A stretch of 64,000 nucleotides of DNA from Thermosyntropha sp. Its GTDB lineage: Bacteria; Bacillota; Syntrophomonadia; Syntrophomonadales; Syntrophomonadaceae. Below the pieces are notes generated by a model that had not been told where the DNA came from, ran no database searches, and saw only the letters and a program-made list of their open reading frames with translations. Shown in pieces: positions 1 to 64,000 of the stretch. The number at the start of each line of letters is the position of its first letter. Position 1 is the first letter of the stretch. The stretch lies in contig NZ_JACDOH010000009.1 of NCBI RefSeq assembly GCF_017656155.1, forward strand, positions 1 through 64,000, in the 5' to 3' direction. A program made the translations under genes and the position numbers.

Positions 1-70
1 CATCTACCAGCTTCTGCCTCTCCGATACTAATTTGAGGTCTTTGATATTAAGCTTAATATCTTCTGCCAT
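1..70 (-). CDS. 5' end of an unidentified gene, cut by the window edge
   Basis: An ATG at 70-68 (minus strand) opens a frame of 23 codons that runs off the left edge. It is preceded by a good ribosome binding site, GGGAGG, six to seven bases upstream. The N-terminus begins MAEDIKLNIKDLK. Too little is visible to assign a family. The start and frame are well supported by the Shine-Dalgarno site, but the product is unknown. Confidence 0.55.
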   Translation of the reverse strand, partial: MAEDIKLNIKDLKLVSERQKLVD

Positions 71-417
71 TATCATTCCTCCCTATCTATTTGAAATTGT
101 AAAGATTTACCCCAAATAAAAACAAAACCAGCCTTAAAATTTTCCAAAGCTGGATTTTAAGATGTTCTTTAATTCTTCCCTCCTTTTATATACTTTACTG
201 TCCTTTATAACAAGCAAAAAGTATGCCAAAAATTAAAAACATCTGTGAAATTTGATTAAATCCAGTTTCTTTATGGCTATCGAGGAAATTTTTCCTCGTC
301 GCTCAAAAAACAGTCGGAAATATTTTCTCTCTTATCAAAGAAAAAATTTCCGCTGTTTCGAGGTGTCCCTTCATAAAATGAGGTATATCTCCATAAAATA
401 AAGTTTTGTTTTTTCTC
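71..417. other. Non-coding gap upstream of the ArsR gene
   Basis: I see no gene here. Two structures are visible: an imperfect CCAGC/GCTGG hairpin near 129-155, which on the minus strand is followed by a T-rich run and could be a terminator or attenuator ahead of the gene leaving the left edge; and a perfect palindrome at 281-298 (CGAGGAAATTTTTCCTCG). The rest is AT-rich with no coding signal. Confidence 0.5.
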
Positions 418-446
418 TTGACAAATAATTTATCCAGATTTAGTAT
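418..446 (+). promoter_or_regulatory. Sigma-A-type promoter for the ArsR gene
   Basis: A consensus -35 TTGACA (418-423) is followed by a 17-bp spacer and TAGTAT (441-446). It lies about 40 bp before the TTG start of the ArsR-family gene. An AT-rich stretch between promoter and start (447-465) could hold the autoregulatory operator, but no clean palindrome is visible. Confidence 0.75.
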
Positions 447-485
447 ATGAACAAACAGTAATATATGAAAAGGGGGACAGGTTAC

Positions 486-830
486 TTGGAAATCGTGCAG
501 GTTTTAAGAACCTTAGGAGACAAGAGTCGGATCCGGATATTTAATCTTCTGCGTGAAGGTAATCTAAGTGTAGGAGAAATTGAAAACATTTTAGGCTTAA
601 CCCAATCTAATGTCTCAAAGCATTTAAGTAAACTTAAGGCTGCCGGTCTCATAACTCAGGAAAAAAAAGCACAGTGGGTTTATTATAGAATTAATAATCC
701 TATCCTCAATAAATATCCTTTATTGAACGAACTGATTGAAAAAGAACTGGATAAGATCGAAGCTTGCAGACAGGATATTGAAAAACTCAGAGAATATCAA
801 AAACAAAAAACATTAAGCTGGGAAACCTAA
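486..830 (+). CDS. ArsR-family winged-helix transcriptional regulator
   Basis: A small repressor of the ArsR/SmtB family, about 114 residues, with a typical winged-helix: helices around NLSVGEIENILGLTQSNVSKHL then a wing ending WVYYRI. The longer frame could start at ATG 465, but a strong AGGGGGA site (471-477) sits nine bases before TTG 486, so I place the start there (EIVQVLRTLGDKSRIRI is the family's usual beginning). The ELCVCDL-type cysteine metal site of ArsR/SmtB is absent, so it may sense something other than a thiophilic metal through that site. It is followed 96 bp later by a co-directional radical-SAM gene that it probably controls. Confidence 0.85.
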   Translation: MEIVQVLRTLGDKSRIRIFNLLREGNLSVGEIENILGLTQSNVSKHLSKLKAAGLITQEKKAQWVYYRINNPILNKYPLLNELIEKELDKIEACRQDIEKLREYQKQKTLSWET

Positions 831-926
831 TCCTTCATTAAATACATTACGCACGGTTCTTATACCTGCACGAAATAAATAACATCCGTAATTCATTCCC
901 AGTCAAACAGGAAAGGGGGATTTACC

Positions 927-2315
927 TTGAAATCTGCCAAACAGTTGGTAAGCACTGTAGTCCTCAGGGAAGGTCTAAACTATGTAGAAAAAAACCCTAT
1001 GCAAAACTTGAACAAACTTATAAACTGGGGAGAAAAACTGGCGGTAAAAGAAAACCATAAAGAATATGCCCGCAATTTCCGCCGTATCCTCAATGAACCT
1101 GAAAACAACTGGCGCACATTTGTAGAACGTCTCTTTGTTGAACTGGATCCGCACGTTCGGAAAAAGCTTTTGGAAAACTTTGTGGTAAATTCAGGTCTGG
1201 CCGGTATGCCTTTGGCTGAAAAAATAGGAGCTAAACATGGATGCAGTATCCCTTGGGCTATTTTAATGGATCCTACTGCCGCCTGCAACTTAAAATGCAT
1301 TGGATGCTGGGCTGCCGAATATGAAAAAACCTCTTCCTTAGATTATGAAACCTTGAACCGCATAATTGAAGAAGGTAAAGAATTAGGCATCTACATGTAT
1401 ATATATTCAGGAGGCGAGCCTTTAATCAGAAAAAAAGACCTTTTAAAACTGGCACGTAAACATAATGACTGCATGTTCCTGTCTTTCACCAACGGAACCT
1501 TAGTCGATGAAGATTTTGCCCGCGAAATGCAAAAATTAGGCAATTTTTCGCTGGCTATAAGCGTGGAAGGCTTTGAAGAAGAAACTGATATGCGTCGCGG
1601 CAAAGGAACTTTCCGCAAAGTTATGGAAACTATGGATATACTAAAAAAATATGGAGTTCCTTTTGGTTTTTCCACCTGCTACCACAGCCAGAATACCACT
1701 GCCGTAGGCTCGGATGAATATATCGATTTGATGATTGAAAAAGGCTGTATATTCGGCTGGTACTTTACCTATATACCTTTAGGCAAGGACGCAAAACTTG
1801 AACTTTTAGCTTCTCCCGAACAGAGAGAATGGATGTTCTATCGGGTAAGGGAATTCCGTGAAACCAAACCTATTTTCCTGATGGACTTCTGGAACGACGG
1901 AGAGTTTACGGAAGGGTGTATTGCCGGAGGACGCAAATATCTGCACATAAATGCAAACGGAGATGTAGAACCATGTGCTTTTATACACTACTCCAATGTT
2001 AACATAAAAGATGTAAGCCTTTTAGATGCCCTTAAATGTGATCTTTTCCGGCAGTATCAGTCAAGACAGCCGTTCAACGAAAATCATTTAAGGCCCTGTC
2101 CGCTCTTAGACAACCCACACCAGCTCAGGGAAATGGTTCAGCAATCTGGTGCTCGTTCCACACAGCTCATGGACTTAGAACCGGTTGAAGTCCTTACCGA
2201 TAAGTGCATTGAAATATCTCAGAAATGGGCAGTAAATGCCGACCGGCTGTGGCAGGAAGTCCAGTCTCAAAAAGAATGCAGCAATTGTTCAGGAGACTGC
2301 AGTAAAGTAGGCTGA
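927..2315 (+). CDS. Radical SAM protein with C-terminal auxiliary-cluster cysteines
   Basis: A 462-residue radical SAM enzyme. The signature C120-x3-C124-x2-C127 binds the [4Fe-4S] cluster that cleaves S-adenosylmethionine, and a GGEP motif follows. After the barrel there are more cysteines, including one after GDVEP and one in RPCPLL, as in SPASM-like domains, and a terminal CSNCSGDC patch. The N-terminal 110 residues are a helical extension typical of this uncharacterised subfamily. The start is TTG 927 behind AGGGGG. Gene order (ArsR then radical SAM) and shared direction suggest one transcription unit ended by the terminator at 2328-2371. The substrate is unknown; it resembles peptide- or porphyrin-modifying enzymes only at fold level. 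Confidence 0.85.
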   Translation: MKSAKQLVSTVVLREGLNYVEKNPMQNLNKLINWGEKLAVKENHKEYARNFRRILNEPENNWRTFVERLFVELDPHVRKKLLENFVVNSGLAGMPLAEKIGAKHGCSIPWAILMDPTAACNLKCIGCWAAEYEKTSSLDYETLNRIIEEGKELGIYMYIYSGGEPLIRKKDLLKLARKHNDCMFLSFTNGTLVDEDFAREMQKLGNFSLAISVEGFEEETDMRRGKGTFRKVMETMDILKKYGVPFGFSTCYHSQNTTAVGSDEYIDLMIEKGCIFGWYFTYIPLGKDAKLELLASPEQREWMFYRVREFRETKPIFLMDFWNDGEFTEGCIAGGRKYLHINANGDVEPCAFIHYSNVNIKDVSLLDALKCDLFRQYQSRQPFNENHLRPCPLLDNPHQLREMVQQSGARSTQLMDLEPVEVLTDKCIEISQKWAVNADRLWQEVQSQKECSNCSGDCSKVG

Positions 2316-2327
2316 AATTAAAAGAAG

Positions 2328-2371
2328 CGGTTCTTCCATCTTTTAAGGATAAGAAGAACCGTCTTTTTTTT
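2328..2371 (+). terminator. Rho-independent terminator after radical SAM gene
   Basis: A nine-base-pair stem CGGTTCTTC/GAAGAACCG (2328-2336 and 2353-2361) is followed by TCTTTTTTTTT. It closes the ArsR/radical-SAM unit just before the convergent DUF503 gene. Confidence 0.9.
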
Positions 2372-2376
2372 ATCAC

Positions 2377-2694
2377 TCATCTGCCATATGGTATTACTTC
2401 TACCATAAATCCCGTAATCTCCAAAGAAGCATCCGCATTCTCTGCTGTTTCCCGAACTATCGAAGCTAAAAAATCTGCTTCTCTTTCCCTTGAAGCTGCT
2501 GCAGCAAACCCTAAAGCCGTCCTCTGCCACAGGTCATGATAATCCACCTCTAAAATTGATATATTAAACCTTTTTCTTATCCTGTCTGCAATGCTGTTTA
2601 TTATTTTACGCTTATCTTTAAGCGACCGACAGTAAGGCAGAAAAAGCTCCATCCTCCCATATACCACATACATCTTCTCCACCATCCCCTTCAT
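2377..2694 (-). CDS. DUF503 (YlxP-like) small protein
   Basis: A protein of about 98-105 residues of the DUF503 family: it begins with a short beta strand (MYVVYGRMELFLPYCRSLKDK), has the family's KDKR segment, and ends in a ferredoxin-like fold strand FMVEVIPYGR. The family is widespread in Firmicutes, often near nusA-infB-rbfA and linked to ribosome biogenesis, but has no firm biochemical role. Here it instead overlaps the stop of the upstream serine hydrolase gene by ATGA, implying translational coupling. The second methionine (codon 8) matches the family N-terminus better, so the true start may be at 2673. Confidence 0.85.
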   Translation of the reverse strand: MKGMVEKMYVVYGRMELFLPYCRSLKDKRKIINSIADRIRKRFNISILEVDYHDLWQRTALGFAAAASREREADFLASIVRETAENADASLEITGFMVEVIPYGR

Positions 2695-3689
2695 TTTAAA
2701 AGATCCCGGGCAATACAGGCTATAATTTCTTCCGCCTGGGCTAAATTTATTTCCTTTTTATCTTTAGAACATACTATAATCGTCAAAACAAAAGGAGCCC
2801 GATCTGGAAAATAAATCACAGCCATATCGCCTACTAATCGGGGGACCGTACCGGTTTTATTGGCAATCGTTAGTTCGGGACTTAGATATCTGGGAATCCG
2901 ATTTTTATCAGTATTTTTCTGCATAAGCTTTAAAATACTTAGTAAAACCTCATCTCCTTTATCTGCATCCTCTACCAGACCGGCCAAAAAAATCGTCAAA
3001 TCCCTCGCTGTAGTTTGATTGGACGGCTTGTCATCACTCATTTCATAATATTTCCTATATATATGGGTTAATTTCAACCCGTTTTCAAAACAATACCGGT
3101 TCACCTCGTTAAATCCTGTTCTTTCTAAAATAATATTGGCAGCTACATTATCGCTGTAACACATCATAAAATATAAAAGTTCATTATAGGTATATGTTTC
3201 TCCCGGGCTCTCACCCTGTAAAATTCCGGTTCCTTCCACCTTTTCTCTTCCTACATATTTATCCTCTTCTTTCAAAATATACTTTTGATCCAGACTAAAT
3301 CCCTCTTTTTCAGCCTTTTTCAAAAAAGCTGCCATATACAAAGGCTTGGTAAGGCTGGCTGGATAAAAAGGAATATCATCATTATATCCGGCATAAATCC
3401 TTTTATCTAAATTATAAACTCCAATATAAACTTCATATCCTGTATTTCCTATATATTTATCAGCCAGCATACTAATCTTTTGTCTGATATATTTTTCGTT
3501 TTCCGCTTTTTCTCGCTCTTCCATTTCTCTTTTCTTTTCAACTACTAAATCCTGCTGTTCTTTTACAGCCATTCCCGATAATGGGCTTTTCTCCCGCGTG
3601 GAGGCAACCCTGATTCCCGATATTATAAGTGCATAAACTATTACCATAATAAAAATCGTTAAAAATAATTTTATTTTTCCTCTAACCAT
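2691..3689 (-). CDS. Class A beta-lactamase-like serine hydrolase, membrane-anchored
   Basis: A penicillin-binding-type serine hydrolase. After an N-terminal transmembrane segment and a charged linker rich in Lys/Glu, the catalytic domain shows SxxK (SLTK), the SDN loop and KTG (NKTG), all in class A beta-lactamase order. The start is taken at ATG 3689, five bases after GGCGGGGG, rather than the upstream in-frame GTG. Members of this group in anaerobes may be true beta-lactamases or cell-wall enzymes; sequence alone does not decide. The catalytic domain should be extracytoplasmic. It is translationally coupled to the downstream DUF503 gene. Confidence 0.85.
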   Translation of the reverse strand: MVRGKIKLFLTIFIMVIVYALIISGIRVASTREKSPLSGMAVKEQQDLVVEKKREMEEREKAENEKYIRQKISMLADKYIGNTGYEVYIGVYNLDKRIYAGYNDDIPFYPASLTKPLYMAAFLKKAEKEGFSLDQKYILKEEDKYVGREKVEGTGILQGESPGETYTYNELLYFMMCYSDNVAANIILERTGFNEVNRYCFENGLKLTHIYRKYYEMSDDKPSNQTTARDLTIFLAGLVEDADKGDEVLLSILKLMQKNTDKNRIPRYLSPELTIANKTGTVPRLVGDMAVIYFPDRAPFVLTIIVCSKDKKEINLAQAEEIIACIARDLLK

Positions 3690-3917
3690 AAAACCCCCGC
3701 CTTTAATCACGAACACTCTACTTTGACTGTTTCCGTAAACGGAGTTTTTTATACCTTATTCTTCTCCTTTCAACTGAAAGTATCCTTTAAAACATAGCGT
3801 ATTAATCAATAAAATCAAGTTTATCGGCAGGAAAATTATGGGCAAATATCGAAGAAATTATAGGTTATGAAACAAAAGCTATTCACGCCAACAAAACAAA
3901 AAAGGAGAGATAAAAAA

Positions 3918-6563
3918 ATGAAAAAAACAATCCTTAATGCATTAAGCATCTTGCTAGTCTCCGCCCTGATTTTGACATCTTTCCTGTTTCCCCTCTCAAA
4001 CAGCAGGGCTTATGCTTCTGTATCAAGCCCTTATAAAGATGTTCCTTCTTCCCACTGGGCCTTTAAGTATATTGTAAAAATGAACAGCCGGGAAGTAGTC
4101 GCAGGTTATCAGGACAGAACCTTTAAGCCGGACAATGCTGTAACCCAACTGGAAGCTGTTCTAATGGCTGTCCGCAATATGGAAGCAGAAAGTGAAATTG
4201 CCCGGATTGATGCAAGCCGAACTCTGCCTTGGACAGTGCCTGACTGGGCACTGGCCAAAGCAAAAAAAGAACTGCTCTTTGCAGTAGATAAAGGACTTAT
4301 AGTCCCTTCTGAAAAAACATTTTACGCAAACTCTCTGGCTACCCGGGCCTGGATGACCCAGCTTATGATCCGCATGATTGGCAAAGATAGCGAAGCTGCC
4401 CTTTATGCTAATCAACATTCCGGCTTCAACGATGATATTTCTATTCCCACAAGATACAGGGGTTACATAAATGCTGCGGTAAACTACGAAATCATTGCTG
4501 GATTTGCAGACAAAACCTTCAAGCCCAATGCAATAGTTACCCGGGCTCAGAGTGTGGTCATGCTCAGTAAATGCGAAAAATACATGAAGCTTGCCAGCTC
4601 CTTCAGCGGTAAAATCATAAATATAGGCAGCAACAAAATAACCTTTGCCGCCGAAAGCGGAACTAAAATCTGGCCTTTATCAAGCTCAGTTCTGGCATTT
4701 GACCAAAACGGCAGTCTTATTCCTGTATCTTCTGTCAAAGCTGGCTCCAAAGCTAATATAATCGTCAAAAACGGACAGGTAAAACTCATAGAAATATCAG
4801 AAGAAGCCCCTTCTCTTATCTCTCTTTACGGCAAAGTTATAAAAATAAAACCTGAATCTCGGCTTTTAGTCATTGAAGACGAAGAAAACAATCTCTATAC
4901 CAAAACTATAGCTGTTGGCACCCCCTGCAATGACAGCCGGGGAAACAGCCTGGATTTTTCCCTCATACCAGAAAATGCAGAAGTTGAACTCAGCCTGGAT
5001 TCAACCGGACAGGTTGTGGAAATAACTGTATTAACCGGTCAGGACAACCTTATCGACACTGGAATAATAGTAGAGATAGACAAAAACAAACAGCTCATAA
5101 TTATCAAAAACGGCAGTATCTACAATGCCTATAAATATTCACCTTTAACCGAAGTAGAAATTGACGGAGTTCGTTTTGCTTCAGTAAATGACCTTATGCC
5201 AGGTGATGAAATAAAAATAACCACAGAAAACAATATCATAAGCAAAATAAAGCTTATCAAAGCCCAGCAAAACCTGACCATCAAAGGCAGTGTCGTTGAA
5301 AACCTCTATGATCGCAAGATAATTCTTATCGAAACTGCGGATAAAAAAATTCAGACTTTCCCGGTTTCACCTCAGGTTAAACTGGTCATAAACGGCATAA
5401 AATCACCGATTTTATCGGATATAGTCCAAAATGACAATATCGAAGCTGTCGTAGAAAACGGGGTCATAACCTCTATAACCGTTACTAACCGCACTATAAA
5501 CACCAGCTTAAGCGGCACAGTCGTAGCAGTAGATGTCCCCAGCCGCACTCTGGTTCTTAAAGACAGTGACGAAGACCTGATAACATATGAAGTAAGCAGA
5601 TTAGCCGATATAAAAATCGATGGGAAAACTGCTTACTTAAGCGATGTCAAAAAAGACATGAAAATAAGGATTGAGCTTTTAGGCGATAAAATCATCTACA
5701 TAGAAAACAGCAACAATGTAAACGGCACTGTAATATCGGTAAATACTGACCGCAGCCTTATTTCAATAAAGGACAATAACGGCAACCTGAACACCTATAA
5801 AGTTTCAACATCTGCCGATATACAAATCGAGGATATTACCAGAGCCGAACTTAGGGATTTAAAACCTGGCGATGAAATTGAATTTAAAGTAACTGATGAA
5901 GAATTAGTAACCGAAATTAAAGTAAAACGAATCTTTACCTATGAAATACTCTCGGTATACAGCGACTCCCTTAAAGTCACCACAGGAGATGGGGATTATA
6001 CCTATATCTATGATGAAGATAATCCGGAAATCATCATACCGGGTATCAGCTATCCGCGCTTCAGCGACTTTAAAAAAGGCAACACCGTAAAAGTAACTTA
6101 TATGGGATTTAAAGTGGTTAAAATCGAACTCTCTACACCTTTAGCCGGACAGATAACCGATATTGACACTTACAGCGGAACTATTACTATTGCAACCTTT
6201 GAAGGAAAAACAACCCGGTTATCCTTTAACCGCAGTTCTAAAATAATAGACAGCGGTAAAAGTTATTACAGTCTACGCTATCTGCATGTTGGCGACAGGA
6301 TAAAAGTGCAGGAAAACTCAGATGGAAGTATGACATTATACCTCATGAAAAAAGTACAGACCAGGTTCGCCGAAATTACTGACAACAATACCGAACTTTT
6401 GGTAAAAAGGAGCTCTTACTATACCTACACCCGCTATGACCTGGTTTCTTCCTGTTATGTCCACAAAGGAAGCCAAATCTTAACTTACCGGGATTTAAAA
6501 GAAGATGACCTGATTAACATATATATTCTAGATGACATGGTTTATGAAATAGAAAAAATCTAA
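3918..6563 (+). CDS. S-layer homology (SLH) protein with tandem beta-modules
   Basis: An 881-residue exported protein. The start ATG 3918 follows AAGGAGAG; an in-frame ATG 51 bases upstream lacks a good site. A signal peptide (KK, hydrophobic core, cleavage near AYA) is followed by three SLH domains in the first ~200 residues, the first and third clear (DVPSSHWAFKYI, GYQDRTFKPD; GFADKTFKPN), the second diverged. SLH domains bind pyruvylated secondary cell-wall polymer. The remaining ~650 residues fold into about nine repeats of 65-70 residues, each starting with a G-x-V/I-x-x-I strand and containing a D-L-x-x-GD turn, resembling tandem small beta-barrels. Function beyond surface anchoring is unknown. 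It is monocistronic, ended by a strong terminator. Confidence 0.9.
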   Translation: MKKTILNALSILLVSALILTSFLFPLSNSRAYASVSSPYKDVPSSHWAFKYIVKMNSREVVAGYQDRTFKPDNAVTQLEAVLMAVRNMEAESEIARIDASRTLPWTVPDWALAKAKKELLFAVDKGLIVPSEKTFYANSLATRAWMTQLMIRMIGKDSEAALYANQHSGFNDDISIPTRYRGYINAAVNYEIIAGFADKTFKPNAIVTRAQSVVMLSKCEKYMKLASSFSGKIINIGSNKITFAAESGTKIWPLSSSVLAFDQNGSLIPVSSVKAGSKANIIVKNGQVKLIEISEEAPSLISLYGKVIKIKPESRLLVIEDEENNLYTKTIAVGTPCNDSRGNSLDFSLIPENAEVELSLDSTGQVVEITVLTGQDNLIDTGIIVEIDKNKQLIIIKNGSIYNAYKYSPLTEVEIDGVRFASVNDLMPGDEIKITTENNIISKIKLIKAQQNLTIKGSVVENLYDRKIILIETADKKIQTFPVSPQVKLVINGIKSPILSDIVQNDNIEAVVENGVITSITVTNRTINTSLSGTVVAVDVPSRTLVLKDSDEDLITYEVSRLADIKIDGKTAYLSDVKKDMKIRIELLGDKIIYIENSNNVNGTVISVNTDRSLISIKDNNGNLNTYKVSTSADIQIEDITRAELRDLKPGDEIEFKVTDEELVTEIKVKRIFTYEILSVYSDSLKVTTGDGDYTYIYDEDNPEIIIPGISYPRFSDFKKGNTVKVTYMGFKVVKIELSTPLAGQITDIDTYSGTITIATFEGKTTRLSFNRSSKIIDSGKSYYSLRYLHVGDRIKVQENSDGSMTLYLMKKVQTRFAEITDNNTELLVKRSSYYTYTRYDLVSSCYVHKGSQILTYRDLKEDDLINIYILDDMVYEIEKI

Positions 6564-6570
6564 GCATAAA

Positions 6571-6606
6571 AAAACCGCCTGCGAAATCGCAGGCGGTTTT
6601 TTTTAT
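6571..6606. terminator. Bidirectional terminator between the SLH gene and metA
   Basis: A perfect GC-rich stem AAACCGCCTGCG/CGCAGGCGGTTT with a four-base loop (6572-6599) has an A-run on the left and a T-run on the right, so it can stop both the rightward SLH transcript and the leftward met operon. Confidence 0.9.
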
Positions 6607-7520
6607 TCTTCCGCATAAAGATCATAGGGAGTAATCTGATATACATAATAGTTGAGCCAGTTGGTAAAAATAAGGCTTCCGTGGCTGCGCCAGCGGACAA
6701 TTACATCCTTTTCGGGATTATCGTCGATGAAATAGTTGCGCGGAATATTTATCCGCTCACCCTTTCTAAGATCTCTTTCATACTCTTCTTTTAAAGTATA
6801 TGCATCATACTCGGAATGACCCATGGCAAAAATCTGTCTGCCATCTTTGCTCATAACCAGGGCCACCCCGGCTTCATCAGATTCCAAAAGGATTTCTAAT
6901 TCCGGCACCTTCTCAATTTCTTCCCGGTGCACTTCGGTGTGGCGGGAATGAGGGATAAAAACTTCATCATCCAAACCCCGCATCAGCTCACACCGGCGGT
7001 TGTTTATCCTATGTTTGAAAACCCCGAACATCTTTTCCGGCAAAAGATAGTTATGAATACCGTAATGGTGATATAATGCCGCTTGGGCAGCCCAGCATAT
7101 GTGGAAAGTGGAAGTTACATTTTTAACTGTATAATCCATTATCTCTTTCAACTCTTTCCAGTACGCTACATCTCCAAAGCGCATCTTTTCAACCGGAGCT
7201 CCGGTTATTATCATACCGTCATATTTAACATGTTTAATATCACTGAATGTCTTGTAAAAAGTCTTCAGGTATTCGGTCGGAGTATGCTTGGATTGATAAG
7301 TTTCCGTAGTCAAAAGGTCTATTTCAATCTGCAAAGGAAAATTGGACAGCATCCTCAAAAGCTGGGTTTCGGTTACGCTCTTTATAGGCATAAGATTTAA
7401 AATAGCAATTTTTAATGGTCTTATGTCCTGATGCAAAGCCCGGTATTCATTCATGACAAATATATTTTCTTCCGCTAATATATCTCCGGCCGGCAGATTT
7501 TCCGGGATAATAATCGGCAT
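6603..7520 (-). CDS. metA: Homoserine O-acetyltransferase (MetA family)
   Basis: A 305-residue MetA-family acyltransferase for the first committed step of methionine synthesis. The catalytic cysteine is C142 in [11 protein letters not shown], and the His of PHSRHTE follows. Residue 111 is Glu in the motif GAPVE; in this family Glu111 is associated with acetyl-CoA use (as in Bacillus cereus) whereas Gly gives succinyl-CoA use (as in E. coli). I therefore call it an O-acetyltransferase despite the usual succinyltransferase name. The neighbouring O-acetylhomoserine sulfhydrylase gene, 43 bases upstream and co-directional, fits this. Expression should be controlled by the SAM riboswitch ahead of metY. 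Confidence 0.93.
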
Positions 7521-7563
7521 ATATCATCACTTCCTCCCACTGCTGGTATTACCATTAATATGT

Positions 7564-8844
7564 CTAAACCGCCTTATTTATAGCTTGGTCAAAATCATTA
7601 ATAATATCATCAATATCTTCAATTCCAACTGATACCCGGATTAAATCCGGCGTCACTCCGGCACTCCTCTGTTCTTCTTCCGTAAGCTGACGGTGGGTCA
7701 TGCTGGCCGGATGAAGCACTGAAGTTCTGGTATCTCCCAAATGCACCACCAGGGAAGCCAGTTTCAAATTCTCCATAAACTTTTTCCCTTCCTTGAGTCC
7801 GCCTTTAAGCCCAAAGGTTAACATCCCCCCACAGCCTAAAGGTAGATACTTCTGAGCTAAATCATAATAAGGGCTGTCCTCTAATCCCGGATAATTTACC
7901 CACGCCACCTTTTCGTTATTCTTGAGATAACGAGCTAAAGCCAAAGCATTCTGGCTGTGTTTTTCCATGCGCAGCGATAAAGTCTCCAAACTCATGTGCA
8001 AGAGAAATGCGGTGAAAGGACTCATTGTAAGCCCTATATCACGCATAAACTGAACCCTGGCCTTGGTTATATAAGCTGCATTGCCGAAAGACTCCACATA
8101 TCTTATTCCATGATAAGCCGGGTCAGGTTCGGTAAAACTGGGAAACTTCCCATTATCCCAGGGAAATTTTCCGCTGTCAACCACAACCCCTCCCACACTT
8201 CTTGCCTGCCCGTCTATATATTTGGTGGTAGAATGCATGACTATGTCGGCTCCATGCTCAAACGGGCGGCAGAGATAAGGGGTAGCAAAAGAATTGTCGA
8301 TAATCAAGGGAACTCCCATGTCATGGGCAATCCTGCTGAATTTTTCAAAATCCAGGACATTAAGTCCGGGATTACCTATAGTTTCGGCAAAAAGGGCTTT
8401 AGTATCAGGTCTGAAAGCTGCCTTTATTTCATCTTCTTCGGCATCCGGATGGACGAAAGAAACTTCAATTCCCAGTTTTTTAAAGGTAACTGAAAGCAGG
8501 GTATAAGTTCCCCCATATAAAGTGCTTGCTGCCACAATATGTTCCCCGGCATTGGCTACATTAACCAGAGATACCATGGTAGCTGCCTGTCCGGAGGAAG
8601 TAGCCAAAGCACCAACTCCCCCTTCTAAAGCAGCTATTTTCTTTTCAAATGCCTCTAAAGTAGGATTGCTTATCCGGCTGTACATATGCCCTTCCTCTTT
8701 AAGGTCAAAAAGCCTGGCAACATAATCAACACTGTCATAATAGAAGGTTGTGCTTTCATATATAGGTAAAATCCTGGGTTCCCCCGGTTTAGGTTCATAT
8801 CCTGCCTGTACTGCTTTCGTCTGAAATTTCCACTCTTTTGACAT
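7564..8844 (-). CDS. metY: O-acetylhomoserine sulfhydrylase (aminocarboxypropyltransferase)
   Basis: A 426-residue PLP enzyme of the Cys/Met-metabolism family that makes homocysteine from O-acetylhomoserine and sulfide. Visible features: the YESTTFYY N-terminal motif, the SSGQAA cofactor loop, the lysine of HSTTKYIDG that binds PLP, and a long length (over 420 residues) typical of O-acetylhomoserine rather than cystathionine enzymes. It is the first gene of a two-gene operon with metA, directly downstream of a SAM-I riboswitch. Start ATG 8844 follows AGGAGGAATGAGAA. Confidence 0.95.
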   Translation of the reverse strand: MSKEWKFQTKAVQAGYEPKPGEPRILPIYESTTFYYDSVDYVARLFDLKEEGHMYSRISNPTLEAFEKKIAALEGGVGALATSSGQAATMVSLVNVANAGEHIVAASTLYGGTYTLLSVTFKKLGIEVSFVHPDAEEDEIKAAFRPDTKALFAETIGNPGLNVLDFEKFSRIAHDMGVPLIIDNSFATPYLCRPFEHGADIVMHSTTKYIDGQARSVGGVVVDSGKFPWDNGKFPSFTEPDPAYHGIRYVESFGNAAYITKARVQFMRDIGLTMSPFTAFLLHMSLETLSLRMEKHSQNALALARYLKNNEKVAWVNYPGLEDSPYYDLAQKYLPLGCGGMLTFGLKGGLKEGKKFMENLKLASLVVHLGDTRTSVLHPASMTHRQLTEEEQRSAGVTPDLIRVSVGIEDIDDIINDFDQAINKAV

Positions 8845-8864
8845 TTCTCATTCCTCCTGTTCTT

Positions 8865-8900
8865 AAAATAAAAACCGCTTCCTCAAAGACAAGAAGCGGC
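8865..8900 (-). terminator. Riboswitch-controlled terminator ahead of metY
   Basis: On the minus strand a CCGCTTC...GAAGCGG stem is followed by TTTTTATTTT. It is the expression platform of the SAM-I riboswitch: with SAM bound the terminator forms and metY-metA are shut off. Confidence 0.88.
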
Positions 8901-8914
8901 ATATAATCCGTCTA

Positions 8915-9022
8915 CTTCTCATCTCTCAGGAAAAAATTCCTGCAGGAATTGGCACATTTCTGGATAAACCAGCTGTTGCCGGGTGTCATCGGGCCCGTCC
9001 CTCAACCTCTCTTGATAAGAAG
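8915..9022 (-). ncRNA. SAM-I (S-box) riboswitch aptamer
   Basis: On the minus strand the conserved S-box elements appear in order: the P1 strand CTTCTTATC, AGAGAGG, the GAGGGACGGGCCCGATGA segment, CCCGGCAAC, a P3 arm, then CTGAGAGATGAGAAG closing P1 (8915-8923 pairs with 9014-9022). It binds S-adenosylmethionine and controls the terminator just downstream. The placement before metY-metA agrees with its known role. Confidence 0.95.
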
Positions 9023-9051
9023 TTTTTCCTATTCAATTTTAGTTAAATACG

Positions 9052-9080
9052 ATTATATATAAAAAAAATAGTTTTGTCAT
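9052..9080 (-). promoter_or_regulatory. Promoter of the SAM riboswitch-metY-metA operon
   Basis: Minus-strand ATGACA (9080-9075), a 17-bp spacer, and a perfect TATAAT (9057-9052) place transcription start near 9045, about 20 bases before the aptamer. Confidence 0.8.
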
Positions 9081-9091
9081 GTACTTTTTTC

Positions 9092-9128
9092 ATAAAACAG
9101 GGACGGCCCAAAATTTTTAAGCCGTCCC
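9092..9128 (-). terminator. Terminator after the alcohol dehydrogenase operon
   Basis: An eight-bp stem GGGACGGC/GCCGTCCC (9121-9128 and 9100-9107) is followed on the minus strand by TGTTTTATG. The GGGACGG arms resemble those of the 65-bp repeats at 32750 and 59781, but the element is much shorter. Confidence 0.75.
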
Positions 9129-9135
9129 CGCCTCT

Positions 9136-10335
9136 TTATTTGCAAGAAAAGCACTCTCTTAAAATAGGTCTTACGCTTTCTTCCGGCAATGGGTAAGCTA
9201 TACCGCTGGGGTCAAGTTTTACTGCCCAGAACAGGCTTTCCAAAAGGTTATCATCAAATTTTATGTCTATTATATCAAAATAAGGTTTAAAATGACACTC
9301 TTCCATAAGTTTTAAGACCTTTTCCCTGACCATAGCCACCAGGCTTAAGTCATCTTTATCATCATATATACCAAAAGCAAAAGCCAAATCTTTAGCTTTG
9401 CGAGCAAAATGAGCAGGATAATGCTGCATAACTGACGGCAGAGCTACTCCAACTGCCTGCCCATGCGGGATTCTGAGCTGCCCTCCTAAAGCATGGGCTA
9501 CATTGTGTACCGGATAAAACATCCCCGACATGGCAAAGCCCATAATAGCAATATTGCTGGCAATCAGCATACAGGTTCGGGCTTCCAAGTTTGCTCCTTC
9601 ATTTACTGCAACCGGTAGATATTTCAATATGAGCCTTATCGCCTGAATTGAAAGGCTGTCAATCATAGGGTTAGAACCGGGAGAAGTAAGTCCTTCCACT
9701 GCATGACCTAAAGCATCAAAACCGGTACATGCCGTCATATGGGGAGGAAGCCCTACGGTCAAATCCGGATCTAAAAGGGCATAGTCTGCCGCAATATATG
9801 GATGCAAAAGATCTCCTTTAACCTTCTGTTCTTCATTATATATTACCGCAATAGGAGACACCTCCGAACCGGTTCCAGCAGTGGTAGGTATGGAAACATT
9901 AGGGATATTTAACGGTTTTCCTAAAGGCCTTATATAAGGGCCAACATTTCCGGGCATAAGCTCTTTTATATCGGTAGCTCCCATTCCCAGCATGAGCTTT
10001 ACCCCTTTTACTGAATCTAAAACACTTCCTCCTCCTACTCCTAAAAGTCCGTCAACTGCATTCACCCGGCACCAGCTGGCACAATCATTGATCACCCGCA
10101 TAACCGCATCCTGCTCTATATCATCATATATTCCTACCAATTTCGGCTCTCCCTGGACTTCAAACATTTCCTTAATCTGATCGGCTATTCCCGCTTTTAC
10201 AAGTCCTTTGTCAGTAACAAGAGCTACCCGCTTTGCTCCCATTTCCATAAACCTCTGGGGAGCAAAAGTGCGGCATCCTGAACCTACTTCCACTATAGTC
10301 CTGAAATCCCATACAAAATATTTAGGTGTTCCCAT
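9136..10335 (-). CDS. Iron-containing alcohol dehydrogenase
   Basis: A 399-residue group III (iron-type) alcohol dehydrogenase. The NAD-binding segment GVGGGSVLDSVKG and the metal-binding histidines in FDALGHAVEG and PVHNVAHALGG are present. It interconverts an alcohol and aldehyde with NAD(P)H; substrate range cannot be read from the sequence. It lies 15 bases downstream of an aldehyde dehydrogenase gene, so the pair probably handles alcohol-aldehyde-acid conversion as one operon. A TetR-family gene upstream may regulate it. Confidence 0.92.
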   Translation of the reverse strand: MGTPKYFVWDFRTIVEVGSGCRTFAPQRFMEMGAKRVALVTDKGLVKAGIADQIKEMFEVQGEPKLVGIYDDIEQDAVMRVINDCASWCRVNAVDGLLGVGGGSVLDSVKGVKLMLGMGATDIKELMPGNVGPYIRPLGKPLNIPNVSIPTTAGTGSEVSPIAVIYNEEQKVKGDLLHPYIAADYALLDPDLTVGLPPHMTACTGFDALGHAVEGLTSPGSNPMIDSLSIQAIRLILKYLPVAVNEGANLEARTCMLIASNIAIMGFAMSGMFYPVHNVAHALGGQLRIPHGQAVGVALPSVMQHYPAHFARKAKDLAFAFGIYDDKDDLSLVAMVREKVLKLMEECHFKPYFDIIDIKFDDNLLESLFWAVKLDPSGIAYPLPEESVRPILRECFSCK

Positions 10336-10350
10336 AAGCTCTCCTCCCCT

Positions 10351-11868
10351 CTATTTATTAAGACCTATCAGGTTGAACATAATCTTGTCATCTGCATCAG
10401 GAGTTAAATCCTGGCATATATGTTTAACTTCACTGTAAGCCATCAAGGCATGATACCAATTTTCCCTTCCATATCCGCTTTCTTTATAGCCACCGAAAGG
10501 AACATCCGGCCTCAAAACATGCCAAGTGTTAATCCACACCGTGCCCGTGCGCATACGCCCTGCTACCTTCTGTGCCTTGGCTACATCACGGCTGCAGACT
10601 CCTCCCCCCAACCCATATGGGCTGTCGTTGGCAATAGCAACCGCTTCATCCAAATCGTCATAAGGAATTACACACTGTACCGGCCCAAAAATCTCTTCCC
10701 GGACTTGGCGCATAGAGTTGTTGCAGTTTACAAAAATAGTAGGCTCAAAGAAAAATCCGTTGTCATAAATGCCTCCGGTCAGGACATTTCCTCCATAAGC
10801 AATCTCCGCCCCTTCTTCCAGCCCTATCTTTACATATTCTTTTATAGTATTAAGCTGGTCAAGGGAAGCAATAGGCCCTAAATCAGTTCCTATATCCAGC
10901 TGGTTGCCAATGGTCAGCTTCTTTATCTTGGCTATAAGTTTATCAACCAGTTGATCGTGCAGCTTGCGCGGAACAATAAGGCGGGTGCCTGACTCACATA
11001 CCTGTCCGGAATGGAAAAGAAAGGCAAAAAGGGTCATATTACAGGCAACGTCTAAATCAGCATCATCTAAGACAATAAGGGGCGATTTGCCTCCTAATTC
11101 CAGGGTAACCCGCTTTATACCCTTAGCTGCCTGTTCGGCAATCCTTCTTCCTACTGCAGTAGAACCGGTAAAAGCTATTTTATCAACTTCCGGATGTCCG
11201 GCCAGATAATTCCCCATGCTGGAACCCGGCCCGGTCACCACATTAAACACCCCGGCAGGCACTCCGGCATCATGAAGGATTTTAGCCAGCTCCAGAGTAG
11301 TTACCGGTGTTATACTGGCCGGTTTCATAACTATACTGTTCCCCATAGCCAGGGCAGGGGCGAATTTATAAGCAGCAAGAATCATAGGGAAATTCCATGG
11401 AGTTATCCCCGCACATACCCCGATAGGCTCTCGCTTTGTGTAGCTGTGCATAGGAGCAATCCAGGGGGGGCACATAGCATGTTCCACCTTGGGCATTTCT
11501 TTTATAAGAGCAGCTGAAATAGCAAGAGAAGCTGCTACTGAAGCTACATCAACCGTGCTGGTTCGCCTTATAGTCCCTCCTGAAGTTAAAGATTCCAGAT
11601 AAGAAAGGCGCTCCTTATTAGCCACTATCAAAAGAGCAGCATTAAAAAGAATTTCTGCCCTCTCTTCCGGCTTTTTACCAGCCCATACCCCTGATTCAAA
11701 AGCAGCCCGGGCTGAAGCCAAAGCCTTATCCACATCATTTTTATTCCCCCGCGGAACCCTGGCTACCACTTCTCTTGTGGCCGGATTGATAACTTCCATC
11801 ATTTCTCCGCTGTCGCCCGGCGCCCACTGTCCATCAATAAACATACCATACTCCATTATTTCTGCCAT
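10351..11868 (-). CDS. NAD(P)-dependent aldehyde dehydrogenase
   Basis: A 505-residue member of the aldehyde dehydrogenase superfamily. The catalytic Cys lies in SGQVCESGTR and the general base Glu in VTLELGGKSP; TPWNFPM and FTGSTAVGR are the cofactor motifs. It oxidises an aldehyde to its acid; betaine-aldehyde or generic aliphatic specificity are both possible. It is followed by the iron-type alcohol dehydrogenase and preceded by a TetR regulator 31 bases upstream; all three face left and likely form one operon. Confidence 0.93.
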   Translation of the reverse strand: MAEIMEYGMFIDGQWAPGDSGEMMEVINPATREVVARVPRGNKNDVDKALASARAAFESGVWAGKKPEERAEILFNAALLIVANKERLSYLESLTSGGTIRRTSTVDVASVAASLAISAALIKEMPKVEHAMCPPWIAPMHSYTKREPIGVCAGITPWNFPMILAAYKFAPALAMGNSIVMKPASITPVTTLELAKILHDAGVPAGVFNVVTGPGSSMGNYLAGHPEVDKIAFTGSTAVGRRIAEQAAKGIKRVTLELGGKSPLIVLDDADLDVACNMTLFAFLFHSGQVCESGTRLIVPRKLHDQLVDKLIAKIKKLTIGNQLDIGTDLGPIASLDQLNTIKEYVKIGLEEGAEIAYGGNVLTGGIYDNGFFFEPTIFVNCNNSMRQVREEIFGPVQCVIPYDDLDEAVAIANDSPYGLGGGVCSRDVAKAQKVAGRMRTGTVWINTWHVLRPDVPFGGYKESGYGRENWYHALMAYSEVKHICQDLTPDADDKIMFNLIGLNK

Positions 11869-11899
11869 CCTAAACCCTCCTCATGTAAAAATCCTTTTA

Positions 11900-12481
11900 T
11901 TAGCCCTTTAAAAAGCCCTGAACTATCAGTCGGGCAATTTTTTTAACATCGACTATTTCCGGATGCATAAGCCACTGAATAATAAGCCCATCAGCAAGTG
12001 CTACCAACACTACTGCTTCAACTTCCCAATCGCTCTCGCTTTTTCGCCCTGCAATTCTGGCTAAAAAGGTCTGCATTATCTGGCGGTATCCGGCATAAGT
12101 ATCCCGGAAGCGTTTTTTTAAAATTTCATTGCCCATAAAAGCCTCCTGTAAAAGATAAAGGTTTAACTTATCTCTTTTTTCTGCATTTAAAATGAGCATA
12201 AGACCTTCCCGGATCACTTCTTCCGGATTTTCTCCTTCCACATAGCTTATTCTGTCCAAAAAACCTTTAAGCATCTGATCAAAATGTTTCACCGTAAGCT
12301 CATATATGAGTTCATCTTTGGAAGGAAAATAATAAAAAAGAGTCCCTTTGCTTATGCCGGCTTCCCGGGCTATATCGGCAAGGCTAGTTCCCTTTACCCC
12401 TTTTTCCATAACCAGACGGGTGGCTGCATCCAAAATCTTTTCTCGATTACCTTCCACAAATTTTGCTTCTTCCTCTTTCAT
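11900..12481 (-). CDS. TetR-family transcriptional regulator
   Basis: A 193-residue repressor. The N-terminal helix-turn-helix is classical: GTSLADIAREAGISKGTLFYYF followed by SKDELIYEL. The C-terminal ligand-binding helices are not assignable to a known effector. As the first gene before the aldehyde and alcohol dehydrogenases, it probably represses the unit in the absence of a substrate-derived ligand. Length and domain layout are normal for the family. Confidence 0.9.
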   Translation of the reverse strand: MKEEEAKFVEGNREKILDAATRLVMEKGVKGTSLADIAREAGISKGTLFYYFPSKDELIYELTVKHFDQMLKGFLDRISYVEGENPEEVIREGLMLILNAEKRDKLNLYLLQEAFMGNEILKKRFRDTYAGYRQIMQTFLARIAGRKSESDWEVEAVVLVALADGLIIQWLMHPEIVDVKKIARLIVQGFLKG

Positions 12482-12594
12482 CCAGTATCCTCCTCTCGGT
12501 CGCCCGACCGCCCGACTGTTTTAATTTTATTCTAACAAACTTTATAATTATGTCGTTTTCTGTAATCAAAACAAGTTAATTTAATCACAAACAG

Positions 12595-12623
12595 AAAAAG
12601 AAAAAACCAGCCTTAAAGGCTGG
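12595..12623 (-). terminator. Terminator after glnS
   Basis: The minus strand shows CCAGCC..GGCTGG (12607-12623) followed by TTTTTTCTTTTTC, seven bases past the glnS stop. Confidence 0.88.
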
Positions 12624-12629
12624 AGATAT

Positions 12630-14378
12630 TTACGCTTTATTCTTCATCTTTGCCCAAGTATCTTTCAAACTTACAATGCGGTTAAAAACCAAAATCTCTT
12701 CAGTTGAATCAGGGTCAACACAGAAATAACCGTGGCGCAGAAACTGGAAGCGGTCTTCTGTTTTAGCCCCTTTAAGGTTAATCTCGGCTAAACAGCCGGT
12801 TAAAACCTTAAGCGAGTCGGGATTTATTTTTTCTGTAAAACTGCGCCCATCTTCGTCATTATCCGGATCAGGCACGGTGAAAAGACGTTCATAAAGCCTT
12901 ACTTCACATGGAACAGCATGGGCAGCATCTACCCAGTGCAAAGTCCCTTTAACTTTCCTCCCGGCATTGGCTCCTCCGCTCTTGGACTCAGGGTCATAAG
13001 TGCAGATAAGTTCAATAATTTCACCCGTTTCAGGATCCTTTACCACTTCTTCACATCTTATGATATATGCACTTTTAAGCCGCACTTCCCCTCCTGGCTT
13101 TAAACGGAAAAACTTTTTAGGAGGGTCTTCCATAAAGTCTTCCCTTTCAATATAAATTTCCCGGGAAAATGGAATCTTCCTTACCCCCATTTCCGGCATT
13201 TCCGGGTTATTTTCCGTTTCCAGCCATTCAACCTGACCTTCCGGATAATTTTTTATCACCACTTTAAGCGGATTTAACACTACCATGGCTCTGGGTGCCC
13301 TTTTATTTAAATCATCCCGAACACAGTGCTCTAAAAGGGCAATATCCACTATGCTGTCTCTTCTGGCAACCCCTATCCGCTCACAGAAATCGCGTATGGC
13401 TTCAGGTGTATATCCGCGGCGGCGAAGTCCCGAAATAGTAGGCATGCGCGGGTCATCCCACCCTCTTACATAGCCTTCTTCCACCAAAGTCTTAAGCTTT
13501 CTTTTGCTCATCACCGTGTAAGTAAGGTTTAGGCGGGCAAACTCAATCTGCCGCGGCCTTCCTTTAGCATCTTTGGAATAATCAACATTATCTAAAACCC
13601 ATTCATAAAGCGGACGGTGGTCGGCAAATTCCAAAGTACAAAGCGAATGGGTGATTCCCTCTAAAGCATCCTCTATCGGATGGGCATAATCATACATAGG
13701 ATATATGCACCACTTATCTCCAGTTCGGTGGTGGGTAGCATACTGAATACGGTAAAGCACCGGATCACGCATATTAATATTGCCAGAAGCCATATCTATT
13801 TTGGCTCTCAAGACCTTGGATCCTTCTGGAAACTCTCCATTCTTCATCCGTTCAAATAAATCCAGGTTTTCTTCCACACTCCTGTTCCGGTAGGGACTTT
13901 CCTTGCCAGGCTCAGTCAAGGTTCCCCGGTATTCTTTTATCTCTTCAGCGCTTAAATCGCAAACATAAGCCTTGCCTTTTTTTATAAGCTGAACCGCATA
14001 TTCATACATCTTGTCAAAATAGTCAGAAGCATAATAAAGCCGATCCCCCCAGTCAAAACCTAACCATCTTATATCTCTTTTTATCGACTCTACATATTCA
14101 GTATCTTCTTTGGTCGGATTAGTATCGTCAAAACGCAGATTGCAAAGCCCTCCGTATTTCTCAGCCATGCCAAAATCAATACATATAGCCTTGGCATGTC
14201 CTATATGTAGATATCCATTTGGTTCCGGGGGAAAGCGGGTATGCACCCGGCCATCATTTTTTCCGTTTTTCAAATCTTCCCTTATAATTTCTTCAATAAA
14301 ATTAACTCCTTCTTCTTCTCTTTCATTATCATTTAAAATACCTTCCGCGTTCAGTCTTTCTTCCTCCTGCCTGCTCAT
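12630..14378 (-). CDS. glnS: Glutaminyl-tRNA synthetase
   Basis: A 582-residue class I aminoacyl-tRNA synthetase charging tRNA-Gln directly. The HIGH-type motif is [16 protein letters not shown] and the KMSKS-type motif is VMSKRKL; the C-terminal beta-barrel anticodon-binding region is complete. The start is ATG 14378, six bases after AAAGGAGG, not the longer in-frame ATG at 14411. GlnRS is present only in part of the Firmicutes, the others relying on GatCAB transamidation, and here it is a stand-alone gene with its own terminator. The segment [19 protein letters not shown] supports GlnRS over GluRS. Confidence 0.96.
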
Positions 14379-14450
14379 CCTGTTCCTCCTTTTAAACTGA
14401 TTAAAATACAAGCTCCCACCTTTTTAAATTAATCCACCAATAAAATTATA

Positions 14451-15143
14451 TTACTTTATTCTTCTTTCTTTGGCAACTTCAGGCTTTTCTCCGCTTTTTA
14501 TCTTTCGGCAAACCTCCAAAAACTTTCGAACATCATTTTCCTCCTTATCTTTTATCTCTTCAGTAAGTTCTCCCCTGCCCAAACGGTCACAGATGGCTAA
14601 AAGTGCAACTTCATTTTCATTTATTTCTTGCATCATCCTTTCAACCTCCGCAAACGGCAACCCTTTCACCACAAACAAAACCTGCATATGCCATCTGACC
14701 AACTTTACTACTTCCCTGATAAACACCTCATCACAATTAAGCTTCTGTAAAAATTCTTCTGCCATATAAGCCCCTATTTTATCATGATCATATGCGGTAA
14801 TCTTGCCTTTTCTCACCTCTGTTGTTTTTAGCTTCCCCAAATCATGCAAAAGGGCTGCCCACATAAAAACCCGGGGGTTTTTGCTTAAATCCCGGCGTTT
14901 TGCTGCTTCATCCACTACCAAAAGGGTATGATTCCATACACTCCCTTCAGGATGATAAAGCGTAGACTGTTCTATTTCTCGCAGGGCATAAAGATGTTTA
15001 AAAGGCTCCCTTTCCCTAAAAAACTTTTTTACATCCTCCCTCTCCAAAAAAACTGAAGGTTTATCATCTTCCACAAGATGTTTATCTAAAATCCTGAAAA
15101 ATTCCTCCAAGCTATAATCAGATATATCTTTTTTCCCCTGCAT
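14451..15143 (-). CDS. HD-domain phosphohydrolase-like protein
   Basis: A 230-residue cytoplasmic protein with an HD metal-dependent hydrolase core: His of VWNHTLLVV, the HD pair in ALLHDLGK, and a later H near KLVRWHMQV. This layout resembles HD domains of tRNA nucleotidyltransferases or nucleotide phosphohydrolases, but the nucleotidyltransferase half is absent. The start is ATG 15143 behind GGAAGGGGATAAT; an in-frame upstream ATG has no site. The substrate is unknown. It stands alone between glnS and a divergent YitT gene. Confidence 0.8.
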   Translation of the reverse strand: MQGKKDISDYSLEEFFRILDKHLVEDDKPSVFLEREDVKKFFREREPFKHLYALREIEQSTLYHPEGSVWNHTLLVVDEAAKRRDLSKNPRVFMWAALLHDLGKLKTTEVRKGKITAYDHDKIGAYMAEEFLQKLNCDEVFIREVVKLVRWHMQVLFVVKGLPFAEVERMMQEINENEVALLAICDRLGRGELTEEIKDKEENDVRKFLEVCRKIKSGEKPEVAKERRIK

Positions 15144-15275
15144 ATTATCCCCTTCCCTTAAACTTTTGCAGATAAAGCTCAAATAAATTATACTTTTAAT
15201 TAGCTTTAACCAAAACTAATATAAAATTACATTTTTCATAAACTAAACTATAAATACAATGCGGGGAAAACTGTT

Positions 15276-16124
15276 ATGGGAAATAAAATCAAATCTTTTA
15301 TTCTTCTAAATCTAGGAGCTCTCTTGGACGCCTGCGGATTTTACTTTTTTCTTGCCCCTAATAACATCGCTGCTGGCGGCATAAGCGGGCTGGCTTTAGT
15401 TATAAATAAATTCCTCCCTTTTCTTCCTTTAGGAGGAATAATTTTGACTTTGAGCATACTCCTTTTAATCTTAGGATTTATAACTATCGGGTCTGTCTAT
15501 GGTTTTAAAACTGTATACTGCAGCATCACTATCCCGGTTATAATATGGCTATTAGAAAAAATTTATCCCTTAAGTGCTCCTCTTTTAGAAGATCTTATTA
15601 TCCAGCTTTTTTTCGGAGTTTTAATATCCAGTATCGGCCTTGCCATACTCTTTAATCAGAATGCTTCTAGCGGCGGCACCGATATAGTTGCGCGCATAAT
15701 TTATCAATTTTATCACCTGGATATAGGCAAAGGGCTGCTTCTGGTAGATTTTATTATAACCTTGGCTGCCACCTATGTTTTTGGACTGCAAAAAGGCCTT
15801 TATGCCCTTTTAGGCGTAATCCTCTACGGCTTTATAGTAGATTATGTAGTAGAAGGAATAACTATAAGCAAACAGGTAATAGTCATTACCCCTAAAAGCA
15901 AAGAAGTCAAAAACTTTATAACAGTCCAACTAGGCCGCGGAGCTACGGTTTATAAAGCAGAAGGAGCATTTACCGGCGAAGAAAAAGAAGTAATCATGAC
16001 TGTACTTAAAAGGCAAGAATTCGTAAAATTGCGGGATTTCATCAAAAAAACCGACCCTGATGCCTTTATCACCGTGCAAAACATCCACGAAGTATTAGGA
16101 GAAGGGTTTAAGCCTTTAACATAA
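15276..16124 (+). CDS. YitT family membrane protein (DUF161/DUF2179)
   Basis: A 282-residue integral membrane protein with about six hydrophobic segments in the first 200 residues (YitT/DUF161), then a soluble ~80-residue DUF2179 domain beginning near VIVITPKSKEV with the characteristic GRGATVYKAEGAFTG. The family is common in Firmicutes and its transport role is not settled. The motif AAGGISGLA in the first segment is typical. It is monocistronic and runs toward the decayed helicase gene. Confidence 0.9.
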   Translation: MGNKIKSFILLNLGALLDACGFYFFLAPNNIAAGGISGLALVINKFLPFLPLGGIILTLSILLLILGFITIGSVYGFKTVYCSITIPVIIWLLEKIYPLSAPLLEDLIIQLFFGVLISSIGLAILFNQNASSGGTDIVARIIYQFYHLDIGKGLLLVDFIITLAATYVFGLQKGLYALLGVILYGFIVDYVVEGITISKQVIVITPKSKEVKNFITVQLGRGATVYKAEGAFTGEEKEVIMTVLKRQEFVKLRDFIKKTDPDAFITVQNIHEVLGEGFKPLT

Positions 16125-16259
16125 TATCCCTTCTCCTAATTGGCATAATCAAGTTTTAGATTACCTAATCAGCTTTAAACCGGCTGCTTAGCTGAAGAGC
16201 TGAAGGGGCTCTCTTCTTTATCCTCTTCTGTTTTTTCACTCCCTGTTTTAATGTAGTTC

Positions 16260-16628
16260 TGTTAACTTAAATCATATTTGCAATCGTAGAACCCCAGTGT
16301 TTATGCTGTTGGTGTAAGTTACCAGCTTCACCCCCAAACATAAACAAAGGAGGTTCTACGAAAATGGGTAACTTATCCTGTCCTAAGTGTTCAAGTAATT
16401 CTCTTTGGAAATACGGCCGCGATTATAAAGGTCGTCAAAAATATTGCTGTAAAAAATGCCGTACTCAATTTGTCCCTGAAGCAAATCGACATAAACACCT
16501 TAACATTAAATGCCCTTGGTGTGGCTGTGCTAGAGTTAACTCTTTCGCAGCTGGTTTTACACCAAAATTTAAACATAATCGCTGGTTTTCTATGATTGCG
16601 TGAGTTTTTTCATCATTTTAAGTTAACA
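16260..16628 (+). mobile_element. 369-bp insertion element with 12-bp inverted repeats
   Basis: Perfect terminal inverted repeats TGTTAACTTAAA (16260-16271) and TTTAAGTTAACA (16617-16628) are flanked by a 4-bp direct duplication GTTC (16256-16259 and 16629-16632). Removing the element and one GTTC joins the helicase reading frame exactly, which proves insertion. It carries only a short zinc-ribbon ORF and no catalytic transposase domain, so it is a non-autonomous, MITE-like derivative of a larger IS whose family I cannot name with certainty. Confidence 0.88.
16364..16603 (+). CDS. Truncated transposase: N-terminal zinc-ribbon only
   Basis: A 79-residue ORF with a GGAGG site eleven bases upstream. 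It contains two CxxC pairs (CPKCSS, CCKKC) typical of the N-terminal zinc-beta-ribbon of IS1/IS1595-like transposases, and a further CPWCGC pair. The sequence ends with WFSMIA shortly before the right inverted repeat; the DDE catalytic domain is missing. It may still be made as a DNA-binding fragment, but is best seen as a relic inside the element. Confidence 0.75.
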   Translation: MGNLSCPKCSSNSLWKYGRDYKGRQKYCCKKCRTQFVPEANRHKHLNIKCPWCGCARVNSFAAGFTPKFKHNRWFSMIA

Positions 16629-17556
16629 GTTCCAAATTAAAATTTTGTAAATATCCATAATTTCCTCGATCAGCATGTCAGTTACAACTCTATTAATTGC
16701 TAGCCGCCCAAATTCTTCCGCGCGCTCTAGTTCTTTTTTAACTAGACTTGTATCCTGTTTTCTTTCTTCCTCCCCTAAAAAGGGAACCTGACTAAGATCA
16801 CGCGGCAAAGTTATAAAATCATATATTCCTGCAAAATCCTTCCCTTCAGCTAAGCGTAAAACCCTGCCCCGCCTTTGGATATATTCTTTAGGATTAGTAG
16901 TACTTGATAAAATAAAAGCTGTCCTTATAGCAGGAATATTTACTCCCTCATCTAAACACCTTATAGCAACTAAAGCTTGCAAATCACGTCCTTCAGCAAA
17001 CTTTTCTTCTAAAACCATTCTTTCTTCAATAGACTCCTGCGCCGTAAATTTTGCTACTTTCATATTCAGTTTATTACCTAGCAAATTGATAACTGCTTCA
17101 ATTTGTCTTTCTTCCTCTTCGTAATCATGCTCATAAAAATCATACCTGTATAAACTTGCAGCTCCGCAGTAAACTAACATGTGGGTTTTATCCCGATAAC
17201 TCTGCATTATCTTTTCTAGCTTTTCAATCTTCTTCCTAGATCCTGCTACCAAACGCCCTCGTTTTATCAGAAGTCTTTACCCTTTTTCATCCAATTTGGA
17301 GCTGCCTTCTTTATCTTTTGTATAACATTTAGCTATCTCCCGCGAAAGTCTGCGGTATAATTCCAGCTCATCTTCTTCTAAATAAGTCAAAAGCAGTAGA
17401 AGAAAAATAGCCTACTGCTCTTTTATAAAAAACCGAAGTGTTCAGTACAGGGATATAAAAATCTCTTACTATATTATTTTGCAAAGTGCGGTACTCTTTC
17501 TTTATATTAAGCTCTTTAAAGCTCATCTTACCGCCCCCAAAACTTCTATTAAATAC

Positions 17557-18711
17557 TTAATAATTATCATAAATATACTCTAGTGCTTCATCTAAAGCTG
17601 AAAAATCTTCCTCACAGTTAAAATAACCTACACTAAAGCGCATCGTTCCGGCCGGGTAAGTCCCCAAAAACTGATGGGCTTTAGGGGCACAGTGCAAACC
17701 GGTTCTAACTGCAATATCAAACTTAGATAAAATTCTCCCTATCTCATCACTGCTGTATTCTTTAAAAACACAGGATATAATCCCGACATGATTTTCTATA
17801 TTTCCCAATCCTATAATATCTATGTTGCCATATTTTTGCAATAAACCTTTTAGCTTTTTAAAGTTTTCGCTTTCTTTAAGCCTTATATTATCAAGCCCTA
17901 CATCATTTATCCATTTCAAAGCTGCATTAAGACCCGCGATAGCTGTAATATTTAAACTACCTGCTTCATATCTTTCGGGAACTGTATCAGGCATATCCAA
18001 ATTAGCCGAGTCAACTCCGGTTCCTCCGTAGAAAAAAGGAGGAGGCAGCTTAATGCTGTTTTTTACGATAAATCCGGCTGCCCCAAAAGGAGCATATAAA
18101 GTTTTGTGCCCGGCAAAAACTGCAAAATCAGCTTCAATACGGCTCAAATCAATTGACAAAAGTCCGGCTGTCTGCGCCATATCTAAAACATTAACTGCCC
18201 CCATTTTTTTAGAAAAACTGAATATTTCTTCTACCGGAGCAATAAGTCCGCATACATTGCTGGCATGGCTTATGATTACCACATCTGGCTTCTTTTCCGT
18301 CATCTGATTATGTATAGATTCCAAATCATAACACATACTAGCACGATCCACTTTAAGGATCTCAATGTTTATACTGTATATCTTCTGCAAATGGTATAAA
18401 ACTCGCATTACCGCATTATGTTCAAAAGGAGAAACATAAACATTAATTCCCTTTTGACAAATAATTCCATGCAAAATAAGGTTGAGGGCAATAGTAGCTG
18501 AAGGCATAAAAACTGCCTCTCCTAACTGGGAACAATTAAACAGGCTGAGCAGCATTTCTCTAGTTTCTTCAACCAATTTAGCTGCTTCGTCAGCCAACCT
18601 ATACTGCCCCCTGCCTACATTTACCCCATACTGTCGGTAAAAGGCATCCATAAAAGCATAAACTGCTTCCGGTTTAGGGAAAGTAGTAGCCGCATTATCA
18701 AAATAAGGCAT
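17557..18711 (-). CDS. sspA: Cysteine desulfurase, SspA/DndA-like
   Basis: A 384-residue PLP-dependent cysteine desulfurase. The PLP lysine is K203 in AGHKTLYAPFG and the catalytic cysteine is C341 in RTGLHCAPKAH; the N-terminus has the DNAATTFPKP motif. It extracts sulfur from cysteine as an enzyme-bound persulfide. Its place as the fifth gene of a co-directional cluster with a PAPS-reductase-like protein, DUF4007 protein and large ATPase makes it the likely sulfur donor for DNA phosphorothioation, though a housekeeping role cannot be excluded. Start ATG 18711 follows TTGGAG. It lies 25 bases after the ATPase gene. Confidence 0.85.
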   Translation of the reverse strand: MPYFDNAATTFPKPEAVYAFMDAFYRQYGVNVGRGQYRLADEAAKLVEETREMLLSLFNCSQLGEAVFMPSATIALNLILHGIICQKGINVYVSPFEHNAVMRVLYHLQKIYSINIEILKVDRASMCYDLESIHNQMTEKKPDVVIISHASNVCGLIAPVEEIFSFSKKMGAVNVLDMAQTAGLLSIDLSRIEADFAVFAGHKTLYAPFGAAGFIVKNSIKLPPPFFYGGTGVDSANLDMPDTVPERYEAGSLNITAIAGLNAALKWINDVGLDNIRLKESENFKKLKGLLQKYGNIDIIGLGNIENHVGIISCVFKEYSSDEIGRILSKFDIAVRTGLHCAPKAHQFLGTYPAGTMRFSVGYFNCEEDFSALDEALEYIYDNY

Positions 18712-18736
18712 AATTTCAACTCCAATAAGATAAAAT

Positions 18737-21700
18737 TCAACAAAGCTTTTCTAAAATTTCTACTAAAATCTGTCTTTTTTCATCCTGGCTGAGGGAAGTT
18801 CCAAAATCTTCTAGGGATGAAATAATCTCATTGTAAAGAAGCCTGCCTATTTGACTGTAATCAGTTTTATTGAAAATCCTTACTTCTTCCTTTCCTGACT
18901 CATCTATAAAGCAGATTTTGTATCTGCTTTTCAGACAGGGAACTGCTTTTTTCTTATATTTTTCATCCTGCTCCTCTACCTTTTCTTTAAACTTTTTTGC
19001 CGCATCTAAAAAGCTTATTACAGTTTCACTATTCCATTCTTCTATCCTAAGCCCTACAAGATTTTTCGCAATCATCTCTGTTAAAAGCTCATCATCCCCT
19101 TCATACTCTTTTATAATTTTTAAAATTCTGTCTTCATTACTGCTGAATAAATGATTTTGGGTATAAACATCTAAACCTTCATGCCAGTCTTTTAATACTG
19201 AAACCAAGCTTTTATCCTGCTTTTGCCCTGCAAAAATCTTTCTCATATCGTGAGTTAATTTAACTGCCAAATCTTGCTTGGCATTATCTAACAAATCCTT
19301 GATTTTTCTTATTTCTTCTATTATTTTTTCAGGTTCTGTGTCGTGCACACCTAGTATTTTATAAGTTTTGCCAAACAAAAATTCCCGCGGGTTAATTTCC
19401 GGCTTGCGAATTTCATTTACAAATTTTAAATGTCTTTTATCTACAGGAACAAACTTTCCTTCTCCCATATAAATCTTTTCCATTTTCTTGGCATAAAGTG
19501 GCAGGGATACAAACCACCTCTGCATCCCTTTCAATATATAAGAAAAATTTCCATATTCCTTTTCTAATTCATTTATATAGCTGGCAAAAACAGCTTCTAA
19601 CCCTAATATATACCTCTCCTTGCTTTCGCTCCATTCTTCCAAGTAAAACCAGTATTCTTGCGGATTTTCATTTATGTTGTTCAGCAAATCTGCCGTTATC
19701 TCCAGTTCTTTCCCATTTTTGGTTATTACCGCATATCTTCTGAAAAAATGGAGAACTGCTGCTATATAAATAGGTATTACTCCTTTTTTTAAGCCTATTC
19801 CAAAATCGGGAGAAGTCAATTTATCATACAATTCCCGAAAATTCTTAGGATTATCTGCACTGCTGCTTATAAAAAACCCTTTTATAAGTTCTAAAACCTT
19901 TTGCAGATTATCTTCTTCAATATTTTCCAATTTCAAAAAAGTTTGTCCGTCTTCATTATGCAAAATTCCTAAATTCATCAGAGTAGTGCGCATTATAAAA
20001 ACTTCCAAACCATTACCTTTTAATCCCAAATTAAATTCCAACCTGTCTTTTAAAAGAGCTTTTACCACTTTAGTCCGGCTCTTAAAAGCTACCGGTGAAA
20101 TAACGTCCTTATTTACTACTTCATTATTTATAATGGGAGTATATTTATAAATATCATCGCAGATACGAGACAAATGATCATAGAACTGAGCCCTAGTGTA
20201 AATATTTTTCTTTTCACCACAATAATAGTAATAAGCTTTTTGATGCTCAGGATAAAAATAAATATTAATAAATCCTTTTATCGCTTTTTCCAAATCTTCT
20301 CTGTAAAAATCATATTCCTCTTTAAGTTCTAAATCATCCGCTGTTTCCTTTTGCAGAATATCTACAGCTTTATATTCAAAAGCTACCGCTTCTATATCAT
20401 AAAATTCCCGCGGAACAATAAAAACTATTCTTTTGTGTTTTACCCTGCTTAAACACAAAAAATCATGAACAGCTGCAAGTTCATCTTCATCTTTAGGGAT
20501 AATTCCATATACAACTCCGCTTCCTCTTACATCAGCTATTTTTTTCTCCCAATCCTTACAGCTTAATAATTCCTTCCCTTCTAAAAAAACAAAATCAAAA
20601 TACCGAACTATCTGCTTGTCATTGTTATGCTTTACCGGATAAAAATAATTTTCACTCAAGGCTTCATTCAAAACATCTCTGACTCTATAGCTTCCTTTTA
20701 CTTTTTCTACCATGTCGACGATTTCATTTTTTACTGAACCTGCCACTGCCGGATTTTTTAACACCAAATATCCATCGCTTTTTCTGACATAAACAACCCT
20801 ATACCCTTCCTGCAGCCTAGATAAAGCTGTCGCAATTTCTCTAGGATCACTAACTTTTTCTTTAAATATATTTATAATAACTTCCGCCGTAGGAGAAAGC
20901 CGATCAAATCTGTCGACCAGGTTTATCAAAGTTATAGTTTTGACAATTTGGGCTTCTAAGGAATTTTTTTCTAACTGGTTCAGTATTCTCTGGGCTGCTG
21001 AAAACTTCCTGAATATTTCGCTGGTATATATCTCTTTTTTAATCAAAGGTTCAAAATAATCATAAACATAATCGGGAGTAATTAGAGGGAAATCACCTTC
21101 TGCTGTCTTCAGAAAATAAGGCAAAGTATTTTTTTCATCAGCAGATAAAAAACTAAACAAAGTCCGCTCATTTTGAGCTATTTTATTGGTTAAACCCACT
21201 AAAACAAAAGCAGAAACAGGATGAAGAGGATAAAGCCTGTAAACCATCTCCTGCAAAGCAGTTTCATCCATTTCTAAAAAAACCTGCATTTCTTTTACTG
21301 AACTTACCACTTCTGTAATTTTTTCCTTTTTTGTCAACCAAAACTCATCGAAAAAACCTGGTTCATGTTTTATCACTTTGGAGATAACTTTATAAGTTTC
21401 GTAAAAATCGTCTTTAATTTCCTCATGCTTAAATCTTTCAGTAATAGCCCTCCAGGTGTCGACCTTGGCTTTAGGCAATTTATCTATATAGTTGGCAATG
21501 TCCTTATGGGTTATAAGCAGCAAGTGTAGCTGATTCTCCCGGCTTCGGTTGCACTTTTCCGCTAAATCCTGAAGAAGTTTCATCTCTTCCGCAGAAATCC
21601 GGCTGATATTATCTTCTAAATATTTGCCAAATTCATCATAGACTATATAAATGCCTTCATAACCATAAGAAATAAGCTGCTCCCCTACTTCTTCATATAC

Positions 21701-22381
21701 ATCTATCACATCAAAACCCAAGGGAGGATTAAAAATGCTCCCGGCCGTTAAAGACGGATATATATCTACAAACTGTTTATATGCCTTTTTGTCAAAAACA
21801 GACAATCTTCGTATGAACTCGGCAGCTGATTCTCCTATGTCCTCTAAAAACTTTTGATAAGTCTCAGGATATTCGGTTCTCCACTTTTCAATCATTTCTA
21901 AGGCCGCACTATAATTAGTTTTTAAAACTATATCATTAAGCCCTTCTCGGCGCAGAGCATTCTGCAGAGCAAGCAAAAGGGCTTGTGATAAGTCATGATA
22001 ACTGCCCTGGACAATTACCGGCAAAAATCTTTTTTCACTTTCTATATAACCCCTTAAAAAAGCAGCAAACTCCTGATTATATTCAGCTATTTCTTTTAAT
22101 AAATCCTCAAAAATACTTAAATCTTTTTTGGACAGTAGAGCTAATAAAACCAAAATCAAATGCGATTTGCCTTTTCCATACGGCCCTACTAATATCCTAG
22201 CTCTTTGGTTAGAATTTATGTAATAAGTGCTTAAAAAAATACTTTCCAAAAGTTCAACCAAAGCTACAGTAGGGATAAAATCTTTTATTTTCGCAATATC
22301 ATCTAAATCATAAGCAATGTTGACCGAATACTGAAAACCTTCTAAGGTTTTTACGGCTTTTTCTAATATACTTTTACTCAT
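18737..22381 (-). CDS. sspC: Large P-loop ATPase, SspC-like (BrxC/PglY-like size)
   Basis: A 1214-residue cytoplasmic protein. Walker A is GPYGKGKS (residues 66-73) and Walker B IYIVYDE (244-250); no membrane segment is visible. The remaining ~900 residues are helical with charged stretches. Size and Walker A context resemble BrxC/PglY-type defence ATPases and it occupies the SspC position next to DUF4007, the DndC-like protein and the desulfurase. SspC is reported to be an ATPase needed for phosphorothioation; the exact role here is inferred. It begins 35 bases after the DUF4007 stop; start ATG 22381 follows GTGGGGTAG. No frameshift is seen across this long ORF, so the gene seems intact. Confidence 0.75.
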   Translation of the reverse strand: MSKSILEKAVKTLEGFQYSVNIAYDLDDIAKIKDFIPTVALVELLESIFLSTYYINSNQRARILVGPYGKGKSHLILVLLALLSKKDLSIFEDLLKEIAEYNQEFAAFLRGYIESEKRFLPVIVQGSYHDLSQALLLALQNALRREGLNDIVLKTNYSAALEMIEKWRTEYPETYQKFLEDIGESAAEFIRRLSVFDKKAYKQFVDIYPSLTAGSIFNPPLGFDVIDVYEEVGEQLISYGYEGIYIVYDEFGKYLEDNISRISAEEMKLLQDLAEKCNRSRENQLHLLLITHKDIANYIDKLPKAKVDTWRAITERFKHEEIKDDFYETYKVISKVIKHEPGFFDEFWLTKKEKITEVVSSVKEMQVFLEMDETALQEMVYRLYPLHPVSAFVLVGLTNKIAQNERTLFSFLSADEKNTLPYFLKTAEGDFPLITPDYVYDYFEPLIKKEIYTSEIFRKFSAAQRILNQLEKNSLEAQIVKTITLINLVDRFDRLSPTAEVIINIFKEKVSDPREIATALSRLQEGYRVVYVRKSDGYLVLKNPAVAGSVKNEIVDMVEKVKGSYRVRDVLNEALSENYFYPVKHNNDKQIVRYFDFVFLEGKELLSCKDWEKKIADVRGSGVVYGIIPKDEDELAAVHDFLCLSRVKHKRIVFIVPREFYDIEAVAFEYKAVDILQKETADDLELKEEYDFYREDLEKAIKGFINIYFYPEHQKAYYYYCGEKKNIYTRAQFYDHLSRICDDIYKYTPIINNEVVNKDVISPVAFKSRTKVVKALLKDRLEFNLGLKGNGLEVFIMRTTLMNLGILHNEDGQTFLKLENIEEDNLQKVLELIKGFFISSSADNPKNFRELYDKLTSPDFGIGLKKGVIPIYIAAVLHFFRRYAVITKNGKELEITADLLNNINENPQEYWFYLEEWSESKERYILGLEAVFASYINELEKEYGNFSYILKGMQRWFVSLPLYAKKMEKIYMGEGKFVPVDKRHLKFVNEIRKPEINPREFLFGKTYKILGVHDTEPEKIIEEIRKIKDLLDNAKQDLAVKLTHDMRKIFAGQKQDKSLVSVLKDWHEGLDVYTQNHLFSSNEDRILKIIKEYEGDDELLTEMIAKNLVGLRIEEWNSETVISFLDAAKKFKEKVEEQDEKYKKKAVPCLKSRYKICFIDESGKEEVRIFNKTDYSQIGRLLYNEIISSLEDFGTSLSQDEKRQILVEILEKLC

Positions 22382-22416
22382 CGCTTTTCTACCCCACTTA
22401 CATGATACTAAATAAG

Positions 22417-23319
22417 CTAGTCATTACTATTACCAGTTATATCTTGATAATATGCTTCAATACATCCATAAAAATCAAGCTCACTTAAAATTTTCACCAA
22501 ATCTAGCCCTGCGGTTCTGATCACCTTAATATAGCCCATTTTTTCTAAAGCAAATAGGTAATGGTTTAAAGTTACAATATCCAAATTAAAAATTCTTCCC
22601 ACACTTCCAGGTTCATTGAGCAGCTTTTTTATTTCGATTTCTCTTTGGGTGCCTGCTTGAGTTAAAATTACCGCTAAAACTATTAAAGGAGGCAAAACTT
22701 CTTTAGCCGGTATTTCTTTTTTATAAATCTTTTCTTTTTTATCAGCCAAACTAATAAGCCCTAACTCCCTGAAAGGACAGTCAATATTATTCTCCGGATC
22801 TATTTTTTCTGCATTTATCCTGCTTTTAGACAAATAAGTATTTATGATGCATTCAAAATCACTCTCTAAAGAACTTCCCGCAATCTCCTGGCCAATCTCC
22901 AACTTAACATAATTGCTTAAAGCAGTTATAAAATCCTCCTTTTTAAAGCTCTTAAGCTTAAATTCATTAAAAAAGTAATACCAGGAAGTAGCTCCTTCCT
23001 TATTAGTTGCCAGCTTATAATGTAAAAGACACAAAGTTCCCGTTTCCTGCATACAAGGATCATACTGCCAAATAATATCCCCTAATCTAGTCGGCTGCTG
23101 AGTTCTAACCCCAGCAGCCTTTTCTTTCGTCAGTCCTACTGCCTGCATCCAGTAGCGCAAAGATTTTACCATATTAGCTCCTATTCCTAAAATATCCATA
23201 GGATTTTGGCTTTTGCTCACAAATACATCCGGTCTTTCTTTAACATTTTTCAAACCCTTATAAAGCCAACCTTTGCGGATAAAAAAAGTTTCATGCCCCC
23301 TGAATTTATAACTACTCAC
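22417..23319 (-). CDS. sspB: DUF4007 protein, SspB-like DNA nickase of phosphorothioation
   Basis: A 300-residue DUF4007 protein with the family's hallmark opening FRGHETFFIRKGWLYKG and a winged-helix-like C-terminus. SspB, described as a DUF4007-type nickase in SspABCD systems, is thought to nick DNA to allow sulfur insertion; assignment here rests on the domain and the neighbours. The start is GTG 23319 with AAAAGGAG eleven bases upstream. It sits 23 bases after the DndC-like gene and 35 bases before the ATPase gene, so the genes are surely co-transcribed. Confidence 0.78.
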   Translation of the reverse strand: MSSYKFRGHETFFIRKGWLYKGLKNVKERPDVFVSKSQNPMDILGIGANMVKSLRYWMQAVGLTKEKAAGVRTQQPTRLGDIIWQYDPCMQETGTLCLLHYKLATNKEGATSWYYFFNEFKLKSFKKEDFITALSNYVKLEIGQEIAGSSLESDFECIINTYLSKSRINAEKIDPENNIDCPFRELGLISLADKKEKIYKKEIPAKEVLPPLIVLAVILTQAGTQREIEIKKLLNEPGSVGRIFNLDIVTLNHYLFALEKMGYIKVIRTAGLDLVKILSELDFYGCIEAYYQDITGNSND

Positions 23320-23342
23320 TTTGCTTCAATCTCCTTTTAAAA

Positions 23343-25064
23343 TTATTCCTGCCTTAAATAGAGATATTTAGACATAAGACAGCCGCCGTCCAAATACTTA
23401 GCAGTAACACACATGCGGCATCTTCTGCATTTTTCCTCATTTATAAAATATCCCTGATTTTTAGTAACGGAAATGGCACCGAACTGGCATAGTGCTTCAC
23501 ATTTAAGACATTCTCTGCACGCATTATACTTGCGGATCTGATAGCTTATCATTCTCTGCAGATCTTCATGATCCTTAACATTCATAGTTTTTATTTTTAC
23601 TGCATTCCTTTGCCCATTCTGTTCTAAAGGCTGAATAGAAATAATAGGAACTTTAGAATTTATATCCAATATTATTATTTCATTAATCAATCTGCGCCCT
23701 AATTCCTCAGCAACCTTGCCAAAAGGATAAAATAAAGTTATAAAATTTTCTGTTATCGGCTTATTCAGCTGATATATCCTGGCATTTTCTTCATTGGTGC
23801 AGCTGCTGAACTTAATCTTTACATCTCTAGCCGCCTTAAGTCCTCTTCCTCCCTGACGCGCTTTCCAGTTCCCAGAATCGACATATTCTTCCGCATCCGT
23901 TTTGCCAATTTCCCGAGCAAAATTAATCAAAAAATCCCGCCATTCTTTGGCCTTTTCCGGCATATAAATATTAGATAAAAACTGCGCCCTTTCATTGTTA
24001 TTTGGACAGCACCAGCATCCTACCCTTTCATAACCTAAGCGGTAGGCATCATTAAAATCTAAACCCTCAGCTAATATATACAGCCAAACATCTATATCTT
24101 TCCAAAAAAATATCGGAGAAGCTACGGTTTGCTTGCGAATCTTTAAATACTCAGAATCTCCTTCAATACGGTTATATTTGCTTCTGCTTGCCGACTCTGA
24201 TCTGCGAATTCCGTAAAAGGTTAATACTTTTTCATCCCGATACAAATTATTAAATATCCTATTGATCGGTCCGGTTTTGAACATAGAACAGCACCAGCGC
24301 AGCATACGGGCAGGAGGACCTATTTCACGACAAACTTCATAAAAATTCTGTTCTTTATTTTTGGCCGTCTTAAATATTACCTGCGGATTATCTTTTTTAA
24401 ATCTCTGCACATACTCTAAGGTTTGCGGCAATTCCAAAGTTGTATCACAAAAAATATGCACCAGAAAAGGATTGGTCAAAGCCTTTACCACCAAATCGGA
24501 TACCACAGTAGAGTCTTTCCCTCCTGAAAATGAAACAACTATATTGGTAGGCGGATAAGCTGCTGCAGCTGAATTTATAAAATAAACAGCCTCTTCTTTT
24601 AAACTGTTTAAATGTTCGCGATTTGCTTCTGTCCATCTTTCTTTAAAAAGCTCGAAATAATAATAAGTATTCTGTCCCTGATTCAACTCTAATTGTTCAG
24701 CTATGTATTCATAGGGAAATTTTTTAAACATATTTCTTCTTACAATTTTAGGTTTGCCGTCAATATAATACCTGTTTTCTGAACACCATACTGAATTTTC
24801 TATATATGCAAAAGGTTTTTCCAAAAGTATTTCCAGCCAAAGCCTTTCTTCAGGGAAAACCGGTCTTATATCTGCAGCTAAATATCTCACAGGTGCAGAA
24901 CATAATGAACAGTAATTTTTCTTAACATCATTAGCTCTGTACACAATCGGCACTTTACATCTATCACACCAAAAGATCTCAGTCGGTACCTCCTGCTCAA
25001 CCTGTCCTCCGCAAAAAACACAAACATCTCCGTATACTTCTGTATGGCAGTTTTTGCACCACAA
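23343..25064 (-). CDS. sspD: PAPS-reductase/DndC-like protein with zinc ribbons and ferredoxin tail (SspD-like)
   Basis: A 573-residue protein in three parts. The N-terminal ~60 residues hold two cysteine pairs each of the CxxC type (CKNC/CVFC and CDRC/CSLC), i.e. zinc ribbons. The middle is an adenine-nucleotide alpha hydrolase: the PP-loop SGGKDST (residues 180-186), LRWCC, and GCWCCPNN, as in DndC/SspD, which activate the DNA phosphate and transfer sulfur. The last ~60 residues are a ferredoxin with CRECLKCEALC and CRRCRMC. TTG 25064 is chosen as start because GGGAGGG lies six bases before it; the upstream GTG 25118 has none. The layout resembles archaeal PAPS-reductase-like proteins and is larger than classical DndC. 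It follows the DUF262 gene by 59 bases. Confidence 0.82.
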   Translation of the reverse strand: MWCKNCHTEVYGDVCVFCGGQVEQEVPTEIFWCDRCKVPIVYRANDVKKNYCSLCSAPVRYLAADIRPVFPEERLWLEILLEKPFAYIENSVWCSENRYYIDGKPKIVRRNMFKKFPYEYIAEQLELNQGQNTYYYFELFKERWTEANREHLNSLKEEAVYFINSAAAAYPPTNIVVSFSGGKDSTVVSDLVVKALTNPFLVHIFCDTTLELPQTLEYVQRFKKDNPQVIFKTAKNKEQNFYEVCREIGPPARMLRWCCSMFKTGPINRIFNNLYRDEKVLTFYGIRRSESASRSKYNRIEGDSEYLKIRKQTVASPIFFWKDIDVWLYILAEGLDFNDAYRLGYERVGCWCCPNNNERAQFLSNIYMPEKAKEWRDFLINFAREIGKTDAEEYVDSGNWKARQGGRGLKAARDVKIKFSSCTNEENARIYQLNKPITENFITLFYPFGKVAEELGRRLINEIIILDINSKVPIISIQPLEQNGQRNAVKIKTMNVKDHEDLQRMISYQIRKYNACRECLKCEALCQFGAISVTKNQGYFINEEKCRRCRMCVTAKYLDGGCLMSKYLYLRQE

Positions 25065-25123
25065 AAAATTACCCTCCCTATAAAATCTGGTCTTTAAAAA
25101 GCACAGGAATAGCAGCACAACAT

Positions 25124-27313
25124 CTATGCAATGAGAAAAGCCAGTTCACTTTTCAATTCGTTTTGCAGTAGATTAAATCTCTCTTCAAGAAAAGCTTTAT
25201 AAAAATTCATACTCTTCTTATCATTATATCCTTTAATTGGAGGCACAAAGTGCTCATAAAATTTAACTTCTTCAAATTCTTTATAATAATCATCTATTGA
25301 TTTGTTCTTTATCCTATTATTGGCAGATTTAGTAATATAGGTTTTGTTAAGCGGACTGTTTAAAATATGACTTTTATCTTTTCTCAGCTTATCCGCGCTT
25401 TCTCCTATTTTGGTAACACTTCCTAAAGGTATAATATGATGCATATGTAAATCTTCAGAAACGGCCATCCAGGGCCCTAATCTAACTGTTCCTCCTTTAT
25501 TCCAATCATGCGGTTCCTTACTTAAAATATACTGAAGAATAGCTTTCTCGACTGCTCCCGGAACAGGAGTCTTTTCCTCCCTACGCATTAAAACTTCACG
25601 ACTAGAATATCCCTGATAATTAAGAACTTTTTCATATGTGCTTTTTAAATAGCTGTCATCAGCATCAATGCTAAATATATGCAAAAATTGATTTAAATTT
25701 TTTAGATCTTCTATCACCCGAAAATTCTGATTTTCGCGGTATGCTCCTCCAAACAGGGAAACCCAATACCAATATTCAAGCCTTCTTATAACCTTGATAT
25801 CCTCCCAATTGCTATCATTACCCAAATAAAAAGCAATAGGAATAAACATAAGTTCATAAGGCATTTCATTTATATTAAAAATACCGCAACGGAAATGGAG
25901 AAAAGCTAAAGCTCTAGCTAGTGATTTTATAATATATTCAGTATTTTTGTTAATCTGCTCCCCACTTAACCTTAATATACTAGCTTTCTTGATATATTCA
26001 ACCTTTACTCTGCTTATATCTTCTCCACAGTTAACTGTTATGGAAAGAAGATTCAAATACTGATTTTGTATTACTTTGCTCAAGGTATTATCTTCACTGA
26101 CTACATTCATCATTTTCGCAGCATTCCATTTACAATAATCCTCATACCCAGCTATACTTATTCCTTCTCGAACTGCCTCAGACAATTCAAAATCTTCTTT
26201 AAGATAATTTATTATTCGGTTGGTTAAAGAACTTTTTAAAATATCTTCATCTTCTTCAAAATCATCATCTGCTGTTTTCACCCTACTAGCCGCTAATCCG
26301 TTATTTTTTGCCGCTTTAGCTACAACCAAATCATAAACACTCAAAGGAGTTCCACCTTTATTTATATTCTCAAATATCGAAACAGCTTTCTGTAAATCAT
26401 TCAAGATTATTACAAATATCTCTTGCCTTAATAAAGAACGCAGATAATTTTTTACTGCTTCAACCCACCGAGTTTGCAAACGCAGCCATGCCTTTTCAAT
26501 CTTTTCATTTTCATTGTTTGTAACATATTCTTTTATTTTAGGGTCAACTATTTTCAAAATTTCTACTATGTCTTTCTTACCGTCTTTCACCTCGGCCTGC
26601 AATTCCTTCACCCTTCTGCTAGCTATATCATCTAATGCCCAATATAAAAGAGATTCGTTAGTATCATTAATTGAATCTTCATAAAGGGTATATAAAGGAA
26701 CCAAATACTTATACCCAACTGCCTCACGAGCTATTTCAAGCAATATCTCATTGATATTTTCTGTTTCTACCCCGGAAAAGCGGGCAGGATGATACCAACT
26801 GTCGGTTTCCCTAGTCTTTTTGATCGACTTGTATTCAACAAAATCTATCACATCCTGGGGTTCGAACTTTGATAAATCATAAAAATTTAAATTATCCCAC
26901 CCAAAAATATCTTCTTCTCCTTTTTCCAAATCAGGCTTAATCCTCAAAAACCATCTAGTCCTTAATTTTTTGTATGTATTCTCCCAATTTTCTTTCCAAT
27001 CTCTTCTTTCAAACTTAAAAATATCGTCAAATACCACTCTTAAAGTAGACAATCTTTGCTGTCCATCTAAAAGATAATAGCATTGCTCCTTCGGTTCATA
27101 CTCCAATCTAGGAAAGCATAAACGACGGGAAGCAAAATCCCCTTTTTTGCCTTCCACTAATAAAAAAGTGCCGATATGTGATTTAACTAAAAAAGAAGCA
27201 ATCAACTGCTTTATATTCTCTTCTTTCCAAACATAATCCCTTTGAAAATTAGGCAGAGCAAGTTTATCCTCTCTATCCCATTCTAACAATTCCAGTAAAG
27301 TCCTTTTTTCCAC
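25124..27313 (-). CDS. sspE: DUF262-DUF1524 effector, SspE/GmrSD-like
   Basis: A 729-residue cytoplasmic protein with an N-terminal DUF262 (ParB-like NTPase) showing LPNFQRDYVW and the DGQQR motif (residues 83-87), and a C-terminal DUF1524 HNH nuclease around residues 625-665 with HHIIP and NKTYIT..ANN. GmrSD enzymes cut modified phage DNA; SspE, in phosphorothioation systems, is stimulated by the host's sulfur mark to nick unmarked phage DNA. The adjoining desulfurase, DndC-like, DUF4007 and ATPase genes favour SspE. It is the first gene of the cluster; start GTG 27313 follows GGAGGG. Both active-site motifs are intact. Confidence 0.83.
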   Translation of the reverse strand: MEKRTLLELLEWDREDKLALPNFQRDYVWKEENIKQLIASFLVKSHIGTFLLVEGKKGDFASRRLCFPRLEYEPKEQCYYLLDGQQRLSTLRVVFDDIFKFERRDWKENWENTYKKLRTRWFLRIKPDLEKGEEDIFGWDNLNFYDLSKFEPQDVIDFVEYKSIKKTRETDSWYHPARFSGVETENINEILLEIAREAVGYKYLVPLYTLYEDSINDTNESLLYWALDDIASRRVKELQAEVKDGKKDIVEILKIVDPKIKEYVTNNENEKIEKAWLRLQTRWVEAVKNYLRSLLRQEIFVIILNDLQKAVSIFENINKGGTPLSVYDLVVAKAAKNNGLAASRVKTADDDFEEDEDILKSSLTNRIINYLKEDFELSEAVREGISIAGYEDYCKWNAAKMMNVVSEDNTLSKVIQNQYLNLLSITVNCGEDISRVKVEYIKKASILRLSGEQINKNTEYIIKSLARALAFLHFRCGIFNINEMPYELMFIPIAFYLGNDSNWEDIKVIRRLEYWYWVSLFGGAYRENQNFRVIEDLKNLNQFLHIFSIDADDSYLKSTYEKVLNYQGYSSREVLMRREEKTPVPGAVEKAILQYILSKEPHDWNKGGTVRLGPWMAVSEDLHMHHIIPLGSVTKIGESADKLRKDKSHILNSPLNKTYITKSANNRIKNKSIDDYYKEFEEVKFYEHFVPPIKGYNDKKSMNFYKAFLEERFNLLQNELKSELAFLIA

Positions 27314-27866
27314 TACATTCCCTCCAAAAATATATAGCCTTTTCTAAAATATAACAAAAAATATTTTAAAAATAAATTCATTTATCTGATCTCTAAAATA
27401 TTCAATATCAAGTTAGTATAAAGACGACTTTATTAAAAAGTTCTCTGCTAATAGTCAGATCAGCAGAACAATACATCGAAATCTTGAAAATTTTCTATAA
27501 CCAAAAACATTGTATTTAATAAAGTTAATCTGGCATTTGAAAGAATATTTCCTTTTACAAGTGTAGTTTGCCCTCTGTTGGTATTCGACTAAATGCTTTT
27601 TATTTTTCTCCCACTCCAACATCTATTTCAGAACCTAATGTTAAAACATGCTGAAATAAAACAAAAACCTTCCTCGATAAAAGATCGCGTCAAGATACTT
27701 TGGGTTTTAAAAAAATAGAATATCCCCTTTAATGACTAAGCAGTTCTAATTGATCTTAAAAATTGTGAAGTTGTTGTTTTCTTACCTATATTTAAGATTG
27801 TTAGGTTACCAAAGGTTTCATCTGTTGCAACCAGGTTTCTCTTCTTTAAGATTTCCTGATCCATTT
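27314..27866. other. Non-coding gap between sspE and the ISLre2 remnant
   Basis: No convincing gene. The part next to sspE is strongly AT-rich and should contain its promoter (no consensus box pair stands out). An imperfect ATTTCAG...CTGAAAT hairpin lies near 27628-27656. The stretch next to 27867 is likely 3' flank of the old insertion sequence; I could not find its terminal repeat. Confidence 0.45.
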
Positions 27867-28501
27867 TTAGATTTCTTGCTTTTCTAAGCGCCTTCTTTTT
27901 TTAGCTAATAACAGATCATACACTACACCACCATTAGCTTCAAAGGCTCTTAATCTAGCCATTTGGTCTACTCCTGTTTTACACCATCCTAGTGGTCTTG
28001 AGCTTAATCTTGCTGATAAAATATGGCTAACATGCCCCTCAGCGCTACATCCTATGTAGTCTGACTTATACTGATTTCTTATGCCATCCCAGTTCTTAAG
28101 TATGTATTTTTTTGCCTCTTGAACAGCTTTTTTCTTTGTCTCCGTTTCGGTTGCGCTAATGATTGCAGAAAAAAGTTCTTTCACTTTCTTTTTATCACCA
28201 TTATTAATATGCTTCCACATAATAGGGGTAATGTCTGCCATATGCGCTGTTGCTTGTGTCACATATTTTGATAGATGATAACGATCCAGCACATAAATAC
28301 TGCCTTTGATCCAGCCCAAGTCGTTTTTTATCCAAGGCGCTCCATCTCCTCGGCTACAAGCTTCACCCATATCCCATCTAGCATTGTTTTGGTAGCCATT
28401 ATGAATTCAGATATATCTCTTACTTCTGTAAAAAGTTTCTGTAACTCCTCCGAAAATTTTTCCCTGATTATTTCTGTGATTTCTTGTATAATAGCTTTCA
28501 T
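27867..28501 (-). pseudogene. ISLre2-family (UPF0236) transposase remnant, internally deleted
   Basis: ATG 28501, with AAAGGAG upstream, opens a frame encoding the family N-terminus (MKAIIQEITEIIREKFSEEL) for 57 residues to TAA 28328. In an overlapping different frame 28370-27867 encodes the C-terminal third, starting near GDGAPWIKNDLGWIKGS and including VLDRYHLSKY and GCSAEGHVSHILSARLSSRP, typical of ISLre2 transposases. The middle is gone. The junction has the string GGAGATGGAGC, readable as EEMER in one frame and GDGAP in the other, suggesting deletion at a short repeat. Not functional. Confidence 0.85.
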
Positions 28502-28728
28502 AAGAGTTTCTTCTCCTTTGATGGTTAGTTTTTTGTTGTAATTCCTATTTTTTCAAAGGGAAGATTCTCTTTTTGTTTTTTATGTTATTTTTCCCAAGGT
28601 AATTTTACGCTAAGTCGATAAAAAAACATTTTGTAATAATCTGCAGAATTAGACTATATATAATAAGATAAGGATAATCTATTATAAATAAATTCTTATT
28701 TAGCTATTAATTCTTCTTCTTTCTTTTT

Positions 28729-29406
28729 CTATTCTTTATTAACAGTTTCTTTCCCTGATGTCTTCATCATGGCTCCAATATCCTTTAATGAAATATTTTT
28801 TCCGCCTGCCGTTCGGGCTATAAGCAGGAGCAGTAAACCTAAAAAGGAACTTATTTGCGAAGTTAAGGTAAGTATTTTATTATCTGCCATTTTTTCCGCT
28901 GCTCTTATTTCAATAACTAAAACCAGCTTATCCAAAATCACCAAAATATTAGCAGTATTTTCTGCCATATACTTTTGTATCTCTTTAACCTTTTCATATT
29001 TACCCTGTGCCGCCAATGCCATAACTTCCTTACCTAAAACTATATTAGCACTGCAAAGTTCCTTAAGTTCAGAAAAAAGCCTTTTCCCCTGCTCGCTTTT
29101 AGAAAGATTTTCTGCTTCTTCTAAAATGTTCTGCATCTGGTTTATACTGCGGTCAATTCGCTGCAGTCGGTATTTTTTGTCTACAGGGCTTTGTTCTGCT
29201 GTTAAATCCTGTGCATTGGCATTAAGATCGGAGACTGCCTTTTGCATTTGAATAATCATTTTCAGCGGAGTTATCCGATAAACATAAATATCCTCTATCG
29301 CCTTGTAGTTTTCGTTTATTACCCAGAGCAAAAAGGCAACAAGCAGCATAGCTGCCAGCATCCATATCCGCGGAAGTGCAGATTCAAAAAACCAGTTGCG
29401 CTCCAT
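28729..29406 (-). CDS. Orphan four-helix-bundle sensor-like membrane protein
   Basis: A 225-residue protein with a transmembrane segment near residues 11-30, an extracytoplasmic helical region of ~140 residues rich in heptads (QMQKAVSDLNAN, SINQMQNILEEAE), and a second membrane segment near residue 185 (SFLGLLLLLIA). This matches the 4HB_MCP ligand-binding module of chemoreceptors and histidine kinases, but the protein ends only about 30 residues after the second segment, with no HAMP, kinase or signalling domain. It may be a truncated receptor or a partner of another protein. No frameshift downstream restores an output domain. Confidence 0.65.
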   Translation of the reverse strand: MERNWFFESALPRIWMLAAMLLVAFLLWVINENYKAIEDIYVYRITPLKMIIQMQKAVSDLNANAQDLTAEQSPVDKKYRLQRIDRSINQMQNILEEAENLSKSEQGKRLFSELKELCSANIVLGKEVMALAAQGKYEKVKEIQKYMAENTANILVILDKLVLVIEIRAAEKMADNKILTLTSQISSFLGLLLLLIARTAGGKNISLKDIGAMMKTSGKETVNKE

Positions 29407-29628
29407 ATTTATCCCCCTGTTTGCAATATATGGTAAAACTTCCGCGAGAGTGTCAAAAAACCGCCTTCAGCTGCCCAAATCCATCCTTATACTTTCAGCA
29501 AAACTGTGGAAGAGTCAAAATAAAAACCCGGCTTAACCCGAGCAAAAAGTACTGATAAACAAGTTATTATTTTTATAACTTTATTTTATTTATTAAATGT
29601 TTGCTTGCTAAATAATAAATATTAATAT

Positions 29629-29651
29629 ATACTACCCTTAGGGGGTATAAT
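29629..29651 (+). promoter_or_regulatory. -10 box and CsoR/CstR-like operator before the HesB-like selenoprotein gene
   Basis: A perfect TATAAT (29646-29651) lies about 30 bases before the start codon. Overlapping its spacer is an interrupted palindrome TACCC-TTA-GGGGGTA (29633-29647), the type of G-tract-flanked operator recognised by CsoR/CstR-family repressors that sense copper or sulfane sulfur. The -35 region is poor. The operator call is a pattern match only. Confidence 0.5.
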
Positions 29652-29681
29652 CCTCACTAAACAAAGAAAGGTGGTAAAAAC

Positions 29682-30008
29682 ATGGTTATAAAAGCAGAAA
29701 ACTCAGCCATTGAGGACATCAAGACCCTTTTAAAACGGCAAAATATAGATACTGATACACTGCGTATTGATGCCCAGGTAGGCTGAGGCGGCATGTCGTT
29801 CATATTGGTCCTGGATGGATCAAAAGAAGGCGATGTTAGCGAGGTAATAGACGGCATTAAATTCGTAGTTGAACCTGAGCTGGTTGATCTCTTCGGCGGA
29901 TTCACCATAAAATCTTTCCGTTCCGGCGAAGTCATAAAACTCACAATTACACCTGACAAACAGGTAGAAAATGGCGGAGGCTGTTCTACCTGTCCCAGCT
30001 GCGGTTAA
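29682..30008 (+). CDS. HesB/IscA-like selenoprotein (Sec at codon 35, TGA 29784-29786)
   Basis: Reading the in-frame TGA as selenocysteine gives a 108-residue protein: N-part ending RIDAQVG, Sec35, then GGMSFILVLDGSKEGD and a C-terminal CSTCPSCG. This is the A-type iron-sulfur carrier fold; in IscA the equivalent first ligand is Cys35 within GCSGM, and a C-terminal cysteine pair supplies the others. HesB-like selenoproteins with Sec at this site are a known small family. Start ATG 29682 follows AAAGGTGG; the internal ATG 29793 has no good site. Full Sec machinery is in the window and a candidate SECIS hairpin follows the TGA. A terminator follows. Treating TGA as stop would lose the protein. 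Confidence 0.85.
29807..29821 (+). promoter_or_regulatory. Candidate bacterial SECIS hairpin in the HesB-like gene
   Basis: GGTCC-TGGAT-GGATC forms a five-bp stem with a five-base loop, twenty bases after the TGA, inside the coding region. Bacterial SECIS elements have a short stem with G-containing apical loop at this distance. No folding program was run. Confidence 0.6.
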
Positions 30009-30019
30009 CAAATTACTCA

Positions 30020-30062
30020 TTAGGGCTAAAGACTCTAGTTTCTTTAGCCCTAATCTTTTGGT
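30020..30062 (+). terminator. Terminator after the HesB-like gene
   Basis: A 13-bp stem TTAGGGCTAAAGA/TCTTTAGCCCTAA (30020-30032, 30041-30053) is followed by TCTTTTGGTTT, eleven bases after the stop codon. Confidence 0.88.
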
Positions 30063-30750
30063 TTATTATTTTCTTCTTATATTTATTACCTCAAACTTTC
30101 ACACAGCAGATAAAATTCTGCTGTGTCAGGCTGTCGAAAAAAGCTCTTTTTTAGTAAAATGAATTTCTAAAACCAGCTAAATTACTAGGTTCTATAGGGA
30201 TTCTTTACTACAAAATAGGAATTTGTCTACGGTCTGACCAGGGAGTATTTATCTCCCTGGTGATATTCCTTCATTCTTCTATTGCTTAATTTTCACCCGT
30301 CATTTTATGATTTTCCCTTATTAAGCTTAGACTGAATCATTATAGTCCAATCTGAAAAGCAGCCCTACTGTCCAGCTTAACATCCATCTTTTCACAATGC
30401 TTTAAGCCAACCTTCTTTTTTCAAAATTACAACCTATTGATAGTTCCCAAGCTTAAATGTATAATATTACCATAGACGGGGGAGAGGTATCATTTGGAAT
30501 AAAAAATGGAAAATCTATTTAAACAAATTTTTTCATTCAAACCGCAACATAATTTTTAGTAAAATTCATATCCTCTATTTTCAGAATTAGAAAAGATAGA
30601 TGTAATAACAAACCCTTCACTATCCATCCTTTGCCGTTTTTCCTGTTATTAATAGCTGAAAAACTGAATAAATATACATAATATCTACCTGCTCCCGGAG
30701 TAAAAAGCAGGAAACTTTATTGAATTATACTAGTTTATAAACAAACAAGG
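30063..30750. other. Non-coding gap with two hairpins
   Basis: No gene of convincing length or ribosome binding site. Two perfect hairpins are seen: ACACAGCAGA/TCTGCTGTGT at 30101-30126 and ACCAGGGAG/CTCCCTGGT at 30237-30261; neither has a long T-run. The remaining sequence is AT-rich. The right part should contain the promoter of the glycosyltransferase-like gene. Confidence 0.5.
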
Positions 30751-30760
30751 AGGAGAGGGT

Positions 30761-32059
30761 ATGATGTCTAAGCACAGGGATATCAAAGTCGGAATAGGTT
30801 TCGCTACAGGTCGCAAGACCTTCCAAAATGTTCTAAAAACCTATATATACAACTGGAAAGAATCCGGGTTAGCTGAAAAAGAGGGGGTCCATTTAAACGT
30901 TTTAGTCGCTTACGATTTAAAATATACAAATACCAAACCAAGCGATTACACAGAAATAAAACAGGAGCTACTCGAGCTGATCGACAAAGTTTATTTCATA
31001 GATGAAAATAAAATGAAACTTGAACTTGCCCACTTGGTAAAAGAAAATGTGATTAAAGAAAACGAATCTCGTTTCTTTGGAACCGGATATGCATTTCAAC
31101 GCAACGCAATCCTCTATACTGCAATTAAAAACAATATTGACTATCTCATTTTTCTAGATGATGACGAATATCCTATGGCAGTGACAAAAACAGGGCCTAT
31201 CGCTATATGGAGCGGTCAGCACGTTCTAAAAACTCATCTAAAGCATATCAGACAGACTGATATTACCCACGGATACCACTGTGGATATATCTCTCCTATT
31301 CCCTACATCGAATTCAATAATATCTTAACAGAAGACGATTTTCGGAGATTTATAGAAGCCATAAGCAACGACATCATAAACTGGGATTCAATACGAACTG
31401 TAATGAACAACGGCGGTGTTACATATGCCGATACAACGGTGCTAACCACCAATATTGTAAAAGAGGTAGAAGAAGTAAACCATTGTAAATTTATTTCCGG
31501 GGGAAACCTTTGCATTAACTTAACCGACCCCAAAAAAGTCAAACCCTTTTATAATCCGCCAGGTGCCCGCGGCGAAGACACCTTTTTGAGCACCTGCCTC
31601 AGCAAACATAAGGTTTTACGGGTGCCATGTTATACATTTCATGATGGCTTTTCCACTTATAATCATTTACTCGATGGTGTTCTGCCTATCAATCTTAAAT
31701 ACATTAAAGCCGATTCCAAAAGAATTATAAACCGTTTCTACCGTGCCTGTGTCGGATGGATAAGATACAAACCACTTCTCTTGTATATCACTCAGCAGAA
31801 TGTATATAATGAAAAAATTAAGCGAATTAGGAAGCAATTAGAAATAACGTTGCCCAAAATTTGTGCTTATTTCGGAACAGAAGACTTCATGAACATAATT
31901 AAAGAATTAGACCTTTACCACCAAAATGTCCAAAAACATTACAACGAATTTCTCGAAACACAGCGTGTTTGGAAGAAAATATGTAATTATCTAAGCACTA
32001 ACAGGCAAATTTCAGTTAACCAGCATAATCATAATAAAAAGCAGCTAATTCAAATATAA
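30761..32059 (+). CDS. Glycosyltransferase-like protein (GT-A type), orphan
   Basis: A 432-residue soluble protein. The N-terminal half looks like a GT-A fold: IGFATGRKTFQNVLKTYIYNW resembles the opening strand and helix, and FLDDDEYPMAV (DDDE at residues 133-136) resembles the metal-binding DxD site. A later segment GARGEDTFLSTCL resembles the catalytic ED motif of family-2 enzymes. The C-terminal ~130 residues are helical and charged. Start ATG 30761 or 30764 follows GGAGGAGAGGG. No neighbours suggest a pathway, and acceptor and donor are unknown. It follows a long non-coding gap and sits near mobile DNA, so it may be acquired. Confidence 0.6.
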   Translation: MMSKHRDIKVGIGFATGRKTFQNVLKTYIYNWKESGLAEKEGVHLNVLVAYDLKYTNTKPSDYTEIKQELLELIDKVYFIDENKMKLELAHLVKENVIKENESRFFGTGYAFQRNAILYTAIKNNIDYLIFLDDDEYPMAVTKTGPIAIWSGQHVLKTHLKHIRQTDITHGYHCGYISPIPYIEFNNILTEDDFRRFIEAISNDIINWDSIRTVMNNGGVTYADTTVLTTNIVKEVEEVNHCKFISGGNLCINLTDPKKVKPFYNPPGARGEDTFLSTCLSKHKVLRVPCYTFHDGFSTYNHLLDGVLPINLKYIKADSKRIINRFYRACVGWIRYKPLLLYITQQNVYNEKIKRIRKQLEITLPKICAYFGTEDFMNIIKELDLYHQNVQKHYNEFLETQRVWKKICNYLSTNRQISVNQHNHNKKQLIQI

Positions 32060-32240
32060 TTAATTCTTAAATACTGAACACTTTCAAAGATTATCCGGAA
32101 TTTTCTTTAAAAATAAACTACAACCACTTTATAAAAAAACGGCAAATCAGGGACAAAGCTTGCCGAAAAAATTGCCATACCTTTCTCAGAATTTAACCTT
32201 TCAGGTTTTGGCAAATATACAGATAAATAAAAAAAAGGCT

Positions 32241-32720
32241 TTACTTATGATACGGCTCACCTTTTATAATCTTAAAACTCCGGTACAACTGCTCAGCTAA
32301 AATAAGAACAGCCATTTGATGGGGAAAAGTGAGGCGGGAAAAAGATAAAACATAATCCCCGCGCTTTTTTACCTTTTGCGCTAAGCCATTAGAGCCGCCG
32401 ATTATAAAACTTACACGCCCCTTGCCCGAAAATGAAACTTCTTTAATAAACTGTGCCAGTTCTTCCGAACTCATCTGTTTCCCTGTCACATCTAAAACTA
32501 TTACATAATCGTCTTCACCTAAAAGGTTTAATATCTTTTCTCCCTCTTTTTCTAAGACCTTTTCTATCTCGCTTTCCTTAGCCTTCGGGCTTATTTTCTC
32601 CTCTAAACCTTCAACTATATCCAAACTGCAATAAGGTGTAAGCCTTTTTGCATACTCTTTTACCCCTTCAGCATAAAAAGGTTCTTTTATTTTTCCTACG
32701 GATATTATGCGGTATTTCAA
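32241..32720 (-). CDS. rlmH: 23S rRNA (pseudouridine1915-N3)-methyltransferase
   Basis: A 159-residue SPOUT methyltransferase. It begins MKYRIISVGKIKEPF, typical of RlmH, and carries the knot motif FIIGGSNGLAQKV, followed by the ending FPHQMAVLILAEQLYRSFKI. It methylates pseudouridine 1915 in helix 69 of 23S rRNA. Length is normal for the family. It lies leftward of a GGGGACGG repeat and the HtrA-type protease gene. Confidence 0.96.
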   Translation of the reverse strand: MKYRIISVGKIKEPFYAEGVKEYAKRLTPYCSLDIVEGLEEKISPKAKESEIEKVLEKEGEKILNLLGEDDYVIVLDVTGKQMSSEELAQFIKEVSFSGKGRVSFIIGGSNGLAQKVKKRGDYVLSFSRLTFPHQMAVLILAEQLYRSFKIIKGEPYHK

Positions 32721-32749
32721 AAAACCATCCCCAATTCATTTTTTAACTT

Positions 32750-32814
32750 GGGGACGGTTCTCGATTTTAAATCCATTTCGATTCGAAATACTTTTAAATT
32801 TTAGAACCGTCCCC
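32750..32814. repeat. 65-bp inverted-repeat element (copy 1)
   Basis: The element begins GGGGACGGTTC and ends GAACCGTCCCC (11-bp perfect arms). Its interior, with TTTCGATTCGAAATACTTTTAAA, aligns over the full 65 bp with the reverse complement of the copy at 59781-59845. Next to it lies a partial inner-motif copy near 32825-32843 (TTTCGGTTCGAAATAG). It lies between rlmH and htrA and could also act as a transcription terminator. Confidence 0.85.
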
Positions 32815-32844
32815 AAATTGAAAACTGTTTCGGTTCGAAATAGT

Positions 32845-33924
32845 TTATTCGGATAAGGTAACTGTAACTGTATGAAGCTGTATTTTAGCGTTTTTATCAG
32901 CAGGTATTCTTATAAATTCAACTTCCACTGTATCACCCGGATTTTTGCGAGATATTCTTTCCTGCAAATCCAATCCGCTTTCAATTTTTTCTCCGTCCAC
33001 TTTGGTTATTATATCATATTTCTTTATGCCTGCTTTAAAGGCTGGTCCCCCCGGTACAGGATCAACTGCAACCCCGCATTCGGTAGGAAGCCGGAAAAAT
33101 TCAGCAGCATCGCTAGAAACATCTGCCAAGATCCTTATACCAATAACTGCTCTTCTAACTTCCCCATATTTTTTCAGTTCTTCAGCCACCCTTTTAACCT
33201 GATTGGAAGGAATGGAAAAGCCCATACCTTCAAATCCTTCAGCAGCTATTTTTACAGTATTTATCCCTATAAGCTGTCCTTTTAAATTTACCAGCGCTCC
33301 TCCGCTGTTTCCTGGATTTATGGCCGCATCAGTTTGAATCAGGCGGAAGGGAAAGCCTTCCTCTGTAGTTAAAAGGCGGTTAAGACCGCTCACCACCCCT
33401 GCTGTAACTGAACGGGCAAAGCGAAGGCCTAATGGGTTGCCTATTGCTATCACCTGTTCTCCTACTTTAATTTTTTCTGAATCCCCAAAAATTATAGGAG
33501 TTACATGATTATCCACTTTTACTTTAATAAGGGCTAAGTCGGTGCGCGGATCAGTTCCAATTACTTTAGCCTCTTCTTCATTTCCATCAGCCAAGGTTAC
33601 AATTATTTTTTCCGCACCTCTTATGACATGGTGGTTGGTCACAATATAACCTTCATGGTCTAAAATAACACCTGATCCGGTACTCTCCACAGTGCGGTGA
33701 TTAAAAACATTGCTCTCCTGTTTAAAGCTGGTGATTCCTACAATAGAAGGGCTTACCAACTCTGCCACATCACTTATCTTCCCGTCTGTAAAAGGTGCCT
33801 CTTCTCCTGCTATAGGTTTGCTAAAAGGCTGTAAATAATGATTTATAGCAGCAAAGGTTCCCAATCCTAAAAAAAAGCAGATGACAAATAAAAAAGCCCC
33901 TTTAACAGTTTCTTTTTTCACCAT
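32845..33924 (-). CDS. HtrA/DegP-like serine protease with PDZ domain
   Basis: A 359-residue membrane-anchored trypsin-like protease. One N-terminal transmembrane helix (FLFVICFFLGLGTFAAI) precedes the protease domain with triad His (VTNHHVI), Asp (RTDLALIKV) and Ser (NPGNSGGALV), then a C-terminal PDZ domain (AGIKKYDIITKVDGEKIESG). It should degrade or refold misfolded proteins outside the membrane. The start is ATG 33924 behind GAGGAGG; the upstream GTG is part of that site. In Firmicutes HtrA genes often lie near rlmH, as here. Confidence 0.93.
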   Translation of the reverse strand: MVKKETVKGAFLFVICFFLGLGTFAAINHYLQPFSKPIAGEEAPFTDGKISDVAELVSPSIVGITSFKQESNVFNHRTVESTGSGVILDHEGYIVTNHHVIRGAEKIIVTLADGNEEEAKVIGTDPRTDLALIKVKVDNHVTPIIFGDSEKIKVGEQVIAIGNPLGLRFARSVTAGVVSGLNRLLTTEEGFPFRLIQTDAAINPGNSGGALVNLKGQLIGINTVKIAAEGFEGMGFSIPSNQVKRVAEELKKYGEVRRAVIGIRILADVSSDAAEFFRLPTECGVAVDPVPGGPAFKAGIKKYDIITKVDGEKIESGLDLQERISRKNPGDTVEVEFIRIPADKNAKIQLHTVTVTLSE

Positions 33925-34002
33925 ATTCCTCCTCACATCAAAGGCTTAAAGCTATTCTTATTTTTTGCGAGGAAGGAAATTATATTCTTTAATATAAAAA
34001 TA

Positions 34003-34045
34003 AAGACAGTCCCCTTAATTGAATATATCAATTAAAGGTCTGTCC
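34003..34045 (-). terminator. Terminator after murA
   Basis: On the minus strand GGGACAGACCTTTAATTGAT..TCAATTAAGGGGACTGTC forms a long imperfect stem followed by TTTATTTTTATATT. It lies eleven bases after the murA stop. Confidence 0.75.
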
Positions 34046-34056
34046 CTTTTTTAGGA

Positions 34057-35310
34057 TCAATAAACTTTTATTTTAGCTCCTAATGAATTAAACTTCTGTT
34101 CTATATTCTCATAGCCGCGGAATATATGAATTGCATCTTCAATCGTAGTTTGTCCTTCAGCAGCTAATCCGGCCAATATCAAAGCAGCTCCTGCACGTAA
34201 ATCCGTAGCTTTTACCGTAGCTCCATACAGCTTTTTAACTCCTTCCACCACCGCTGTATGTCCTTCTACTTTTATACTTGCTCCCATCCTCTTAAGCTCA
34301 TCTACTACCTGGAAACGATTTTCAAATACATTTTCCACTATTACGCTGGAGCCCTCTGCCAGACAAAGCAAAGCCATCATCTGCGACTGCATGTCAGTCG
34401 GAAAACCAGGATAGGGCAGAGTTTTTATATCAACAGGGCGAATTTTTTCTCTTGACTTTACCAATATCCCAGATTCAGTTTCCTTAACTATCGCCCCTGT
34501 TTCCTGCAGTTTGGCAATTATAGGATAAATATGGGTGGGTATAACATTTTCCACCATGATTTCCCCGCCAGAAATAGCTGCTGCAACCATAAAAGTACCA
34601 GCTTCAATTCGATCGGGAATAATTGCATAGCGAACTGGCTTTAATTCTTCTACCCCTTCTATCTTTATTACATCAGTCCCTGCTCCGCGTATTTTAGCCC
34701 CCATAGAACTTAGAAAATTGGCTAAATCAACGATTTCCGGCTCTTTAGCTGCATTTTCTATTATCGTAGTCCCGGGAGTTTTAACTGCTATCATCATGAT
34801 GTTCTCGGTTGCGCCTACACTGGGGAAATCAAGATAAACATTATTTCCCTTTGGATCTTTAACCCGGGCATAAATATATCCGTGCTCAATTTGAACCTCC
34901 GCCCCTAAAGCCTGTACCCCCTTTAAATGCAAATCCATCGGGCGTGAACCAATATCACATCCCCCTGGTAATGAAATAACTGCTTCTTTTTCTCTTCCTA
35001 AAAGACTCCCTAAAAATAAATTAGATGCCCTCAGTTTTCTAGTCAGTTCATAAGAAGTCTTAGTTTTAATCTTTCCGGATGGGGAATATATAGACAGGCT
35101 GTTTTCATTCCACTTCGCTTCTACCCCGATTTCATTCAATATCTGGATCATTACTTCTACATCCCGTATACGTGGCATGTTATCTAAAATAGTTTCCCCT
35201 TCAGCTAATATACTGGCTACCATCAGAACTAAACCAGCATTCTTAGCTCCACTAACCCGGACACTTCCTCGTAATGGTGTTCCTCCTTCTACAATCAATA
35301 CATTTTCCAA
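34057..35310 (-). CDS. murA: UDP-N-acetylglucosamine 1-carboxyvinyltransferase
   Basis: A 417-residue MurA, first committed enzyme of peptidoglycan precursor synthesis, adding enolpyruvate from PEP to UDP-GlcNAc. The KN of SGAKNAGL (PEP/UDP-GlcNAc contact) and the catalytic Cys of PGGCDIGSRPMDLH, which fosfomycin alkylates, are present. No truncation. It lies 17 bases downstream of the metallopeptidase gene, in the same direction. Confidence 0.95.
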   Translation of the reverse strand: MENVLIVEGGTPLRGSVRVSGAKNAGLVLMVASILAEGETILDNMPRIRDVEVMIQILNEIGVEAKWNENSLSIYSPSGKIKTKTSYELTRKLRASNLFLGSLLGREKEAVISLPGGCDIGSRPMDLHLKGVQALGAEVQIEHGYIYARVKDPKGNNVYLDFPSVGATENIMMIAVKTPGTTIIENAAKEPEIVDLANFLSSMGAKIRGAGTDVIKIEGVEELKPVRYAIIPDRIEAGTFMVAAAISGGEIMVENVIPTHIYPIIAKLQETGAIVKETESGILVKSREKIRPVDIKTLPYPGFPTDMQSQMMALLCLAEGSSVIVENVFENRFQVVDELKRMGASIKVEGHTAVVEGVKKLYGATVKATDLRAGAALILAGLAAEGQTTIEDAIHIFRGYENIEQKFNSLGAKIKVY

Positions 35311-35327
35311 ATTTTACACCTCTCGCC

Positions 35328-36173
35328 CTAGTTTTTTAGCAATTCTTGATAAATCTTCTGCTCAAATTCCTGATATTTTACACCCAGGGATTCTTCAATC
35401 GCCCGGTTTAAATTATATCCCTTGCCAAGTTTCTGCAAAATGCGAAATATTCCTTCTTCTCCGTAATTATAAGCTATATAGTCCACTATCTTTAAAGACT
35501 GGTAATAGGCAATATCCTGCTTTAAACCATCAAAATCGCGGCTTAATTCTGACAATTTATAATATCTTGCCTTATCCCCTTTTTTAAAAGGTGAAGAAAA
35601 CTCAAATCCTGTTATCTTTTTCTCCACATATTGCGCAATCCCTTCTGTAAACCAGCGGTTATAATTTCCATTGGTAATTTCATCTACCATTAAATGGGCA
35701 AATTCATGCACCATAGGACCTTCTTTTTTAAATCTTTCTTCCATTTCCTCATGTCCAAGCCATACTTCAGGGGATAGCACCCTTATCGAGCCTGCCCAGT
35801 AAACCCCCATGGCTTTTTCATCTTTATCCCAGCCAAAGCTTTCTGCCAAACTAACTGCATCTGGATAAACTATTATTGTCGCCTTATAAGAGGGTTCTCT
35901 CCCAAACCATGCACAAACCTTATCATAGGCCTCTTCTGCTGATTCAACTATTAGATTTATTGAACCTTCACTTTTTTCAGCATATTTTATTGTATAATGT
36001 TCTGTTTGAATCTCTTTAAAATCATGGGTCTTTAAAGCTATTTCCTGATTTACTGCAACCCTTAAAATAAACTGATTATTTCTAACTCCCCAGATCAGAA
36101 TTGCTGTCAACAACAAAAAAACAATGATCAGGGAATATTTCCCGCCTGCAAAAGGTTTTAAAAAACTAATCAT
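35328..36173 (-). CDS. Membrane-anchored MA-family zinc metallopeptidase
   Basis: A 281-residue protein with an N-terminal transmembrane segment (residues ~13-30) and a gluzincin-type catalytic domain: HEFAH at residues 156-160 and a downstream Glu in WFTEGIAQYVE. This is the peptidase_MA-like layout. The catalytic part should face outside. Substrate unknown. It precedes murA by 17 bases, suggesting co-transcription. Start ATG 36173 is preceded by a GGAGGGGAGAG region. Confidence 0.85.
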   Translation of the reverse strand: MISFLKPFAGGKYSLIIVFLLLTAILIWGVRNNQFILRVAVNQEIALKTHDFKEIQTEHYTIKYAEKSEGSINLIVESAEEAYDKVCAWFGREPSYKATIIVYPDAVSLAESFGWDKDEKAMGVYWAGSIRVLSPEVWLGHEEMEERFKKEGPMVHEFAHLMVDEITNGNYNRWFTEGIAQYVEKKITGFEFSSPFKKGDKARYYKLSELSRDFDGLKQDIAYYQSLKIVDYIAYNYGEEGIFRILQKLGKGYNLNRAIEESLGVKYQEFEQKIYQELLKN

Positions 36174-36244
36174 CTCTCTCCCCTCCCTCCTAAGAAATAA
36201 TTATACTATCAAACAAAAAAGGAGGGGAAAAGCAAATAGTGGTT

Positions 36245-37156
36245 CTATTCCTTCAAATATTCAGTAACGGATATTCCTGCCATAGCTCCATCCCCCACGG
36301 CATTCGCCACCTGTCTCCACTTTTTGCTTCGGATGTCGCCGGCGGCAAAAATACCTGGTATAGATGTATGCATATTTTCATCAGTTATTACATAGCCATC
36401 TTCATCGGTTTCCACTAAACCTTTAACAAAATCTGAGGCGGCAGTAAGCCCAATACTTATAAAAAGCCCTTCAACCGGAAGTATTTCCTCTTCACCGGTC
36501 AAAACATCTTTTATAGTTACGCTGGTAAGCAAGCTATCTCCATTTACGGCTGTTACCTCTTTATTTACTTTAATTTCAATCTTATCATTATCATAAGCCT
36601 TCTTAAGGTCTTTCTGGTTAGCCGTAAACTCTTCCATCCAGTTTATTATATATACCTTAGAAGCAATATCAGCCATATAAAGGGCCTCTTTTACCGCTGA
36701 ATCTCCGCCCCCTACTATGGCAACCGGGGACTTGCCAAAGAAAGCTCCATCACAAGTAGCACAATATGACACACCTCGACCTAAAAATTCCTCTTCACCC
36801 TTTACATTAAGCTTTCTTCTTTTTGCTCCCATAGCAAGTATAACTGCTCTACAAACATACTCCCCAGTCTCGGCAACAATCTTTTTTAAGCTTCCTAAAT
36901 CTTCTATTCGCACTACCTCTTCCATCTTTATCTCAGCGCCAAAATTTTCAGCCTGCCTGCGGAACCTGCCCATAAGGTCAGGTCCCTCAATCCCTTCCGG
37001 GAATCCGGGATAATTATCAATTCTATCGGTCAAGGCTGCATTTCCTCCCAAAACTTCTCCGACTAAGACTAAAGTTTTAAGATTTGCACGGCAGGTATAA
37101 ATCGCAGCTGTAAGTCCGGCCGGCCCTCCCCCTATAATTACAACATCATAATCCAT
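36245..37156 (-). CDS. trxB: Thioredoxin reductase (NADPH), low-molecular-weight type
   Basis: A 303-residue flavoprotein with the FAD motif GGGPAGLTAAIY, the redox-active pair CATC in SYCATCDGAFF, the NADPH motif GGGDSAVKEALY and the C-terminal FAD motif GIFAAGDI. It reduces thioredoxin. The start is ATG 37156, five bases after GGGGAGGAG; the upstream in-frame ATG is inside that site. A terminator separates it from the M23 peptidase gene upstream. Confidence 0.95.
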   Translation of the reverse strand: MDYDVVIIGGGPAGLTAAIYTCRANLKTLVLVGEVLGGNAALTDRIDNYPGFPEGIEGPDLMGRFRRQAENFGAEIKMEEVVRIEDLGSLKKIVAETGEYVCRAVILAMGAKRRKLNVKGEEEFLGRGVSYCATCDGAFFGKSPVAIVGGGDSAVKEALYMADIASKVYIINWMEEFTANQKDLKKAYDNDKIEIKVNKEVTAVNGDSLLTSVTIKDVLTGEEEILPVEGLFISIGLTAASDFVKGLVETDEDGYVITDENMHTSIPGIFAAGDIRSKKWRQVANAVGDGAMAGISVTEYLKE

Positions 37157-37184
37157 AAAAACTCCTCCCCACATTTTTAGTTAT

Positions 37185-37218
37185 AATACAATAAAAGCCC
37201 CGGTCAAAAACCAGGGCT
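37185..37218 (-). terminator. Terminator between the M23 peptidase gene and trxB
   Basis: Minus-strand AGCCCTGG..CCGGGGCT (37218-37211, 37203-37196) is followed by TTTTATTG. It sits eleven bases after the peptidase stop and before trxB. Confidence 0.85.
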
Positions 37219-37228
37219 TCTACGATCC

Positions 37229-38605
37229 TCAGCGCAAAAAATTAAGCGGATTACGAAAAGACCCGTAAACTAAAGTTTCAAAATGGAGATGCGGACCCGT
37301 GCTGTTTCCAGTCGACCCTACTGAAGCTATAACATCTCCCCGGTTTACTCTCTGTCCGGTAGAAACATATATCTTGTTGCAATGTGCATAACGGGTAACT
37401 ATTCCGTTGCCGTGGTCAACTATAACAAACTTGCCGTAGCCTCCCTGCCATCCAGCAAAAATAACTGTTCCGGAATCAGCAGCCTTTATTGGCGTACCGG
37501 TGCGGGCAGCAATATCAACGCCTGTATGCCTGCCTCCTCTAGCCCCAAATGGGCTCGTAATAGTGCCATAAACAGGCCATATAAGTTTTCCAGCCCTTAC
37601 GGTGCTGCTTCCACGGGAAGCTACTATAACCTTAGTTCCTTTTACTACTATTTTATCAACTGCTTTTTTTATAATAGTTTCTTGTTTTATTTCCCGATCT
37701 TGGGTAACTCCATTCTTTTTAACAGCAACATATACTACTTTCTTCTCCCCATTTTGTCCTTTCTGCTTTACTCTCACACTGTAAGGAACATTTTTATCAA
37801 TAACTATCTTGGTCTCATAAGGTATCTCTTCTATTTTTTCTCCTTCAACCCTTGCAATTACATTTATCAGGGGCTTGCTTTTAACCAGAATAAGCTCATC
37901 TCCCGGCTGTAAATACTCTGATTTGAGGTTATTGGCCCGCATTATGTCATCAACATACATATTATTTCGGCGGGCAATAAGCCAAAGGGAATCGCCCTCT
38001 TTAACTATGTATTTTTCGGGACTTTCTGTCCCGGTTTTGATCAGCATATAAGCTTCATCAGGAGAAACAATCTTATTGGCAGGAACAAGCTCTTCTTTTA
38101 TCGTCACATTTTCTTCAAAAGCAAGTTCCAAGAGCTTTTCTCCCTCTTCCAAATCCTTACCTTCTTCTTTAATGCGGCTTAATACCCTTTCAGCCTCTTT
38201 CCGGCTTGCTAAAAACACCTGCGGATTCCCGTTTACAACTATTGCCGCACCTTTCACATTAAAAAGGGCTATCTTTTCAAGCTGCTTTTTAAGGCTGTGC
38301 TCCGCAAGAACCTGATCCTTCGAAGCAAAAGTTCGGCAAAATTCAAATTTAGTAATCAATGCAGTCTCTGTTTTATACTGTCCTTCTTTTTCTTCTTTTA
38401 TTTCGGCTAAAATCTGCTCAACTTCTTTCACCTTTTTTACCTTGCATACTTCTTTCCCATCAGCATATACGGAATAAGCAGGGGTATTAATCACAAATCC
38501 CCACACAATAAAAATGACTGCTAAAGTTAAAAGCGATACCAACGATATGAACAAAGGCTTATCCTGGTGTATTTCCTCCCACTTCTTACACATATATTCC
38601 TTCAT
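37229..38605 (-). CDS. LysM-G5-M23 cell-wall endopeptidase
   Basis: A 458-residue membrane-bound murein hydrolase. In order: a transmembrane segment (SLVSLLTLAVIFIVWGF), a helical region, LysM (YIVKEGDSLWLIARRN), a G5 domain (residues ~250-330) and a C-terminal M23 domain with the metal ligands HTGVDIA and HLHFE. Such proteins cut peptide cross-bridges in peptidoglycan during growth or sporulation. The LysM-G5-M23 layout resembles clostridial homologues. It has its own terminator downstream. Confidence 0.92.
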   Translation of the reverse strand: MKEYMCKKWEEIHQDKPLFISLVSLLTLAVIFIVWGFVINTPAYSVYADGKEVCKVKKVKEVEQILAEIKEEKEGQYKTETALITKFEFCRTFASKDQVLAEHSLKKQLEKIALFNVKGAAIVVNGNPQVFLASRKEAERVLSRIKEEGKDLEEGEKLLELAFEENVTIKEELVPANKIVSPDEAYMLIKTGTESPEKYIVKEGDSLWLIARRNNMYVDDIMRANNLKSEYLQPGDELILVKSKPLINVIARVEGEKIEEIPYETKIVIDKNVPYSVRVKQKGQNGEKKVVYVAVKKNGVTQDREIKQETIIKKAVDKIVVKGTKVIVASRGSSTVRAGKLIWPVYGTITSPFGARGGRHTGVDIAARTGTPIKAADSGTVIFAGWQGGYGKFVIVDHGNGIVTRYAHCNKIYVSTGQRVNRGDVIASVGSTGNSTGPHLHFETLVYGSFRNPLNFLR

Positions 38606-38663
38606 ACAAAACTCTCCATTTTCAAAATTAGGCTTTGCCTTTGAGTTAATTCTACAAATTTTA

Positions 38664-40067
38664 TTAAATTCCTGCTAAAGGATTATTTTTTTGCAAACGC
38701 TTCATTATATCTAAATAAATAGCCCCTTCAATCCTCTTTCTGTGCATAGTGCAGGATATCTCATCCGGCTTCTTCATATCGCAATTGCGCTTCAAATTAT
38801 TGGCATGACACCCTCCACCACAGAAATAGCGAGCCCAGCAGTCAAGGCACTCCTCCTTGTTATTTAAATTATTCTGGGCAAAAACGGCTTTTATTTCTTC
38901 TCTCAGCTCACCTGTCCATACATTACCCATATAATAACAGTCATCTCCGATAAACTGGTGACACGGGTAAATATCGCCCTCAGGGGTTACAGCTAAATAT
39001 TCAAACCCGGCTCCACATCCAGTAATCCTTTTGGCAATACAAGGTCCCCCCATAAGATTGAGGTTGTAATGGAAAAAGAGAATCTCTTTTCCTCTCTCAT
39101 AATATTCCCACAAAAGCCGGGTAAGGTTTTCATATTCCTTTAACACCTGCGGCAGGTCTTCTTTTTTTATCGCAAATTCATCCTCATTTTCTCCTACTGC
39201 CGGCTCCAAAGAAAGGGCATCTATACCTAAATCTACTATATGTTTCACATCAGAAACAAAATCCAGGTTATCACGGGTAAAAGTTCCCCGCACATAAAAA
39301 CTTATGGGTTTTTTTGCTTTTGTCATCTTTATATGGGGAACAATAAGGTCGTAAGTTCCTTGCCCATTATTTAGAATTCTGTTCCTGTCATTTGTTTCCT
39401 TGCGCCCATCCAAACTCAAAATAAGGCTTATGTTTTCATCTACTAAATAATCAAGAATTTTTTCATTTAACAGGACTGCATTGGTAGTCAAAGTAAAGTT
39501 GAATTTCTTCCCTGTTTTCTTCTCTAATTCACGGCCATATGCAATCAGGCTTTTTACCACCTCGAAATTAAGCAAAGGCTCCCCGCCAAAAAAATCTACT
39601 TCCAGGTTCCGTATATTTCCGCTTCTTTGAACCAAAAAGTCCAAAGCTTTCTTCCCGGTATCTTTGCTCATCAAGCTCGGTTTCCCTCCAAAGTTTCCCT
39701 GCCCTGCAAAGCAATACCGGCATTTCATATTGCAGACATGAGCCACGTTAAGGCATAATGCCTTTATTCTCATAGAATTTAAGTCCAAATCTATCTTTTC
39801 TCTAGAAGTGAAAAGAGTTTTTTGTTTAACTGCTTCCTTAATCTCTTCTTCAACTTCCTTAACTTCCTCTATAGGATACCTCAGGCTAGTCATATAGACT
39901 GCTTTAGAAAAATCGCCGTCAGCATCTACCAAGTTGGACAGAAACATAAAAGCCAGATCATCTAAAAGATGGACTGCGCCGCTGTTGACATCTAAAAAAA
40001 TCTTTACACCGTCAAATTCATATAAATGGACATCTGCCTTGAAGTTATATCCTTTCAATTCGTTCAT
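38664..40067 (-). CDS. scfB: SCIFF peptide radical-SAM maturase (thioether cross-link former)
   Basis: A 467-residue radical SAM/SPASM enzyme. The SAM-cluster motif is CNMKCRYC, followed by AGQGNFGG, and the C-terminal SPASM region has the cysteines GCGAG, PCHQF, CLDCWARYFCGGGC. It converts cysteines of the SCIFF precursor to thioether bridges. The N-terminal ~95 residues form the RiPP recognition element region. The precursor scfA is encoded 90 bases upstream, the classic arrangement in Clostridia; an attenuating hairpin lies in between. Confidence 0.93.
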   Translation of the reverse strand: MNELKGYNFKADVHLYEFDGVKIFLDVNSGAVHLLDDLAFMFLSNLVDADGDFSKAVYMTSLRYPIEEVKEVEEEIKEAVKQKTLFTSREKIDLDLNSMRIKALCLNVAHVCNMKCRYCFAGQGNFGGKPSLMSKDTGKKALDFLVQRSGNIRNLEVDFFGGEPLLNFEVVKSLIAYGRELEKKTGKKFNFTLTTNAVLLNEKILDYLVDENISLILSLDGRKETNDRNRILNNGQGTYDLIVPHIKMTKAKKPISFYVRGTFTRDNLDFVSDVKHIVDLGIDALSLEPAVGENEDEFAIKKEDLPQVLKEYENLTRLLWEYYERGKEILFFHYNLNLMGGPCIAKRITGCGAGFEYLAVTPEGDIYPCHQFIGDDCYYMGNVWTGELREEIKAVFAQNNLNNKEECLDCWARYFCGGGCHANNLKRNCDMKKPDEISCTMHRKRIEGAIYLDIMKRLQKNNPLAGI

Positions 40068-40112
40068 TTTCTTCCTCTCCCTATAAGGTTTAAAGATTTT
40101 CCTGATAAAAAC

Positions 40113-40138
40113 ATAAAAAAAGGGGGTTAGACCCCTCT
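40113..40138 (-). terminator. Attenuator/terminator between scfA and scfB
   Basis: On the minus strand AGGGGTCTAACCCCCT (40136-40121) is followed by a run of seven T. It lies between the peptide gene and its maturase, so the peptide mRNA is probably more abundant than that of the maturase. Confidence 0.8.
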
Positions 40139-40156
40139 TATGTATTCATATGTCAT

Positions 40157-40306
40157 TTATTTCTGGTTTCTGCAAATCTGATTTCCTACTGTGCAAGAAG
40201 TTTTACATGCGGATTGGCACGAAGTTGCACATTCCCGGCAGTTTATCTTATCTGCTTCCCTCTTGAGAAAAGGAGTAACTACTGTAAAAAGATGCTTGTT
40301 CTTCAA
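40157..40306 (-). CDS. scfA: SCIFF precursor peptide (six cysteines in forty-five residues)
   Basis: A 49-residue peptide whose C-terminal half has the SCIFF signature: NCRECATSCQSACKTSC followed by TVGNQIC. It is the substrate of the radical SAM maturase just downstream and is near-universal in Clostridia. Start is TTG 40306 with GGGAGAGG five bases before it; the longer frame from ATG 40354 adds a segment not usual in the family. Confidence 0.92.
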   Translation of the reverse strand: MKNKHLFTVVTPFLKREADKINCRECATSCQSACKTSCTVGNQICRNQK

Positions 40307-40388
40307 GCCTACCTCTCCCTTCTTTAAATAAAAGCTTTTAATAAATATATTCATCCGAACCGCACAACATTCTATCTATTTAATTTAA

Positions 40389-40463
40389 TGGAGCGGGAAA
40401 CGGGATTCGAACCCGCGACACCCGGCTTGGGAAGCCGGTGCTCTACCTCTGAGCTACTCCCGC
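40389..40463 (-). tRNA. tRNA-Gly (anticodon TCC)
   Basis: A 75-base cloverleaf with acceptor GCGGGAG, anticodon stem CCGGC/GCCGG around loop TTCCCAA, T-arm GGTTCGAATCC and an encoded CCA. The anticodon is TCC. Confidence 0.96.
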
Positions 40464-40490
40464 ACCTGCGTGATTACCTACAATAAATAA

Positions 40491-40568
40491 TGGCGGAGCT
40501 GACGGGAATTGAACCCGCGATCTCCGGCGTGACAGGCCGGCATGTTAACCGCTACACCACAGCTCCGC
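40491..40568 (-). tRNA. tRNA-Asp (anticodon GTC)
   Basis: A 78-base cloverleaf with acceptor GCGGAGC, anticodon loop CTGTCAC, T-arm GGGTTCAATTCCC and encoded CCA. It lies 27 bases from the tRNA-Gly, probably co-transcribed with it. Confidence 0.96.
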
Positions 40569-40642
40569 ATAGTCGCAGAAATATATTAACAAAAGCTTTA
40601 AAATATTTCAAGTCTATTTACAAAAAATTTTAACATTATCTA

Positions 40643-41938
<1,296 letters not shown>

Positions 41939-41962
41939 TTAATCCTATAAAATTGCAAACTA

Positions 41963-41998
41963 ATATTAACAAAACTATCCCAGGGTGTCAAACTGGGA
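41963..41998 (-). terminator. Terminator after rplI
   Basis: The minus strand has TCCCAG..CTGGGA (41998-41993, 41983-41978) followed by TAGTTTTGTTAATATT, ten bases past the rplI stop. It should end the DUF2232-rplI transcript before purA. Confidence 0.75.
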
Positions 41999-42008
41999 AG
42001 TTAATTAT

Positions 42009-42455
42009 TTACCCTTTTACTACCTTAACCTTAATTTCTGCCTGGACTCCCGGATATATTTTTATTTTTAAATTATATTCTCCCAGATGTTTTATAGGTT
42101 CTCCAATTTCTATCTTTTTTTTATCTATACTAACTTTAAACTCCTTATTTATTGCTTCTGCTATCTCTTTGGGAGTTACTGCTCCAAATAACCGGTCATT
42201 ATCTCCTGTTTTGGCTTTTATAGTAATTTCCTTTCCATTCAACTTTTTCTGTAACTCTTTAGCCTGCTCCAGTTCCTTCATTTTTTGCCTTTCCTGACTC
42301 TTTTTCTTCTCTTCTACCTCTTTAATCTTCCCCGCAGTTGCTTCCACTGCAAGTCCTTTAGGAATAAGATAGTTGCGGGCATATCCATCAGAAACCTCTT
42401 TTATATCACCAGCACGCCCCAATTGTTTTATATCCTGAGTTAATATTACCTTCAT
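42009..42455 (-). CDS. rplI: Ribosomal protein bL9
   Basis: A 148-residue bL9. The N-domain signature MKVILTQDIKQLGRAGDIK plus YARNYLIPKGLA and the long central helix are clear, as is the C-terminal domain with DNDRLFGAVT. The start overlaps the DUF2232 stop by ATGA, implying translational coupling. Confidence 0.97.
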   Translation of the reverse strand: MKVILTQDIKQLGRAGDIKEVSDGYARNYLIPKGLAVEATAGKIKEVEEKKKSQERQKMKELEQAKELQKKLNGKEITIKAKTGDNDRLFGAVTPKEIAEAINKEFKVSIDKKKIEIGEPIKHLGEYNLKIKIYPGVQAEIKVKVVKG

Positions 42456-43435
42456 CGCAAATCCTCCTCCGATTTATTTATTTTTCGGTAGTCAAGCAAA
42501 CTATCAAAAATTCCCACCAAGCCCAAAAAAACTAAAACGGACAGAGAAAATAGCAGAGTCATTATAATTATAAAAACAATAAACCAGCGGCGTGAAGATG
42601 CTGACATATTCTGCAAACGGTAAGCTAATGCTGCAGTTCCATAATAAATGGTTATCGGAAACATAACCGCCAGAACATTTGACCCGGCATAATACAAATA
42701 AGCTGTTGAACCATCCTTTTCTCCGGTAAGGATCATAATAAGACCTAAAATAACCAGCCACACCAACTGCCAGGGCATAATTTCTTCGGCAAACGGCTTT
42801 TTTTCAAGGCCTTCCATGCCCCGCTTCATGCTCGTCAATGAAGCTAAAAGCAAAGAGAAAAAAACGACCATTATAGCCTGCAAGAAGTAAAAAGCAGGCA
42901 GATGACGGGCAACTTCTTTAGATATTTTAAGGAAATCTTTTTCTATTTTTTCCCTGGTTATCCCCTCTTTTTCATATAAATCAAAAAAACCGCTTTCCTC
43001 ATACGTCCGCAAACTCTTCTCTAAATACACCTTGAAATCATTTTCTACATCCTTTATTCCTATATCACCAGAGCTCAAGTATAAAAAACCTAAAAACAAA
43101 GAAACGCTTAAAGCGACCGTAAAAAATCCATATTTTTGTATTTTATAGTATCCCTTGTGTTCTTTTGTCATATAAGCCATTACAAGAACTGCTGCTCCAA
43201 CTGTGGCCATAAAAAATGCCAAATCTGCAATCCCTACAGTTAAATATAATATGAGTATATTTAAAATAAATACAACAAATAGCTGTTTTTTTTCAATGTA
43301 AAGAGCACTTAGTATAAAAATAGCCCCCCAGATTATCGCCCAAAAAAAAGTGAACACTGGAACTGCTGCCACTAAAAGGACAGCTGCACAGGAAATTATC
43401 AAAAAAACCATAAAATTACGAACTCGATTTGCCAC
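42452..43435 (-). CDS. DUF2232 (YybS-like) membrane protein
   Basis: A 327-residue integral membrane protein with about eight hydrophobic segments, resembling YybS/DUF2232, which often sits between rpsR and gdpP-rplI. Its function is not established. Here the order is rpsR, DUF2232, rplI; the c-di-AMP phosphodiesterase gene gdpP, usually next, is absent. The stop overlaps the rplI start. Confidence 0.85.
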   Translation of the reverse strand: MANRVRNFMVFLIISCAAVLLVAAVPVFTFFWAIIWGAIFILSALYIEKKQLFVVFILNILILYLTVGIADLAFFMATVGAAVLVMAYMTKEHKGYYKIQKYGFFTVALSVSLFLGFLYLSSGDIGIKDVENDFKVYLEKSLRTYEESGFFDLYEKEGITREKIEKDFLKISKEVARHLPAFYFLQAIMVVFFSLLLASLTSMKRGMEGLEKKPFAEEIMPWQLVWLVILGLIMILTGEKDGSTAYLYYAGSNVLAVMFPITIYYGTAALAYRLQNMSASSRRWFIVFIIIMTLLFSLSVLVFLGLVGIFDSLLDYRKINKSEEDLR

Positions 43436-43492
43436 TTCAGATACCCTCCAGATCTAAAAGCCTCTGCTTACACCCGTCCGTTTCTGCCAAAA

Positions 43493-43521
43493 TACAAAAC
43501 AGCCCTCAATATGAGGGCTTT
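43493..43521 (-). terminator. Terminator after rpsR
   Basis: Minus-strand AGCCCTCA-TAT-TGAGGGCT (near 43519-43501) is followed by GTTTTGTATTTTGG. It lies about six bases past the rpsR stop and separates the rpsF operon from DUF2232. Confidence 0.8.
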
Positions 43522-43526
43522 GCTCT

Positions 43527-43751
43527 TTATTCTGCTGTAAAAGGCAGAAGAGCCATTACGCGTGCTCTTTTTATAGCTCTTGTCAATTGACGCTGGTGAC
43601 GCGCACAGTTTCCGTTAATTCTGCGGGGGAGTATCTTCCCTCTTTCTGTAATATAACGGCGAAGCCTGGGCACATCCTTATAATCTATAACATCAATCTT
43701 ATCAGCGCAGAAGCTGCACTGTTTTTTCTTTTTGCGCTTTTCTTTTTTCAA
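43527..43751 (-). CDS. rpsR: Ribosomal protein bS18 (zinc-ribbon type)
   Basis: A 74-residue bS18. The core ([22 protein letters not shown], written in part: [11 protein letters not shown]) is conserved. The CSFC pair and the later NCARH give the zinc-binding (C+) form. It forms the S6-S18 pair on the 30S platform and follows ssb by 24 bases. Confidence 0.97.
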
Positions 43752-43775
43752 AACCTGTCCCTCCTCATTTCAAGG

Positions 43776-44213
43776 TTAAAAAGGAACCTCATCCTCTTCG
43801 CTCTTATCAACTATATCAATATCATCTAAACTTATTTCGCTTCCCACATCACTCCAGGTATCATCGCTTCCAGCAGAAGCAAAGGAAGACGCAGCAGCGG
43901 ATGCTCCGCTTTTACCCAAAAAACGCACATCATCTGCTATAACTTCCACCGCTTTTCGTTTAATTCCGTCTTGACCCTCATATGTCCTGACCTGCAATCT
44001 ACCCTCAACGGCCGCCATCTGTCCTTTATTGAGATAGGTAGCACAATTTTCTGCCAGACCGCGCCAGACCACTATATCGATAAAATCAGTTTCATCTTTA
44101 TTAAACTTGCGATTTACTGCCAGAGTAAACCGGCATACTGCCAATCCGTTCTGAGTATATTTCAGCTCAGGGTCACGGGTAAGACGACCAATTAAAATAA
44201 TGCGGTTTAACAT
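43776..44213 (-). CDS. ssb: Single-stranded DNA-binding protein
   Basis: A 145-residue SSB with an OB fold (MLNRIILIGRLTRDPELKYT, FTLAVNR), a Gly/Ser/Ala-rich linker and the acidic tip DEVPF that recruits repair proteins. It lies between rpsF and rpsR, the conserved Firmicutes order. Confidence 0.97.
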   Translation of the reverse strand: MLNRIILIGRLTRDPELKYTQNGLAVCRFTLAVNRKFNKDETDFIDIVVWRGLAENCATYLNKGQMAAVEGRLQVRTYEGQDGIKRKAVEVIADDVRFLGKSGASAAASSFASAGSDDTWSDVGSEISLDDIDIVDKSEEDEVPF

Positions 44214-44242
44214 TTATACTCCCCCCTGCTTATAACAAAACC

Positions 44243-44536
44243 CTACTTCTCATCTTTGCGCAAAATCATGTGACGCAGGAAACGATCTGACAGTTTGATA
44301 ACCCTGTCCAATTCCTGGGCAGTTTCCGGCTTACCTTTAAAATTCCATACAGAATAAATGCCTTCATTGTAGTTCTCAATTTCATAAGCCAGACGTTTTC
44401 TGCCCCATCCTTCATCCTCACCGATGAACTCACCGCCAAAATCGGCAATAATCTTTTTGAGCCTTTCTTTGGACTCGGCAATTTGTTCATCAGTCAAGTC
44501 AGGTTTCATAATAAACATAATTTCATATTCGCGCAC
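44243..44536 (-). CDS. rpsF: Ribosomal protein bS6
   Basis: A 97-residue bS6 beginning REYEIMFIMKPDLTDEQ, with the GWGRKRLAYEIENYNEGIY motif. Start is GTG 44536 after AGGAGGTG. It opens the rpsF-ssb-rpsR operon. The mRNA leader contains a candidate S6-S18 autoregulatory hairpin. Confidence 0.96.
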   Translation of the reverse strand: MREYEIMFIMKPDLTDEQIAESKERLKKIIADFGGEFIGEDEGWGRKRLAYEIENYNEGIYSVWNFKGKPETAQELDRVIKLSDRFLRHMILRKDEK

Positions 44537-44544
44537 ACTCTACA

Positions 44545-44612
44545 CCTCCTCCCTACGGTCTACACCTGTTTTTTGGCAAACAGGTAAAGGCCCCGTTTTA
44601 AAACGGAGCAGG
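44545..44612 (-). promoter_or_regulatory. rpsF leader, candidate S6:S18 autoregulatory structure
   Basis: On the minus strand the leader has CCGTTTTAAAACGG (44606-44593) and then ACCTGTTTGCC..AACAGGT (44586-44566) followed by GTAGACCG just before the AGGAGG site. S6:S18 leaders are known to fold a hairpin with a CCG-containing element near the rpsF start. The match is by eye only. Confidence 0.45.
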
Positions 44613-44625
44613 GAATTCATAGGAC

Positions 44626-44654
44626 AGTATATCAGTATTTTACAAGTAGTGCAA
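44626..44654 (-). promoter_or_regulatory. Promoter of the rpsF-ssb-rpsR operon
   Basis: Minus-strand TTGCAC (44654-44649), 17-bp spacer and TATACT (44631-44626) give a strong housekeeping promoter. Transcription should start near 44619. Confidence 0.8.
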
Positions 44655-44671
44655 GTTTTTTATCCTCTATC

Positions 44672-44881
44672 TTAAAGCTTTCCTTTTATGAGGAGGCTTT
44701 CAAGCAGCGATACCGGTTTTTCAATAATATAAGTTTCATTAAACAAAGCTTTGAGCACTGCTATAGTTTCTCCTTCAATGTTCTTTTTAAAACCTATTAT
44801 ACAGAATCTCTCACCAGGTGACATATCTTTAACCCTTACCAGATCACCTTTGCTAAAAAACTGGCCTTCAGGAGTTTTCAT
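44672..44881 (-). CDS. Small conserved-looking protein of unknown function
   Basis: A 69-residue acid/base-balanced protein (about 72 if started at GTG 44890). It begins KTPEGQFFSKGDLVRVKDMS and contains GFKKNIEGETIAVLKALF; no cysteine pair or membrane segment is conserved in pattern. The opening SKGDLVRVKDMSPGE has the look of a short beta-barrel or SH3-like fold, as does the neighbouring DUF951. It lies between the rpsF promoter and the DUF951 gene, all facing left. I do not recognise the family. Confidence 0.6.
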   Translation of the reverse strand: MKTPEGQFFSKGDLVRVKDMSPGERFCIIGFKKNIEGETIAVLKALFNETYIIEKPVSLLESLLIKGKL

Positions 44882-44943
44882 CTGCCTCACCTTCCATACA
44901 ACGGCTCTTTTATAACTAATATATGCCCTTTATAAAAAAATGG

Positions 44944-45156
44944 TTAACTTTCTTCTTCTACCCTGATCATTTTTCTCTCAAATTCCAGACGAGGCAGCAT
45001 TACTATGCGTCCACATCCCTGGCACTTGATTTTCACATCAGCCCCTACCCTTATAACCTGCCAGGTATAACTCCCACAAGGGTGTTTTTTTCTCATACGA
45101 ACAATATCACCCAGTTTAAACTCTTTGCGCTGCACGCTCTTTCTTTTCCTCCCCAT
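44944..45156 (-). CDS. DUF951 small protein
   Basis: A 63-70-residue DUF951 protein with the family pattern FKLGDIVRMRKKHPCGSY.., then CQGCGRIVMLPR; the cysteines resemble a zinc ribbon. The family is often encoded by the rpsF/ychF region in Firmicutes; function unknown. Start could be ATG 45156, or GTG 45135, which has GGGGAGG about twelve bases upstream. Confidence 0.85.
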   Translation of the reverse strand: MGRKRKSVQRKEFKLGDIVRMRKKHPCGSYTWQVIRVGADVKIKCQGCGRIVMLPRLEFERKMIRVEEES

Positions 45157-45163
45157 TCCGTTT

Positions 45164-46201
45164 TTAAAGCAATATCTCTATTTTATCATATCCTGAACCA
45201 GTAACCTTCCCTATTTCGAAAAATGCACATTTTCGATTTTTCAATCCTTTTACAAGCTTTTCTGCTTTTTCTTCACTTACTGCTATTAAAAGCCCTCCGG
45301 CCGTTTCCGGAGAAAAAAGGAGATCTGCTACTATAGAATCTACGCCAGGGTTTATATTTACTTTATCTATAAGATAATCCCGGTTAGTATACGCTCCCCC
45401 GGGTATTAAACCCATCCGGGCATGATCTAATGTCTCCTGCATAAATCCAACCTTGCTTGAATAGATCTCCACCTTCACATCGCTGCCGGAAGCCATCTCA
45501 TACAGATGTCCGATAAGCCCAAAACCGGTAATATCCGTAGCCGCATGAACCTCCGCCTCTATCATAGCTTCACATGCTTCTTTATTAAGCATAGTCATCC
45601 AGTAAACTGCTTCTTCATAAGCTTCTTTAGAGACCATATCCGCTTTAATTGCAGTAGCAATAACACCATTGCCCAAAGGTTTGGTCAAAAATAAAATATC
45701 CCCCGGTTTAGCTCCGGAATTGCCAATTATCTTATCCGGATGCACTATCCCCGTTACCGATAAGCCGTATTTAGGCTCATTATCATCAACCGTGTGTCCT
45801 CCAACTAAAAGAGCCCCGGCTTCCTTTATTTTATCCAGACCACCCCTCAGTATTTCCTTTAAAACATAAAGATCAGCACACTGAGGAAAACATACGAGGT
45901 TCATAGCCAGCAAAGGCTTTCCTCCCATGGCATAGACATCATTAATCGCATTAGCTGCCGCCACCTGTCCAAAAACATATGGATCATCTACCATAGGAGT
46001 AAAAAAATCCATGGTTTGTATCAAGGCAATTTCCTCGCTTATCTTAAAAACCCCTGCATCATCCCGGGTATCCAATCCCACCAGAAGGTCGGGATGATAC
46101 GGGAGCTCAAAATCACCAAGAATCTTTTCCAAGGTCCCCGGACCTATCTTGGCAGCTCAGCCAGCCGCTCGAACCATCTGGGTTAATCTTACTTTTTCCA
46201 T
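45164..46201 (-). CDS. selD: Selenide, water dikinase (Sec-containing SelD; TGA at 46159-46157)
   Basis: A 345-residue SelD once TGA at codon 15 is read as selenocysteine: MEKVRLTQMVRAAG, Sec15, AAKIGPGT, then the remaining 322 residues. The Sec lies in the loop where other SelD proteins have the catalytic Cys. LVGLDTRDDAGVF and VGGHTVDDNEPKYG are the ATP/metal motifs. It makes selenophosphate from selenide and ATP, the Se donor for both SelA and itself. Start ATG 46201 follows AAAGGGGTGAGG. A stop-only reading would begin inside at TTG 46132 and lose the catalytic residue. A SECIS-like hairpin follows the TGA. Confidence 0.95.
46129..46152 (-). promoter_or_regulatory. SECIS-like hairpin in selD
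   Basis: On the minus strand, five bases after TGA, CCAAG-ATA-GGTC-CGGG-GACC-TTGG folds into a stem with a three-base bulge and a G-rich four-base loop. The position matches bacterial SECIS elements. Confidence 0.7.
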
Positions 46202-46230
46202 ATCCTCACCCCTTTCCGAAAAAATATACA

Positions 46231-47610
46231 TTATCCTCTAAATGACTGCATAAATGCTTTATATCCTTTATAAGCCATGTAAACATCTGCCTTGCTAACC
46301 ACTTCAAAAGGAGAATGCATCCCTAAAACAGCCACCCCACAGTCGACAACTTCCATGCCGTAGTATGCCATATATTGAGCCACGGTTCCTCCGCCGCCTA
46401 TATCTACCTTCCCCAACTCGCCTACCTGCCATAAAACCTGGTTATCATCAAAAAGGCCTCTTACTTTAGCTAAAAACTCAGGATTGGCATCATTAGATTC
46501 CGCTTTTCCTCTCGAACCTGTATATTTAGTCAAAACTACCCCGCCTGACAGAAAACTGCAGTTCATTTTTTCAAATACCTCCGGATAATTGGGATCAACT
46601 GCCGCATTTACATCAGCCGAAAGTGCATAAGAATCAGCCAAGGCTTTTCTTACCATATAATAGCTGTCATTTCCACTCCTGTGCAGAAGAAAAGCAGTTA
46701 AATTTTCAATAATAAGGGACTGCAAGCCGGTATTACCTGTACTGCCTATTTCCTCCTTATCAACAAAGAGGCATAAAGCAGTTCGTTCAGGTTTTTCCAC
46801 CTCCAAAATCGCTTTAAGGGAAGTATATGCACTGACCCGGTCATCCTGGCCATAGCCTCCGATCATGCTTTGATCAAACCCAACTTCTTTAGCTTTAAAG
46901 GCTGGAACCAACTGCAGCTCCGCACTGGTAAAATCATCCTCATCAATATCATACCTGGTCTTAAGCAAGTTTTTTATATAAGCCTTTACTTTATTTTTTT
47001 CTTCTCCTTTAAATGGTCTGCTGCCTATCAGAGCATTTAAATCTTCCCCTTTTACCGCTTCCCCCATTTTCTTTTCCATTTGCTCTTTGGCCAAATGAGG
47101 AAGCAAATCAGCTATAGTTAAAACCGGATCTTCCTCTTTTTCGCCTATATTAATATTTACAACCCGTCCGTCTTTCTTAATCACCACTCCGTGCAAAGCT
47201 AGAGGAATGCTGAGCCACTGGTATTTTTTTATACCTCCGTAATAATGGGTTTTAAAAAATGCCATATTATCCGATTCATATAAAGGATTAGGCTTTAAAT
47301 CTATGCGCGGAGCATCAATATGTGATACAACCATATTCATTCCTTCACTTAAAGGCTTTTCTCCTACAATCATAAGCCCGGCAATTTTATTTTTCCCTGT
47401 CCAAAACAGCTTCTGTCCGCATTTTATTTCTTTAACTTCTTTAAGATCACAGAACCCTGCCTTTTGGGCTTCATTAAGTATAAAAGACACTGTCTCCCGC
47501 TCAGTTTTAGCCTGATTTAAAAAATCCACATATCCTTTACTAAACCCATCAATAACGCTTATCTCCGTATCGCTGATTTCTTCCCATATATTTCTGCTCG
47601 TTTCAGCCAT
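46231..47610 (-). CDS. M18 family aminopeptidase
   Basis: A 459-residue metallo-aminopeptidase of the M18/aspartyl aminopeptidase family. The metal-site motifs MVVSHIDAPRIDLKP, GGYGQDDRVSAYTSL and FVDKEEIGSTGNTG are present in order, ending with GMHSPFEVVSKADVYMAYKGY. It releases N-terminal residues from peptides in the cytoplasm. Start ATG 47610 follows GGAGGTAA. It neighbours selD without an obvious functional link. Confidence 0.94.
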   Translation of the reverse strand: MAETSRNIWEEISDTEISVIDGFSKGYVDFLNQAKTERETVSFILNEAQKAGFCDLKEVKEIKCGQKLFWTGKNKIAGLMIVGEKPLSEGMNMVVSHIDAPRIDLKPNPLYESDNMAFFKTHYYGGIKKYQWLSIPLALHGVVIKKDGRVVNINIGEKEEDPVLTIADLLPHLAKEQMEKKMGEAVKGEDLNALIGSRPFKGEEKNKVKAYIKNLLKTRYDIDEDDFTSAELQLVPAFKAKEVGFDQSMIGGYGQDDRVSAYTSLKAILEVEKPERTALCLFVDKEEIGSTGNTGLQSLIIENLTAFLLHRSGNDSYYMVRKALADSYALSADVNAAVDPNYPEVFEKMNCSFLSGGVVLTKYTGSRGKAESNDANPEFLAKVRGLFDDNQVLWQVGELGKVDIGGGGTVAQYMAYYGMEVVDCGVAVLGMHSPFEVVSKADVYMAYKGYKAFMQSFRG

Positions 47611-47667
47611 GATTTTACCTCCTTAAAATTTTATATTCAGTTTATATTTCCCAGCCAGGCTGGTTTA

Positions 47668-48303
47668 TTATACCTTAAAAACAATCATGCTTTTTATATT
47701 TTCAAAAAGTGTCAGCATTTTATTGGCAAGAAAAGAATCATTTATATATTCTTTCAATACAATAAGCTCAGGAACCCCTATATCAGCCCCCGCTTTCAGC
47801 CAGGGAAAAAATATTCCCAGAATTACAGAAATAATAATCATATTTTTAATAAGGACTACTATCATGCCTGATAAACGGTTTAACCAGCTCAAAATTCCAA
47901 CCATAAAAACCTGATCCAAAAGATTCCAGATAAACTGCACCATCTTACTCAAAACTAAAAAAAGCAAAAGAAAAGATAACCCTAAAACAAAAAAAGCAGC
48001 TAAGAAATACGCTATGTCTCCTGACCCCAGCCGTAACAAATCCGGATTTACCATAAAACCTTGAGCAACGGGAAAACTAGCAAAAGGAAACCTTTCTCGC
48101 AAAAAGTCGGCTAAAAGGGTGATTATTCCATAGTAATCCTCCAGATAAAAAGCCAGGTTGTCATAATAGGTTAAAGCCAGAATAAAACCGGCCACTATCC
48201 CTATTATTCCGCCTAAAGCCTTTATAAATCCCTGTCTGAATCCTGATATCAAACTTAAAACTGCTATCCCACATATAAAATAATCAATTATATTAAACTC
48301 CAT
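47668..48303 (-). CDS. CvpA family membrane protein
   Basis: A 211-residue protein with four transmembrane segments: DYFICGIAVLSLISGFRQGF, then the family's GIIGIVAGFILAL, a segment around AFFVLGLSFLLLFLVL and one near MIVVLIKNMIIISVILGIFF. CvpA proteins are linked to colicin V production and to envelope homeostasis; mechanism unclear. Start ATG 48303 follows AAGGTGAAATT. An orphan hairpin lies about 100 bases upstream. Confidence 0.85.
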   Translation of the reverse strand: MEFNIIDYFICGIAVLSLISGFRQGFIKALGGIIGIVAGFILALTYYDNLAFYLEDYYGIITLLADFLRERFPFASFPVAQGFMVNPDLLRLGSGDIAYFLAAFFVLGLSFLLLFLVLSKMVQFIWNLLDQVFMVGILSWLNRLSGMIVVLIKNMIIISVILGIFFPWLKAGADIGVPELIVLKEYINDSFLANKMLTLFENIKSMIVFKV

Positions 48304-48397
48304 AATTTCACCTTATAAGTTGCCCTTAAGTTCTGCAACCCGATTAACATTCTGGAATTAATATCCTTTTAAATTATAGCACAAAAATGCCAAAATA

Positions 48398-48426
48398 AAT
48401 AAGGAGCCTTGAAGGCTCCTTATTTT
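48398..48426. terminator. Orphan hairpin upstream of cvpA
   Basis: AAGGAGCC/GGCTCCTT (48401-48408, 48414-48421) is flanked by an AATAAAT run on the left and ATTTT on the right. No gene ends here in either direction: the cvpA-like gene starts to its left and the VTT gene to its right. It could be a leader attenuator of the cvpA transcript. Confidence 0.6.
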
Positions 48427-48598
48427 ACACATTCCCTCTCCCCCGAATATATATTCTGCTTTATATTGTTCATAAAATCATTTTATTACTTATAAGTATA
48501 ATACATAAAATAAAAAAAATAAATACCCTTTTAAAAAATTTTTGCTTTTTCATTTTTTTATCTAAGCAAAAATAGCATCCACCCCATGTGGAAAAAAA

Positions 48599-48607
48599 TG
48601 ATATAAT
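48599..48607 (+). promoter_or_regulatory. Extended -10 promoter of the VTT gene
   Basis: TGATATAAT combines the extended TGn motif with a perfect -10 box, 32 bases before the ATG. No good -35 box is seen, as is common for extended -10 promoters. Confidence 0.65.
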
Positions 48608-48639
48608 AATTCTGCACTGACACTTGAGAGGTGAAAAAT

Positions 48640-49233
48640 ATGGAAACGATCACAACCCTTAAAGATATGGCTGCTGTAACTTCTTATATGAAAAACTTCG
48701 GCATGTGGGCACCTTTAATTGCCTTTATGCTTTTTACAGTTCAGGCAGCACTGCCTGTTTTCCCTTATATTATACTGGCCTCTGCCGGGGGCATTCTTTT
48801 CGGTTTTAAAACTGGATTCTTATTAGCCTGGTCTGGTGCTTTAGTAGGAGCCTGTATAGCTTATTGGATAAGTCGCTATCTAGGAGCCGATTGGGTAATT
48901 GAACAGGTAAAAGTTCGTTTCGGCTACGACCTGCGTGAGATGGATCAAAGCATGGCTTTCTGGAGTATAGTTTTAGCCCGGGTAATACCTGTAATCCCAA
49001 CTCCGGTAATCAATGTAGCAGCTGCCGTCGGCGGCGTGCCGTTCTGGACTTTTTTCTTCTCTTCAGCCATAGGTAAAATCCCAACGGCTATACTTTATAC
49101 CGGTCTCGGTATATGCCTTTTTAACACCCGGGATATAAAACTTGCCTTAATTATATTAGGTGCCATAGCAGGGCTAGCTGTTGCCGGAAAGCTTATCAAA
49201 AATAATAAGAAGATTTTTCTAAAATCCAAATAA
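48640..49233 (+). CDS. TVP38/TMEM64 (VTT-domain) membrane protein
   Basis: A 197-residue polytopic membrane protein of the VTT/DedA-like superfamily, with five or six hydrophobic segments and the motifs FGFKTGFLLAWSGALVGACIAY (core: LVGACIAYWISR) and RVIPVIPTPVINVAAA. Members may scramble or transport lipids. Start ATG 48640 lies six bases after GAGAGGTG, so the in-frame GTG 48631 is part of the site. A terminator follows. Confidence 0.88.
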   Translation: METITTLKDMAAVTSYMKNFGMWAPLIAFMLFTVQAALPVFPYIILASAGGILFGFKTGFLLAWSGALVGACIAYWISRYLGADWVIEQVKVRFGYDLREMDQSMAFWSIVLARVIPVIPTPVINVAAAVGGVPFWTFFFSSAIGKIPTAILYTGLGICLFNTRDIKLALIILGAIAGLAVAGKLIKNNKKIFLKSK

Positions 49234-49283
49234 AAATATCCCTGCTTTAAGTTCTTTTTAAACAAAAAATCACATAAAAATAA

Positions 49284-49314
49284 AAGGACAGTATCAAACT
49301 GTCCTTCGTTTTTT
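49284..49314. terminator. Bidirectional terminator between VTT gene and selC
   Basis: AAGGACAGT/ACTGTCCTT (49284-49292, 49298-49306) is flanked by T-rich runs read from both strands, ending the VTT transcript rightwards and the tRNA-Sec transcript leftwards. Confidence 0.85.
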
Positions 49315-49320
49315 CTACTC

Positions 49321-49420
49321 TGGCGGAAGCGTGTGAGAATCGAACTCACCTGCGCCGGGACCACCGCCGCACGACTGGATTTGAAGTCCAGGCGGCCCAC
49401 CAGGACCGATCCGCTTCCGC
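49321..49420 (-). tRNA. selC: tRNA-Sec (anticodon TCA)
   Basis: A 100-base tRNA with encoded CCA, long acceptor stem (GCGGAAGC with CGCTTCCGC), a large variable arm (CGTGCGGCGGTGGTCCCGGCGCA region) and anticodon loop ACTTCAAAT with anticodon TCA. The T-arm is GAGTTCGATTCTC. Length, acceptor and large variable arm all indicate selC. Confidence 0.97.
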
Positions 49421-49466
49421 ATATGAGTATATAACGTTTAATTATACTTGTCAAATACAGCTTTTG

Positions 49467-50123
49467 CTAAACCTCAGAACGAACCAGAACCGATTCGATT
49501 TTATATCCTTTTTCTTCCAGTTCCTTGACAGCCTCCTGGCAATTCAGCTCCTCTACTCTTATGATAGCCTTGTGTAAATTTCTTCTTTCATCAAAATAGA
49601 CTACGGTATTAAGTATGTTTATCTTCCGATCGCCGAAAACCCTGGTTATATCAGCTAAAACTCCAGGTTTATCTTCTATAAACAAATCTATTCGCGTATG
49701 GGGCCTGGTTACCCCTAATATCTGGATTAATGAATCAAAAATATCTGTTTCCGTTATTATCCCTACCAGTTTCCCATCTTCAACTACCGGAAGCCCGCTT
49801 ATCTTATTATCCCGCATCAGCCTTGCTGCTGTTTCAATATAGTTATCAGCATCCACGGTAATCAATCTTTGCTTTTTAGGAAGAATATCACCTATTGTAG
49901 TCTTGGCTAAAATATAATTAAGCTCATGGATGCTGAGCGAAGTAGCAGCTGAAGGCATGGCATGATTTAAATCGCTCAAAGTTATTATCCCAACCAGCCT
50001 GCCGTGATCCATGACTGGAAGACGCCGGACATTATTTTCCTTCATCAGGCGAAAAGCCTCGTTTACACTGCTTGATATTTCGACTGTTACAACCCGGCTG
50101 TTCATTTTATCTTTTACTTTCAT
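49467..50123 (-). CDS. CBS-pair plus ACT domain protein (AcuB-like)
   Basis: A 218-residue cytoplasmic sensor. Two CBS motifs (residues ~1-60 and ~75-130; SVNEAFRLMKENNVRRLPV and ETAARLMRDNKISGLPVVE) form one adenosyl-ligand-binding Bateman module, followed by an ACT domain (DLFIEDKPGVLADITRVFG). AcuB-like proteins in Firmicutes have this layout. It ends the leftward series of liv genes after a short gap, so it may be expressed with the transporter. Ligand unknown. Confidence 0.85.
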   Translation of the reverse strand: MKVKDKMNSRVVTVEISSSVNEAFRLMKENNVRRLPVMDHGRLVGIITLSDLNHAMPSAATSLSIHELNYILAKTTIGDILPKKQRLITVDADNYIETAARLMRDNKISGLPVVEDGKLVGIITETDIFDSLIQILGVTRPHTRIDLFIEDKPGVLADITRVFGDRKINILNTVVYFDERRNLHKAIIRVEELNCQEAVKELEEKGYKIESVLVRSEV

Positions 50124-50174
50124 AACAATCCCTCCTCAGGATATCCCTGGCATAAGCCTTTTGTACCACAATAA

Positions 50175-50198
50175 AGGCGGTATCAACATTAACCGCCT
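50175..50198 (-). terminator. Possible terminator overlapping the livF end
   Basis: AGGCGGT/ACCGCCT (50198-50192, 50181-50175 on the minus strand) overlaps the livF stop and is followed by TTTATTG only. Weak, so read-through to the CBS-ACT gene is possible. Confidence 0.35.
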
Positions 50199-50893
50199 AA
50201 ATACGCCTTTTTAACTTCTTCACTCTTCATCAATTCACCTGCCTGCCCTTGCAGAACTATTTCGCCAGTTTCAATCACATAAGCTTTATCTGCAATAGAT
50301 AAGGCCATATGTGCATTTTGCTCAACCAAAAGTATCGTTGTCCCTTTACTGTTTATATCTTTAATAATTTCAAAAATTTCTTTTACCAGCAAAGGAGCAA
50401 GACCCATAGAAGGCTCATCCATTAAAAGCAAAGACGGTCTCGCCATCAAAGCCCGGCCAATGGCAAGCATCTGCTGTTCTCCTCCGCTTAAAGTCCCGGC
50501 CAACTGTTTCCTTCTTTCTTTTAGACGGGGAAAACGGTCAAATACCTCATCTAAATCCCGGGCAATCTCTTTTTTGTCTTTTCTGAGGTAAGCCCCCATC
50601 TCCAGGTTTTCTAAAACTGTCATGGCTGCAAATACGCGCCTTCCTTCCGGAACCTGGGATATGCCCATTTCCACGATTTTGGCCGGCGCAATGCGGGTAA
50701 TATCAGTTCCCTTGTAAATTATGCTGCCACTTCTGGGACGCAGGAGGCCGGATATAGTCTTGAGGGTAGTCGTTTTGCCAGCACCATTGGCGCCTATTAA
50801 AGTCACTATACTGCCCTGTTCTACTTCAAACGATAATTTTTTTAGAGCATGAATCGCACCATAATATACATCTATTTCATTTACTTTAAGCAC
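50189..50893 (-). CDS. livF: Branched-chain amino acid ABC transporter ATPase LivF
   Basis: A 234-residue ABC ATPase with Walker A GANGAGKTT, signature LSGGEQQM and Walker B LLLMDEPS. The ending and short size match LivF. It powers uptake of branched-chain amino acids or similar with LivG. It starts two bases after the livG stop. Confidence 0.94.
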   Translation of the reverse strand: MLKVNEIDVYYGAIHALKKLSFEVEQGSIVTLIGANGAGKTTTLKTISGLLRPRSGSIIYKGTDITRIAPAKIVEMGISQVPEGRRVFAAMTVLENLEMGAYLRKDKKEIARDLDEVFDRFPRLKERRKQLAGTLSGGEQQMLAIGRALMARPSLLLMDEPSMGLAPLLVKEIFEIIKDINSKGTTILLVEQNAHMALSIADKAYVIETGEIVLQGQAGELMKSEEVKKAYLGG

Positions 50894-50895
50894 CT

Positions 50896-51660
50896 TTATA
50901 CCTCCTCTCCCAGATAAGCTTCAATTACCCGCTTATTATTGCGGATTTCTTCCGGTTTTCCTTCCGCTATAACCTGTCCATAATCAAGCACATATATGCG
51001 CTCACAAACTCCCATAACTAATGACATGTCATGTTCAATAAGCAAAATTGACAGGCCAAACTCATCCCGCAGGCGGCGGATAAGTTCCATCAATTCTAAA
51101 GTTTCATTCGGATTCATGCCGGCTGCCGGCTCATCTAGAATCAAAAGCGTAGGATGAGTAGCTAATGCCCTGGCAATCTCCAGCCTTCTCTGTTCACCAT
51201 AAGGCAGGTTAGAAGCAATTTCATCCTTTTTGTAATCTAAATTAAATAAAGAAAGCCATTTCAAAGCTTCTTCCTCTATCTTTGCTTCCCCTTTATAAAA
51301 AGAACCAAATCTTACAACAGCTGCCGGCAAGCTGTACGGAACATCTTTATGCAAAGCGATTTTTACATTTTCTAAAACAGTAAGATTATTAAAAAGCCTG
51401 ATATTCTGAAAAGTCCTGGCAATCCCCTTTTTACATATAGCATAAGGGGGGAGTCCGCCGATATTTTCCCCTTTAAAAATAATTTCCCCTTCATCCGGCT
51501 TATATACGCCGGTGATCAAATTAAATACCGTAGTTTTTCCTGCTCCATTAGGCCCAATAAGGCCTATAAGCTCATTTTCCCGTATCTCCATATTAAAATT
51601 TAAAACTGCGCTTAAACCGCCGAAAGACTTGCATAAATTATTTATCTTCAAAAGAGCCAT
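50896..51660 (-). CDS. livG: Branched-chain amino acid ABC transporter ATPase LivG
   Basis: A 254-residue ABC ATPase with Walker A GPNGAGKTT, a Walker B LLILDEPA and signature region YGEQRRLEIARAL (LivG-type, without a canonical LSGGQ). The start at ATG 51660 follows TTTGGAG; it overlaps the livM end by 23 bases. It pairs with LivF. Confidence 0.93.
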   Translation of the reverse strand: MALLKINNLCKSFGGLSAVLNFNMEIRENELIGLIGPNGAGKTTVFNLITGVYKPDEGEIIFKGENIGGLPPYAICKKGIARTFQNIRLFNNLTVLENVKIALHKDVPYSLPAAVVRFGSFYKGEAKIEEEALKWLSLFNLDYKKDEIASNLPYGEQRRLEIARALATHPTLLILDEPAAGMNPNETLELMELIRRLRDEFGLSILLIEHDMSLVMGVCERIYVLDYGQVIAEGKPEEIRNNKRVIEAYLGEEV

Positions 51661-52606
51661 CTTTTCCACTCCAAATCCTGCCCAAGATTTTTACGGAAAG
51701 TTCCTTATTTCCCATAAGTCCCTGGGGACGATAAATCATAATGAGTATAAGTATAAGGGCATATATTATCATTCTTACGGCTGGAAACGCCTGCAGAACA
51801 GCAGTAAGCAAAGTTACAAAAACCGCCGCAATCACTGCTCCGGTAGTGCTTCCCAATCCGCCTAAAACCACCATTACCAGAACATCAAATGACTTTAAGA
51901 AATTAAAAGTTTCCGGTTTTATGATATAGAAATAATGAGCATACAAAACTCCTGCAAAACCAGCAAAAAAGGCCCCTACCACAAAAGCCAAAACCTTGTA
52001 GTTGGTAGTATTAACCCCCATAACCTCTGAGGCAATTTCATCTTCTCTTACTGATATTATAGCCCTTCCATAACTGGAATTGATCAAATTCTGAATAACA
52101 AAAATGGTAACAACCACCCCGGCAAAAAGCCAACCCCAGCTGGTAAGCTTAGGGATTCCTACCACTCCGGCTGGTCCTCCTACATAGTCGATATTCTGCA
52201 AAATTACCCGTATTATTTCGCCAAAACCCAGGGTAGCAATAGCCAAATAGTCTCCTTTAAGCCTGAGCGTAGGTACTCCGATTACAAATCCAGCCAGAGC
52301 TGCTCCAAGGCATCCAGCTATTATCCCAACAATAAAAGGCATACCCATAAATTTAGTCAGGACTACAGAAACATAAGCGCCTACCGCCATGAAACCTGCA
52401 TGTCCCAAAGAAAGCTGCCCGGTAAAACCGTTAATCAGATTAAGGCTCACCGCCAAAATTATATTTATACACATTGAAGTCAAAGTTATCTGATGATACT
52501 GATTGAATATTCCGGCAGTAATAAAATACTGAACTAAAGTAAAAATAACTGCCAAAGCCACAACTTCAATAATGAATTTTCCCCATCTTGTTTCTAACAT
52601 CTTCAT
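51638..52606 (-). CDS. livM: Branched-chain amino acid ABC transporter permease LivM
   Basis: A permease of about 322 residues with nine to ten membrane segments and the LivM signature VGVPTLRLKGDYLAIATL (core: PTLRLKGDYLAIATLGFGEI). Of three clustered ATGs I choose 52606, five bases after AGGTGG; the in-frame GTG 52615 is part of that site. It overlaps livG at its 3' end. Confidence 0.9.
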   Translation of the reverse strand: MKMLETRWGKFIIEVVALAVIFTLVQYFITAGIFNQYHQITLTSMCINIILAVSLNLINGFTGQLSLGHAGFMAVGAYVSVVLTKFMGMPFIVGIIAGCLGAALAGFVIGVPTLRLKGDYLAIATLGFGEIIRVILQNIDYVGGPAGVVGIPKLTSWGWLFAGVVVTIFVIQNLINSSYGRAIISVREDEIASEVMGVNTTNYKVLAFVVGAFFAGFAGVLYAHYFYIIKPETFNFLKSFDVLVMVVLGGLGSTTGAVIAAVFVTLLTAVLQAFPAVRMIIYALILILIMIYRPQGLMGNKELSVKILGRIWSGKDGSFEDK

Positions 52607-52615
52607 CATATCCAC

Positions 52616-53506
52616 CTACACTTTTTCGCCGGTATTCTTGCCGAATATACCGGTAGGCTTAATTAAAAGTATCAGAATGAGTACACCAAAAGCAACTGCA
52701 TCGCGGTAAAGGCTATTGCCATATCCGCTTACCAAAGTTTCCAAAATTCCCAAAATAAAGCCACCAACCATCGCTCCAGGTATTATGCCTATTCCACCTA
52801 AAACAGCAGCAACAAATGCCTTAAGTCCGGGAAGTATTCCCATCAAAGGGTTTATTGTGTTGTAATAAACACCTATCATAACACCTGCAGCAGCAGCCAG
52901 GGCAGAACCTAAAGCAAAGGTCATAGATATAGTATTATCTACATTTATGCCCATTAAAACAGCAGCATCCTTATCTTCTGATACTGCCCGCATCGCCTTT
53001 CCTGTCTTGGTATTCTTAACTATAAACTGAAGGATTATCATAAGCACAATCGCCGAAATAAAAATAAAAATATCCTTATTGGAAACGGAAAGCCCTAAAA
53101 AGTTGTAATCATGTACAGGAAAAGCCCCTTGCGGGAAAATCCTCTGCTGTGGAGTCAATAAAAATATGGTGGTATATTCTAAAAACAAAGATACGCCTAT
53201 AGCTGTGATAAGGGCAGCTATTCGGGTCGCCCGGCGCAAAGGCTTATAAGCTACTTTTTCTATAATCACCCCTAAAAGGGCACAAGCAATCATGGCAAAA
53301 ATCATAGCAACCATGATATTAGTCCCCAGGAGGCTTACCGAAAAAAATCCTATATAAGCCCCTACCATCATAACATCGCCGTGGGCAAAATTTATAAGTT
53401 TTATAATACCGTAAATCATGGTATATCCCAAGGCAATTAAGGCATATATCGCTCCTAAAGATAAACCGTTAACTATTTGTTGCATTAATTCCAGCAATAT
53501 CCCCAC
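52616..53506 (-). CDS. livH: Branched-chain amino acid ABC transporter permease LivH
   Basis: A 296-residue LivH permease with the N-terminal IALGYTMIYGIIKLINFAHGD, typical of the family, and eight or so membrane segments. The GTG at 53506 overlaps its own AGGAGG site closely, so the true start may be a little downstream. A GC hairpin separates it from livK. Confidence 0.9.
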   Translation of the reverse strand: MGILLELMQQIVNGLSLGAIYALIALGYTMIYGIIKLINFAHGDVMMVGAYIGFFSVSLLGTNIMVAMIFAMIACALLGVIIEKVAYKPLRRATRIAALITAIGVSLFLEYTTIFLLTPQQRIFPQGAFPVHDYNFLGLSVSNKDIFIFISAIVLMIILQFIVKNTKTGKAMRAVSEDKDAAVLMGINVDNTISMTFALGSALAAAAGVMIGVYYNTINPLMGILPGLKAFVAAVLGGIGIIPGAMVGGFILGILETLVSGYGNSLYRDAVAFGVLILILLIKPTGIFGKNTGEKV

Positions 53507-53533
53507 TTCCTCCTATCAGTGGTCCCGTAAAGA

Positions 53534-53550
53534 GAGGGGGCAACCCCCTC
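53534..53550 (-). terminator. Hairpin between livK and livH
   Basis: GAGGGGG-TTG-CCCCCTC is a GC-only stem with no T-run. It lies between the binding-protein gene and the permease genes, where such hairpins are known to protect the abundant livK mRNA or lower expression of the downstream genes. Confidence 0.5.
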
Positions 53551-53557
53551 CCCCTAC

Positions 53558-54721
53558 TTATTTAGGTTCAATTCTGGTGTTCATTACCTGTTTTCCATCT
53601 TTAAATTCAATGATAACCCCTGCCTTAACCGGGTTATGCTGCTCATCAATGCTCATCCTACCTGTTACACCTTCAAAATCCTTGATGTTTTCTAAAGCAT
53701 TCTTTATATCTTCCGGATTTGTGCTGTTAGCATCCTTTATAGCCTGAGCCAAAAGCTGCACGGCATCATATGCCAAAGCGGCAAACGCATCCGGTTCTTT
53801 ATTATACTTTTCTTTATAAGCTTTTACAAATTTCTGCACTTTCGGATTTTGGTCTTGGACAGAATAATGATTGGTAAAGTACGTATTATTGAGATTGGCT
53901 TTCCCCGCAACTTCGATCATGTCGGGAGAATCCCAGCCGTCTCCTCCGCCCATCGGCGCAGTTATTCCCAATTCACGGGCCTGTTTGATGAGAGGAGCTA
54001 CCTCTTCATAATAACCTGGAACATAGATAAAGTCAGGATTTAATCCCCTTATCTTGGTTAAAGTAGCTCTAAAATCGCGGTCTCCCTTGACAAATCCTTC
54101 TTCAGCCAGGATTTTGCCGCCTTTTTCAGTAAAGGTCTTCTTGAAGTATTCAGCCAATCCTTTGCCGTAGTCGCTGGAAGCATCCTTCAGAATGACTGCA
54201 GTTTTGGCTCCCAGGTTTTCATAGGCAAATTGAGCCATTAAAGTTCCCTGAAAAGGATCGATAAAACATACCCGGAAAATATAATCCAAAGTTTCACCTT
54301 TTTCATTGACTGTCACATTAACTGCAGTAGCTGCCGGTGCAATGAGCGGAATCTTATTGTCCATCATTACAAGGGTACATCCCTGAACATTTCCGCTGGT
54401 AAGTGGTCCGATTTGAGCAACAATACCTTTTCCTACCAGATCGGCACTTACGCTCATAGCCTCATCAGCCTGTGATTTGTTATCCCTTTCAATCGCATTA
54501 ATCTTTTTGCCTAATACTCCACCTTCAGCATTAATCTGCTCAATAGCCAACATTGCACCATCGCGTGCATTAGTGCCATAGCTGGCAACCGCTCCGGAAA
54601 GTTCGGCGTTTATGCCTACAAGTATTTCTTCTCCACCGCCAGCCTTTCCTCCGCATCCGGCAACTATGCCGAACATGAAAAGCATCAAAACTACCAAAAC
54701 TACCTTCCTGCTGATTCTCAT
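53558..54721 (-). CDS. livK: Branched-chain amino acid ABC transporter substrate-binding lipoprotein
   Basis: A 387-residue periplasmic-binding-type lipoprotein. Signal peptide KVVLVVLMLFMFGIVAGC ends in lipobox IVAGC, so it is anchored to the outer leaflet. The fold is the LivK/Leu-binding class (GINAELSGAVASYGTNARDG; GGDGWDSP). It delivers amino acids to LivHMGF. It is the first gene of the liv operon. Confidence 0.94.
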   Translation of the reverse strand: MRISRKVVLVVLMLFMFGIVAGCGGKAGGGEEILVGINAELSGAVASYGTNARDGAMLAIEQINAEGGVLGKKINAIERDNKSQADEAMSVSADLVGKGIVAQIGPLTSGNVQGCTLVMMDNKIPLIAPAATAVNVTVNEKGETLDYIFRVCFIDPFQGTLMAQFAYENLGAKTAVILKDASSDYGKGLAEYFKKTFTEKGGKILAEEGFVKGDRDFRATLTKIRGLNPDFIYVPGYYEEVAPLIKQARELGITAPMGGGDGWDSPDMIEVAGKANLNNTYFTNHYSVQDQNPKVQKFVKAYKEKYNKEPDAFAALAYDAVQLLAQAIKDANSTNPEDIKNALENIKDFEGVTGRMSIDEQHNPVKAGVIIEFKDGKQVMNTRIEPK

Positions 54722-54774
54722 ATATCTTCCTCCTTTTTATTTTTTATCTTATCACGGGAAAGCCGTGAAATCAT

Positions 54775-55737
54775 TTATCGCGTACTCATTTCCCACTTGC
54801 CGCAGCGGTCTCCCCAGCGGGCAATCAGTTCGCCATTTTCATAGAACTGCACTACCTCGCAGGCATTAGAACAGCCGTTACATTCAAAACTGTCGGTCTT
54901 GAAATTTATTTCCTTTATATTGAAACCTTTAAAATTGGTCTTCCCTGTTTTCTTAACTGCTTCCCGGGCTAAAAGGGCTGCCCCGATTGCCCCCATAACC
55001 CCGTGTTCCTTTGGAACAATAACCTCAACCCCCAAATACTTGTTGAAAGCAGCTACCAATCCCCGATTGGCTGCTACTCCTCCCTGAAAGACAACCGGGG
55101 GCAAAATTTCTTTTCCTTTTCCCACATTATTCATGTAGTTGCGCACCAGGGCTTCACACAAGCCAGCAATAATATCTTCTGTATTATATCCCAACTGCTG
55201 CTTATGTATCATGTCTGATTCGGCAAAAACTGCGCATCTTCCGGCAATACGCACAGGATTTTTAGCTTTTAAAGCATAATCCCCAAATTCTTCGATCGGT
55301 ATGCACAGGCGGTTGGCCTGCTGGTCTAAAAAAGAGCCGGTTCCGGCCGCGCATACTGTATTCATGGCAAAGTCAGTCACTATCCCGTTGCGCAGGATTA
55401 TAATTTTCGAATCCTGCCCGCCTATTTCAATGATAGTCTGCACTCCTTCTACTACTGCTGAAGCTGCTACCGCATGGGCGGTAATCTCGTTTTTTACAAT
55501 ATCAGCCCCCACAATCATGCTGATAAGATAGCGGGCACTTCCCGTAGTTCCAACCCCGGCAATCTCAACTTTGTTTCCGATTTCTTCTCCTACCGAAAAC
55601 AAACCTCCCTGCACCGTTTCAATCGGCTTGCCGTTCGTTCTAAGATACCTGGCTGATAAAACTTCGCCCTTTTCATCTATTACCACTATATTGGTACTTA
55701 CTGAACCTACATCTACTCCTAAATAACCTGTTTTCAT
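54775..55737 (-). CDS. BadF/BcrA-type ASKHA ATPase (acyl-CoA dehydratase activator-like)
   Basis: A 320-residue ATPase of the sugar kinase/HSP70/actin fold, with the DVGSVSTNIVVID phosphate loop, EIGGQDSKII and AGRCAVFAESDMIHKQQ. In HgdC/BadF-type activators two cysteines of the dimer hold a [4Fe-4S] cluster; C in NTVCAAGTGSF and C in AGRCAVFAES match. A C-terminal cysteine-rich tail (CNGCSNACE and RCGKW) is an extra. It should couple ATP hydrolysis to low-potential electron transfer. It overlaps the end of the next gene (four bases) and forms an operon with two dehydratase-like genes. Confidence 0.85.
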   Translation of the reverse strand: MKTGYLGVDVGSVSTNIVVIDEKGEVLSARYLRTNGKPIETVQGGLFSVGEEIGNKVEIAGVGTTGSARYLISMIVGADIVKNEITAHAVAASAVVEGVQTIIEIGGQDSKIIILRNGIVTDFAMNTVCAAGTGSFLDQQANRLCIPIEEFGDYALKAKNPVRIAGRCAVFAESDMIHKQQLGYNTEDIIAGLCEALVRNYMNNVGKGKEILPPVVFQGGVAANRGLVAAFNKYLGVEVIVPKEHGVMGAIGAALLAREAVKKTGKTNFKGFNIKEINFKTDSFECNGCSNACEVVQFYENGELIARWGDRCGKWEMSTR

Positions 55738-56831
55738 ACTACTAACCTCTCCCGCTTGCGACTTTCCCTGCGTTTTTCCAAAAGGTCTATAAACGCTTCT
55801 AATCTAGTCTGAACCCCGGCCTTTCCAGTTTGTTCATCTATAAACAGTGTAAGCACAGGTATATCATAATCCTTGCTTACCTTAGGCAAAATACTCTTGG
55901 CCACAATTTCCGGAATACAGGCAAAAGGAGCCAGTTGAACAACACCGTCAAATCCGTGTTTGGCAAAAAGGATGGTTTCGCCTATACTGTTTACCCCATG
56001 TCCCCCGATAGGCGCTTCCTTAATATAGGGACGGGCTATGGCAAAAACATCGCCTTCCAGATTATAAATCGTGTTTTTCCTGGTATAAGAAGTAAGGTAT
56101 ATGGAACGATCAGTCTGCACACCCATTTCGCCCAGCATTATCTGTATATAATGGTTGGCTGCCGGTTCTAAGACCACATAAATTTCTCCTATTATCCCTA
56201 CTTTCAAAGGATTACGGCTTAAATCCCGGGGAACCTTATTTATGACCTCAAGCCCTTCACGGCGTGCTTCTTCAATTTCCTTTACGGAATTTGCCTTATC
56301 CAGCATATCCAAAGCCTTCCACAAAGCCCGGGTAGTATCCCCCCGGTTAATCTCATACGGCCTTACTTCATGGGACCTCATCTCAATATCATCAATAGCC
56401 TTAATCTTTTCCCAGGTAGTCTTTATAACCTCTATAAAAGCCTTAACCGAAAGTCCTCCGCTGACCCTCAAACGGTGAAGCTTCTTCCAGAAATCCTTCA
56501 GGTCGCAGAGGGGGGGCTCAAAAGCTATTATCTCTACATTCCTGCCCAGTTCATTCAAAATATACTGATGCATTACCCAGTAATATCCAGCCCTGCAGGG
56601 CCCCATTCCCCCGGAAGTTATAATAACTTCCGCTCCTTTTTCCGCCACCTCAAGATAAGTCCCCATCAAAATCTTAAAAGGTATACAGGCAAACTCCGGA
56701 GCATATCTTACTCCCAAATCTAAGGTTCGTTTGCTAGGCTCAGGGGGAACAATACACTCATGTCCCAAATGTTCCACCAGCCACTTAAAAGCGATATAAG
56801 AATGTCCCATATGAGGAAAACTTATTTTCAT
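55734..56831 (-). CDS. 2-hydroxyacyl-CoA dehydratase D-component-like protein (CoA-protein activase, COG3581-like)
   Basis: A 365-residue protein starting ISFPHMGHSYIAFKWLVE, with the cysteine-bearing segments PPEPSKRT, EFACIPFK and GMGPCRAGYY, later VQLAPFACIPEIVAKSIL and FIDEQTGKAGVQTRLEAF. This layout resembles HgdB-like or double-cubane-cluster proteins and binds iron-sulfur in its family. It is paired with the COG3580-like upstream protein (three bases between them) and the ASKHA ATPase downstream. Substrate unknown. Confidence 0.8.
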   Translation of the reverse strand: MKISFPHMGHSYIAFKWLVEHLGHECIVPPEPSKRTLDLGVRYAPEFACIPFKILMGTYLEVAEKGAEVIITSGGMGPCRAGYYWVMHQYILNELGRNVEIIAFEPPLCDLKDFWKKLHRLRVSGGLSVKAFIEVIKTTWEKIKAIDDIEMRSHEVRPYEINRGDTTRALWKALDMLDKANSVKEIEEARREGLEVINKVPRDLSRNPLKVGIIGEIYVVLEPAANHYIQIMLGEMGVQTDRSIYLTSYTRKNTIYNLEGDVFAIARPYIKEAPIGGHGVNSIGETILFAKHGFDGVVQLAPFACIPEIVAKSILPKVSKDYDIPVLTLFIDEQTGKAGVQTRLEAFIDLLEKRRESRKRERLVV

Positions 56832-56834
56832 GCT

Positions 56835-57845
56835 TTACCCCCTCCGATAGCGCAGCATATCGACAAAAGCCTCTATGCGCGTCCTTACTCCTGCTTCCCC
56901 GCTGTGTTCATCAACCATAACTGCCAGATAAGGCTTGCCGTGCCTGTGGCTTTCAATCTCTAAAAGCCGGTCTACCATAGAGTCGGGTCCACATGCAAAA
57001 GCAGTTACATGAATTATTCCATCGATATCTTTTCGTTTCATATAATATAAACCGCCATACACTGCCCGGTTTGAAAAATACCAGAACAGGCTTTTAGGTA
57101 TATATTTTTTTTGGCCGTTAAGCTCCTTATTGCTGAGCATATCCTGGGTGTAAACCTTCACCTTTTCCTGTTCCAAAAACTTTAAAAGTCCCACATTTAC
57201 ATACGGATCATATATTACATAAGGATAGCCTACTACCGCAATATTTAATTCAGGTTCTATACGTGGAATTTCTTTCCTCTTTTTCCTCCCTTCCAGTATA
57301 TCCAGGGCTAAAGGAGGCAAAATCCCTTCCTTTAAAATCTTCTGGTATTCCTCTTGCTTCTTCAAGGCCTTCTTATAAGCATTAAAAATCACTTTCTCAG
57401 CGGTCATCCCTAAAAAAAAGGCAGTCTCCTTGCAAACGTTTAAAAGTTCATCTTTTCCGGCTTTAAGGTCAATTCGGGTATCGATTACAGGAGGCAGCCT
57501 GTCCATCGAAACCCTTATCATATCAGGCAGCCCCAAAAACTTGGGACAAAAGGTCTCCGTCCCAAAATCCCCATGCTTGCGAAGGCTCACCAACCTTGGA
57601 GAAAAAATAAAATCCACCTTGTCAATAAGTTTAGCTACATGTCCATGATATATCTTTATTGGAATACAGGCATCATTTACCGCCTCTTCTACCCCGCGAT
57701 CCAATACCGCTTTAGTAGTAGGAGGTGAAACTATAACCTCATGTCCTAATTCCATAAAAAAAGCATTCCAGAACGGAAAATAAAGAAAATACGCTAAGGT
57801 ACGGGGAATTCCGATTTTAGCCACTTTACAAATCCTCCTGCTCAT
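56835..57845 (-). CDS. 2-hydroxyacyl-CoA dehydratase-like protein (COG3580/DUF2229-like)
   Basis: A 336-residue protein with IGIPRTLAYFLYFPFWNAFF at the N-terminus, DACIPIKIYHGHV, the cysteine segments ETFCPKFLG, HVTAFACGPDSMV and a C-terminal VDEHSGEAGVRTRIEAF. The last motif parallels that of its neighbour, suggesting both derive from one ancestor. First gene of the cluster with COG3581-like and ASKHA proteins. It follows selB by thirteen bases in the same direction, so read-through from selA-selB is likely. Confidence 0.8.
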   Translation of the reverse strand: MSRRICKVAKIGIPRTLAYFLYFPFWNAFFMELGHEVIVSPPTTKAVLDRGVEEAVNDACIPIKIYHGHVAKLIDKVDFIFSPRLVSLRKHGDFGTETFCPKFLGLPDMIRVSMDRLPPVIDTRIDLKAGKDELLNVCKETAFFLGMTAEKVIFNAYKKALKKQEEYQKILKEGILPPLALDILEGRKKRKEIPRIEPELNIAVVGYPYVIYDPYVNVGLLKFLEQEKVKVYTQDMLSNKELNGQKKYIPKSLFWYFSNRAVYGGLYYMKRKDIDGIIHVTAFACGPDSMVDRLLEIESHRHGKPYLAVMVDEHSGEAGVRTRIEAFVDMLRYRRG

Positions 57846-57858
57846 CCCATTCTGCAGT

Positions 57859-59757
57859 TTACAGCTTTACGCGCACATCTCCTATCCTTCTGGTGAAACG
57901 AATCCTATCATAATATTCTACCAAAGGAAGTGTATACTTGCGAGTAGTTTTAAATAAATCACGCGCAGTTGCTAAAGTAAGCTCCTTTTCGCGGGAAAAA
58001 TATTCGCTCAAAATCTCTTTTCCTTTTTCTACAGCCTCCGCCGTAAAAATCATATCAGAACTTACTTTAATAAGAAAACCTTCTTCAAGTAAATACGAAA
58101 TTATTTCTTCTACCTGTTCATCGCTCAAATTGAACTTATCCTTTATTTCCGATATATCAGGCGGCATAAACAAATTTTTCCTCATTTCCGCCTTAATTTT
58201 TTCAATAATTGCTGCCTCTTTTTCCGAAGGAGCCGGTACATGCCCCTTAAGCATAAGCTGATTATTTTTAACTTCTATACTTCCCTTATCCTCATATATC
58301 TTTAAAATCTGATTAAAAACCTTGCCGTTAATATTGCTGAAAAAGCGGCTGCGCATATCTTCCTTGGGATATCCCTGGCGGAGAGGATATTTACGGTGAT
58401 AAACTTTAAGGTTTTCTAGAATTTTTTCTTCAATAACCTTTAATCCATAATTACTAATATATATCTTCGGGCTTATTTCGACAACCTTCTCGGCAAATTT
58501 TAATTTTTCCAATTCCTGGATAACATCTTCACTTAATCCGCCTGTCTTTTTAGCTAGTTCATTTGCAGAAAAAATCTGCAAAGGATTATTTTCCAGCTCA
58601 TAAAGCAGCATTTCCCCTGGACTGCCTTCCTCTTTCATTGCCAGTTCCTGCAAAACATCTTCACGAAATCTCTTTTGCTTTGCAGCATTAGCATCGATTA
58701 TAATACCACCACCGATAGTGGTAACCGGAGAATAATAGCGGATAACAAACGGATCCCCTTTATGGCATACTACCGGCTCTTCCATAACTATCTGGACATA
58801 AGTCTCTTCTCCTGCTTTAAGCTCATCACAGTTAAGGAGGACTACCCGTCCCAAAACTTCATCAGTTCCCAGATGGAAATGAATCCGGTTCCAGTTTTTC
58901 AAAACCCTGTTGGTAGAATTTATAAGCCTGAGCTTTGCATCAACCCGGTAACTCGGCTGAAGATAGCCTGGAGTTGCCAGCCAGTCCCCCCTTTTAATAT
59001 CTGATACTTCTATCCCCTGAAGATTAACTGCCACCCTCTGCCCGGCATAAGCCGTATTTACCTTTTCGCCATGCACCTGCATATTGCGTATTTTAAGCTG
59101 GCGGCCCGATGGCAAAAGCTCCACCGTATCTCCTACATTAAACTGTCCGGACCATAAAGTTCCGGTAACCACCGTGCCAAATCCCGGCATACTGAAAACC
59201 CGGTCAATAGGCAGTCTGGCATGTCCGAATGCAGGCTTTTCTTCAACCTCAGAAGCCACCTTTTCTATTTCCATAAGCAGCTCATCAAGCCCTTCCCGGG
59301 TAACCGAAGAAACACAGACAATAGGAGCTCCTTTAAGAATAGTTTTATCTACATATTCCCTCACTTCTTCCTCTACTAAAAGAAGCCACTCCTCATCCAC
59401 CATATCCTTTTTAGTCAAAACGACAATGCCCTTCTTAACCCCCAAAAGCTCTATAATATCCATATGTTCGCGGGTTTGCGGCATTATTCCCTCATCAGCC
59501 GCTATTACAAACAAAACCATATCTATGCCGAAGGCTCCAGCCAGCATATGTTTAATAAAACGCTCATGCCCCGGAACATCAACAATAGCAGCTTTTTGCC
59601 CGCTCGGCAGCACAAAAGGAGCAAAGCCAAGCTCAATAGATATACCTCTTTTTTGCTCCTCTTTAAGCCTGTCCGTATTTATTCCGGTAAGCGCCTTAAC
59701 CAGGGTAGTCTTACCATGGTCAATATGCCCGGCAGTTCCAATTATAACCCTCTTCAA
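57859..59757 (-). CDS. selB: Selenocysteine-specific translation factor
   Basis: A 632-residue GTPase that delivers Sec-tRNA to UGA. The G1 motif [27 protein letters not shown] and a KKDM G4 motif are clear; domains II-III follow, and the C-terminal ~250 residues are winged-helix domains that bind SECIS RNA. TTG 59757 is chosen because AGGAGG lies seven bases upstream; the GTG 59778 is before that site. It lies in a selA-selB order with a 65-bp repeat between them. Confidence 0.95.
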
Positions 59758-59780
59758 ACTCCATCCTCCTTTTTTCACTT

Positions 59781-59845
59781 GGGGACGGTTCCGAAATCTA
59801 AAAGTATTTCGTTTCGAAACATTTTTAAACTCGAGAACCGTCCCC
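59781..59845. repeat. 65-bp inverted-repeat element (copy 2)
   Basis: The element begins GGGGACGGTTC and ends GAACCGTCCCC, 65 bp, same length as the copy at 32750-32814. Its reverse complement aligns with that copy over the whole length, with most inner bases (CGAAATACTTTTA) identical. It lies between selB and selA. Confidence 0.85.
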
Positions 59846-59867
59846 GATTATAGTCCCAAAGTTAAAA

Positions 59868-61268
59868 TTATTTTCTTAAGGCTTGTTTTAAAATATCAAC
59901 AATTAAAAGGTAATCTTCTTCAAAAAGAGTCCGGACACTTATAAGAATTTTATCTTCCTGAATCCGGCTTACAAAAGCGGGATTGCCCCGGCGCATAATA
60001 TAAGACAAAGCTTCCGTTTTAACCCCGTTAAAGGAGATTTCAACCCCGTATCCGGGGATAAAGGTAGCCGGATATGCACCTCCTCCTACCATGTCTTCCA
60101 CTTCTACGATTTCTATTTTATCTATGGAAAGAAAATTTCCCACTTTTTCTTTAAGTATCATTTGAAGTTTTTCAGCCCTCTTTTTCAGCTCTTCCCGGCT
60201 TAAAGTGAGCATATTTATAACGGGAATATTTTCATAAGGATTTCCGCAAAGATATTCAAGCAGGGTGCCTTCCAAAGCGGAAATAGTCAGTTTGTCTACC
60301 CGTAAAGCACGGGTAAGCTGATTCTTTTTCATAGCCTCTACATATTCTCTTTTTCCTACAATTATGCCGGCCTGGGGGCCTCCCAAAAGCTTATCACCGC
60401 TGAAGGTAATAATATCCGCTCCGGAAGCTGCACACTTCTGTACTGTGGGTTCATCCTTGAGCCCCCATTCAGAAAGGTCACACAGTATGCCGCTTCCCAA
60501 ATCCTGCATAACCGGCAGGTTTCTTTTTCTTCCCAGTTCTACCAACTCGCTCAGCTCAACCTCTTTACTGAAGCCTACAATTTTATAATTGGAAGTATGG
60601 GCAGCAAAAAGAAGGGCGGTATTTTCATTTATAGATTCTTCAAAATCCCTGATATAGGTCTTGTTGGTTGTTCCTACCTCTACGAGCTTAGCACCGCTCA
60701 GCTTCATAACCTCCGGAATGCGGAAAGCCCCGCCTATCTCCACCAGCTGTCCCCGGGAAACTATAACTTCCCTTCCGGCAGCCAGGGTATTAAGTCCCAA
60801 AAGAACAGCAGCAGCGTTGTTATTGACTACCAAAGCTGCCTCCGCTCCAGTTATCTTTCTTAAAAGTTCCTCAACATGAAAATAACGGCTTCCCCTCTCT
60901 CCCTTTTCCAGGTCAAACTCCAAATTGTTGTAATTTACCGCCATTTCTTTCATATAATCCAATGCCCATTTTCCTAAAGGTGCCCGTCCCATATTAGTAT
61001 GCAAGACTACTCCGGTGCCGTTTATAACCTTGCAAAGAGTCCCGCTTGCATCCGAATTTACGACCTCTCCGATTTCCCGGACAATATTTCGCACTATCTC
61101 ATCTTTTTCCATTTCTTCCGTTGTCGATTTAAGCCAGTTTCTTATATTTCCCAATGCTTTGCGCACGGCAGAAACTACAAATTCCCGATTATAAATCTTA
61201 AAAAAATCTTTTACCTCTTCATACTGCAAAATCTCATCTACTGGCGGGATTTTTTTTAGATTAACCAT
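59868..61268 (-). CDS. selA: L-seryl-tRNA(Sec) selenium transferase
   Basis: A 466-residue PLP enzyme converting Ser-tRNA(Sec) to Sec-tRNA(Sec). The PLP lysine is in [14 protein letters not shown], and the N-terminal part and [18 protein letters not shown] match SelA. ATG 61268 lies six bases after AGGAGG; the preceding ATG is too close. It is upstream of selB, with a repeat element in the gap. Confidence 0.96.
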
Positions 61269-61285
61269 CATTTACCTCCTGTTTT

Positions 61286-62359
61286 TTACTTCCTAATATT
61301 ATAGTATATTTGTTCCGCTATGTCTTTTATCGTCTTATAAGCAAGCGCAAACAAAATCACCATCCCAAGAAGTCCAAAAAGAGGATAAACCACCCCTACA
61401 AGTGAAGAAAAACTCTGCAAAGACAGGGGAAGTGCCAAAGCAATGCATAAAACCAAACAAATCTGATAGCTAATTCCCGAAAAATGGGCAAACCTCTGGG
61501 CAAAGCCATAGACATTGGCTATGGCTGTTGTAAGTATACCCACCCATAAAACAGCAGTATACACATATTTTACCGTCCGGCTTATATTTCCGCTCACATA
61601 AAGCATAGGCACTTCATAAAACATAACCGAAGGTAAAAATCGGCCCAAGGCATCATAGGTGAAAATAATTAAAACCCCCAGAACGATTCCTCCCAGTCCT
61701 GCCCCTAATATGCCGGTATGAAATGAAGTAACTGTCTGATACTCAGTAAGAACGACCAGAGCCAGGGCAAAATTATAAGCTACATAGAGAAGGCTTGACA
61801 AAAACCAAAATTTCATATTTTGCGGAAACATAAAGGCAGTATAAGCTTCAACCGGGCGAGCTTCAATACCAAACGCAGCATATCCTGAAATAGCCAAAAG
61901 AAGCAGAATCTTAACTGGTACCAGAATATTATAAGACATAAAGAGGCCTTTTCTTCCCATTATAAGAAAAAATATCACCAGAAAACATGCCAAAAAAATC
62001 CCCAGATTTTTTGATAAATAAAGATGTTCATAAAAAACTGCTCCACTGGCTGCCAACATAGTAGATGTTCCCAAAAAAAGAAATATAGCCAACATAAAAT
62101 CTGCTATCATTCCTAGTTTGCTCCCCAATATATAAGCAAGCATCGCCTGGTAATTACTTATCCCCTTAAGATGTGCAATATAAAAAAGCATCATCCCAAA
62201 TATCGCAAAAAACGCCCCAGACAGAACAGCCCCTTTTAAACCATAATTTCCATAAACCACAAAAAACTGGACTATTTCCTGCCCGGAAGCAAATCCGGCT
62301 CCAATTATCGCCCCCAAATATCCTATAACTACCAGCAGGCTCCGCTTTATATCCTTCAT
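61286..62359 (-). CDS. YkvI-like membrane protein
   Basis: A 357-residue polytopic membrane protein with about ten membrane segments. Its start GYLGAIIGAGFASGQEIVQFF is characteristic of YkvI-like proteins, predicted to have a LeuT-type transporter fold; substrate unknown. Start ATG 62359 has a GAGGGG site immediately upstream, so translation may begin slightly differently. It ends 17 bases before selA, so the two may be one transcript. Confidence 0.85.
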   Translation of the reverse strand: MKDIKRSLLVVIGYLGAIIGAGFASGQEIVQFFVVYGNYGLKGAVLSGAFFAIFGMMLFYIAHLKGISNYQAMLAYILGSKLGMIADFMLAIFLFLGTSTMLAASGAVFYEHLYLSKNLGIFLACFLVIFFLIMGRKGLFMSYNILVPVKILLLLAISGYAAFGIEARPVEAYTAFMFPQNMKFWFLSSLLYVAYNFALALVVLTEYQTVTSFHTGILGAGLGGIVLGVLIIFTYDALGRFLPSVMFYEVPMLYVSGNISRTVKYVYTAVLWVGILTTAIANVYGFAQRFAHFSGISYQICLVLCIALALPLSLQSFSSLVGVVYPLFGLLGMVILFALAYKTIKDIAEQIYYNIRK

Positions 62360-62436
62360 CCCCTCTCATAAAAAACAGGCATAAAAGCCTCTAATTCTGG
62401 CAATAATATGCAATAAATTCAGCATGGAGGTTTTTT

Positions 62437-63033
62437 ATGTCTTTAATTCAACCGGTGCAAAACTTCAGCTATTCATATCATTATGATGAACCTCTCTGTT
62501 TTAGTAAAATTGAAGATGCAATTTATCAACTTTTAATGGAAACTCAGGATATTTTTTCTCGGGAAATAATATATATCTGTATAGGAACTGATCGGGCAAC
62601 CGGCGACTGTTTAGGTCCTCTCACCGGAACCAAACTTAAAACCTATGTTCCTTCCGCTTTCATATACGGCACCTTAGAAGAACCGGTTCATGCAGTCAAC
62701 CTTATAAAAACATTAGAAGATATAAAAGAAAAATATTCCCATCCGCTGCTTATAGCTGTTGATGCCTGTCTCGGAAACAGCGACCGAATAGGATATATAA
62801 ATGTTCGCAAAGGCGCCTTAAAACCGGGGACTGCACTGAAAAAAGAACTGCCAGAAGTGGGAGATTTTCATATATCCGGAGTGGTAAACACCGGCGGTTT
62901 CCTTGAACATATGGTTCTGCAAAACACGCGGCTTTACACCGTTTATCGCATGGCTGACACCATAGCTAAAGGCCTTTTTCTTTTTCACTCCCGCCTTGTC
63001 AAAAAACAGGTGCAAAAAAATAAGGAGTCCTAA
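62437..63033 (+). CDS. yyaC: Spore protease YyaC-like
   Basis: A 198-residue protein with the YyaC signature IGTDRATGDCLGPLTGTKL, VDACLG and FHISGVVNTGGFLEH. The family is tied to endospore formation and related to the GPR-type/HybD peptidase fold. Its presence marks the organism as a spore former. Its stop overlaps that of the convergent bactofilin gene within the loop of a shared terminator. Confidence 0.9.
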   Translation: MSLIQPVQNFSYSYHYDEPLCFSKIEDAIYQLLMETQDIFSREIIYICIGTDRATGDCLGPLTGTKLKTYVPSAFIYGTLEEPVHAVNLIKTLEDIKEKYSHPLLIAVDACLGNSDRIGYINVRKGALKPGTALKKELPEVGDFHISGVVNTGGFLEHMVLQNTRLYTVYRMADTIAKGLFLFHSRLVKKQVQKNKES

Positions 63034-63048
63034 CCCTCCTTATTTTTT
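63015..63048. terminator. Bidirectional terminator containing both convergent stop codons
   Basis: AAAAAATAAGGAG/CTCCTTATTTTTT (63015-63027, 63036-63048) forms a 13-bp stem. The yyaC stop TAA (63031-63033) and the bactofilin stop TAG (63032-63030) share the loop. Confidence 0.88.
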
Positions 63049-63422
63049 CTTTCCCTTTTGTTTTCCTTCTCTTCAGTCTGGTTCATTTTAGCCATTCCGT
63101 TTAAAACTCCGCCTTCTTCAACCACCAAAACAGAACAGGCTACATCGCCGTTTACATTCCCAGAAGGCGATATTTCAAGCCGCCCGCCTGCATGAACATT
63201 GCCGTCCATCCTGCCGGCAATAATTATATTCTTAGCCTTTATCTCTCCCTTTATATGCCCTTTTTCCCCTAAAACTACATCTCCACTTGCCTCAACCTTG
63301 CCTTCCACCCTGCCGTCAATCCGAATTGATCCTTTAGAATTAAGCTCCCCTTTTACTTCCATTTTATCGGAAATAAAAGTATCGATATCTCCATAAACCG
63401 CTTCCTTTTTTCCTCTAAGCAT
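63030..63422 (-). CDS. Bactofilin (polymer-forming cytoskeletal protein)
   Basis: A 130-residue bactofilin. The central ~95 residues are a right-handed beta-helix with repeats such as SKGSIRIDGRVEGKVEASGDV, GHIKGEIKAKNIIIAGRMDGN and SPSGNVNGDVACS. Bactofilins self-assemble into filaments that shape the cell; M23 peptidases are often encoded beside them, as here. Start ATG 63422 follows GGGAG. Confidence 0.92.
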   Translation of the reverse strand: MLRGKKEAVYGDIDTFISDKMEVKGELNSKGSIRIDGRVEGKVEASGDVVLGEKGHIKGEIKAKNIIIAGRMDGNVHAGGRLEISPSGNVNGDVACSVLVVEEGGVLNGMAKMNQTEEKENKRERKNKEG

Positions 63423-63450
63423 ATAACCACTCCCTAACCTATGAAATTAA

Positions 63451-64000
63451 CTATGGCAGATATACCAGGGGATCTACCAGTTTCCCATATTTCTTCACCG
63501 TAAAATGCAGATGCGGTCCCGTACTTCTGCCTGTATTGCCAAGCCGTGCAATCGGCTGTCCCTTCTTAACCTCATCCCCCTTTTCAACCAAAAGAACAGA
63601 ATTATGCCCGTAGATAGTGACAAATCCGTATCTGTGCTCTATTTCCACCGTTTTACCATAAACTGCACGCCACCCGGCGAAAGTTACCTTCCCGTCAGCA
63701 GCAGCAACTATAGTTTCTCCAACATTATTGGCTATATCTATCCCTTCATGGAAAGTCCGTTTCCTACCGCCAAAAGGAGATTCGCGCCAGCCGAAAGGTG
63801 AAGTTATCTCTCCTTTTACCGGCCACTGATTCGGAACTGCCCTGAAATAATCCTGATTGTTTTGAGCCTTTGCCAGCATCTCATCAAGCCTCTGTTCTTC
63901 CCGGTTAAGATAAGTCTTTATCTCTTGCAGCTTCTCTAAAGCATCTTTCCCTTCCTCATTTTCTAATGCTATATCCCTTCGTCCCTTTCCTCCCCGGGAA
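63451..64000 (-). CDS. M23 peptidase, partial (runs off right edge)
   Basis: The frame stays open to the window edge, so this is the C-terminal 182 residues of a longer protein. The visible N-part (RRDIALENEEGKDALEKL) looks like a coiled coil, followed by a full M23 domain with GWRESPFGGRKRTFHEGIDIA and HLHFTVKKYG (Zn ligands HEGID, HLHF). A bactofilin gene is 28 bases downstream, the common pairing for cell-wall shape. Signal peptide is beyond the edge. Confidence 0.88.
   Translation of the reverse strand, partial: SRGGKGRRDIALENEEGKDALEKLQEIKTYLNREEQRLDEMLAKAQNNQDYFRAVPNQWPVKGEITSPFGWRESPFGGRKRTFHEGIDIANNVGETIVAAADGKVTFAGWRAVYGKTVEIEHRYGFVTIYGHNSVLLVEKGDEVKKGQPIARLGNTGRSTGPHLHFTVKKYGKLVDPLVYLP

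Follow-up and report, generated by a model that had tools for sequence, protein, structure and literature searches.

A-type carriers of the IscA family have a ligand set of three cysteines that includes a C-terminal C-x-C, and in SelA/B/C/D systems SelB together with tRNA-Sec decodes UGA as selenocysteine (Sec). HesB-like selenoproteins carry the motif UxGP (PMC13188914); a 2006 survey catalogued 11 of them in bacteria and gave no HesB-like protein for Syntrophomonas wolfei (PMC1794560). Mutagenesis and 75Se labelling identified the HesB-like selenoprotein of Methanococcus, whose function is unclear, and a mutant with the gene disrupted fixes nitrogen normally (PMC11097638). No function is given for HesB-like selenoproteins in PMC11097638 or PMC13188914. 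An earlier note on the DNA studied here spoke of rare precedent for such a protein, which understates the case, HesB-like selenoproteins being an established family (PMC1794560, PMC13188914).

The window, i.e., the whole 64,000-nucleotide stretch of Thermosyntropha sp. DNA analysed here, very probably contains a single-gene selenoprotein of the HesB/IscA (A-type) superfamily that is decoded with Sec, a confidence that covers identity and Sec decoding and excludes the function of the product (Table 1). Because the standard-code list of open reading frames (ORFs) holds none of at least 90 aa on the + strand at 29682-30008, an ordinary gene caller would truncate or miss the gene, as the earlier note had claimed. 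The ribosome binding site and the terminator that it reported were also recovered, the former with sites resembling AAAGGTGG ahead of most orthologues, the latter as a pattern match only.

Table 1. Coordinates and strands of the features in the window.
Feature	Position	Strand	Details
Probable HesB/IscA-like selenoprotein gene	29682..30008	+	108 aa, Sec at codon 35; start ATG at 29682, stop TAA at 30006-30008
In-frame TGA, Sec codon 35	29784..29786	+	aligned with E. coli IscA Cys35
Bacterial SECIS-like hairpin	29805..29823	+	stem 29805-29811 / 29817-29823, 7 bp; loop UGGAU 29812-29816
Ribosome binding site-like AAAGGTGG	29667..29674	+	7 nt 5' of ATG
Sigma-70-like promoter TTAATA-18-TATAAT	29622..29651	+	consensus match only
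Intrinsic terminator-like hairpin	30019..30054	+	14 pairs and T tail; pattern match only
selD, selenophosphate synthetase	45164..46201	-	in-frame TGA at 46157-46159 (Sec15)
selC, tRNA-Sec	49321..49418	-	anticodon TCA
selB, Sec-specific elongation factor	57859..59778	-	
selA, L-seryl-tRNA(Sec) selenium transferase	59868..61271	-	

A protein search found orthologues in 26 of the 63 genomes of the order Syntrophomonadales, the named relative Thermosyntropha lipolytica among them, and a protein search of related genomes gave matches in 18 of 61. TGA stands at codon 35 in the orthologues of all 26 genomes, and each orthologous match that covers this codon has exactly one in-frame TGA, in register and within the motif GUGG. 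Only three matches lack it: L021 is a piece cut by a contig end, and the first part of the same orthologue (L018) has the TGA; L019 belongs to the Cys type and comes from a different family of the phylum; and L022 (with L091, G036:C26) is a paralogue that has diverged, with Phe in place of Sec and two residues inserted next to it, while its genome encodes the Sec form as well. In one orthologue (L017, G025:C1:295968), homology is lost after residue ~80 despite a long contig, probably through a frameshift, be it real or an assembly error.

Conservation runs across the TGA. In the clade alignment, Lys14, Leu27-Arg28-Ile29 and Gly34 are invariant on its 5' side, and Gly36-Gly37, Leu44-Asp45, Asp51, Phe61, Phe74, Cys101 and Cys104 on its 3' side. 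Synonymous changes are in excess both 5' and 3' of the codon, with dN/dS mostly 0.02-0.54 before it and, after it, 0.07-0.17 for close pairs and 0.19-0.32 for wider pairs where computable, bearing out the claim of conserved coding on both flanks. A true stop codon would not leave such purifying selection downstream, arguing that the TGA is not a stop, and the UGA at codon 35 is evidently read through in frame. A true stop, whether in a pseudogene, through a sequencing error or between two short ORFs (one of 34 aa, the other of 71 aa that starts at the ATG at 29793), is highly improbable, given the identical TGA in every orthologue over many genera, the purifying selection on both of its sides and a covarying SECIS (below); against two short ORFs in particular, the ATG at 29793 (Met38) is not conserved within the clade. 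Genome-wide reassignment of TGA is hardly conceivable: it is refuted by stop usage, 8 of the 43 long ORFs of the window ending in TGA, and tRNA-Sec and SelA/B/D are present.

Rules for a bacterial SECIS call for a loop of 3-9 nt with a G in its first two positions, a stem of 4-16 bp, a UGA-loop distance of 16-37 nt and a minimum free energy of at most -7.5 kcal/mol (PMC13188914). The downstream hairpin noted earlier falls within every one of these bounds, with a stem of 7 bp, the loop UGGAU, whose second position is G, a distance of 25 nt and an energy of -10.3 kcal/mol. Across 28 sequences, 96.9% of cells are paired, compared with 89.4% in shuffles, and changes on both sides of the stem (compensatory changes) occur in 16 cells against 3.4 expected from shuffles, figures that are supportive rather than exact probabilities, the shuffle controls ignoring relatedness. 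When the hairpin partner is slid by 1-3 columns, no more than 49% of cells stay paired, and RNAalifold recovers the identical helix with no structure supplied. Leu44, whose codon lies in the loop, is CTG in 26 of 26 sequences, whereas the equally invariant Leu27 is spread over six codons, arguing that the RNA is under constraint and not the protein alone. The window hairpin by itself is not unusually stable relative to shuffles (z about -1 to -1.8), and energy was therefore not used as proof of a SECIS; an Rfam search gave chance matches only. Built on model fit, covariation and codon constraint, the case is that the hairpin 25 nt 3' of the UGA is evidently a bacterial SECIS under selection.

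SelA, SelB, SelC and SelD are complete in the genome, with all four genes in the window and selD, selB and selA each scoring over the NCBIfam cut-offs. The earlier note had placed a full Sec apparatus nearby: the set is indeed complete, but it lies 15-32 kb downstream and shares no operon with the gene. Since decoding by SelB and tRNA-Sec is established for SelA/B/C/D systems, the UGA is read as selenocysteine, a decoding that we consider nearly certain on the sequence evidence. All genomes holding the gene also have SelB, either whole or truncated where a contig ends, and the gene is absent from all four genomes without a true SelB match, an association that is weak alone (Fisher p 0.14). The selD gene is itself a selenoprotein gene, with its TGA within the motif GUAAK; under table 11 its start would be called at a later TTG, and the N-terminus would be lost.

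The best NCBIfam matches of the window protein are HesB_rel_seleno (TIGR01911; 46.9 bits, cut-off 66.35), IscA_HesB_Se (NF038090; 43.8 bits, cut-off 85) and TIGR00049 (29.1 bits, cut-off 58.8), all below cut-off, and the single protein has no significant Pfam match. Canonical HesB-like proteins score low too: of five, L041 alone exceeds the TIGR01911 cut-off and none exceeds that of NF038090. Outright membership of TIGR01911 was rejected, as both the cut-off and the motif UxGP are missed: in the clade, the Sec is followed by GG and then M, A, S, V, I or T, and never by P at that place in any member. The clade profile matches solved structures of IscA and of AQ_1857, and Sec35 falls on Cys35 of E. 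coli IscA, numbered by counting from the printed alignment, so that the position claimed for the TGA is confirmed. The comparison with Cys homologues, which the earlier note had set as a check that could overturn its reading, likewise puts IscA Cys35 and the Cys-type HesB-like proteins at the TGA. By these alignments, Sec35 evidently takes the place of the IscA Cys35 ligand. An A-type fold is predicted: the AlphaFold model has a pLDDT of 85, with the tail 98-108 mostly disordered, and its best Foldseek and VIA matches are IscA and SufA (Z 10.8-12.9, rmsd 2.0-3.5). Collectively, homology, selection, SECIS covariation, fold and the complete Sec apparatus back the reading of the locus as a HesB/IscA-like selenoprotein.

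Compared with the structures of E. coli IscA (1s98, 1r94), E. coli SufA (2d2a) and IscA with a [2Fe-2S] cluster (1x0g), the protein has the same predicted fold and residue-35 position, at about 16-20% identity in structural alignment. Unlike these A-type carriers, the clade has Sec for Cys35, a C-terminal tail of CxxCxxC (Cys101, Cys104 and Cys107) for the CxC of IscA, and no conserved gene context; the protein thereby departs from the three-Cys, C-x-C ligand set, with one ligand position being Sec and the tail differently spaced. The last tail Cys is absent in one orthologue (L016). With the HesB-like selenoproteins of TIGR01911/NF038090, which are also its best NCBIfam matches, it shares the A-type fold, Sec at the HesB/IscA Cys position, a length of ~100 aa, a SECIS just downstream and anaerobic hosts, and the tree groups the clade with them. 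It differs in its sub-cut-off scores, in UGG[M/A/S/V/I/T] for UxGP and in a long stem branch.

In a sample of 398 Bacillota genomes, strong matches (>140 bits) are confined to Syntrophomonadaceae, and the weaker matches comprise Cys A-type proteins and canonical UxGP HesB-like proteins, most of the latter with TGA. The Syntrophomonadaceae proteins, every one with Sec, come together in a single clade of the tree (99/99), and this clade of 24 is nested with canonical Sec HesB-like proteins (96/81), the nearest Cys forms being placed elsewhere; long branches make the deeper joins unsure, and the join of the clade with L041 is flagged as a possible long-branch effect. We conclude from homology and phylogeny that the clade is a well-supported, divergent branch of the known HesB-like selenoproteins, so far seen only in Syntrophomonadaceae; no earlier description of it was found in the literature searched. 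Several Syntrophomonadaceae genomes give no match, in agreement with the 2006 result for S. wolfei. A second, separate type of HesB-like selenoprotein occurs in the genus g16 of the same family (L085-L089). It resembles the clade in being A-type, in its TGA position and in a similar hairpin sequence after the TGA, and differs in its canonical UGGP, its only short terminal Cys tail and its placement in a separate clade; one genome (G071) has two such UGGP genes in tandem, each with its own TGA (L085 at G071:C221). Outside the order, genome G048 has Cys (GCSGP, L019) and Sec (GUGGP, L023) HesB-like proteins together, a natural Cys/Sec pair for comparison.

No Cys orthologue was found inside the clade, and the Cys comparison was made with more distant homologues. 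A TIGR00049 search of the 63 genomes of the order returned only TGA-bearing proteins, none over the cut-off, and no Cys version; the same search detects matches in 8 of 14 control genomes and could miss a very diverged Cys A-type protein lying below detection. One IscU-like and one SufB-like protein are present in the window genome, in which no Cys A-type protein was detected. It is rather doubtful, though conceivable, that the A-type superfamily of Syntrophomonadaceae consists of Sec versions only, which would make it a lineage of Sec-only Fe-S carriers whose clusters, ligated by selenolate, suit a syntrophic metabolism at low potential. The clade is useful for testing the role of HesB-like selenoproteins, with Sec fixed, no Cys relative known within it and, in the window genome, no detected Cys A-type paralogue able to mask a phenotype. 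It also means that current family models and gene calling overlook a set of real selenoproteins.

What the protein does is a more tentative matter. Iron or Fe-S ligation leads among the readings because of the Sec35 position and the A-type fold, and the function that we find likeliest, at about even odds, is the carriage of Fe-S clusters with selenolate among the ligands. The protein would act as a dimer that carries Fe-S or iron; its Sec35 selenolate, together with the flexible CxxCxxC tail cysteines (Cys101, 104 and 107), may hold a labile cluster that could be handed on to anaerobic Fe-S enzymes. Two points count against such ligation, namely that the tail is disordered in the model and unlike the CxC of IscA. 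The same tail, with its invariant Cys101 and Cys104, is what makes a selenol/thiol redox or trapping role thinkable, if on the unlikely side: being flexible in the model it could reach Sec35, and an A-type selenoprotein might then form a selenenylsulfide between Sec35 and Cys101/104/107, as many Sec oxidoreductases do, with no Fe-S cluster. Redox active sites are where Sec typically occurs, and according to a 2026 review most selenoproteins still to be characterised should turn out to be redox proteins (PMC13188914); however, the Sec site has no UxxC or CxxU motif, and both the A-type fold and the placement of Sec exactly at Cys35 favour cluster or iron binding.

A selenolate with three cysteines also amounts to a soft-metal site, and Sec35 and the Cys tail might bind or store iron, selenide or another soft metal outside any Fe-S cluster, for instance in the role of a chaperone for a metal or for selenium. 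We regard this as distinctly unlikely. The gene stands alone and has a patchy distribution, as detoxification or chaperone genes do, and the E. coli IscA crystal is a mercury derivative (1r94), which proves only a capacity to take such metals; yet nothing in the surroundings points to metal resistance or selenium transport. Indeed, the ORFs within 6 kb at 21 loci share no consistent neighbour, so there is no conserved operon and the gene context gives no function. Co-occurrence with IscU (17 of 26 genomes with the gene, 13 of 37 without; p 0.023, relatedness uncorrected) was judged too weak to serve as evidence, given relatedness and four genomes of the genus g22 that have the gene without IscU. 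The absence of the gene from more than half of the order's genomes and the lack of a fixed operon point to an accessory rather than a core assembly factor.

Upstream of the gene, 18737-27313 on the - strand appears to be a defence island that encodes an SspC-like ATPase, an SspB-like protein, a BrxP/SspD-like protein whose C-terminus bears a ferredoxin-like cysteine cluster and a fourth protein that matches several defence families more weakly. Between this island and the selenoprotein gene, an open frame at 27867-28370 (-) may be a transposase remnant, which it resembles.
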